In this document: positions 1 to 35,379 of the stretch, in pieces
Position numbering within the stretch: the first letter of the stretch is position 1
Layout: each line of letters begins with the position of its first letter
DNA from: Actinomycetota bacterium
Lineage (GTDB): Bacteria; Actinomycetota; Actinomycetes; Streptosporangiales; Streptosporangiaceae
Assembly: GCA_003168215.1 (NCBI GenBank)
Contig: PMSW01000054.1
Coordinates: 35,949 to 71,327, forward strand
Direction of reading: 5' to 3'
Length of the DNA stretch: 35,379 bases
Program-made: the position numbers and the translations under genes
The notes under the pieces: model-generated
The model's database searches: none
What the model was told of the DNA's origin: nothing
Seen by the model: the letters and a program-made list of their open reading frames with translations, nothing else

Positions 1-777
1 GCCGCCGCCGCTCCGGCGAAGCTGCCATGCCAGCAGGCTGCCGAGCACGACCGAGACCGTGATCGCCGTCGTGTGGCCGACCGCCGCCACGTCCAGCTTG
101 CTCAGGCCGCCGAAGATGTCGCCCACGACGACAAGGACGGCGAAATCGAGCACGGCGGCGGCACGGGCCGGCCACGAGCCATACACCGCGGCCACCGCGA
201 TGGCGGACACGACGACGTAGGACGGGCCCACGTCCAGCAGGCGGGTATCGGAGCCTGGCAGCAGTCCGTGCGCCACCCGGTAGTCGACGATGCCCTCGCT
301 CACCAGCGTGCCGAGCACATGCCCGGCGGCGCAGACCACCGCAGTGCGCCAGTTCCCCAGCACCCGGTTAGCGCCGAACATGGCGAGGGCGATCAGGAGG
401 GGCCAGGCGCTGGCGAACGACCCCGGGATGAACGCCGAGGCAGCCAGCGAGCCCACTGGGTCATGGCGCAGGTTGACCACGCTGGTGCTTGCCCACTGCA
501 GCACCGCCGACTGATCGTGGGCGGACAAGGCGGCGTAGACCAGTTCGGCGATGACGAAGCCTGCCAGGTAAAGCCAGGCGACCGCGTATCGCGCGAGCAG
601 GGTGCGGGCTGCCGTCCAGTCCCGGGGCTTGCGGGGTGCCGGAACGGTGGCACCTGCCTTGAGTCCGGGCTGCAGAGCGCCGGCGCGCCGGCGCGAGGGG
701 AACACCTGCCGCCTCACCCCCGGAGTCCATCGTGATCTTGAGCCGGCCAAACCCGCCGGCCTCTTGCATCGGCTCAC
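1..777 (-). CDS. Rhomboid-like membrane protein, C-terminus cut by window edge
   Basis: Reading the minus strand from a GTG at 777 gives an open frame of 259 codons that runs off the window without a stop. After a basic N-terminus it has several hydrophobic segments: around LLARYAVAWLYLAGFVIAEL, ASAFIPGSFASAWPLLIALA, TAVVCAAGHVLGTLVSEGIV, YVVVSAIAVAAVYGSW, AVLDFAVLVVVGDIFGGL and ITVSVVLGSLLAWQL. The order (a VVNLRHDPVGSL loop, then GHVLGTL, then LDVGPSYVVVS) resembles actinobacterial rhomboid-like proteins of unknown activity. The frame is closed upstream by a TAA at 801-799, so the start is GTG 777 or an internal GTG such as 717. Family assignment is from remembered pattern. No clear catalytic serine motif GxSG is visible, so protease activity should not be assumed. 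Confidence 0.62.
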   Translation of the reverse strand, partial: MSRCKRPAGLAGSRSRWTPGVRRQVFPSRRRAGALQPGLKAGATVPAPRKPRDWTAARTLLARYAVAWLYLAGFVIAELVYAALSAHDQSAVLQWASTSVVNLRHDPVGSLAASAFIPGSFASAWPLLIALAMFGANRVLGNWRTAVVCAAGHVLGTLVSEGIVDYRVAHGLLPGSDTRLLDVGPSYVVVSAIAVAAVYGSWPARAAAVLDFAVLVVVGDIFGGLSKLDVAAVGHTTAITVSVVLGSLLAWQLRRSGGG

Positions 778-815
778 CTGGATCGGCTCAAAAGAGAATT
801 ACGGGCCGACTATAG

Positions 816-849
816 TCAATATCCTGCCCGGAATCGGGCAGGATATTGA
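816..849. promoter_or_regulatory. Perfect inverted repeat between divergent genes
   Basis: Arms TCAATATCCTGCCCG (816-830) and CGGGCAGGATATTGA (835-849) are exact reverse complements separated by GAAT. The element sits between the divergent starts at 777 (minus) and 882 (plus). It could be an operator or a 5' leader hairpin of the transcript that includes glmS. A terminator is unlikely because no gene ends here. Confidence 0.6.
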
Positions 850-881
850 AGTTTTGCACTCTCAATACTAGGCTCACCGCT

Positions 882-1151
882 ATGGTCAGCGAGCAGTGGG
901 ACGAGCTTGCGAGGCATCTCGCCCGCACAACGCTGCTGTCGGAGGCAGCGGCCTCCCGGGTCGTCGAGGAGGTTATCGCCTACTTCAGCGAGCCGGCGGA
1001 CGCGTTCATCCGCCGCCGCCACCGCGAGCTGCAGGCAGCGAGGCTGGCCAACGCCGAGACTTTCCGGCGCATCGCCATCGAGCTGGCCGGCCGTCCCGTC
1101 GCCGCCCCGCAGTTTTCTGAACGCCAGATCCGGCGCGTGATCTACGGCTAG
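882..1151 (+). CDS. Small unknown protein upstream of glmS
   Basis: The ORF encodes 89 residues starting MVSEQWDELARHLARTTLL and ending IRRVIYG. It is mostly helical by composition, charged (many Arg and Glu), and has no signal peptide, membrane segment or cysteine motif. I do not recognise the family. An in-frame TTG at 846 would give a longer form, but that extension overlaps the inverted repeat at 816-849, so ATG 882 is preferred. Its stop lies 12 bp before the glmS start, so the two genes are probably co-transcribed. That suggests co-regulation with amino-sugar synthesis, but gives no specific function. Confidence 0.6.
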   Translation: MVSEQWDELARHLARTTLLSEAAASRVVEEVIAYFSEPADAFIRRRHRELQAARLANAETFRRIAIELAGRPVAAPQFSERQIRRVIYG

Positions 1152-1163
1152 GAGAAATATCTT

Positions 1164-2978
1164 ATGTGCGGAATTGTCGGCTATGTCGGCGGCAAGGACG
1201 CGGTGCCTGTCCTTTTCGAGGGACTCCAGCGCCTTGAGTACCGCGGCTACGACTCGGCCGGCGTCGCCGTCATAACTCGCGGCGACCTGAAGGTACATAA
1301 GCGCGCAGGCCGCGTCGATGGCCTGATCGCCACGGCTCCCAAGCGGCTGCGCGGCAGCGTGGGCATCGGCCATACCCGCTGGGCGACCCACGGGAAGCCG
1401 ACCGACGCCAATGCCCACCCGCACGTCGACAGCGCGCATGCCATCGCCGTGGTCCACAACGGGATCATCGAGAACGCCCTCGAACTGCGGGCCACTGTCC
1501 TGGCCGACGCCGTGTTCACCTCGGAGACCGACACCGAGGTGCTAGCCCACCTCATCGCCGCGCAGCCGGAAAAAGAGCTCGAGGAGGCCGTGCGCGCCGC
1601 GCTGCTCCTCGTCGAGGGCGCGTACGGGATCGCCGTCATCGACCTGCGCCAGCCCGACCGCATCGTCGTCGCGCGTAACGGCAGCCCGGTGCTCCTTGGC
1701 ATCGGCAAAGGCGAGCACTTCGTGGCCTCGGACGCGTCCGCGCTGGTACGTCACACCGACCAGGTCGTCTACCTCGACGACCGTGAGATGGCGGTGCTCG
1801 AGGCCGACGGGTTCCGCACCTTCACCCTCGACGCCGAGCCGACGGAAAAGCGGCCCACCACCGCGCCGGTGTCGAAGACGGCTTACGACAAAGCCGGGCA
1901 CGCCGACTACATGCACAAGGAGATCCACGAGCAGCCGGTGGCCGTCGAGCGGGCGCTCAGCGGCCGGCTCAACCGCCGCTTCGCTACCGCTCACCTCGGC
2001 GGAATCGAGCTCACCCCGCGAGACGTGCTGGCGCTGCGCCGGATCAAGGTCCTGGGATGCGGCTCCGCCTTCTACGCGGGCCTGGCCGGCGCCTGCCTGA
2101 TCGAGAGCCTCACCCGGATCCCTGCCGACGCCGAGACCGCCTCTGAATTCCGCTACCGGAACCCGGTGATCGAGCCCGCGACCCTCTACATAGCGATCAG
2201 CCAGTCCGGTGAGACGTTCGACACCCTCGCGGCGGTCCAGGAGATCAAGCGCAAGGGCGGCAGCGTGCTTGGCGTGGTCAACACGCCAGGCAGCACCGTG
2301 GCCCGCGAGTGCGGGTCGGGGATCTACCTGCACGCCGGGCCGGAGGTCTCGGTCACCTCGACGAAGACGTTCACGTCGACGGTGGTTGCCTTCGCTCTGC
2401 TGGCACTTCACCTCGGCCGTATCCGCGACGTCGGGCCGGCCGACGGCGGCCGGCTCGTACGGGCGCTGGAGGCGCTGCCCGGCCAGATCGCCGAGATCCT
2501 GGCCGGCGAGGATGCGATCGCCGAGACCGCCAAGAGCCTCGCTGCCGCCTCCAGTGCCTTCTATGTCGGGCGGGTTCGCGGCTATCACGTGGCCCTCGAG
2601 GGGGCACAGAAGCTCAAGGAGATCTCCTACATCCACGCGGAGGCATACCCGGCGGCTGAGCTGAAGCACGGCCCGCTCGCGCTGGTCAGCGAGAGCATCC
2701 CGACCGTCGTCATCGTCCCCGACGACCACATGCTGGACAAGAACATGGCCACGGTCGCGGAGATCCGCGCGCGCAGCGGCCCCGTCGTGGTGGTGACGAA
2801 TTCGCCGCTGTCCGTCCCCGGTGTCGATGCGACGCTGAGCGTCCCGACCACCGAGCCGGAGCTGCAGCCGATCCTGCTCGGCATCCCGCTGCAGCTACTG
2901 GCGTACCACGCGGCGCTCGCCCTCGGCCGCGACATCGACAAGCCCCGTAACCTGGCAAAGAGCGTCACTGTCGAGTGA
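1164..2978 (+). CDS. glmS: Glutamine--fructose-6-phosphate aminotransferase (isomerizing)
   Basis: GlmS converts fructose-6-phosphate and glutamine to glucosamine-6-phosphate and glutamate, the first committed step to UDP-GlcNAc for peptidoglycan. The 604-residue product has the usual length. It begins MCGIVGYVGG, giving the N-terminal nucleophile Cys2 of the class II glutamine amidotransferase domain (to about residue 215), with HTRWATHG and the HNGIIEN motif following. Two SIS isomerase domains follow, with GCGSAFYA, SQSGETFDT (about residue 345), STKTFTST (about 399) and HGPLAL. The conserved end DKPRNLAKSVTVE is intact. ATG 1164 is preceded by AGGAG at about 1151-1155. The gene follows a small unknown ORF by 12 bp, and its TGA overlaps the GTG of a possible next gene. 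Confidence 0.97.
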   Translation: MCGIVGYVGGKDAVPVLFEGLQRLEYRGYDSAGVAVITRGDLKVHKRAGRVDGLIATAPKRLRGSVGIGHTRWATHGKPTDANAHPHVDSAHAIAVVHNGIIENALELRATVLADAVFTSETDTEVLAHLIAAQPEKELEEAVRAALLLVEGAYGIAVIDLRQPDRIVVARNGSPVLLGIGKGEHFVASDASALVRHTDQVVYLDDREMAVLEADGFRTFTLDAEPTEKRPTTAPVSKTAYDKAGHADYMHKEIHEQPVAVERALSGRLNRRFATAHLGGIELTPRDVLALRRIKVLGCGSAFYAGLAGACLIESLTRIPADAETASEFRYRNPVIEPATLYIAISQSGETFDTLAAVQEIKRKGGSVLGVVNTPGSTVARECGSGIYLHAGPEVSVTSTKTFTSTVVAFALLALHLGRIRDVGPADGGRLVRALEALPGQIAEILAGEDAIAETAKSLAAASSAFYVGRVRGYHVALEGAQKLKEISYIHAEAYPAAELKHGPLALVSESIPTVVIVPDDHMLDKNMATVAEIRARSGPVVVVTNSPLSVPGVDATLSVPTTEPELQPILLGIPLQLLAYHAALALGRDIDKPRNLAKSVTVE

Positions 2979-3373
2979 GCCAGCAGCCACCCGCACGCTC
3001 GTGGCCCTATCTTGCCCCGATCAGCAAGATGCGCTGCCCGGGAGGGGGGTTGAGCCACTCCCCCATTAGGTGTGGATCTCCGCGTTCACGGCGTGCGGGC
3101 CTGCGGCTTACGCTGCACATCGCGCTCTACCTGGCGAAGTTCTACTTACCGGGAGATGCGGCTCTGGGCGGCGTGGCCGTGCAGGCTCGCGCCGGGGCGC
3201 AGGAGGCCGCCCGGGCGGGCGCCGATGTTCGCTTCGTCCGGGCCATCTTCGTGCCGCGGGATGAGAGCTGCTTCGCGCTTTACCGGGCGGGCTCGGTGCA
3301 GGCGGTCACGATGGCCGGGGCAATGGCCGGGCTCGTGTTCGACCGGGTCGCCGAGGCGCTTACCGCCCCCTGA
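2975..3373 (+). CDS. DUF4242 / SCO4226-like (nickel-binding) family protein, start uncertain
   Basis: The C-terminal 85 or so residues, from HIALYLAKFYLPGDAAL to FDRVAEALTAP, look like the small ferredoxin-fold DUF4242 family. These have a LYLxxxYLPG start, the motif VRFVRAIFVPRDESCFALY, and an end in which an alpha helix leads to FDRVAEAL. Some members bind nickel. The open frame reaches back to a GTG at 2975 that overlaps the glmS stop (GTGA). The first 45 residues are Pro/Arg/Ser-rich and unlike the family, and the only internal ATG is at 3029. Either the protein is coupled to glmS with an unusual extension, or a non-canonical start near 3113 is used, or the 5' end is damaged. Confidence 0.5.
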   Translation: MSQQPPARSWPYLAPISKMRCPGGGLSHSPIRCGSPRSRRAGLRLTLHIALYLAKFYLPGDAALGGVAVQARAGAQEAARAGADVRFVRAIFVPRDESCFALYRAGSVQAVTMAGAMAGLVFDRVAEALTAP

Positions 3374-3506
3374 CGGCCGGACTTGGGCGGCCGGCGCTCC
3401 CGCTGGCATCATCCGCTCCACCGAGGAGAACCGCCCGGCCCGGTCCGGTCCGCTATGATTAGCGATGATTCCTGTAGGGAATAACTATTTTGGAATCGGC
3501 GCCTGC

Positions 3507-3514
3507 GGAGGTGA
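3507..3514 (+). promoter_or_regulatory. Strong Shine-Dalgarno that fixes the start at GTG 3519
   Basis: GGAGGTGA is a full match to the 16S rRNA tail and lies 4 nt (7 nt from GGAGG) before GTG 3519. It makes the internal GTG a much better start than the in-frame ATG at 3465. Confidence 0.7.
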
Positions 3515-3518
3515 CCTC

Positions 3519-3743
3519 GTGACCTGGCTCGACTGGGCACTCAGCGCGGTCCTCGGCACCCTGGCCTACGTCGTGTTCGTGCGCCAGTGGCCGCACATGA
3601 CAGGCCGGTGGTGCGGCGGCCAGAACACCGGGAACTGCTGGCGCTGCCGCGATGCGGCCGCGCGATTCACCGACGATGCCGGCTTGCCGTGGCAGCTCGA
3701 CGATGACCTGCGCCTGGAGAAGCTCGACCACCGCGACTGGTGA
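3519..3743 (+). CDS. Small single-pass membrane protein with a Cys cluster, unknown
   Basis: The 74-residue product starts with an N-terminal hydrophobic stretch, WLDWALSAVLGTLAYVVFV (about residues 3-21). This is followed by a soluble tail with three cysteines in the arrangement C-x6-C-x2-C (RWCGGQNTGNCWRC) and an acidic/basic C-terminus ending HRDW. The Cys pattern might bind metal, but a fourth ligand is not obvious. I do not recognise a family. The start is chosen by the strong ribosome site at 3507-3514. A longer version from ATG 3465 would add 18 residues. It lies alone between the DUF4242-type gene and a convergent minus-strand gene. Confidence 0.55.
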   Translation: MTWLDWALSAVLGTLAYVVFVRQWPHMTGRWCGGQNTGNCWRCRDAAARFTDDAGLPWQLDDDLRLEKLDHRDW

Positions 3744-3895
3744 TCCGCTACCGCATGACCTAGCGCACTCGATCGCCTGCCCGTCCCGGAAGTTCCGCAG
3801 CCAGCCTGACGCGGATCGCGAATGCCTCGACGGCTTCGCCGGGATCGCCAGATCCGGCCACGGTCCGGCCGGGCAGTAGTGGACTGGCCTGTGCG

Positions 3896-4492
3896 CTATG
3901 CCTGCGGAGTGCGCCCGAGGAAGGCGGCTAGCCGGTCGCTGGGGCCGGCCGTTGCTGCCACGGTGACCGGCGCCGCGAACAGGGGGTGCCGGCCGGCCCG
4001 GGGGACCAGCGCCGGGGCTATCACCAGCAGGGCGGTGGCCAGGGCGCGCGGGATCGGCTGGCGCTGCCCGCACGCCCGGGATACGTCCCACCCGTGGACG
4101 GTGACCTCGAGGGCGGCCGCGGCGGCCATCAGGCTGGCCGCTAGCGGGCAGCCGGCCATCTCGATGGCCTGGCGCTGGTAGCCGGGGCTGGTCCAGGCGT
4201 CGAGCAGCTGGCAGGCACGGTCGCGGAAGGCGCGGGCGGGGTCAGCCGCCAGGTCAACGTCCTCGGCGGCGGGACCCAGGCCAACGCGTCCGGTTTCGAT
4301 GCCCTCGCCGAGCGCGGCCAGGGATTCGCTGGCGTGCCTGAGCAGCATCCGCAGGTCCCATTCCCGGCACGGCGTCGGGCACGACAGGAGTTCCGGCGTG
4401 ACGGCCAGGACCACGCCGAGAGCGTAGCTGATCGACGGCCCGAGTAGCCGGGCACCCTCGGCCGGCCATGCCGTCGGGCCTGCCCGGGTCAT
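3896..4492 (-). CDS. Maleylpyruvate isomerase / mycothiol-dependent (TIGR03086-like) family protein
   Basis: The 198-residue protein starts MTRAGPTAWPAEGARLLG. It shows the pattern of the DinB-like mycothiol-binding family: a central PCREWDLRMLLRHASESL segment, ending in a helix-turn before LAALG, and the motif LEVTVHGWDVSRACG with a conserved HxWD-type signature (VHGWD). Enzymes of this fold use mycothiol for isomerisation or conjugation; the substrate here cannot be told. Its ATG (4492-4490) overlaps the TGA of the upstream sigma-factor gene by one base, so the two are translationally coupled. The pairing of a TIGR02960-type sigma factor with this family suggests that it may tune the sigma response or a thiol-linked detoxification. 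That is inference. Confidence 0.72.
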   Translation of the reverse strand: MTRAGPTAWPAEGARLLGPSISYALGVVLAVTPELLSCPTPCREWDLRMLLRHASESLAALGEGIETGRVGLGPAAEDVDLAADPARAFRDRACQLLDAWTSPGYQRQAIEMAGCPLAASLMAAAAALEVTVHGWDVSRACGQRQPIPRALATALLVIAPALVPRAGRHPLFAAPVTVAATAGPSDRLAAFLGRTPQA

Positions 4493-5484
4493 CAGCCGGG
4501 TACCGGGGCCGCGGCGGCCGGGACTGTCTCCGGCAGGCCGAAGGTGGCGAGGAGGCCCGGGTCGTTGAACGAGGTGACCCGTGTGACGCGCGATGCGGCG
4601 ATGGTGAGCACACATACCGAGTGTGCGCGGTACACGCCGTCGTGGCCGCGCATGTAGGCCGCTAGCGCGGGCTGGCCGTTGGCGGCCGTCGGGATCATCC
4701 GGAAGCGGCCGGGTTCGGTGAGGACCCGGGACTGCAGGAACCGCCCGATCAGCTCACGGCCGGTGAACCAGGTCGGCTCCGGCGGCATCTCGAACACGGC
4801 GTCATCGCGCAGCAGCCGCATGACCGCCGTGATGTCGGCGTTCTGGAACGCGGCGGCGTACCGGTCGAGCAAGGCGCGGTCGGCCGGGTCGGCGGGCTCG
4901 TGAATCTGGTCCTCGTCGGGGGCAGCCTGCTCGAGCCGCGTCCGGGCGCGCTGCAGCATGCCGTTCACCGCGGCGGTTGTGGTGCCGAGCAGCTCAGCGA
5001 CCTCCGCTGCCTGCCAGCGCAGCACGTCGCGCAGGATCAGCACGGCACGCTGCCGGGCGGGCAGGTACTGCAAGGCGGCGATCAGGGCCAGCCGCATGCT
5101 CTGCCGCGACGCGACGATCTCGGCTGGATCGGCGTACCCGGCGCTCACCAGCGTGTCGGGAATGGGCTGCAGCCATGGAACCTCCGGTCGCACCGCGGCC
5201 AGCGGAGCTTCTGGGTACTCGCTCGGGCCGCCAAGGCCGGACGGCAATGGCCGAGGGCCGCTGTTCTCCAGCGCGCGCAGGCAGGCGTTGGTTGCGATCC
5301 GGTAGAGCCAGGTCCGCAGCGACGCCCGTCCCTCGAATTCGCCGTAGGACCGCCAGGCGCGGATCATGGTCTCCTGCACCTGGTCTTCGGCATCGTGGAC
5401 CGAGCCCAGCATGCGGTAGCAGTGCGCCAGCAATTCAGGCCGGAACGGGTCGGTGAGGCGCGCGAAATCCTCGCTGACTGCCAT
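4492..5484 (-). CDS. ECF-type sigma-70 factor with C-terminal SnoaL-like domain (sigma-G / TIGR02960-like)
   Basis: The 330-residue protein has region sigma2 at about residues 10-80 (FRPELLAHCYRMLGSVHDAEDQVQETMIRAW, then SLRTWLYRIATNACL). Region sigma4 lies at about 130-185 (LQYLPARQRAVLILRDVL, then AAEVAELLGTTTAAVNGMLQRAR). A C-terminal NTF2/SnoaL-like domain follows from about 200 (LLDRYAAAFQNADITAVMRLL, and later EPTWFTGRELIGRFL). Such tailed sigma factors usually lack a classic anti-sigma, and the tail is thought to modulate activity. Start ATG 5484. It is divergent from an MFS exporter gene and shares with it the inverted TACAGATCCGG element, which fits autoregulation plus control of the exporter/SDR pair. 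Confidence 0.85.
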   Translation of the reverse strand: MAVSEDFARLTDPFRPELLAHCYRMLGSVHDAEDQVQETMIRAWRSYGEFEGRASLRTWLYRIATNACLRALENSGPRPLPSGLGGPSEYPEAPLAAVRPEVPWLQPIPDTLVSAGYADPAEIVASRQSMRLALIAALQYLPARQRAVLILRDVLRWQAAEVAELLGTTTAAVNGMLQRARTRLEQAAPDEDQIHEPADPADRALLDRYAAAFQNADITAVMRLLRDDAVFEMPPEPTWFTGRELIGRFLQSRVLTEPGRFRMIPTAANGQPALAAYMRGHDGVYRAHSVCVLTIAASRVTRVTSFNDPGLLATFGLPETVPAAAAPVPG

Positions 5485-5524
5485 GGCTGCTCCCTCCGGG
5501 CGTCGCGGGCCGCGCCGTCACTGG

Positions 5525-5619
5525 TACAGATCCGGCCCGGCCACGAAAATCACCGGCCGGCGGGCACATTATCTGCCCCGCGGTTCCCCGGTCAGTTTTC
5601 CGTGCGCCCCGGATCTGTA
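5525..5619. promoter_or_regulatory. Symmetric divergent promoter/operator region
   Basis: TACAGATCCGG at 5525-5535 and its exact reverse complement CCGGATCTGTA at 5609-5619 face the two divergent genes. The minus-strand copy is about 40 nt before the sigma start (5484) and the plus-strand copy about 38 nt before the MFS start (5657). Equal placement suggests that both are recognised by the same factor, perhaps as the promoter or operator of each transcript. Confidence 0.55.
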
Positions 5620-5656
5620 GAGGTAAAGATCGGCTACCACTACCAGGGGTCAGGTA

Positions 5657-7105
5657 ATGAATCAGGTTCATCGCTGGCGCGCGTTCGCGGTGCTGGCTGT
5701 TTCGTTCTTCATGACGGTCGCGGACCTCGCGATCGTCAACGTCGCGCTGCCGACAATCGGCCGCAAGCTGCACATGCCGGAATCGAGCCTGCAATGGGTC
5801 GTCACCGGCTACGGGCTCACCTTCGGCGGCTTCCTGCTGCTCGGCGGCCGCGCCGCGGATCTGCTGGGGCGCCGCCGCATCCTGATGGCCGGCCTGGCGG
5901 TATTCACCGCGTCGTCGCTGGGCTGCGGGCTGGCCACGGCGGAGGAGTTCCTGATCCCGATGCGCTGCCTGCAGGGGCTCGGCGCGGCGATCGTGCTCCC
6001 GGCGGCGCTGTCCATCGTGATGAACATGTTCCCGGAAGGCGCCGAGCGGAACAAGGCGCTGGGCGTGTGGGGCGCCATCGGGGCGAGCGGCGCGACCGTC
6101 GGGGTGATCGCCGGCGGCCTGCTCACCCGCTACGCCGGCTGGCAGTTCATCTTCTTCCTCAATGTCCCGATCGGAGCCGCGGCGCTGCTGCTCGCCCCGC
6201 GCGTCGTGCCGGAGAGCCGGCTCGCCACGGAACGCCGGCGCTACGACCCATTCGGCGCGGTCGCCGTGACCGGCGGCCTGTCGCTGCTCGTCTACGCGAT
6301 CTCGACCGCCCCGCAGGTCGGCTGGGGTACCGCCAGGACGGTGACGCTGCTCGCGGTGTCCGCCGCCCTGCTCGTCGCCTTCGTGGTCATCGAGACGCGC
6401 GTGGAGGCGCCGCTGATGCCGCTGCGGATATTCGGCAGCAAGACGCTGGCGGGCGCGAACGCGGTCGGCGTGCTGCTCGGCGGCAGCTTCTTCGCGTTCA
6501 TCTTCATCGGCACCCTCTACATGCAGCAGGTACTCGGTTACTCCGCGCTGAAGGCCGGCCTCGCCTGGCTGGCGGCGACGCTCACCTCGGTCGCCTTCGC
6601 CGGCCTGTCGCAGGCGCTGGTCACCCGCGGCCAGGCCAGGCTCGTGATGGCGGCCGGCATGGCCATGATCGGCGGCGGCATCCTGTGGGCAACCCAGGTG
6701 CCCGTGCACGGGCATTTCTGGGACAGCCTGGCCGGACCGTTCGCGGTCGTCGGAGTCGGCACCGCGTTCGCCTTCATCCCGGTCTCGATCGCCGCCCTGG
6801 CCGGGGTCGCCGAGCACGAGGCCGGCCTTGCCTCCGGGCTCATCAACACGTCCCAGCAGCTCGGCGGAGCGATCGGCGTCGCCATAGCGTCCACGATCGC
6901 CGCCACCCACGCCAGCACCCTGCTGCACCAGGGCGCCGCGCCAGCCGCGGCACTCACCAGCGGCTTCCAATGGGCGTTCTGGGCCTGCGGCGCAATCGGC
7001 CTGTGCGCGGTCCCGGTGACCTACCTCCTCGTCCGCCGCGACGAACTGGCCAAGGCGGTCGCCAGCACATCCCAGAAGCCCCAGCCTGCACCCGCCGGGG
7101 TTTAA
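5657..7105 (+). CDS. MFS drug exporter, DHA2 (EmrB/QacA) family, 14 TM
   Basis: The 482-residue product has the length and hydrophobic pattern of 14-TM proton-driven multidrug exporters. TM1 carries ADLAIVNVALPTIG. The loop motif GGRAADLLGRRRILM (about residues 62-76) is MFS motif A. GAIGASGATVGVIAGGLLT is the antiporter motif C region (about 135-155). The last TM ends with a basic tail. Substrate cannot be predicted. The gene starts 172 bp from the divergent sigma factor and is followed after 37 bp by an SDR gene, so exporter and oxidoreductase probably form one sigma-controlled transcript. Confidence 0.9.
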   Translation: MNQVHRWRAFAVLAVSFFMTVADLAIVNVALPTIGRKLHMPESSLQWVVTGYGLTFGGFLLLGGRAADLLGRRRILMAGLAVFTASSLGCGLATAEEFLIPMRCLQGLGAAIVLPAALSIVMNMFPEGAERNKALGVWGAIGASGATVGVIAGGLLTRYAGWQFIFFLNVPIGAAALLLAPRVVPESRLATERRRYDPFGAVAVTGGLSLLVYAISTAPQVGWGTARTVTLLAVSAALLVAFVVIETRVEAPLMPLRIFGSKTLAGANAVGVLLGGSFFAFIFIGTLYMQQVLGYSALKAGLAWLAATLTSVAFAGLSQALVTRGQARLVMAAGMAMIGGGILWATQVPVHGHFWDSLAGPFAVVGVGTAFAFIPVSIAALAGVAEHEAGLASGLINTSQQLGGAIGVAIASTIAATHASTLLHQGAAPAAALTSGFQWAFWACGAIGLCAVPVTYLLVRRDELAKAVASTSQKPQPAPAGV

Positions 7106-7142
7106 CCGGACCACCACCTCCTACACAGCACGGGAGTCCCGC

Positions 7143-7895
7143 ATGCCAACGCAAGACCTTTCCGGAACGACGGCACTGGTCACCGGCGCCAGCCGGGGCT
7201 TCGGCCGCGCCATCGCCATCGCCCTGTCCGCGCACGGCGCGCACGTCGTCGGGGTCGCCCGCGACCACGCCCGGCTCGAGGAAGTACGCGCACAACTCGG
7301 CGGCACCTTCACCCCCGTCGCCGCGGACGCCACCGACCCGGTGGTCGCGGGCCAGCTCCTGGACAAGTACCGCCCCCGCACGCTGGTCCTCAACGCCGGG
7401 GCGGCTCCCCTGGCCCGGCCGATCCACCGGCAAACCTGGCAGACCTTCAGCCGCAACTGGGAAGTCGACGTGCAGCACGTGTTCAACTGGACCCGCGAGG
7501 CGCTGCTGCTTCCCCTGCGGCCAGGCAGCGTGGTCATCGCCATCTCCAGCGGAGCCGCGGTCAACGGCTCGCCACTGTCCGGCGGCTACGCCGGGGCCAA
7601 GGCCGCCATCCGGTTCATCGCCTCCTACGCCGCCGCCGAGTCGGGCCGCAACGCGCTCGGCATCAGGTTCACCGCCGTGCTGCCTCAGCTCACCCCGGAA
7701 ACGGACCTGGGCGCGGCCGCAGTCGCCGCCTACGCCGCCAGGCAGGGCGTCGATATCCCCGCCTTCCTCGAAGGCCGCGACCCGGCGCTCACCCCGGAGC
7801 AGGTGGGCACCGCGATCGTCGATATTGCCGCCGGCTCCGGCGATGACCGGGACGCCTCCCTGCTCACCGCCGCCGGCCTCAGCCCGGTACGGTGA
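7143..7895 (+). CDS. SDR family NAD(P)-dependent oxidoreductase
   Basis: The 250-residue classical short-chain dehydrogenase shows the cofactor motif TGASRGFG (about residues 14-21) and the LNAGAAP loop (NAG, about 81-86). The active-site Ser lies in VIAISSGAAV, and the catalytic pair YAGAK (Y-x3-K) follows about 11 residues later. An SDR with the second basic residue after the Gly motif (ARDHARL) may prefer NADPH. The start ATG 7143 follows GGGAG by a few bases. It is directly downstream of the MFS gene and probably shares its transcript. Confidence 0.88.
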   Translation: MPTQDLSGTTALVTGASRGFGRAIAIALSAHGAHVVGVARDHARLEEVRAQLGGTFTPVAADATDPVVAGQLLDKYRPRTLVLNAGAAPLARPIHRQTWQTFSRNWEVDVQHVFNWTREALLLPLRPGSVVIAISSGAAVNGSPLSGGYAGAKAAIRFIASYAAAESGRNALGIRFTAVLPQLTPETDLGAAAVAAYAARQGVDIPAFLEGRDPALTPEQVGTAIVDIAAGSGDDRDASLLTAAGLSPVR

Positions 7896-7905
7896 TACGT
7901 TCCGC

Positions 7906-7922
7906 CACCGCCTCCGGCGGTG
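7906..7922 (+). terminator. GC hairpin after the MFS-SDR operon
   Basis: CACCGCC-TCC-GGCGGTG is a perfect 7-bp stem with a 3-nt loop, starting 11 bp after the SDR stop. There is no T-run, so terminator function is only plausible. Confidence 0.4.
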
Positions 7923-8081
7923 CAGCGTCCTGCTGCCTTCAGGTGGTGCTTGTCCGGGAAGGGCCAGTGGCCATGGCTGCCGCCAGTGGCGCGCGCTCGG
8001 CATGGGTGAGCGGGACCGGCTTGCGGCGGCCGGCATCCCAGCGGACCGTGACGACGCGCGCGTGCCGCTGCTTCTGGACGC

Positions 8082-8492
8082 CTACCCGGCCCGCAGCCGG
8101 CCGGCTGCCTGGAGGTCGTCGAAGAGCAACTGGTCGACAGGCGGTACCCGGTGACGGTCCGCGTAGGTGTACCAGGCGAGCTCCTCAATCTCGCTGCTGG
8201 GGGCCAGCGTCCCGCAGTAGCCGCCGGTGTAGCAGCTCATGCGCACTACCGCTGCGCCCGGGTGGCTGCCGGGCTGATCTGCCTCATAGGTGCCCAGGTG
8301 CCGCACCGTCTCCGGCAGCAGCGCGACCGCCAGTTCCTCGGTGATCTCGCGCAGCAGGGCCTGCAGGTCGCTTTCCGCGCCTTCGCGCTTCCCGCCGGGG
8401 ACGTAGAAGATGTCCTTCCCGCGTGGCCGGGCGCACAGGATCCTGCCGTTCTCCAGGTGCACCCATGCCACCGTTTCGATAAGGACCGGCAC
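8082..8492 (-). CDS. NUDIX hydrolase
   Basis: The product is 136 residues from GTG 8492 (a longer form from ATG 8549 is open). It has the Nudix box with G34, E40, then R48-E49 and E52-E53 in GGKREGAESDLQALLREITEEL. The usual Gly after the EE pair is Ala here. The opening VAWVHLENGRILCARPRGKD, leading to FYVPGGK, is typical of small family members that hydrolyse nucleoside-diphosphate derivatives. GTG 8492 is chosen because family members begin just before the first beta strand and a purine-rich GGGGAAAG precedes it. It stands alone, and its own promoter should lie in 8500-8680, where no clear motif is seen. Confidence 0.82.
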   Translation of the reverse strand: MPVLIETVAWVHLENGRILCARPRGKDIFYVPGGKREGAESDLQALLREITEELAVALLPETVRHLGTYEADQPGSHPGAAVVRMSCYTGGYCGTLAPSSEIEELAWYTYADRHRVPPVDQLLFDDLQAAGRLRAG

Positions 8493-8686
8493 AATCTTTC
8501 CCCACTCCCGCGGAACATGGCCCGGGCAGACCTTACCGGCACCGGGCATGGCAGCCGCCCGCGTTCCGGCCGGCGCCTCGCCCTGCGCGCTGGCGCGGGC
8601 GGGCAGGCCCGCGCGGTCACCGGCAACTCGGCGCGGAACGCCGGGCTCGCGCTCGTCTGTTGCGTGCTGATTCCTGTCCCGGACAA

Positions 8687-8723
8687 TGTTGATGACCTAC
8701 ACTAGGGGCATACATCATCAACA
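8687..8723. promoter_or_regulatory. Dyad operator candidate of the vapBC operon
   Basis: TGTTGATGA (8687-8695) and TCATCAACA (8715-8723) are perfect inverted repeats with a 19-nt spacer, ending 12 bp before the antitoxin start. VapB-type antitoxins repress their own promoter at such dyads, so this is the expected position. Confidence 0.6.
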
Positions 8724-8735
8724 ATTTCGGGGCGG

Positions 8736-8960
8736 ATGATGGCGCTGACGCAGATCGACATCGACGAGGACGCCCTCGCCGAGGCCATGCGGTTGTCCGG
8801 GGCTAAGACGAAGAAGGAGACTGTGAACGTTGCGCTGCGGGAGTTCGCAGCCCGGCACCGCCGGATCGCGGCCCTGGAGCACTATGCGACGCTGGCAGCG
8901 GGCTGGGATTTCGAAGGGTGGGACCATCGCCGGGCGGCTGAGAAAGACCCGGCGACGTGA
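8736..8960 (+). CDS. vapB: VapB-type antitoxin
   Basis: The 74-residue protein begins MMALTQIDIDEDALAEAMRL and continues SGAKTKKETVNVALREFAAR. This matches the type II antitoxin pattern in which an N-terminal ribbon-helix-helix DNA-binding unit (TNIDIDxxLLxEAMRLTGxKTKKExVNxALxE) is followed by a toxin-binding tail. The tail here contains HYATLAAGWDFEGWDHRRAAEKD. The start may be ATG 8736 or ATG 8739. Its stop overlaps the GTG of the toxin gene by 4 bp. It probably represses the operon through the dyad at 8687-8723. Confidence 0.85.
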   Translation: MMALTQIDIDEDALAEAMRLSGAKTKKETVNVALREFAARHRRIAALEHYATLAAGWDFEGWDHRRAAEKDPAT

Positions 8961-9379
8961 TCCGCTACCTGCTGGACTCCTCAGGCCTGTGGCGGATCCT
9001 GCGGGACCCAGCGCTGCGGGCGGCCTGGGCAGAGGTCGTCTCTGCGGGCGCGGTCGGGTCCTGTCACCCTCAGCGCGTCGAGTTCCGCCGCTCGGCCCGC
9101 ACCATTGACGAGTACGAGCAGATGTCGGGAATGTTCGAAGCGCTGTACCCGGATGCGGCGCTCCCCAAGGGAGCGTGGCGGTGGATAGAGTCCGCGCAGT
9201 ACCGCCTGCTACGGCAGGGAGCCCACCGGGCGCTGTCGGCCGTGGACCTGATGATCTGCGCTACCGCAGCCCAGCACGACCTGGCTGTGCTCCACGACGA
9301 CAAGGACTTCGCGACCGCCGCGCGCTATCTCCCCGACGTGCGCGAGCGCACCATCCACGACGCCCCGCAACCCGGCTAG
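8957..9379 (+). CDS. vapC: VapC-type PIN-domain ribonuclease toxin
   Basis: The 140-residue PIN protein begins IRYLLDSSGLWRIL, with the first catalytic Asp in LLDSS (residue 7). A mid-protein acidic residue lies in RVEFRRSAR. The C-terminal acidic cluster is AVDLMICATAAQHDLAVLHDDKDFATAA (the VDLMIAA-type motif and the DxDF motif). These Mg-dependent RNases cut tRNA or rRNA when freed from VapB. All key acidic residues appear present, so the toxin looks intact, unlike the two other toxins in this window. It starts with GTG 8957 overlapping the vapB stop. Confidence 0.87.
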   Translation: MIRYLLDSSGLWRILRDPALRAAWAEVVSAGAVGSCHPQRVEFRRSARTIDEYEQMSGMFEALYPDAALPKGAWRWIESAQYRLLRQGAHRALSAVDLMICATAAQHDLAVLHDDKDFATAARYLPDVRERTIHDAPQPG

Positions 9380-9440
9380 CACGCCGCTGAGCGAAATGGT
9401 CATGGCACCGACGCTAGGAGCCTAGGTCGCTTCCGCCGCT

Positions 9441-9515
9441 GTGTTCCGGGCTGGGGGCAGGCCGAAAGCGAGCAGTTTTGGAGAAGCGCGGGTCACGGAG
9501 CCACGCCTAGCATGA
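9441..9515 (+). pseudogene. Relic of an AraC-family regulator C-terminus
   Basis: Frame ending at TGA 9513-9515 reads RPKASSFGEARVTEP near its end. This parallels the end of the intact AraC-type protein at 12829-13269 (RPSRKPSRIGEARGALAP). GGAGAAGCGCG is identical at the DNA level. The stop overlaps the ATG of the next VOC relic (ATGA). Only about 25 codons remain, and a TAG lies upstream in frame. Confidence 0.5.
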
Positions 9516-9768
9516 CCGTCATGCACATCACGATTCACCAGACCTTCCTCCCGCATGACGACCCGGACGCATCCCTGGCCTGCTACCGCGACACACCCTC
9601 GGCTTCGAGGTCTGCAACGACGTCGGATACGGCGGGATGCGCTGGATCACGGTCGGCCCCGCCGGCCAGCCCGGCACGGCGATCGTCCCGGGGCCGCCGG
9701 CCGCCGGCCCCGTGGGGTGCAGACTTGTGATGCCGACTGCCGATTTCGCGCCTCGCCGTTCGTCTTAA
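9512..9768 (+). pseudogene. Frameshifted and truncated VOC (glyoxalase-fold) gene
   Basis: The frame from ATG 9512 reads MTVMHITIHQTFLPHDDPDASLACYRD, then loses homology at about 9593. A different frame continues with LGFEVCNDVGYGGMRWITVG and GQPGTAIVPG. These match the N-terminal half of the intact VOC protein at 13279-13686 (QVHDPDLALAFYRDALGLELRDDV, WTTVGAA). The second frame ends at TAA 9766-9768 after PTADFA, so the second VOC half is missing. An indel near 9593 plus the C-terminal deletion make this a pseudogene. Confidence 0.68.
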
Positions 9769-9817
9769 CACGACCGTACACACCGGGTCGATGTGACCCA
9801 CGACTTCAGGAGTGACC

Positions 9818-10174
9818 ATGACCGGCTCTTCCACCCAGGGAATCAAGACCGTGCTGCATCCCGTGTCCGACCTGGAGAAGGCCAAGGCGGTGTACACCGC
9901 CCTGCTCGGCCTGCCGCCGCAGCACGACGCTCCGTACTACGTCGGCTACGAGGCCGAGGGCCAGCACATCGGGCTGGTGCCGGGCGGCGGGCCGCAGGGC
10001 ATGACCTCACCGGTGGCCTACTGGCATGTGCCGGACATTGAGGCGAAGCTGGCCGAGGTGACCGCCGCGGGCGCCACCGTGAAGGAGCCCGCGCACGACG
10101 TCGGCGGCGGCCGCCTGGTGGCCACCGTCACCGACCCCGATGGCAACGTCCTCGGGCTGCTTCAGGACCCATGA
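9818..10174 (+). CDS. VOC family (glyoxalase-fold) protein
   Basis: The 118-residue protein contains the paired beta-alpha-beta-beta-beta units of the vicinal oxygen chelate fold. IKTVLHPVSDLEKAKAVYTALLG comes first. PYYVGYEAEGQHIGLVPGG follows. The second unit has VAYWHVPDIEAKLAEVTAAGA, ending in TDPDGNVLGLLQD. Candidate metal ligands are His in VLHPV, the Glu-rich strand and the C-terminal region, but the substrate is unknown. ATG 9818 is chosen because AGGAG at 9808-9812 sits 5 nt before it. The upstream GTG 9812 overlaps that site. Confidence 0.85.
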   Translation: MTGSSTQGIKTVLHPVSDLEKAKAVYTALLGLPPQHDAPYYVGYEAEGQHIGLVPGGGPQGMTSPVAYWHVPDIEAKLAEVTAAGATVKEPAHDVGGGRLVATVTDPDGNVLGLLQDP

Positions 10175-10365
10175 GGGCCGACCCCCGCTCCCGCGCTCAG
10201 CGTCGTGGGCTGGCCTGACGCGCCGGCCGGGCGCGCCGCGTGCCGGGGCACAGAGGCTCCACGGGCCGAAGCGAAGGAGAACCAGGCGTACTGCTGGAAG
10301 CTGGCCAGATCAAGCCAGGGGGCGCCGACGCAGACCGCGCAGCCCGCCTCACAGATGGAGACACG

Positions 10366-12756
<2,391 letters not shown>

Positions 12757-12828
12757 CCGAGGCCTCGCGGACGCCGTGAGACGAGTTCTCTTACCTGTCT
12801 TGACCTAGCACGCTCCTACGCTGGCATC

Positions 12829-13269
12829 GTGACGCCTGAAGAACTCGCCAACCTCGCCCACCTGCGCCGCGCCCGCGACCTGATGGACCGCGAGTACGCG
12901 CGCCCGCTCGACGTCGCCGCGCTCGCCCGCGCTGCGCTGATGTCGACCGCACACTTCTCGCGGCAGTTCCGCGCGACGTACGGGGAGACGCCCTACGCCT
13001 ACCTGATGACGCGGCGAATCGAGCGGGCGAAGGCGCTGCTGCGCCGCGGCGGCCTGTCGGTCACCGAGGCCTGCATGGCAGTCGGGTGCTCGTCGCTCGG
13101 CTCGTTCAGCGCACGCTTCACCCAGCTGGTGGGCGAGACGCCGACGGCCTACCGGGCACGTGACCACGGCGCGCTCGCGAACGTGCCGGGCTGCGTCGCC
13201 AAGGACCTCACCCGCCCGAGCCGCAAGCCGAGCAGGATCGGAGAAGCGCGCGGGGCGCTGGCTCCCTAG
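12829..13269 (+). CDS. AraC-family transcriptional regulator (HTH only)
   Basis: The 146-residue protein carries the double helix-turn-helix of AraC/XylS. RRARDLMDREYARPLDVAALARAA forms the first part with MSTAHFSRQFRATYGETPYAYLM. The second HTH is LSVTEACMAVGCSSLGSFSARFTQLVGETPTAYR (about residues 80-113). There is no ligand-binding domain. It starts at GTG 12829 with no obvious Shine-Dalgarno, so a leaderless transcript is possible. The stop lies 9 bp before a VOC gene, a common actinobacterial pairing in which the regulator controls the VOC gene. Confidence 0.9.
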   Translation: MTPEELANLAHLRRARDLMDREYARPLDVAALARAALMSTAHFSRQFRATYGETPYAYLMTRRIERAKALLRRGGLSVTEACMAVGCSSLGSFSARFTQLVGETPTAYRARDHGALANVPGCVAKDLTRPSRKPSRIGEARGALAP

Positions 13270-13278
13270 CCTTGGGGC

Positions 13279-13686
13279 ATGAATCTCACTCTTTCCCGTT
13301 GCTTCGTCCAAGTCCATGACCCCGACCTCGCACTGGCCTTCTACCGCGACGCACTCGGCCTCGAACTGCGCGACGACGTCGCCAGCGAAGGCTTCCGCTG
13401 GACCACCGTCGGCGCCGCCTCCCAGCCCGGCGTCGCGATCGTCCTCACGAACTACCTTTGCGGCAGCCCGGCCGACGGCGACGCGCTCGCCGCCCTCGTC
13501 GCCAAGGGCGCCCTGAACGGCGTCCACTTCCACACCGACGATCTCGACGCCACCTTCGAGAAGGTACGCGCCTCGGGCGCCGAGATCGTGCAGGAGCCGA
13601 CCGCACAGCCGTGGGGCACGCGAGACTGTGCCGTGCGTGACCCGTCCGGCAATCTGGTGCGCATCGACGAGCCACCCGCCGCGTAG
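13279..13686 (+). CDS. VOC family (glyoxalase-fold) protein paired with AraC regulator
   Basis: The 135-residue protein has VQVHDPDLALAFYRDALGLE in its first half and GVHFHTDDLDATFEKVRASGA in the second. The terminal motif is WGTRDCAVRDPSGNLVRI, the usual bleomycin-resistance/glyoxalase pattern with paired units and a closing DPxGNxxRI strand. Substrate unknown. The start ATG 13279 lies 9 bp after the AraC-type gene, so the two are one transcript. It is the intact relative of the decayed copy at 9512-9768. Confidence 0.88.
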   Translation: MNLTLSRCFVQVHDPDLALAFYRDALGLELRDDVASEGFRWTTVGAASQPGVAIVLTNYLCGSPADGDALAALVAKGALNGVHFHTDDLDATFEKVRASGAEIVQEPTAQPWGTRDCAVRDPSGNLVRIDEPPAA

Positions 13687-13906
13687 TGACGCGGCCAACG
13701 AAGACACCCAAGCCACCGGCCCATGCCGCCGGGGCCGCCCTATTGGGTGCCAGCCCAGCGCTCGCACGGATCGCCCCGCTCCGCGCAGGCCACTGGTCAG
13801 GTGGCCGTTGCGCGGGGCGAGAGGACCGGGCGCCAGGAACGATGCTCGTGTTTGGCGGTTAGGCCGATCCCTTGCCTGGGCATCACCTGGTCATGCTGCT
13901 GACGGC

Positions 13907-15529
13907 GTGCTGTGGCGCACCTTCGTGCCTGCCACGGGCGGGGTGAGGGTGCCGCTGTCCTCCCGCCTGCACTGGGGCGCCCGGCGTTACCGGAGCGCCG
14001 GGTCGCAGTACGCCCGTCCGGGCACCTATCCCATTACGATCACCATTGACGCCGAGCATCCCGGGCCGGTGGTCCCGGACGATTTCGCCGGGCTGAGTTT
14101 CGAACGGGGGCCGCTCAATCCCGGTAACGCTGGCGTGGCAGGCTACCTGTTCAGCCCGGCGAACAACTCGCTGATCACCCTCTTCCGCAATCTGGGCCTG
14201 CGTAACCTGCGGATCGGCGGCGGCTCGGTGGATGATTTTATTCCTGCGGGCACAGGCAGCGATGGCTTCACCGGAATCGACGACTTGTTTGCCTTTGCCG
14301 CCGTGGCCGGGGTGAAGGTCATCTACACGCTCCGCCTGCTTAACCCCAGTGCAAGGCCAGTTGGTGATCTGAAATCGGTCAATGCCCAGGCCGCCGGGTA
14401 TATCTGGCGTCACTACCGGGAGAATGTGGCCAGCTTCGCCATCGGGAATGAGCCGGACTGGCATGCATTTCATACTTTCGGGGGCCATCCGCTTGACCCG
14501 GCGATCTACGAGGAGATCTCAGGGGTGCCGGGCAGCGCGTACACGTCCTACCTGACCAGCTGGCGGAGCTTTGCCGACGCGGTCGGGGACGCGGCGCCCG
14601 GGGCGCCGCTGGCCGGGCCGGACACCGGGGCCTACAGCACGCTGACCTACACCCCCGACCCTGAAAGCGGCGTGTCGTGGACTGAACGGTTCGCCGGCGA
14701 TGAAAGCGACTCCGGCCGGATAGCGGACATCACACAGCACTACTACGTGGGCGGAGGGCCGGGGAAGACAACCGCCCAGCAGGCGATCAGCAATATGCTG
14801 TCACCCGAATGGGTGCACGGCACCGCGATCGGGACTCAGCCGGCGCGCACTACTTACATCCCCTATCCCTGGTTTTACGCGAACCATCTCGCTCCGGTGG
14901 TCGCTGCTGGCCTGCGCTACCGGCTCACCGAGTCGAATGACTACCTCACCGGCGTCCCGGGAGCGAGCAATGTGTTCGCCTCGGCGCTGTGGGCACTGGA
15001 TTACCTGCACTGGTGGGCAGCTCACGCGGCCGCGGGGGTTAATTTCCACAACAAGCAGTGGCTTTACACCGACACGGTCGTGCCAGATCCGGCCGTGAGC
15101 GCCGGGGGCTACGCGGTCACCCCGAAGGGGTACGGCATCAAAGCGTTCACCCTAGGCTCGTCGGGGCAGGTCAAGCCCGTTGCGATCGGGAATCCCGGCG
15201 GCATCAACGTGACCGCCTATTGCATCGGCGGAGCCGGCCAGGATTACGTCACGATCATCAACAAGACACACGGGGCGCAGGCTGCGGATGCGGCCGTGAC
15301 GATCGTCCCGCCCGGCCCGGGGTTGCCGGATGCGCAGATCATGGCTTTGTCCAGCGGGGAGCCGGGGGACGCCACGGGGTCCAATGCCACTCTCGGCGGC
15401 GCCGCGATCACCGGCGACACCCCCTGGGACGGGAAATGGAGCGCCCTATCCGCCGATCCGCGTGCGGGAATCAGCCTGACCGTCCGGGCCACAACCGCCG
15501 CCATCCTCAAGATCCAAAGCGGGCGCTGA
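13907..15529 (+). CDS. Glycoside hydrolase family 79-like protein, N-terminus uncertain
   Basis: The protein resembles GH79 (beta-glucuronidase/heparanase group). ITIDAEHPGPVVPDDFAGLSFE opens the conserved part. LRIGGGSVDDF, IGNEPDWH (probable acid/base Glu in NEP) and RLTESNDYL (probable nucleophile Glu) follow, with SNVFASALWALDYLHWWA after that. A beta-sandwich tail ends near ILKIQSGR. Homology begins near 14040. The frame is open back to 13628 inside the VOC gene, with no ATG. GTG 13907 and GTG 13943 are possible starts. No secretion signal is seen in frame, which is odd for this family. A hydrophobic LVMLLTACC segment with a lipobox-like LTAC lies in another frame at about 13890, so the 5' end may be frameshifted. 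Confidence 0.72.
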   Translation: MLWRTFVPATGGVRVPLSSRLHWGARRYRSAGSQYARPGTYPITITIDAEHPGPVVPDDFAGLSFERGPLNPGNAGVAGYLFSPANNSLITLFRNLGLRNLRIGGGSVDDFIPAGTGSDGFTGIDDLFAFAAVAGVKVIYTLRLLNPSARPVGDLKSVNAQAAGYIWRHYRENVASFAIGNEPDWHAFHTFGGHPLDPAIYEEISGVPGSAYTSYLTSWRSFADAVGDAAPGAPLAGPDTGAYSTLTYTPDPESGVSWTERFAGDESDSGRIADITQHYYVGGGPGKTTAQQAISNMLSPEWVHGTAIGTQPARTTYIPYPWFYANHLAPVVAAGLRYRLTESNDYLTGVPGASNVFASALWALDYLHWWAAHAAAGVNFHNKQWLYTDTVVPDPAVSAGGYAVTPKGYGIKAFTLGSSGQVKPVAIGNPGGINVTAYCIGGAGQDYVTIINKTHGAQAADAAVTIVPPGPGLPDAQIMALSSGEPGDATGSNATLGGAAITGDTPWDGKWSALSADPRAGISLTVRATTAAILKIQSGR

Positions 15530-15554
15530 TACAGCCGCTGACTGAAGCGCTCGC

Positions 15555-15567
15555 GGTGCTGAGCACC
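15555..15567. terminator. Small hairpin between convergent genes
   Basis: GGTGC-TGA-GCACC forms a perfect 5-bp stem 25 bp after the glycosidase stop, between it and the convergent GNAT gene. It is short and has no T-run. Confidence 0.25.
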
Positions 15568-15685
15568 TTGATTGAGCACGGGCATGGCCCGATTGGCCGG
15601 TGGACGATGCGGGCTTCGGCCCATCCGAGAGCCGGCCAGCAAACCCCTGCCGGGGCCTGCGCGGTTTCGTGCCGGGCACCTGCTT

Positions 15686-16312
15686 CTAGCCGTGCCGGAC
15701 CACCTTGCGCATCACGCAGTTGCTCTTGCCCTTAGGCCGGACGTAGCTGAAGCCGGCCTGCTCGAACAGGCTCCGGGTGCCGTTGTAGAGAAAGGACGCC
15801 GATATTTTCTGGCCGCCAGTGTCATGCGGGTACCCTTCCACCAGCCCGCCGCCGGCCTGCGCGATCAGGCGCAGCGCACCTTGCAGGGCGACGCCCGCCA
15901 TTCCCTCGCGCCGGTAGTTCCTGTCCACGAAGAAGCAGGTGAGCCGGTAGTCAGGCAACCGGTCGAGACCGGCCTCGTACTGCTTGCGGTGGTAGATGTT
16001 CGGCAGTTCCCCCGGTGGTCCGTACTCGCACCAGGCCACCGCCTCATCACCGACAAACACCAGTGCGGCGTGCGCCCGGCCATCGTTGACCAGGCGCTCC
16101 TTGAGGGCGCGGTTGCCCGCCGGGCCCGGCGCCTTCCCAGCAAACACCGGGTCTGCCGAGAGGCGTGCCTGGCCAATGCAGTGGAACCAGGTGCACCAGC
16201 AACCGCCCCAGACACCGTTGTGCCGTTCGGCGAGCTGCGCGAAGGCTCCCCAGGTGTCGGGACCGAGTGGTTTGACCGTGCACTCGCTTACGGTCGGCTC
16301 GGCGTCAGTCAT
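15686..16312 (-). CDS. GNAT family N-acetyltransferase
   Basis: The 208-residue protein has the GNAT core: a beta strand LTCFFVDRNYRREGMAGVALQGAL containing the acetyl-CoA pyrophosphate-binding R-R-E-G-M-A motif (about residue 142). This is followed by EGYPHDTG and a C-terminal FEQAGFSYVRPKGKSNCVMRKVV. The N-terminal part carries WGGCWCTWFHC, a Trp/Cys-rich segment typical of one actinobacterial GNAT subgroup. Substrate unknown. It is monocistronic, convergent with the glycosidase, and starts at ATG 16312. Confidence 0.85.
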   Translation of the reverse strand: MTDAEPTVSECTVKPLGPDTWGAFAQLAERHNGVWGGCWCTWFHCIGQARLSADPVFAGKAPGPAGNRALKERLVNDGRAHAALVFVGDEAVAWCEYGPPGELPNIYHRKQYEAGLDRLPDYRLTCFFVDRNYRREGMAGVALQGALRLIAQAGGGLVEGYPHDTGGQKISASFLYNGTRSLFEQAGFSYVRPKGKSNCVMRKVVRHG

Positions 16313-16450
16313 GGCTGCAGGCTAGAACGATTTGCGGACGGAACGCGTCCGGATTGTCGCACTAGCTAATCGCGGGTGCATGCCTGCTCGCAGGCGGCGG
16401 GCCAGGCGGCCGTGGCAGCCCGGTAATCAGGGACGGTCCGGTCCTGCCGT

Positions 16451-17002
16451 TTACCCGCCCCACGGCTTGATGGTCTTCGCCGTTGCGTTGGTGGCTAGGG
16501 CAAGCTCTTGCAGTTGAGGCGGCGGCTGGACTGTCATGGATACCTCATACACCTCCAGCGACTTGACCTGGAGGGGAGTACTTGATACTTGCAGCTCAAT
16601 GGTGTTGCCGGTCTTGACGACGAGTGCGTCCAGCGGCGGCTGCTCCGGAGCGAAGCTGCCGAAGTAGACGAGCTCCACGTTGTCGTACTCATAGACGCTG
16701 AAATCGAGTACTACTGCGGTGCTGGTTATCTGCTGCTGCACGAGTTGCTGCAGGGCGCTCCGGTTGGGCGCGGAGACGCAGGCAGTCAGGAACAGCGGCG
16801 CCTGGGCGGTTTCCCCCCACTGGACCTGTGCGAGCACGCCGGCAGTGAGCCCGCTCGCGTTCGTTACCGGATCGGTGACCGTGAGGTCGGCAGTGAGGGC
16901 GGTACCGCAGACGGTGGCCATGACGAGGTAACCGACAGCCGCATGCGAACCGGAGGTAAAGGCAAGGGCTTGCTGGACGTCGAGGGAGATGGACAACGTC
17001 AT
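16451..17002 (-). CDS. Unknown protein, beta-rich, 183 residues
   Basis: Starts MTLSISLDVQQALAF and ends TAKTIKPWGG. ATG 17002 is chosen because GGGGAG lies about 7 nt upstream. The sequence alternates hydrophobic and polar residues (TALTADLTVTDPV, TAVVLDFSVYEYDNVELVYFG, TIELQVSSTPLQVKSLEVYEVSMTV), suggesting a mostly beta fold. There is one Gln-rich helix (SALQQLVQQQI), three Cys at most, and no signal peptide or membrane segment. I do not recognise a family. A tube- or sheath-like beta protein is conceivable, but nothing specific supports that. It lies between the GNAT gene and a VOC gene, all on the minus strand. Confidence 0.6.
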   Translation of the reverse strand: MTLSISLDVQQALAFTSGSHAAVGYLVMATVCGTALTADLTVTDPVTNASGLTAGVLAQVQWGETAQAPLFLTACVSAPNRSALQQLVQQQITSTAVVLDFSVYEYDNVELVYFGSFAPEQPPLDALVVKTGNTIELQVSSTPLQVKSLEVYEVSMTVQPPPQLQELALATNATAKTIKPWGG

Positions 17003-17179
17003 CGGAGGCTCCCCGGGGCGTGTGCGCCAGCCTGCCGGTGTATCCGGCGGCATGACTGTTACTAGTTTGCTGGGCGCTGGACATCATTTTAACTGCCTGA
17101 GCAGAAGGCGGCCAGGGCGACGAAGGCGAACAGCGCAGGACAACCCAAATAGGCGCGGCGCGCCAGCCCGGCCGCTATT

Positions 17180-17207
17180 CCCGGGCATGCGCTCGCATAT
17201 GCCCGGG
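17180..17207 (-). terminator. Strong hairpin downstream of the VOC gene
   Basis: CCCGGGCAT (17180-17188) pairs with ATGCCCGGG (17199-17207). An alternative inner pairing ATGCG/CGCAT also exists. It lies about 70 bp past the stop of the minus-strand VOC gene at 17276, the right place for a terminator. There is no clear T-run. Confidence 0.4.
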
Positions 17208-17275
17208 CCGCCCCGCCGTCGCGCCAATGCGCTCACATGCGCGGACAGGGTCGATCTGTGCCTGCGCGCTGGGGG

Positions 17276-17647
17276 TTACCGGGTGAGTGTTTCCTTCGGG
17301 CGTATCACGCAGAACTCGTTTCCCTCAGGGTCGGCCATTACAGTCCAGGACTCGGCGCCAGTCTGCCCGATGCCGGCCCGGCTTGCCCCGAGCGCGTGAA
17401 GGCGGTCAATCTCCTGGTCGCGGTCCTGCGCGCTGCTGGTGAGGTCGAGGTGCACGCGGTTCTTGACCGTCTTCGGGCCGGTGACCGGCATGAAGCACAT
17501 GCCGACGGAGGCGTTCTCGTCAGTCCCGATGACGATCTCGCGCTCACGCTCGGAGAGAATTTTCCAGCCGAGCGCCTGCGTCCAGAACCGGGCCAGCCCG
17601 GGCAGGTCGTGAGCGTCAACCACGATGTGATGAAGTCGGACAGGCAT
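17276..17647 (-). CDS. VOC family (glyoxalase-like) protein
   Basis: The 123-residue protein begins MPVRLHHIVVDAHDLPGLARFWTQALGW. It continues with IVIGTDENASVGMCFMPV and the second unit NRVHLDLTSSAQDRDQEIDRLHALGA, and closes with WTVMADPEGNEFCVIRP. This is the common actinobacterial glyoxalase-like subgroup, with His in LHHIVVD and VHLDL as probable ligands. Substrate unknown. An upstream in-frame ATG at 17734 exists, but its extension is unlike the family. The start lies head-to-head with a decayed membrane-protein gene. Confidence 0.86.
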   Translation of the reverse strand: MPVRLHHIVVDAHDLPGLARFWTQALGWKILSEREREIVIGTDENASVGMCFMPVTGPKTVKNRVHLDLTSSAQDRDQEIDRLHALGASRAGIGQTGAESWTVMADPEGNEFCVIRPKETLTR

Positions 17648-17669
17648 GCCGTCAGTATGCGCGGTGCAC

Positions 17670-18001
17670 GCCGGACTGCCTCCCGCCACCGCGTTCGTGG
17701 ACCTGCTGACGAGGAGCGGCCTGAAGACCGCCATCGAGAAGGGGCTCGACAGCGCCTCGAGGATCTACGGTCTCCCGAAGCTCACGACGACTCAAGTCAA
17801 CTCGTCGGTGACCGCCGGGCTCGTGATGGCCGTCATCGTAAGCTTGGTCAGTGTCCTGCTGTGGTTTTCATCGCGACAGCGAGCACGGACGGCCAGTGGT
17901 CGGCTCGGATCACGGCATCATGTCTCTTCGGGCTCGACACCCTGATCTTGCAGGAAAACACTGTCGATCAGATTCGGGCGTTGCACTTACCTACTGCATA
18001 A
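17670..18001 (+). pseudogene. Frameshifted small membrane protein of the family found at 28222 and 29626
   Basis: One frame reads GLPKLTTTQVNSSVTAGLVMAVIVSLVSVLLW. At about 17862 a different frame takes over with FIATASTDGQWSARITASCLFGLDTL and ends ALHLPTA at 18001. Read across the shift, the order (TTTQV, a TM, LW, about 8 residues, G-Q-x-W-A-R, then TVLFGLxTL) matches the proteins at 28222-28785 (LTVAQV, LWLWMARANGQGRNWARVL) and 29626-30255. The C-terminal TM segment is missing. The exact left boundary is unclear because the frame is open to 17646. Confidence 0.55.
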
Positions 18002-18037
18002 GCTTGAGGTCGGGACGCTCCTTCCGAAGGAGTTGAG

Positions 18038-18271
18038 ATGGAACACGTACTCATTCCGGTAGTCGTCATCGCCCTCGGGTTTCTTGTGCAGCTCGTTCTT
18101 CAGCAGGGCATAACGAGCAGATACGACTATCAGTGCGATAACTGCGGCCATACGTTTAGCCTCACGCCATTAATGGCGTCGATTACTCCACACCGCTTCG
18201 GGGGCAGCAAGTTCGCGAAGTGTCCCCATTGCGGTGTTCGCTCGTGGGTCTCGCCAGTTCCAAAACAGTAG
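18038..18271 (+). CDS. Small membrane protein with a zinc-ribbon tail
   Basis: The 77-residue product has an N-terminal TM segment (VLIPVVVIALGFLVQLVL, about residues 4-21). The cytosolic tail carries two CxxC knuckles, CDNCGHTF and CPHCGVRSWV, spaced about 27 residues apart: a likely zinc ribbon. The ribosome site AAGGAG precedes ATG 18038. I do not recognise a named family or partner. Its codons are less GC-biased (ata, tta, agt) than most of the window, hinting at separate origin. The gene is probably monocistronic. Confidence 0.7.
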   Translation: MEHVLIPVVVIALGFLVQLVLQQGITSRYDYQCDNCGHTFSLTPLMASITPHRFGGSKFAKCPHCGVRSWVSPVPKQ

Positions 18272-18499
18272 GCTGCCTTCGCGTGTCCGAGCGCGCGATG
18301 GCGAGAACCTTCTCGTCGAGCCCGAAGGTTAGGCTGCCCCCCGTGGGCGTGATAACCGGCTGCGCCGCCGCGCCTACGCTGCCTGGCCTTCGCTCCGTCC
18401 ATACCAGCTGATTGCTTAACCTCTCCGGGCCATGCCGGACGTTGCCGGTCACGGACGTTGCTGTACGGCTGTGCTGTACCGCGGAGCCGGGGCTACTCG
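18272..18499. other. Intergenic region without a convincing gene
   Basis: About 230 bp between the zinc-ribbon gene and the GntR promoter. It contains CGAGAA-CC-TTCTCG and an overlapping AACCTTC/GAAGGTT pair near 18304-18333. These could form a hairpin ending the upstream gene. A minus-strand frame (TGGSLTFGLDEKVLAIARSD) looks weakly protein-like but has no start, stop context or family match. Confidence 0.35.
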
Positions 18500-18528
18500 T
18501 TGACAGCTGTCCTGGATGGATTTAAAGT
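18500..18528 (+). promoter_or_regulatory. Promoter of the GntR-ABC operon
   Basis: TTGACA (18500-18505), a 17-nt spacer and TAAAGT (18523-18528) form a near-consensus vegetative promoter. Just downstream, CTCAA (18534-18538) and TTGAG (18546-18550) flank AGTACT, an imperfect dyad where the GntR-type protein could bind. GAGGAGG at 18548-18554 is the ribosome site. Confidence 0.7.
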
Positions 18529-18559
18529 CTTAACTCAATAGTACTTTGAGGAGGCGGGT

Positions 18560-18955
18560 GTGATCAGCTTCCGGCTCGATGGCCGTTCGGTCGTGCCCCC
18601 GTACCTGCAGATCGTCCAGCAGGTCCGCCAGGCGCTCCGGATGGGTGTGCTCGACGTGGGCGACAAGCTCCCCACGGTGCGGGAAGTCGTCGCGGCCACG
18701 GCGGTCAACCCCAACACGGTGCTCAAGGCCTACCGCGACCTGGAGCGCGACGGCCTGGTCGAGCCGCGGGCCGGGCACGGCACGTTCGTGGTGGGCCGCC
18801 CGTCCGGTCCGCCTCCCGGCACGCATTCACGGCTGGCCCGCAGCCTGGCGCAATGGGTGCGCGGCGCCCGCGAGGCCGGACTGGATGACGAGTCGATCGA
18901 ATCGCTGCTGCGCATCACGCTGCAAGCGGCGGCCGACGAGGAGGAGACCGCATGA
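18560..18955 (+). CDS. GntR-family regulator, YtrA-like
   Basis: The 131-residue protein opens with SFRLDGRSVVPPYLQIVQQVRQALRMG and the GntR winged-helix core GDKLPTVREVVAATAVNPNTVLKAYRDLERDGLVEPRAGHGTFVV (about residues 34-78). A short helical tail follows instead of a large effector domain. This layout is the YtrA subgroup, which usually represses an adjacent ABC transporter. Start GTG 18560 sits 5 nt after GAGGAGG. Its stop overlaps the next gene by 4 bp (ATGA). Confidence 0.9.
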   Translation: MISFRLDGRSVVPPYLQIVQQVRQALRMGVLDVGDKLPTVREVVAATAVNPNTVLKAYRDLERDGLVEPRAGHGTFVVGRPSGPPPGTHSRLARSLAQWVRGAREAGLDDESIESLLRITLQAAADEEETA

Positions 18956-19863
18956 TGGCCAGCAGTAACCCTGCCGTGATCCAGACCTGCGGGCTGTCGA
19001 AGCGCTACCGCAAGGTCACCGCCCTGAGCGAGGCCACCCTGACAGTTCCCCAGGGCCGGATATCGGCGCTGATCGGCCCAAACGGTGCCGGCAAGACAAC
19101 GCTGCTGCGGCTGCTCGCCGGGCTGGCCAGGCCGACCGGCGGCGAAGTCGCGGTGCTCGGCGGCGCACCGCGCCAGGACCCGGCCTTCCTGGCCGAGATC
19201 GGCTTCGTCGCCCAGGAGATCCCGCTGTACCGGCGCCTGTCCGCCGAGGATCACATCGGCGTCGGCGCGCACCTCAACCCCCGCTGGGACGCCGCGTCCG
19301 TGCGGCAGCGGCTGAAAGGCCTGAACATCCCGCTTGACCAGACGGTGGGCACGCTGTCCGGGGGACAGCGCGCCCAGGTAGCGCTGTCACTGACGCTGGC
19401 CAAGCGGCCCCGGCTGCTGCTGCTCGATGAGCCCGTCGCGGCGCTGGATCCGCTCGCCCGGCGGCAGTTCCTGGCACACCTGGCCGAGGCGGTGGCCGGC
19501 GGCGGCCTGACCGTCGTGCTGTCCTCGCATTTGCTCGCCGACCTGGAACGGGTCTGCGACCACCTCATCCTGCTGGCGGCATCCCGGGTCCAGCTGTGCG
19601 GCGACATCGACACGGTGCTCGCCGAGCATCAGGTCCTGGTCGGCCCGCGCAAGGACACTACGGCGATCGAGAAGGCCCACACGCTCGTGCAGGCTACCCA
19701 CACCGCCCGGCAGAGCACCCTGCTCATCCGCGTAGGCGGCCCGGTCGTCGATCCCGCCTGGGAGGCCGCCGACGTCGGCCTCGAAGAACTGGTACTCGGC
19801 TACATGGGCCAGCACGCCGGGCCGGCGTTCTCGCACTTGACCTCGGTTGGAGAAGACCAATGA
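18952..19863 (+). CDS. ABC transporter ATP-binding protein
   Basis: The 303-residue protein has Walker A GPNGAGKTTLLRLLAG (about residues 44-52), Q-loop FVAQEIPLYRRL, signature TLSGGQRAQVALSLTLAKRPRLLLLDEPVAALDPLARR (signature and Walker B) and the H-loop SSHLLADLERVCD. It is the nucleotide-binding subunit of a two-gene ABC-2-like exporter with the following permease. The start ATG 18952 overlaps the GntR gene; ATG 18955 is an alternative. The exported substrate cannot be told; YtrA-controlled exporters often respond to cell-wall stress. Confidence 0.93.
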   Translation: MMASSNPAVIQTCGLSKRYRKVTALSEATLTVPQGRISALIGPNGAGKTTLLRLLAGLARPTGGEVAVLGGAPRQDPAFLAEIGFVAQEIPLYRRLSAEDHIGVGAHLNPRWDAASVRQRLKGLNIPLDQTVGTLSGGQRAQVALSLTLAKRPRLLLLDEPVAALDPLARRQFLAHLAEAVAGGGLTVVLSSHLLADLERVCDHLILLAASRVQLCGDIDTVLAEHQVLVGPRKDTTAIEKAHTLVQATHTARQSTLLIRVGGPVVDPAWEAADVGLEELVLGYMGQHAGPAFSHLTSVGEDQ

Positions 19864-20858
19864 CCTGGCTTGTCTGGCGCCAGCACCGCAACCAGACGTA
19901 CCTCGCCGCCGCCGCGCTCGCCGCGTTCGCGGTCCTGGTGCTGATCACCGGCCGGCAGATGGCATCGCAGTATCATTCCGCCCTCACCTCGTGCGCCGCC
20001 AGCCATACCTGCGGCAACCTCGCGAATACGCTGATCCTGGGTACCCCCGTGCTGTCCTTGCTGGTCACGCTGACCGTGGTGGTGCCGTGCCTGCTGGGAG
20101 TGTTCTGGGGCGGACCGCTAGTGGCCCGGGAATTCGAAACCGGCACCAGCCAGTTCGCCTGGATGCAGAGCATCACCCGCAGCCGCTGGCTCGCCGTCAA
20201 GGTCGGCTGGGCACTGCTCGCAGCGGCCGCCTGGGGCGGCGCCGTCTCAGCCCTCGTCACCTGGTGGTCCAGCCCGGTGAACGCCCTCAACCACCAGAAC
20301 TTCCAGCCCGGCCAGTTCGACATCCAGGGCATCGTCCCCGTCGGCTATGCCCTGTTCGCCGTGGCCCTCGGCATCGCCGCAGGCACGCTGCTGCGCCGCA
20401 CCCTGCCCGCGCTCGCCGTCACCATCGGCGTCTTCACCTTCCTGCGCCTGGTGATCGGCCAAGACCTCCGCTCGCACTATCTGACCGCAGTAACCACGCC
20501 CTTCAGCTTCCTGCACGCCCCGCCGTCGCCGAAAGGGTCCTACTGGCTGGTCTCGGGGGGCGTCGTTGGCCCAGCCGGCCAGGTAGCGAACAGCCACGCC
20601 CACGGCGGGCCCGGCGTTTCCTTCGGCGGCGTGCCTGTGCCCATCGACAACATGCCGTCCGCGTGCCGGGTGCTCGTCTTCCAGAGTCCGCTCAAGTTCG
20701 GTTCCTGCTTGGCCGCTCACGGATACCGCGGGTTCATCACCTACCAGCCCGCCAGCCGGTACTGGGCATTCCAGGGCATCGAGACCGGCATCTTCGTGCT
20801 CCTCGCTGCCGCCCTCATCGCCGTGACAGCGATCGCGGTCACCCGCCGCGACGCCTAG
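19860..20858 (+). CDS. ABC transporter permease (ABC-2-like)
   Basis: The 332-residue membrane protein begins MTWLVWRQHRNQTYLAAAALAAFAVLVLITG. It has about six TM segments: near residues 15-33, 58-85, 110-130, 160-180, 188-205 and the C-terminal GIFVLLAAALIAVTAIAV. A large extracytoplasmic loop of about 100 residues lies before the last TM. The conserved REFETGTSQFAWMQSITRSRW cytoplasmic motif is typical of this permease family. ATG 19860 overlaps the stop of the ATPase gene (ATGA), so the transporter is translationally coupled. Confidence 0.9.
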   Translation: MTWLVWRQHRNQTYLAAAALAAFAVLVLITGRQMASQYHSALTSCAASHTCGNLANTLILGTPVLSLLVTLTVVVPCLLGVFWGGPLVAREFETGTSQFAWMQSITRSRWLAVKVGWALLAAAAWGGAVSALVTWWSSPVNALNHQNFQPGQFDIQGIVPVGYALFAVALGIAAGTLLRRTLPALAVTIGVFTFLRLVIGQDLRSHYLTAVTTPFSFLHAPPSPKGSYWLVSGGVVGPAGQVANSHAHGGPGVSFGGVPVPIDNMPSACRVLVFQSPLKFGSCLAAHGYRGFITYQPASRYWAFQGIETGIFVLLAAALIAVTAIAVTRRDA

Positions 20859-21225
20859 CACCCAGCACATCACCCCCAGAATCCAGCCGGCCCAACAACG
20901 CGCTAGTCCGCGCAGTGACGCGAGCGCCGCGAGTGCCCTTGACGGTGATCTTGACTGGCTCAATGCTGGGATGCCGGGAGGATGGCCTTCCCCACGCGGG
21001 CCCGGTCGGCGGGCGTGACGGCGGGCGAGCCGGCGACCGGCAGTACCGGGGTCACGCTCGCGCGGCGGCCGGTCCGGGTCACCTCCGTGGGGCCGGACGG
21101 TCACGGCTCAACCCCTATGCGCAACGCAGCCTAGGTCGCCAAGCGGGCCGGGGTGAGCGTGCCGGTGATCGCGAGTGCACGGAAAGACCGGCCGTCTCCT
21201 CGTGTCAGGCAGCGGGCCTGGCTTC
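20859..21225. other. Gap between convergent genes without a clear gene
   Basis: About 370 bp between the permease and the SRPBCC gene. Minus-strand codons from about 21096 down to a TGA near 20956 read VTPVLPVAGSPAVTPADRARVGKAILPASQ-like text, which could be a gene relic. No start, ribosome site or family match supports it. No clear terminator hairpin was found. Confidence 0.3.
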
Positions 21226-21729
21226 CTAGCCGACCTTCGCGGCCAGGGGCTCGTAAGCGGGAAACAGCTCGCCCATCCGCGCACCTGCGTCGCAGCGCTC
21301 GCGTCCCGCCAGATAAGCGCCGAGGTCCTCGACGTGGACCTGGATGCCAGCCCCGTAACCGGCGAGATAGGCCACCGGCATGCCTCTTTCCTCCCACACG
21401 ACAATGATCTGGTCACCGTCGGCGGTCAGGGTGATCTCGATGGCCTGCTCGTCGGGCTGGTCCGGTTCCCGATGCAGCAGCAGCAGCCGCCGCGGAGCCT
21501 CGCAGGCCTGCACTCGCCCCGTGCCTTCCCATCCGCTGGCAAACACCCGCTCGCGATACTCCCCGCCCAGCTGCAGGTTGCCCTCGACCTCGCCCCACCA
21601 GCTTGCCAGCCGCGCCGGATCGGTGATTGCTGACCACACGGCCTCGATGCTGGCGTCGACGCTGTCCTGCACGCGCACGACGCCCTTGCCGTCCGCGGTT
21701 CCCAGGGTGCCCAGGAGACGGGTGCCCAT
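21226..21729 (-). CDS. SRPBCC (AHSA1/START-like) domain protein
   Basis: The 167-residue protein has VRVQDSVDASIEAVWSAITDPARLASWWGEVEGNLQLGGEYRERV. This is the AHSA1-like opening in which a beta strand leads to the I-x-x-VW-x-A-ITDPxxLxxWW motif. Later strands RVQACEAPRRLLL and AIEITLTADGDQIIVVWEERGM follow, with a closing amphipathic helix ending FPAYEPLAAKV. The helix-grip fold binds hydrophobic ligands; the ligand is unknown. Such genes often pair with an ArsR regulator, but none is visible here. Confidence 0.85.
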   Translation of the reverse strand: MGTRLLGTLGTADGKGVVRVQDSVDASIEAVWSAITDPARLASWWGEVEGNLQLGGEYRERVFASGWEGTGRVQACEAPRRLLLLHREPDQPDEQAIEITLTADGDQIIVVWEERGMPVAYLAGYGAGIQVHVEDLGAYLAGRERCDAGARMGELFPAYEPLAAKVG

Positions 21730-21764
21730 CTGGCAGCTCCTTAGCTTCTGATCCTTGATCAGTA

Positions 21765-21794
21765 AGACGTCCGCCCCGCTCGGGCGAGACGTCT
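21765..21794. promoter_or_regulatory. Bulged dyad upstream of the SRPBCC gene
   Basis: AGACGTC-CGCCC (21765-21776) and GGGCG-A-GACGTCT (21782-21794) form 12 complementary pairs around a 5-nt centre with a single unpaired base. The element is 36 bp before the minus-strand ATG 21729, so it is a good operator candidate. Confidence 0.5.
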
Positions 21795-21966
21795 ACGTCA
21801 CGCTACACAGTGGCTCATCTGATGCTTGGCACCGCCCGCCCGGGCATGCCCCGTCGTGACGTTGATAGCGGCAGCGACCTGGACCGCTTCGCTTTCCTGC
21901 TCGGTGGCCCCAACGGCGAGCCTCTCTTCGGCCGGAGCGGCCTTAAGGCGGGGGCTCACTGGCGCG

Positions 21967-22836
21967 CTATAGGTGTTCTGCCAGCCAGGCATGCACCTCG
22001 GGTACGCGATTCTGCAGCAGCGTCAGGTGCCCGTCGTCGTCGAGCAGCCGGGCCTCGACGCCGGGAATGTGCGCGGCCAGCCATTCGCCGTGGCCGAACG
22101 GCACGAACATGTCCTGCCTGCCGTGCAGCAACAGGACCGGGACAGTGATGCCGGCCAGGTCGAATCCCCACGGCCTGACCATGCAGTTGTCGTCCCACCA
22201 TCCCTGGCTGCCGGGCGCTTGACCGGCCTGCGCGGAGGAGGTCAGGTATTCGGCCAGCTCGCCGCGCAGGGCTGCCGCATCTGCCGGCGCGAGGAGTGAT
22301 TCCATCACCTTGGCGAGGTCCTCTGGCGACGTGGCCAGGACTTCCTCCCGGTCCTCGTCCGTCTGTGCCCTGGCCGCTGCCTCGTCGGTGAGGAACAGGC
22401 GGGTGTAATCCGCGTTGTCCTGGCCCATGCCGACGAAATAGTCAAGGCCTTCAGCGCCGTACGGGGCCGGCGAGGCGAGCGAGGCGGCGGCGGTCACCAG
22501 GTCCGGGAGCAGGGCAGCGCACGCGAGCACGTGCGGGCCGCCGCCGGAGATGCCCCACGTTGCCAGCCGGTCGATGCCGAGCTCAGCGCAGATCGCGCGG
22601 ACATCGCCGGCGCAGTCGGCGACGGTGCGCCCCGGCTGCGGCGAGGACCCTCCGTAGCCCGGCCTGTCGTAGCTGATGAGCCGCAGCCCGCGGGCGGCGG
22701 CATCCCGCACGTTCGGGCCATAAAGGCGCCTGGAGTTTGGCGTGCCCAGATGGACCAGGACCGGTCGGCCAGCGGGATCGCCGGACTCCTCGACAGCCAG
22801 CGTCCGGCCGTCCGGGGTGCGAACTGTGCGCTCCAC
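21967..22836 (-). CDS. Alpha/beta hydrolase
   Basis: The 289-residue protein has RTPDGRTLAVEESGDPAGRPVLVHLGTPNSR (oxyanion-strand region) and SYDRPGYGGSSP. The nucleophile elbow is WGISGGGPHVLA (GxSGG). The acid is in LLLHGRQDMFVP and the catalytic His in LLDDDGHLTLL, so the Ser-Asp-His triad is complete. Family members include esterases, epoxide hydrolases and haloperoxidase-like enzymes; substrate unknown. GTG 22836 is chosen because AAAGGAGA lies just upstream. An ATG at 22947 is also in frame. It is divergent from the aldo/keto reductase gene across a repeat-containing spacer. Confidence 0.9.
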   Translation of the reverse strand: MERTVRTPDGRTLAVEESGDPAGRPVLVHLGTPNSRRLYGPNVRDAAARGLRLISYDRPGYGGSSPQPGRTVADCAGDVRAICAELGIDRLATWGISGGGPHVLACAALLPDLVTAAASLASPAPYGAEGLDYFVGMGQDNADYTRLFLTDEAAARAQTDEDREEVLATSPEDLAKVMESLLAPADAAALRGELAEYLTSSAQAGQAPGSQGWWDDNCMVRPWGFDLAGITVPVLLLHGRQDMFVPFGHGEWLAAHIPGVEARLLDDDGHLTLLQNRVPEVHAWLAEHL

Positions 22837-22909
22837 GCTGTCTCCTTTGCTCCGCGCCGTGCCCGTCTTGGCCATCAGCGCACGGGTGACGTTAGAGCAG
22901 GTAGCTGCT

Positions 22910-23031
22910 GGCGGCAACTGAATTCTGACCACTGCGCGGCAAGGCAAGCCGTGTCAGCTGATCAGTTTTCCCTTGCCGTTGACAGTAGTCAGCGCGAGTC
23001 CCAGGGCTGGTCAGTTTTCAGTTGCCGTTGA
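22910..23031. repeat. Three related 20-25-bp repeats, two direct and one inverted (IS21-end-like)
   Basis: Direct copies TCAGTTTTCCCTTGCCGTTGA (22962-22982) and TCAGTTTTCAGTTGCCGTTGA (23011-23031) agree at 19 of 21 positions. The reverse complement of 22910-22932 reads GTGGTCAGAATTCAGTTGCC, then GCC, a third diverged copy in inverted orientation. The arrangement recalls the multiple terminal repeats of IS21-family elements, but no transposase lies here. It may be a remnant or a small non-autonomous derivative; operators for the divergent genes are the alternative. Confidence 0.5.
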
Positions 23032-23128
23032 GTGCCGCCACCGCGACGCTAGTGACGGCCATGTCGCAACGCATCCGGGATCATTGGCGATTGAAGGCGA
23101 CCGCCCGCGCACTGACGGGAGAGGTTTG

Positions 23129-24100
23129 ATGGAGCACGTACGACTGGGCAAGACTGGGCTGAAGGTCAGCCGGATCGCGCTGGGCTGCATGAGCTACGGG
23201 GATCCCACAACCACCAACGCGCACACCTGGGCACTGGATGACGACGATGCTCAACCGTTCTTCCGCCAGGCCGTTGAGATGGGCGTGACCTTCTGGGATA
23301 CGGCGAACACCTACCAGCTCGGGACATCTGAGGAAGTCGTTGGCCGTGCGATCAGGCGTTACTCCCGCCGCGAGGACATTGTCCTGGCTACCAAGGTATT
23401 CGGCAGGATGCATGACGGCCCGGGCGGACAAGGCCTATCCCGCAAAGCGATCCTTGAGCAGGTCGACGCCTCGCTGACCCGGCTCGGCACCGATTACATC
23501 GACCTGTACCAGATCCACCGCTTCGATCCCGAGGCTCCAGTCGAAGAGACCATGGAAGCCCTGCATGACATCGTCAAGGCCGGGAAGACCCGCTACATCG
23601 GCGCCTCCTCCATGTACGCATGGCAATTCGCCAAACTTCAGCACACCGCCGAAATGCACGGCTGGACCCAGTTCGTCGCGATGCAAAATCAGTACAACCT
23701 GCTTCGACGGCAGGATGAGCGCGAGTTGCTGCCCATGTGCGCTGACAGGGGCGTGGGCGCCGTGCCGTACTCCCCTCAGGGCAAAGGACGCCTGGCTCGT
23801 CCGTGGGGTGAGCAGTCACACCGGTCCAGCGTGGACAAGATCGTCCAGTCCTTCGACTCGCCTCTCGACGAGCCCGTCGTCAACGCGGTCCAACGCGTCT
23901 CCGAAATCAGGGGCGCGAGCATGGCTCAGGTTGCGCTGGCGTGGGTGCTGGACAACCCCGTCGTATCCGCACCCATCGTTGGAGCAACCAAGTCCCATCA
24001 CCTGCCGGAAGCGATCGCAGCGCTGGACCTGCACCTTACCGACGACGAGATCCGGTCACTTGAAGAGCCGTACACGCCCCACGGGCCCGCCTGGTTCTGA
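23129..24100 (+). CDS. Aldo/keto reductase
   Basis: The 323-residue (beta/alpha)8 NADPH-dependent reductase has the tetrad Asp and Tyr in FWDTANTYQLGTSEEVVG (about residues 52-69). Lys is in LATKVF and His in DLYQIHRFDP. The cofactor-binding end holds PIVGATKSHHLPEAI. MEHVRLGKTGLKVSRIALGCMSYG is the standard opening. Substrate unknown. ATG 23129 has GGGAGAGG upstream. It starts about 100 bp downstream of the repeats at 22910-23031. Confidence 0.92.
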   Translation: MEHVRLGKTGLKVSRIALGCMSYGDPTTTNAHTWALDDDDAQPFFRQAVEMGVTFWDTANTYQLGTSEEVVGRAIRRYSRREDIVLATKVFGRMHDGPGGQGLSRKAILEQVDASLTRLGTDYIDLYQIHRFDPEAPVEETMEALHDIVKAGKTRYIGASSMYAWQFAKLQHTAEMHGWTQFVAMQNQYNLLRRQDERELLPMCADRGVGAVPYSPQGKGRLARPWGEQSHRSSVDKIVQSFDSPLDEPVVNAVQRVSEIRGASMAQVALAWVLDNPVVSAPIVGATKSHHLPEAIAALDLHLTDDEIRSLEEPYTPHGPAWF

Positions 24101-24318
24101 CGAACTGTCCGGCTTCGATCTGGAACTGGTAGGGCCGACGCATATTTCTGCAGGCGAGTGGTGCAGCTACGCTTGTCGTGAGTCGACGACAGCGAGTTTC
24201 CGACCCGGAGGCTGTTGGAGAGGCATGGTGACATGTCAGCCTGCGTCGGCAAGCGTTGCCGATTCCGCCGCGCGCCCGGTACCTCCACCACCTCGGGCCT
24301 GGAAGCGTCAGCGTTGCC

Positions 24319-25212
24319 ATGACAGGGCCGCCACTTCCTGACGACGTCCGACAGGGCCTCATGCTGCCGTTCGGTCCGATCCCTGATGCCCTCGGCAGGG
24401 ACGTCATTCTGTCGGGCGACCACGCGGACGCAGTTCTCGCCTACTGCCACGCCATGGGGTCAAAGTTTGGCTCTCCCGGTTACCTGCGCTATCTCTTCGG
24501 CTTGCCAGTCAACAAGGCGCTCCTGTCGGGGTACCTGATGACGCAACGTGCACTGCGGGAGACGACTCCGCACGCCTGTGCCGAGGAGATCGCCCGCACA
24601 GCTCTTGAGCTCCTATCGTGTCTTGATGGCGGCCGTGAAGACGGGAGCGTGCTCGACGTATTCGCCGGCGTTGGTCAGATGGCGTACTCCTACGCGAAAG
24701 CGGGCTGCCGCGTCCAAGCGGTCGACAACGATCGCACCACGGTCGACATCGCCGTGAACAACATGGCGCTCGCCGGTTTGGCCAGCGTCGTCGAATACCG
24801 TTTGGCCGATGGGCCCGCGACGCTGGCTTCCGCCGTCAATACGGATCGAAGACTCTCGATCGTTCATCTCGATCCGCCATGGCGAGGCAGCTATCAATAC
24901 GATCTGACCCGGCCATTCATGCTCGAGGACCTCGCCGTAAATGTGCAAGAACTCGTCAGACTGGGTCTCGAGGGCGCCCGTCTCGTAGTACTGAACCTGC
25001 CGCACAATGCCTTGTCGTCGCAGATCGATGATCTCGCCGCCCTAGCTGGATGCAACGCTCTCGTTCAATACCAATATGTGGCGGACTTTCCAGCCTCCTT
25101 CGGCCAGGCACCTGCCTACTTCTTCGGCCGATCGGGTGGCGGTCACGGTGGGACAACCGGCTACCAGGAGCGACATCAAAGACTGACAGTCGATGGACAG
25201 CGAGTCAACTAG
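24319..25212 (+). CDS. TGS1-like SAM-dependent methyltransferase
   Basis: The 297-residue protein (a longer form from 24256 adds 21 residues) has the SAM-binding motif VLDVFAGVGQMAYSYAKAGC (about residues 111-130), AVDNDRTTVDIAVNNMALAG (motif II region) and catalytic LDPPWRGSYQYD (DPPW at 185-188). A DPPW motif after this arrangement resembles the RNA cap guanine-N2 methyltransferase (TGS1) family, which has bacterial members of unknown role. A nucleic-acid amino group is the likely acceptor. Codon use is less GC-biased (ctc, tta, cga, agt mixed) than most neighbours, suggesting transfer. No partner gene is obvious. Confidence 0.65.
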   Translation: MTGPPLPDDVRQGLMLPFGPIPDALGRDVILSGDHADAVLAYCHAMGSKFGSPGYLRYLFGLPVNKALLSGYLMTQRALRETTPHACAEEIARTALELLSCLDGGREDGSVLDVFAGVGQMAYSYAKAGCRVQAVDNDRTTVDIAVNNMALAGLASVVEYRLADGPATLASAVNTDRRLSIVHLDPPWRGSYQYDLTRPFMLEDLAVNVQELVRLGLEGARLVVLNLPHNALSSQIDDLAALAGCNALVQYQYVADFPASFGQAPAYFFGRSGGGHGGTTGYQERHQRLTVDGQRVN

Positions 25213-25365
25213 GTGGCTAGGTCCGACGAAGTGGGCCAACGCCAGCATCCCACGATCAATGCCAGCCCAGGAAGACCAGCACCATGCCCCGTGCAACGAA
25301 AATGTCAGAGCACGTGTCAGCGGCGATGCCGGCGCTGACCACAGGTCTCGGGATAGCCTGGAGTA

Positions 25366-25668
25366 GTGCTGATCACCCCAGGCGTGGAAGTCGATGAGGC
25401 GCGCCTGGCTGCCATCTGCGACCGAGGCGGGATCGCCGAGCTCAAGGCCTTCGGCTCACGGGTTCGCGGCACTGCCCGCCCGGACAGCGATATCGACATT
25501 CTCTACACGCTGCGGCCCGGGCGCCGCCTCGGCTGGGAGATCGAGCAGCTCGCGGATGAGCTCGCGGAACTGTTCGGCCGCCCGGTCGACCTGGTGTCCT
25601 TGCGGGCACTGCACCCGCTGCTTCGCCCGTCGGTGCTGGCCGAGGCACGGCCGGTATATGCAGCGTGA
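25366..25668 (+). CDS. MNT-type nucleotidyltransferase (antitoxin of a HEPN pair)
   Basis: The 100-residue minimal nucleotidyltransferase has the motif AFGSRVRGTARPDSDIDILY (about residues 28-47; GS-x-RG and D-x-D catalytic residues) and a closing PVDLVSLRALHPLLRPSVL with the third acidic position. In type VII toxin-antitoxin systems this enzyme modifies and inactivates a HEPN RNase encoded just downstream. Start GTG 25366. The downstream HEPN gene is truncated, so this antitoxin now lacks its partner. Confidence 0.85.
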   Translation: MLITPGVEVDEARLAAICDRGGIAELKAFGSRVRGTARPDSDIDILYTLRPGRRLGWEIEQLADELAELFGRPVDLVSLRALHPLLRPSVLAEARPVYAA

Positions 25669-25711
25669 CATCCTCCTGCTCACCGAGATGATCGAGGCGG
25701 CTGAACAGGCG
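25658..25711 (+). pseudogene. Truncated HEPN (DUF86) toxin N-terminus
   Basis: The frame from ATG 25658, overlapping the nucleotidyltransferase stop, reads MQRDILLLTEMIEAAEQA. This is the standard first helix of DUF86/HEPN toxins. Homology then stops. The rest of the frame to TGA 25838-25840 runs through low-complexity text into the tRNA fragment. The HEPN catalytic R-x4-6-H motif is absent. The break lies less than 100 bp from the island boundary. Confidence 0.6.
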
Positions 25712-25798
25712 GCCAGACGACCGCCGCAGCAGAACAACTGCAACCGGAGAAGGCTACTTGTGGCAGCTGGAGCTGGGAAGCGCAGGTCAGACGTAGTA

Positions 25799-25846
25799 GT
25801 GGGGCGGGTGGGGCTCGAACCCACGACCGGCGGATTATGAGTCCGC
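25799..25846. repeat. Distal attachment site: 48-bp copy of the tRNA 3' part
   Basis: This sequence is identical over 48 bp to 32932-32979. It covers 46 of the 74 tRNA nucleotides, from the 5' side of the anticodon stem to the acceptor end. The rest of the tRNA is missing, so it is the site left at the far end of an element that inserted in the tRNA gene. Confidence 0.88.
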
Positions 25847-26386
25847 GCGACTGTCGTTCATGCAGGTCCGGGAGCGACCTGACCTGCGCACATGAACCCT
25901 CCCGGCACCCTGCGGACCCAGGTGAACTGCAACCAGAACTGCAACCATCGATACCGGGCCGCCAGGGCGCAATGCCAGCGACGAGTGCCCCGCCGCGTAT
26001 TACAGGCCGCCGCAGCCGACCCGAGACGCCGCAATGCCTGAGCCGTCGCCGGCCCGGCCGGGCGGGCGTGCCGTTGCTGGAGGAGTACCTGGGGTTTGCC
26101 GCTGGGCGGGCTCGGGCCAGCGCTCGCCGGGGACCGCGCTGGTCGCGGCCTGCGCCCCGAGGATTCCCGGCATGGCTGAGGACATCCGGGATCCGATCCG
26201 GGGTCCTGCACTCTTGACGGTGCCAGCCGTTCGTGGTACTTAATCCGCAGGTCTGCATGAAGGTGCGGCACGGCGCCTGGCGGCCAGGAAGCGAGGGCCG
26301 CCGGGGCCTTATTCCGGCGCTCTGGCGCGCGGGGCGTGCGGGCCTTCGCAGGCGACGGCCGCCAGGCCGGCCGCTAAAGGGGAACA
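25847..26386. other. Left-end noncoding region of the island with short repeats
   Basis: About 540 bp without a supportable gene. AACTGCAACC occurs at 25925-25934 and 25937-25946, and once more just outside at 25736-25745. These repeats flank the attachment site and could be integrase arm-binding sites. Long frames here are shadows of high GC content. Confidence 0.35.
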
Positions 26387-27641
26387 ATGCGGGCCGCAGG
26401 CTTCATCACCGACAGGCCGGGCTGGTTACCACGGCGCTGTTCCGCCCGCGGCGTCTGCTACTGCCTGGCGGTGCTGGCGGTGCTGACGCTGGGGGGGTGC
26501 ACCGGCGGCGGCGGAGGTGGCCCGCACGCTGTCGGCAGTGCTGCGTTGCGGGCGTCGCTGCGCAGCGACCTGGACCACTACCTGACGGCCCGCAGAAAAG
26601 CAGAGCACATCTCCGCGGTCGCGCTGCGGGTTACCTTCCGCGGAGGCCAGCCCGCCATCAACGTGACCGCCGGGACGACCCGGTACGACGGCGGGGTGCC
26701 CGTCTCCTCCAGCGCACTGTGGCAGATCGGCAGCAACACCAAGGCCTTCACCGCGGTGATGCTGCTGCAACTGGAGGCCGAGGCAAGCTATCGATCACCG
26801 ACCCGCTCGGGCAATGGCTTCCCCAGTATCCGGCCTGGCGCGGCATCACCATCAAGCGGCTGCTCGACATGACCAGCGGCATCCCGGACTATACCGACCA
26901 GCCCGCCTTCCTGCGCGCGAGGGCGGACACGCCGGACAGGCACTTCTCCGCGGCCCGCCTGGTGTCGTACGTCGCCGGCGCCGTCACCGGCGATCTATGG
27001 AACTACTCCAATACGAACTACCTCCTCGCCCAGATGATCATCGAGCGGGTCACGCACGATACTTACGGTGACCAGCTCATGAAACGGATCATCATCCCGC
27101 TCCGGCTGCACAGCGTGTGCTACGCGCCCTATACCTGCTCGGCTGCCGCGGCCGCCCGGATGCCGGCCGGGTACTTCTTCGGATCTGAGGTGCAGCAGGC
27201 ACCGCTGCTAGGCAAGCCGGTTCCCCCGCTCGCCCTCACGTGGGCGCAGGGCGCCGGGGGATAGTGAGCTCGCTGCAGGACATGACCACCTGGGACCGGG
27301 CCCTCTACCAGGGCCAGGAGCTGCCGCCACCGCAGCAGCGCCAGCTCGAGAGCCTTGTCTCCACCACCACCGGCAAGCCGATCCCGGGAACAACGCCCAC
27401 CGGTCCGGTCGGCTACGGGCTAGGCGTCGAGCAGGGCACCAGCCGGCCCACCGGAACAGTGTGGGACTACGAAGGCGAGACCCACGGCTACCGGGTCCTT
27501 CACATCTACTTCCCCCGCTCCGGCCTGATCATCGCGCTCGCCGCTAACAGCGCCCTGGACAACGACAAAGACGAACTGGGCAAGCTAGCGGTATCGGTGT
27601 ACCAGACACTGCAAAAGGCAGGCGCCGTTCACGTGAGCTGA
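26387..27641 (+). pseudogene. Lipoprotein serine hydrolase (beta-lactamase/DD-peptidase fold) with two frameshifts
   Basis: Frame one starts MRAAGFITDRPGWLPRRC and has a lipoprotein signal ending LTLGGC, then the active site QIGSNTKAFTA (SxxK). It breaks at about 26784 after QLEAE. The second frame resumes with GKLSITDPLGQWLPQYPAW and carries YSNTNY (YxN motif), then stops at TAG about 27262. The third frame resumes GIVSSLQDMTTWDRALY and runs through ETHGYRVLHI to a stop at 27641. Each break is explained by loss of a single base. The catalytic motifs survive, so decay is recent or the assembly has errors. The intact form would be a membrane-anchored penicillin-binding-like hydrolase. Confidence 0.78.
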
Positions 27642-28140
27642 AAACCCGGCTTGCACGTTTCCTCAACTCCGCCAGACACACGACACCCTAAAGATGATCA
27701 GAAAAGGTTCCCCGCCCGGCCGCCGCCGGGCGGCTCATCGCGTCGAGGGAGCGCTTGCTAGCCAAGATCACCGTGCCAGTGACCACGGGGCAGCACCGGT
27801 CCCTGCCAGTCACTCACGAGTGGGGCGGCGCGCTGAACCCGTCGATCCGGAAGCGCCATCCGGATCGACCGGTGCATCGGCATGGCGGGCTCGGACTGCC
27901 CGGCGTGCCTTCTGCTGACACGGCCGTGCTTGCCTGGTGTGTCTATATCGGTCGTCTTCCGTGACATTTCGGACCCTCGTCCCGGATGGATGTCTCCCAT
28001 CTACGGGCGGCGCACCACGACGGCCTGATTCTGTCAAGGTGCCAGCTATGAGCAGACCCGGGTACCGACAGTCACAGGTTGACCGTGGCTTCTATGGTCA
28101 GGCGGGACCGCATGTGGGCTGATCTGGGATTTGCGGTGAC
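27642..28140. other. Noncoding stretch with two strong hairpins
   Basis: About 500 bp without a supportable gene. CCGCCCGGC-CGCC-GCCGGGCGG (27712-27733) is a perfect 9-bp stem about 70 bp after the hydrolase stop, a plausible terminator. GTCGATCCGG (27841-27850) pairs perfectly with CCGGATCGAC (27860-27869) around a 9-nt loop. A small RNA or leftover repeat is possible. Confidence 0.4.
27712..27733 (+). terminator. Perfect 9-bp GC hairpin
   Basis: CCGCCCGGC and GCCGGGCGG are separated by CGCC, downstream of the hydrolase relic. There is no T-run, as is common for actinobacterial terminators. Confidence 0.4.
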
Positions 28141-28187
28141 CGTGAACATGTTTGGCGCCGGTTGCGGATAACAGATATAGCCTCCCG
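28141..28187 (+). promoter_or_regulatory. Conserved upstream block, copy 1
   Basis: This block matches 28946-28992 at 38 of 47 positions. Shared cores are AACATGTT, TGCGGATA, CAG and TAGCCT. It ends 34 bp before ATG 28222, the same setting as copy 2 before the sigma gene, so it is probably a promoter for the island-encoded sigma factor. Confidence 0.6.
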
Positions 28188-28221
28188 CTCCTGGCAGGCT
28201 CCCTTGCAGAAAGAGGTCACC

Positions 28222-28785
28222 ATGTCCCAGTCCTACCCGTCCAGCCGCCAGCAGGCCCAGCCGCTGCGGCCTCCCGCGCCCGCGCGGGTGCTGACCGCGG
28301 TCAAGCTCATGTACGCCGGCGCCGCCGTCAGCACCGTCACCCTGATCATCGCGGTGGCCCTGATCCCCGCCATCAAGGCCGCGCTCCGCAAGGCGCACCC
28401 GAGCCTGACCGTGGCCCAGGTCGGCCATGTGAACACGCTCATTACGCTGGCGGTGGTCTTCGGCCTGGTCGTGATCGCCCTGTGGCTGTGGATGGCTCGG
28501 GCGAACGGCCAGGGCAGGAACTGGGCGCGCGTCCTGTGCACGGTGCTGCTCGGCCTGGCGACGCTGGAGCTGATCAGGGTCAGGCCGCATTATCCAAGCA
28601 ACTATCTCGCTCATTTTGTCATCGGGGGCCACCTGTACTCGGTGATCCATTCCGCGTTCGGCGCGACGGTGCTCGGCCTGATCGTCCCCGTGCTGCTCTG
28701 GCTGACCGGCCTGGCCGCGGTGTGGCTGCTCTGGCGCCCGGCCTCCGGCGCGTTCTTCAAGCCGCATGGCGCGCCTGCTGCCTAG
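28222..28785 (+). CDS. Four-TM membrane protein of unknown function (paralogue of the 29626 C-terminal module)
   Basis: The 187-residue protein has a Pro/Gln-rich start and TM segments at about 24-48 (LMYAGAAVSTVTLIIAVALI), 68-90, 98-118 and 145-175. Hallmarks are LWLWMARANGQGRNWARVL and the ending AVWLLWRPASGAFFK. The same hallmarks occur in 29626-30255 (LWLWMARATSQGRGWARIL, AVWLLWRPASSAFFK). I recognise the pattern from actinobacterial uncharacterised proteins but know no function. ATG 28222 follows AAGAGG. An in-frame start at 28162 would lie inside the conserved upstream block and is rejected. Confidence 0.78.
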   Translation: MSQSYPSSRQQAQPLRPPAPARVLTAVKLMYAGAAVSTVTLIIAVALIPAIKAALRKAHPSLTVAQVGHVNTLITLAVVFGLVVIALWLWMARANGQGRNWARVLCTVLLGLATLELIRVRPHYPSNYLAHFVIGGHLYSVIHSAFGATVLGLIVPVLLWLTGLAAVWLLWRPASGAFFKPHGAPAA

Positions 28786-28945
28786 CAGCCCGGCTGGAAG
28801 CCGGGGCAGTTGCCAGGTGCCGCCGGAAGCAGATGCGTCAGGTCCGCAGGTCCCGGAAATACACCAACCAGCTGATATGGATGTCGCCTGGAATGTCGCA
28901 AGAGCCTTGACTGCTCAGCTGGCGGGCGCTGTGCTGAGCGGTGCC

Positions 28946-28992
28946 CGTAAACATGTTGGGCACCGACTGCGGATAGCAGGTGTAGCCTGCCG
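28946..28992 (+). promoter_or_regulatory. Conserved upstream block, copy 2
   Basis: Second copy of the 47-bp block, ending 38 bp before the sigma-factor ATG 29031. Conservation of placement and sequence in front of both genes, in otherwise dissimilar spacers, favours a promoter over chance. Confidence 0.6.
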
Positions 28993-29013
28993 GGCACCCG
29001 GAAGGGCATCGGC

Positions 29014-29034
29014 ATGAATCAAGGTCGCCCATGA
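29014..29034 (+). other. Possible six-codon leader ORF overlapping the sigma start
   Basis: ATG 29014 opens MNQGRP and ends in TGA 29032-29034, overlapping the sigma ATG 29031 (ATGA). GGAAGG lies upstream at about 29000-29005. It could couple translation of the sigma gene to an upstream initiation. It is very short, so chance is possible. Confidence 0.3.
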
Positions 29035-29633
29035 GGCAGCGCCGGGGATCCGCCGCCGCAGATGATGCTGCGGTCATCGAGAGTTCCTGGCGGGAGCCGG
29101 AGCGGTTCGCGGTCCTGTTTGACCGGCACGCCCCGCACATTTACCGCTACCTTGCCCGGTGTGCTGGCCCCCAGGTTGCCGATGACCTGGTGGCCGAGAC
29201 GTTCTTGGCCGCTTTCGCCAAGCGGGACCGGTATGACTTGGGCCACGCCGATGCCCGGCCCTGGCTGTACGGTATCGCCACCAACCTGGTCGGCCAGCAT
29301 CGCAGGGACCAGGCCCGCCAGTACAAGATCACGCAGGCCGCCGCGGCCGAGCCTGAGGTTCCCGGTCACGCCGAACGGGTGGCCGCCGATGTCACGGCCC
29401 AGGCGATGCGCCCGCTGCTGGACGCGGCGCTGGCCGCGCTGCCGGCCGGTGACCGGGACGTGCTGCTGCTCATCGCCTGGGAGCAGCTGACCTATAAGGA
29501 GGTGTCGCGGGCGCTGGCCATCCCGGTGGGGACGGTGCAGTCCAGGCTGCACCGGGCGCGCACCAAGACGCGCCAGATCCTGGCCGGTACCGATGCGGGG
29601 GCAACGTATGAGGAGCTCACGACCAATGAATGA
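29031..29633 (+). CDS. ECF-type RNA polymerase sigma factor
   Basis: The 200-residue protein has sigma2 at about residues 25-95 (RFAVLFDRHAPHIYRYLA, then VADDLVAETFLAAFAKR, and ARPWLYGIATNLVGQHRR). Sigma4 lies at about 130-185 (AALAALPAGDRDVLLLIAWEQLTYKEVSRAL, then VGTVQSRLHRARTK). There is no C-terminal extension. It overlaps the next gene by 8 bp, so sigma and partner are made together. The conserved block 28946-28992 upstream suggests that it drives its own operon and the membrane gene at 28222. Confidence 0.9.
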   Translation: MRQRRGSAAADDAAVIESSWREPERFAVLFDRHAPHIYRYLARCAGPQVADDLVAETFLAAFAKRDRYDLGHADARPWLYGIATNLVGQHRRDQARQYKITQAAAAEPEVPGHAERVAADVTAQAMRPLLDAALAALPAGDRDVLLLIAWEQLTYKEVSRALAIPVGTVQSRLHRARTKTRQILAGTDAGATYEELTTNE

Positions 29634-30255
29634 GATGGAGCTGCTCCGGGAGCTGGCGCAGCAGACGCCGCTGCCCGCGCCTGCCGAGCTGGCCGCGGCC
29701 CGCGCCAGGCTCCTCGCCGCGATCACCACCGATCCGGCCACGTACGCCACAGCCGTAGCACAGGCCACCACGGGCCAGCCTGCCGATCCGCTGCGGCCGC
29801 CCGCGCCCGCGCCGGTGCGGACCGCAGCCAGGTTCATGCGCGGGGGCGCCATCAGCTCCGCCGCGCTCGTGATCGTCGCGCTGCCCTTCGCGGGCGACCT
29901 CAACGGTCACGTGCTCGGGCACCGCATGGCCCCGACTCCGCTCACCATCACGCTGGTGATACTCGCCGGCCTGGCCCTGATCGGCCTGTGGCTGTGGATG
30001 GCGCGGGCGACCAGCCAGGGCAGGGGCTGGGCGCGCATCCTGTCCACGGTGCTGTTCTGCCTGGCGACGCTGGAGTTCTTGTCGGCGCTGGAGGTGATCG
30101 GCAAAAATGGCGTCGCGCAGGCGTTCGTCGCCGGGCTGACCTGGCTGTCCGGCCTCGGCGCGGTTTGGCTGCTCTGGCGCCCGGCCTCCAGCGCGTTCTT
30201 CAAGTCGGCCAAGGCGGCGCGGTCGCGGCCGCCGCCGCAAATTTCAGGCCCCTAA
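29626..30255 (+). CDS. Probable sigma-factor partner fused to a four-TM module
   Basis: The 209-residue protein starts MNEMELLRELAQQTPLPAPA, followed by ELAAARARLLAAI. This soluble segment resembles the N-terminus of CU044_5270-type proteins encoded after actinobacterial ECF sigma factors. After a Pro-rich linker it has four TM segments (around FMRGGAISSAALVIVALPF, LVILAGLALIGLWLWM, ILSTVLFCLATLEFLSAL and GLTWLSGLGAVWLLW) and the same QGRGWAR and WRPASSAFFK hallmarks as the protein at 28222-28785. Inference: a membrane-tethered regulator that binds the sigma factor through its N-terminus and senses through the four-TM domain. ATG 29626 is preferred over 29593. Confidence 0.75.
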   Translation: MNEMELLRELAQQTPLPAPAELAAARARLLAAITTDPATYATAVAQATTGQPADPLRPPAPAPVRTAARFMRGGAISSAALVIVALPFAGDLNGHVLGHRMAPTPLTITLVILAGLALIGLWLWMARATSQGRGWARILSTVLFCLATLEFLSALEVIGKNGVAQAFVAGLTWLSGLGAVWLLWRPASSAFFKSAKAARSRPPPQISGP

Positions 30256-30674
30256 CAGTCGTCCGTGGCCCCCGGGTGACGCCGCTACGGCGTGAAATTT
30301 TGGCAGCTGACCCGCCGTCCCGGTGGAGCCCGGCTGCGCCGGGCGCTGCATCGGCTAGGCGCTGTGCGAACTCCCGCCGTCGCAGAAATCACGGCCTCAG
30401 TTCCCATGCCAGGCACGCGATTCGGCGGAACACGGCAACCTGCCGGCCCAGGCCCGGCACGCAGGGCGCACGCCAGATCTGGGTAATCTGTGGCCCCACA
30501 CGCCTGCGCTTTCCCGGTTGCACGCGTACCGATTCGATCTGGGCGATCCTGCAAAGTAGTAGCGCGGGGACATTGCTTACTTGCGTCGCGGAAATGGTCC
30601 GGACTTGGCATGCAGACCTGATCTTCGCTGCATGGTGTCGTGCCAGGCGCTGCAGGACTTGCGCGATGGCGATG
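30256..30674. other. Noncoding region after the sigma operon
   Basis: About 420 bp between the sigma-partner gene and the minus-strand antitoxin, both ending here. Apart from the hairpin at 30328-30344, no gene with plausible start and composition is seen. Confidence 0.4.
30328..30344 (+). terminator. GC hairpin after the sigma operon
   Basis: GCCCGGC-TGC-GCCGGGC is a perfect 7-bp stem with a 3-nt loop, 73 bp past the stop of the sigma-partner gene. Confidence 0.4.
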
Positions 30675-30983
30675 TCAGCCTACGCGCAGGAGCTCATCGC
30701 CGAAGTCAGCCATGAGGCTGAGGCGGCCGCCGAGCGCCTCGACGTAGCGGTCCAGCACGTCCCGGGTGGAGACCCGGCCCTTCTCGATCTGGCTGACCCG
30801 GCTCTTCCCGACCCCCATCCGGGCCGCGACCTGGGCCTGGGTCATGCCCCGGCGGCGGCGGATCTCCGCCAGCCGCCAGCCGCGTGCCTCGGCGAGCATC
30901 TGCTCCTTGCCCGCCTCGAATTCCTCCCGCCCGACCCGCTCGATGTGCTCATCGCGGATATCGGACCACCTGGTGAATGTCAT
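30675..30983 (-). CDS. HigA-like XRE antitoxin
   Basis: The 102-residue protein has a helical N-terminus (WSDIRDEHIERVGREEFEAGKEQMLAEARGWRLAEIRRRRG) and a Cro/C1-type HTH (MTQAQVAARMGVGKSRVSQIEKGRV, about residues 47-71). A DVLDRYVEALGGRLSLMADFGDE tail follows. It is the DNA-binding antitoxin of an actinobacterial HigBA-type pair. Its ATG (30983-30981) overlaps the stop of the upstream toxin relic (ATGA). It is intact and may still act as a repressor at 31242-31259. Confidence 0.85.
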   Translation of the reverse strand: MTFTRWSDIRDEHIERVGREEFEAGKEQMLAEARGWRLAEIRRRRGMTQAQVAARMGVGKSRVSQIEKGRVSTRDVLDRYVEALGGRLSLMADFGDELLRVG

Positions 30984-31250
30984 CGGCCCCGTTCCTCTTC
31001 CCCGGCGCGTTCCTTCAGGTATATCTCCAGCAGCTGCTCAGCCCGCGGGATCGCGTGCCGGTACCACTGCTGCCAGTTACCGGCCAAGGGATGGACCGCG
31101 GTCGGCGAGGATGTCGATCGCCTGCGCGACCAGCTTGTGCGACCGCTCATCAAGGGCAGCGACCCAGTCGCGGACCTCGTCGGTCAGGTAGATCTCCCAA
31201 TCGTCCAACTGCCTGCCAGCCTTCCGTCCCGGCCACCTCAAGTTTAGCAT
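30980..31250 (-). pseudogene. HigB-like (Gp49/DUF891) toxin with internal deletion and frameshift
   Basis: From ATG 31250 the frame reads to DDWEIYLTDEVRDWVAALDERS and RGPSLGR, then stops at a TAA about 31047. In a second frame the text resumes NWQQWYRHAIPRAEQLLEIYLKERAGEEERGR and stops at 30980, overlapping the antitoxin start. In the family, about 50-60 residues separate these two segments (the LKELRP and ILFAFDP strands with catalytic basic residues). They are missing here, so the toxin is inactive. Confidence 0.72.
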
Positions 31251-31259
31251 CTTGTAAAC
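31242..31259. promoter_or_regulatory. Dyad over the toxin-relic start
   Basis: GTTTA (31242-31246) and TAAAC (31255-31259) are perfect inverted repeats around 8 nt, overlapping the ATG at 31250. HigA-type antitoxins bind such dyads at their own promoter, so it is a candidate operator. Confidence 0.4.
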
Positions 31260-31303
31260 ACCTCGGGCTGCCCGCGCTATCAAACCGCTCCTCCTGGACG
31301 CCT

Positions 31304-31343
31304 CCGCGGCCGGCCGGGACTCGCGAGTCCCGGCCGGCCGCGG
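31304..31343. repeat. 40-bp perfect palindrome
   Basis: Left arm CCGCGGCCGGCCGGGACTCG (31304-31323) is the exact reverse complement of 31324-31343, with no spacer. It lies between the divergent toxin relic and the integrase gene, 45 bp before the integrase ATG. Such an extended GC-rich cruciform could be a bidirectional terminator, a regulator site or a processing site of the element. Confidence 0.75.
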
Positions 31344-31388
31344 TGCCCCATGCGGGCTGACCGTGGATGAGGCTAGAGGAGGACGATC

Positions 31389-32840
31389 ATGACCGCTCAG
31401 GGCAGCGTGTACAGCTGGTGCGAGTGCCGGGACCAGCGGACAGGGCGGCGGCTGGGCAGCAAATGCCAGCGCCGCGGGCAGCCGGGGCACGGCAGCTGGT
31501 ACGTCAGCGTGGAACTGCCCGCCGGGCCGGGCGGGAACCGCCGCCGGATCCGACGCGGCGGGTTCCCTGACCGGACGGCCGCGGATGCCGCGCTGGCACG
31601 GCTGGTGATGCCCGCGACGGGCGGCCCCGCGGATCACCTGATGACTGTCGGGCAGTGGCTGAGGCACTGGCTCGATAGCCGGGCAGCGCCGAGGTTCTCG
31701 ACGCTGCGGGGGTACGCCTCGCATATCCGGCTGTACCTGGATCCGTGCCTGGGCCAGATCCTGCTGGCTGACCTGAGGACCGCTCATGTCCAGGCGATGT
31801 TCACCGCGATCACGCGCCAGCGGGAGGCGGAGGGACGGCCGGTCACTGTGGCCACCCTGGCGCGGATCAAGGCGACACTGCGGGCCGCGCTGAACGCCGC
31901 GATCCGGGCCGGCTACCTCGCCGACAACCCCGCATGCCACGCCGAGCTGCCGCCTGGCCGGCGGCCCCGCCCGGTGGTATGGACTACGGCGCGGGTCCGG
32001 GAGTGGGAGCGGACCGGGATCCGGCCGCCGGTAGCAGTATGGATGCCCGCGCAGACCGCCTGGTTCCTGAACTCGATCCAGGGCGACCGCCTGTACGCGG
32101 CCTATCACCTGATCGCGCTGCGCGGGCTGCGCCGCGGCGAGGCTGCCGGGCTGCGCTGGTGTGACGTCGACCTGGAGGGCGCGACCGCGGTGATCAGCCA
32201 GCAGCTGCAGCAATACGGCGGGCACCTGGCCGCGTGCCCGCCCAAGACAGGAAGCAGCGAGCGCGCCGTCGCGCTCGACCGCACCACTGTCACCGTGCTG
32301 CGGCGGCATCGCGCCGCCCAGGAAGCCGAGTGCGCAGCCATGGGGGCCGGCTATCACGACAGCGGGTACGTGTTCACCGGCATCCAGGGTGACCCGATGG
32401 CACCCGGCCGGCTGTCCCGCCGCTTCCGGCAGCTGTCGGCCGAGGCCGGCCTGCCTCCCGTCAGGCTGCATGACCTCCGGCACGGCGCGGCCAGCCTCGC
32501 CCTGGCCGCGGGCGCGGAGCTGAAAACAGTGCAAGATCAGCTCGGGCACTCCAGCATCGTGCTGACCGCAGACACTTACATCTCGGTCCTGCCAGAAGTA
32601 GCCCGCAAGACAGCAGAGGATACGGCCACCCTGGTCATCCAGGCCGGCTACCGCGTCCCGGGAACCAGGCGACCCCGGCGCCGATCCGGACTCCGGCCAC
32701 TGCGCCGGCGCGTCCGGGCCGCGGTTCTGGGCGACGCCAGCCTTGCTCATCCCGCCCGGCAGATCGGACGTCCAGCCCGACGCATCCGTCCAGCCCGGCC
32801 CGGCGGCTGGATCAGGAAACGGCGCGATCTGGGTACCTGA
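31389..32840 (+). CDS. int: Tyrosine site-specific recombinase (integrase)
   Basis: The 483-residue integrase has a Cys-containing N-terminal segment (WCECRDQRTGRRLGSKC), a SAM-like DNA-binding core at about 85-185 (MTVGQWLRHWLDSRAAPRFSTLRGYASHIRLYL), and a catalytic domain with Arg about 248 (LRGLRRGEAAGLRW). Lys286 (PPKTGSS), His361 and Arg364 (HDLRHG), His387 (LGHSS) and nucleophile Tyr397 (TADTYIS) complete the active site. The C-terminal 70 residues are strongly basic and unusual. GAGGAGG lies 7 nt before ATG 31389. Its end is 93 bp from the tRNA 3' end, fitting insertion into that tRNA gene. Confidence 0.95.
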   Translation: MTAQGSVYSWCECRDQRTGRRLGSKCQRRGQPGHGSWYVSVELPAGPGGNRRRIRRGGFPDRTAADAALARLVMPATGGPADHLMTVGQWLRHWLDSRAAPRFSTLRGYASHIRLYLDPCLGQILLADLRTAHVQAMFTAITRQREAEGRPVTVATLARIKATLRAALNAAIRAGYLADNPACHAELPPGRRPRPVVWTTARVREWERTGIRPPVAVWMPAQTAWFLNSIQGDRLYAAYHLIALRGLRRGEAAGLRWCDVDLEGATAVISQQLQQYGGHLAACPPKTGSSERAVALDRTTVTVLRRHRAAQEAECAAMGAGYHDSGYVFTGIQGDPMAPGRLSRRFRQLSAEAGLPPVRLHDLRHGAASLALAAGAELKTVQDQLGHSSIVLTADTYISVLPEVARKTAEDTATLVIQAGYRVPGTRRPRRRSGLRPLRRRVRAAVLGDASLAHPARQIGRPARRIRPARPGGWIRKRRDLGT

Positions 32841-32931
32841 CAGCCAGAACCGGCCATACCCTGGCCAGCGCCTGCCCATACCGGGGCAGCCAGGCGTCCG
32901 CCTTTATCGGCATGAGCCCAGGTCAGGATGG

Positions 32932-32979
32932 GTGGGGCGGGTGGGGCTCGAACCCACGACCGGCGGATTATGAGTCCGC
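32932..32979. repeat. Proximal attachment site inside the tRNA gene
   Basis: Identical over 48 bp to 25799-25846. It spans the tRNA from the anticodon-stem 5' side (32979) to the 3' end plus one base (32932), so integration restored a complete tRNA. Confidence 0.88.
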
Positions 32980-33006
32980 TGCTCTGACCAGCTGAGCTAC
33001 CGCCCC
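32933..33006 (-). tRNA. tRNA with CAU anticodon (elongator Met, or Ile2)
   Basis: A 74-nt cloverleaf folds on the minus strand. Acceptor GGGGCGG pairs with CCGCCCC and the discriminator is A. The D stem is GCTC/GAGC, the anticodon stem GCGGA/TCCGC with loop CTCATAA (CAT at 32972-32970), and the T stem GTGGG/CCCAC with loop TTCGAGC. CCA is not encoded in full. CAU may be elongator Met or lysidine-modified Ile2; initiator is unlikely because the first pair is G-C. It is the insertion target of the island. Confidence 0.92.
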
Positions 33007-33084
33007 GCGGAGCCGCGTCAACAAATTACAGCAGAGGCCCGGCCGACGCGGATCTGGCTAGGGCCGGAACGCAGGCCGCGTCGG

Positions 33085-33684
33085 CTACCTGACGCTCAGC
33101 TGCATCGCCATCGCGTGCTCGACGAGCGAGATGAGCGCCGACTTGGTCGACTTCCTGTCCCTGGCGTCGCACTGGACGATCGGCACGTGCGGACTGACCG
33201 ACAGCGCCTCCTGCACATCGGCAACGGCATGCGGGAAGTCGCCGTTGAACCCGTTGACGGCCACGATGAAGGGCAGGCCCGCCGACTCAAAGTAGTCCAC
33301 GGCCGGAAAGGAGTCCGCCAGCCGACGCGTGTCCACCAGGACGACCGCGCCAATCGCGCCCTGGATCAGGTCATCCCACATGAACCAGAATCGGTGCTGG
33401 CCAGGCGTGCCGAACAGGTAAAGGATCAGCCCGGCATCGAGAGTTACCCGGCCGAAATCCATGGCGACCGTAGTGGTGGTCTTGTCAGGGGTATGCGACA
33501 GGTCATCGAGACCGTCGCTTGCCGCGGTCATGACCGCCTCGGTGGTGAGCGGAGTGATCTCCGATACCGATCCGACGAAAGTGGTCTTGCCGACGCCGAA
33601 GCCGCCAGCCACGACAATCTTCACGGACGTCATGGCCGTCTCGGCCGTGTCGCCCGGACTAGCCTTAGAGCTTGCGAAGTCCAC
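33085..33684 (-). CDS. cvnD: Conservon small GTP-binding protein (CvnD-like)
   Basis: The 199-residue MglA-like GTPase has P-loop VVAGGFGVGKTTFVG (about residues 22-36), switch region TPDKTTTTVAMDFGR, G3 LFGTPGQHRFWFMW and G4-like IVAVNGFNGD. It is the last gene of the actinobacterial conservon, which forms a membrane-associated complex resembling a G-protein-coupled module. GTG 33684 is chosen because family members open VDFASS just before the P-loop. This overlaps the end of the DUF742 gene by 20 bp. It is next to the tRNA insertion locus but outside the island. Confidence 0.9.
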   Translation of the reverse strand: MDFASSKASPGDTAETAMTSVKIVVAGGFGVGKTTFVGSVSEITPLTTEAVMTAASDGLDDLSHTPDKTTTTVAMDFGRVTLDAGLILYLFGTPGQHRFWFMWDDLIQGAIGAVVLVDTRRLADSFPAVDYFESAGLPFIVAVNGFNGDFPHAVADVQEALSVSPHVPIVQCDARDRKSTKSALISLVEHAMAMQLSVR

Positions 33685-34174
33685 TGAGAACCCTTTCGAG
33701 CAGGTTGAGGTCCGGGCGCCCGTGCGCGTGGTCCATCTGGTGGACTCGGACCAGACCCTGGACGGCCATGTCGGCGATAAGGACACGCGCCACGCCGAGT
33801 GGCATCCGGAGCACCGCGGAAATTTCCGCAACCGACCGCCAGTCCCGGCAGAACCCGAGGATGGCCTGACATTCCGGACTCAGCACGGACAGGTCACGTG
33901 CTTCGTAGTGGGAGGCCGCTACCATCGCCTCGATCTGCAGCTGATACCTGGGCTTTGTCCGGCCCCCGGTTACTGCATAAGGCCGGACCAGTGCGCTGCC
34001 GGCGCCTTCGGACCCCCGGTAGGGATGCGAGCCGTGCTGACTCCCATCGACGGGGTGGGGAATGCCGCCCGCTGACGGATCGCTCCCCGGTACTGGCTGG
34101 CTGTCGGCCTGTTGAGGGGGGTATCTGCCGTCAGCTGGCTCCCAGTCATTCCTGGTTGAGCCGGGCACTGGCAT
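33665..34174 (-). CDS. cvnC: DUF742 conservon protein (CvnC-like)
   Basis: The 169-residue protein has a variable Pro/Ser/Gly-rich N-terminal half. The conserved DUF742 core is SALVRPYAVTGGRTKP, then IEAMVAASHYEARDLSVLSPECQAIL, and AEISAVLRMPLGVARVLIADMAVQGLV, a winged-helix-like segment. It ends RVLSGLRKL. It links the GTPase with the roadblock protein in the conservon complex. ATG 34174 lies 6 bp after the roadblock gene stop. Confidence 0.9.
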   Translation of the reverse strand: MPVPGSTRNDWEPADGRYPPQQADSQPVPGSDPSAGGIPHPVDGSQHGSHPYRGSEGAGSALVRPYAVTGGRTKPRYQLQIEAMVAASHYEARDLSVLSPECQAILGFCRDWRSVAEISAVLRMPLGVARVLIADMAVQGLVRVHQMDHAHGRPDLNLLERVLSGLRKL

Positions 34175-34180
34175 CTCCTG

Positions 34181-34615
34181 TCACTGTGCGCCATTCTCCG
34201 GCCAGTCCGGCGGCAGGGCGCTACGCACTTCTGGCGTGAGGGCGCTTCCCACTCGCTCGACGAGCAGCGCCATCTCGTAGGCCACGAGGCCCATGTCACA
34301 GTCGGCGGCGGCAAGGACAGCGAGGCTCGACCCGTCGCTGATGGCCATCACGACCAGCAGGCCGCGCCGCATTTCCACCACAGTCTGGGTCACGGCACCG
34401 CCCTCGAACACCCGCGCAGCACCCTGGGTCAGGCTGGTCAGGCCAGAGGTCACCGCCGCGAGCTGATCCACCCGATCCGCCGGGAATCCCTGCGAGAACG
34501 CCATCGGAAGTCCGTCGGACGAGACGACGATCGCGTGCGCGACGGAGGGAACCCGCTCGACGAAGTTCGTGATCAGCCAGTTCAGGTCCTGCGCCGGGCG
34601 CACTATTGGACTCAC
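34181..34615 (-). CDS. cvnB: Roadblock/LC7 domain protein (CvnB-like)
   Basis: The 144-residue protein has the roadblock fold: DLNWLITNFVERVPSVAHAIVVSSDGLPMAFSQGFP at residues 9-44, the helix AAVTSGLTSLTQGAARVF, and the strand RGLLVVMAISDGSSLAVLAA. Roadblock proteins act as regulators of the partner small GTPase. GTG 34615 is preceded by AAGGAG at a proper distance. It is followed 6 bp later by DUF742. Confidence 0.92.
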   Translation of the reverse strand: MSPIVRPAQDLNWLITNFVERVPSVAHAIVVSSDGLPMAFSQGFPADRVDQLAAVTSGLTSLTQGAARVFEGGAVTQTVVEMRRGLLVVMAISDGSSLAVLAAADCDMGLVAYEMALLVERVGSALTPEVRSALPPDWPENGAQ

Positions 34616-34735
34616 GCGCGCTCCTTCCTTTGGTGACCTGCCTCTGGTAGAGCCGCAGGGCCTTGCGCACCAGCATTCCGGCGCAGCTGCGGCGGAAGCC
34701 TCAGCATGACCGCCTCGATGCCGCCGGTCCGCACC

Positions 34736-35379
34736 TCACGCGCCACCGTCGTCCTCTCGATCCGGAGTCTCGTCATCACCGCGCCTGGCGGCGCGGCCTT
34801 CCCTGACACCTCGCTGGAAGCTCGCGAAGCGCTCCCTGGTGGCCGAGGCCGAGCGGGCGGGCACCGTCGCTGCCGCAGGCTCAAGTCCGGCGGCTCCGGG
34901 GACGAGGTTCGCCTTCGGCACGCGCTTCGGCAGGCCGGCCGGGGTGACGCCGGCCGAGGACGGTGCACTGGCCACCTCCGCCGCGCGCCAGCCGTCATCC
35001 GCAGGCGTGGTCCAGCTGTCTGCCTTCTCCTCTTCCTGCCCCGGGCCGGCGACAGCGTGCCGTCCTCGCCGGAACCAGTCGGACTCCACCGACTCGAAGA
35101 TCGGCAGCCGGCTCTCCTCGCCGAGGGACTTGCTGGGCGGCACGACTACGCCGCCGTGCACGGACGAGCCAGGCGACCAGCCCATCGACGAGAGGCTGTC
35201 ACCTTCAATGGCATCTCGTTCGGCCACCTTGCCCGCGGGAGGCGCGCCCAGCACGGGCTGCGGGGTGGTGCCAAACCCGTCGGCGCCGGCGGCGAAGGGG
35301 CCCGTGGCAGCAGGCTCCAGGTCAGCGGGCTCCGGGCCAGCAGGCTCCAGAGCGGCAGGCTCCGGGACAAACGGCTCCG
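34736..35379 (-). CDS. cvnA: Conservon sensor histidine kinase C-terminus (CvnA-like), 5' part outside window
   Basis: The frame enters from the right edge and ends at 34736 (REDDGGA). It is a low-complexity Pro/Glu-rich region with RLPIFESVESDWFRRGR, then WRAAEVASAPSSAGVTPAGLPKRVPKANLVP and RERFASFQRGVREGR. These are the usual C-terminal motifs of the nitrate/sulfonate-type sensor kinases that head actinobacterial conservons. The HATPase and sensor parts lie beyond the window. Imperfect repeats of a five-residue E-P-A/G unit occur near the right edge. Confidence 0.85.
   Translation of the reverse strand, partial: EPFVPEPAALEPAGPEPADLEPAATGPFAAGADGFGTTPQPVLGAPPAGKVAERDAIEGDSLSSMGWSPGSSVHGGVVVPPSKSLGEESRLPIFESVESDWFRRGRHAVAGPGQEEEKADSWTTPADDGWRAAEVASAPSSAGVTPAGLPKRVPKANLVPGAAGLEPAAATVPARSASATRERFASFQRGVREGRAARRGDDETPDREDDGGA

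Follow-up and report, generated by a model that had tools for sequence, protein, structure and literature searches.

A mobile ECF sigma factor cassette in which the sensor half of a CU044_5270-type membrane partner appears to have been exchanged for a duplicated four-helix module

A stretch of 35,379 nucleotides from a soil actinobacterial MAG (4.65 Mb in 176 contigs, 74.6% complete), here called the window, probably encodes an autoregulated ECF circuit that belongs to the sigma/CU044_5270 class but whose membrane partner carries, in place of the usual transmembrane (TM) helix and ectodomain, a four-TM duplicate derived from the neighboring gene. The circuit occupies a cassette of three plus-strand genes: a stand-alone four-TM gene (P0001, 28222-28785, 187 aa), an ECF sigma factor gene (P0002, 29031-29633, 200 aa), and a partner gene (P0003, 29626-30255, 209 aa). 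The sigma stop and the partner start overlap by 8 nt (ATGAATGA, 29626-29633, plus strand), a layout that reads as an operon. Pfam finds Sigma70_r2 (2.9e-13) and Sigma70_r4_2 (7.6e-16) in P0002, which has sigma2 and sigma4 only and is an ECF sigma factor (sigma-70 group 4).

ECF sigma genes paired with a membrane partner of the CU044_5270 family (NF038083) are common and widespread in actinobacteria. When the sigma protein of the window was searched against 151 genomes of the family, we obtained 57 loci with both genes orientable, and a partner gene lay beside sigma in all of them. The partner starts at -8 nt relative to the sigma stop in 22/57 loci, at -4 nt in 31/57, and at +1 nt in 4/57. Class partners are ~250-440 aa long, possess one TM helix in 52 of the 57 cases, and share an N-terminus of the form M-[DN]-[DE]-L-x-L-L-R-x-x-R-A-E-x-P...A-R-x-R-L-L. 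The nearest sigma homologues are each located upstream of a CU044_5270-type gene, and the partner at L118 (genome G002), the nearest canonical relative, scores 130.5 bits against the NCBIfam CU044_5270 cut-off of 100. A sigma tree places the sigma factors of the window and of a second genome, G014, as sister to L118 (support 100/99). Because of the overlapping class-type partners and the L118 partner above the cut-off, we assign the window sigma factor to the ECF/CU044_5270 class.

The window pair resembles other pairs of the class in sigma subfamily, gene order, the -8/-4 overlap, the partner N-terminus, and a GTGAAC/GGGAAC-type autopromoter. It differs from them in having a partner with four TM helices, no ectodomain, and no NF038083 match, and in having a paralogue of the module under a second promoter copy. 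The sequence-only reading had regarded the layout as undescribed. This needs amending: the sigma-partner pair itself is the widespread ECF/CU044_5270 one, and the unusual features are the exchanged C-terminal half of the partner and the recruitment of the paralogue. What is new is that a local duplication produced the sensor swap, that a paralogue has been recruited behind a further copy of the class promoter, and that the whole lies on a mobile element.

The partner had been proposed to be a fusion of a sigma-partner-like N-terminus with a TM module paralogous to the gene at 28222, and each element of this proposal was borne out. An HMM of residues 1-55 from 41 CU044_5270-type partners linked to sigma genes, built with the window and G014 left out, was run against 2,363 ORFs; it matched the window partner at E=5e-7, and the best unrelated ORF reached 0.56. 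In the AlphaFold2 model (pLDDT 86), N-terminal helices at residues 3-13 and 19-35 are followed by a linker, by TM helices at 62-92, 105-130, 135-156, and 163-183, and by a C-terminal helix. Residues 1-35 (29626-29730, plus strand) constitute the CU044_5270-type N-terminus and the putative sigma-binding part, and residues 62-200 (29809-30225, plus strand) constitute the swapped-in four-TM module with its C-terminal helix. Both termini are predicted to be cytosolic, which fits the positive charges in the TM2-TM3 loop (ATSQGRGWAR) and past TM4, and the outer loops would be short, of ~12 and ~7 residues. The class layout of one TM helix and a large C-terminal domain is absent, P0003 having four TM helices and a tail only. 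The whole-protein NF038083 model (cut-off 100 bits) matched neither P0003 nor its 216-aa orthologue in G014.

We think it most likely that the cytosolic N-terminus of the partner, with its two helices in the first ~35 residues, keeps the sigma factor at the membrane. That the partner is not an anti-sigma factor but an activator or a membrane tether on which sigma function depends strikes us as unlikely, although several observations would fit. P0003 matches no anti-sigma family in Pfam or NCBIfam; its N-terminus consists of two short helices and a linker helix, compared with the four helices of class I anti-sigma domains (ASDI) (PMC7406223), which often also carry a zinc motif; and we found no paper that names CU044_5270. 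Against this reading, membrane-anchored anti-sigma factors are the commonest ECF regulators (PMC8103513), and the Caulobacter protein NrsF (DUF1109), with six TMs and a 25-residue N-terminus, represses sigma-F (PMC3511200). In NrsF, too, a short cytosolic N-terminus leads into several TM helices joined by short loops, and the regulon is small (PMC3511200). It comes from a different phylum, however, has six TMs where the window partner has four and no DUF1109 match, and needs two conserved periplasm-side cysteines (PMC3511200) that the short outer loops of the window partner lack. By analogy, NrsF shows that an architecture of short N-terminus plus multi-TM part can work. ECF36 sigma factors (PMC8999054) are also linked to a multi-TM membrane part, but there three to four TM helices and a DUF2275 domain are fused to sigma itself, whereas in the window the membrane part is encoded by a separate overlapping gene.

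The four-TM module belongs to no family in Pfam or NCBIfam, and a Foldseek search against the PDB returned nothing significant. P0001 and the TM part of the partner are 42% identical over 177 aa (E=1e-35), and a tree of 38 modules unites the partner module and P0001, together with their G014 orthologues, in one clade (97/100). By phylogeny, the partner module is therefore a copy that arose locally from the adjacent gene at 28222. In the simplest history, the lineage first split from L118, and a copy of the stand-alone gene then took the place of the TM helix and ectodomain in its CU044_5270-type partner.

Among 343 genomes of the family, the fused partner is present in the window genome (G000) and G014 only; none was found in viral contigs, and no relatives of P0001 were found in plasmids. 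G014 (contig JAFAPY010000074.1, Streptosporangiaceae MAG CP_BM_ER_50, L049/L050) contains all three cassette genes, with 87% DNA identity to the window over 28133-28766 and 88% over 28981-30258. Homology ends at 28133, just upstream of the TM-gene promoter, and at 30258. Between the two genomes, sigma has a dN/dS of 0.33, compared with the higher ratios of 0.76 (TM gene) and 0.65 (partner), values that point to a constrained sigma factor and to two membrane proteins that are under weak constraint and evolving fast.

Other homologues of the module occur in about 26 additional genomes of the family (E<1e-14), mostly as stand-alone genes, many of them with a MYQPYP-type leader. In G178 (L171:692-1801), two stand-alone four-TM genes lie in tandem, an instance of local duplication in this family without a sigma gene. 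Some genomes instead have it at the C-terminal end of Ser/Thr kinases (L028:1330-3126, L029:1480-3018, and L032:502-2148; Pkinase E ~1e-41). These kinases, like the window partner, join a homologous membrane module to a cytosolic signaling domain, with a kinase where the window partner has the sigma-partner N-terminus. This distribution suggests that the four-TM module is an unnamed membrane input domain common to kinases and an ECF partner.

Both transcription units of the cassette are preceded by a 47-bp block. Copy 1 (28141-28187, plus strand; -35 GTGAAC at 28142-28147, -10 GCGGATA at 28164-28170) is the predicted ECF-type promoter of the TM gene, and copy 2 (28946-28992, plus strand; -35 GTAAAC at 28947-28952, -10 GCGGATA at 28969-28975) is the predicted autoregulatory promoter of the sigma operon. 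The sequence-only reading had described the block accurately: the copies are identical at 38/47 positions, compared with at most 30 for the best ungapped 47-mer when the two upstream regions were shuffled 300 times, and they lie 34 and 38 bp from the start codons of the 28222 gene and the sigma gene, respectively. Transcription would start near 28177 and 28982.

To place the block among the promoters of the class, we used 34 non-redundant loci fetched after the promoter hypothesis had been formed, an unseen set. GTGAAC occurs upstream of sigma in 20 of these 34 loci, compared with a mean of 2.4 and a maximum of 7 in shuffles and with 1 on the opposite strand. When 30 sites were aligned on GTGAAC alone, with no -10 chosen beforehand, fixed columns emerged at +22 (G, 29/30), +26 (A, 27/30), and +28 (A, 22/30), and both window blocks carry them as GTGAAC/GTAAAC-N16-GCGGATA. 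A pattern with a fixed -10 showed only slight enrichment in these loci (5, compared with a mean of 0.64 and a maximum of 4), because the -10 varies among subgroups, and the anchored matrix took its place. This matrix (PWM) was built from other sigma operons, without sequence from the window or G014. Across all window positions on both strands, it ranked copy 1 first (17.8) and copy 2 second (13.8), with the next site at 8.3; 99% of random 250-nt stretches score <4.6. Most class members that do not have GTGAAC carry a variant (e.g., GGGAAC) that scores >4.6, and the L118 promoter, GCGAAC-N16-GCGGAGAAC, scores 17.1. Upstream of the class sigma genes (L118-L145, L185-L224), the promoter is of the GTGAAC/GGGAAC type, with an N16 spacer and GNN[GA]ANA; its core is GTGAAC-N16-GNNGANA. 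The recurrence of this core or its variants upstream of sigma genes across the class makes autoregulation a likely property of ECF/CU044_5270 sigma factors, and the block is, judged by the matrix, this lineage's version of the class promoter. The earlier suggestions that the two transcription units have an autoregulatory promoter in common and that the paralogue is a regulon member thus gain support, the blocks being the two best matrix matches in the window and one of them lying upstream of P0001.

In the genome as a whole (a MAG ~75% complete), the core pattern finds the two blocks and scattered matches, which lie inside ORFs in the contexts examined. We considered a larger regulon in the host genome and rejected it, as the extra matches look like chance.

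The G014 copy shows how far the arrangement is maintained. Its TM-gene promoter is intact (PWM 18.7), and its sigma-proximal promoter is lost or broken (best score -14.5), so strict conservation does not extend to direct autoregulation of the sigma operon. The G014 TM gene ends ~97 nt before sigma, and one promoter could therefore serve all three genes; read-through from the TM gene would have to replace the sigma promoter. Copies of the block before family genes in relatives, which the sequence-only reading had proposed to look for, come down to that of the G014 TM gene: none was found upstream of the stand-alone homologues tested in other genomes.

Could the block be a by-product of the local duplication, that is, copied upstream DNA without a functional shared promoter? 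Its identity spans the spacer as well as the hexamers, which points to common ancestry of the two promoters, and the second copy is the one lost in G014. Both blocks nevertheless fit a matrix derived from other sigma operons, the identity falls off on both sides outside ~55 bp, and G014 retains the first copy although the preceding DNA is unrelated. We judge this explanation to be quite unlikely.

The sequence-only reading had also offered the paralogue at 28222 as a competing decoy that titrates sigma or the sigma-binding part of the partner. A promoter and a module in common with the partner would suit such a role, but P0001 cannot compete for sigma through the N-terminus of the partner, because it lacks that N-terminus and has instead the Pro-rich leader of the stand-alone family, whose members also occur without any such sigma gene; we now consider a decoy very improbable. 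An equally improbable view, that the block is a repressor operator or an RNA element, draws on a perfect AACATGTT palindrome in both window copies, but the palindrome is broken in G014 (AACATGGT) with the promoter elements intact, and Rfam returned a single hit, below threshold and to a human lncRNA model, which we took as chance.

The cassette had been described as island-encoded, and it is found as cargo of an integrative element of ~7.2 kb (25799-32979) at tRNA-Met. An attL-like repeat (25799-25846, plus strand) is identical at 48/48 positions to an attR-like repeat (32932-32979, plus strand), a 48-bp perfect direct repeat that lies inside the tRNA-Met gene (32931-33006, minus strand). A tyrosine integrase gene (31389-32840, plus strand; Phage_integrase 3.4e-19) lies beside the tRNA, so that integrase and terminal direct repeats are arranged as in tRNA-targeted elements, and these repeats set its boundaries. 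The element also contains an XRE-type HTH gene (30675-30983). At 26387-27641, parts of a serine hydrolase (Beta-lactamase family PF00144) lie in different frames, reflecting either a broken gene or assembly indels. In G014, the cassette directly adjoins a JetABC (Wadjet type II) defense operon (L049:1156-7988); it is thus found in different contexts, within a tRNA-Met element and beside JetABC.

In the autoregulated circuit that we favor, the four-TM module of the partner would perceive a signal in or near the bilayer, and its hold on the sigma factor would change. Freed sigma would then act at the two GTGAAC/GTAAAC-N16-GCGGATA promoters and transcribe both the sigma operon and the TM paralogue. 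P0001, the predicted regulon member, may pair with or modulate the partner module, or it may be a response protein. The whole circuit travels as cargo of the tRNA-Met integrative element. More tentatively, the four-TM family may be a portable input module for Ser/Thr kinases and the ECF partner, with the sigma-induced paralogue pairing with the partner as feedback.

The cassette thus presents a natural sensor swap on an ECF partner, in which the ancestor (of the L118 type), the adjacent donor gene, and the product can all be read from the sequence. The swap isolates the first ~35 residues of the partner as the likely sigma-binding unit of the apparently uncharacterized CU044_5270 class. With a class-wide promoter, the regulons of these numerous sigma factors become predictable.
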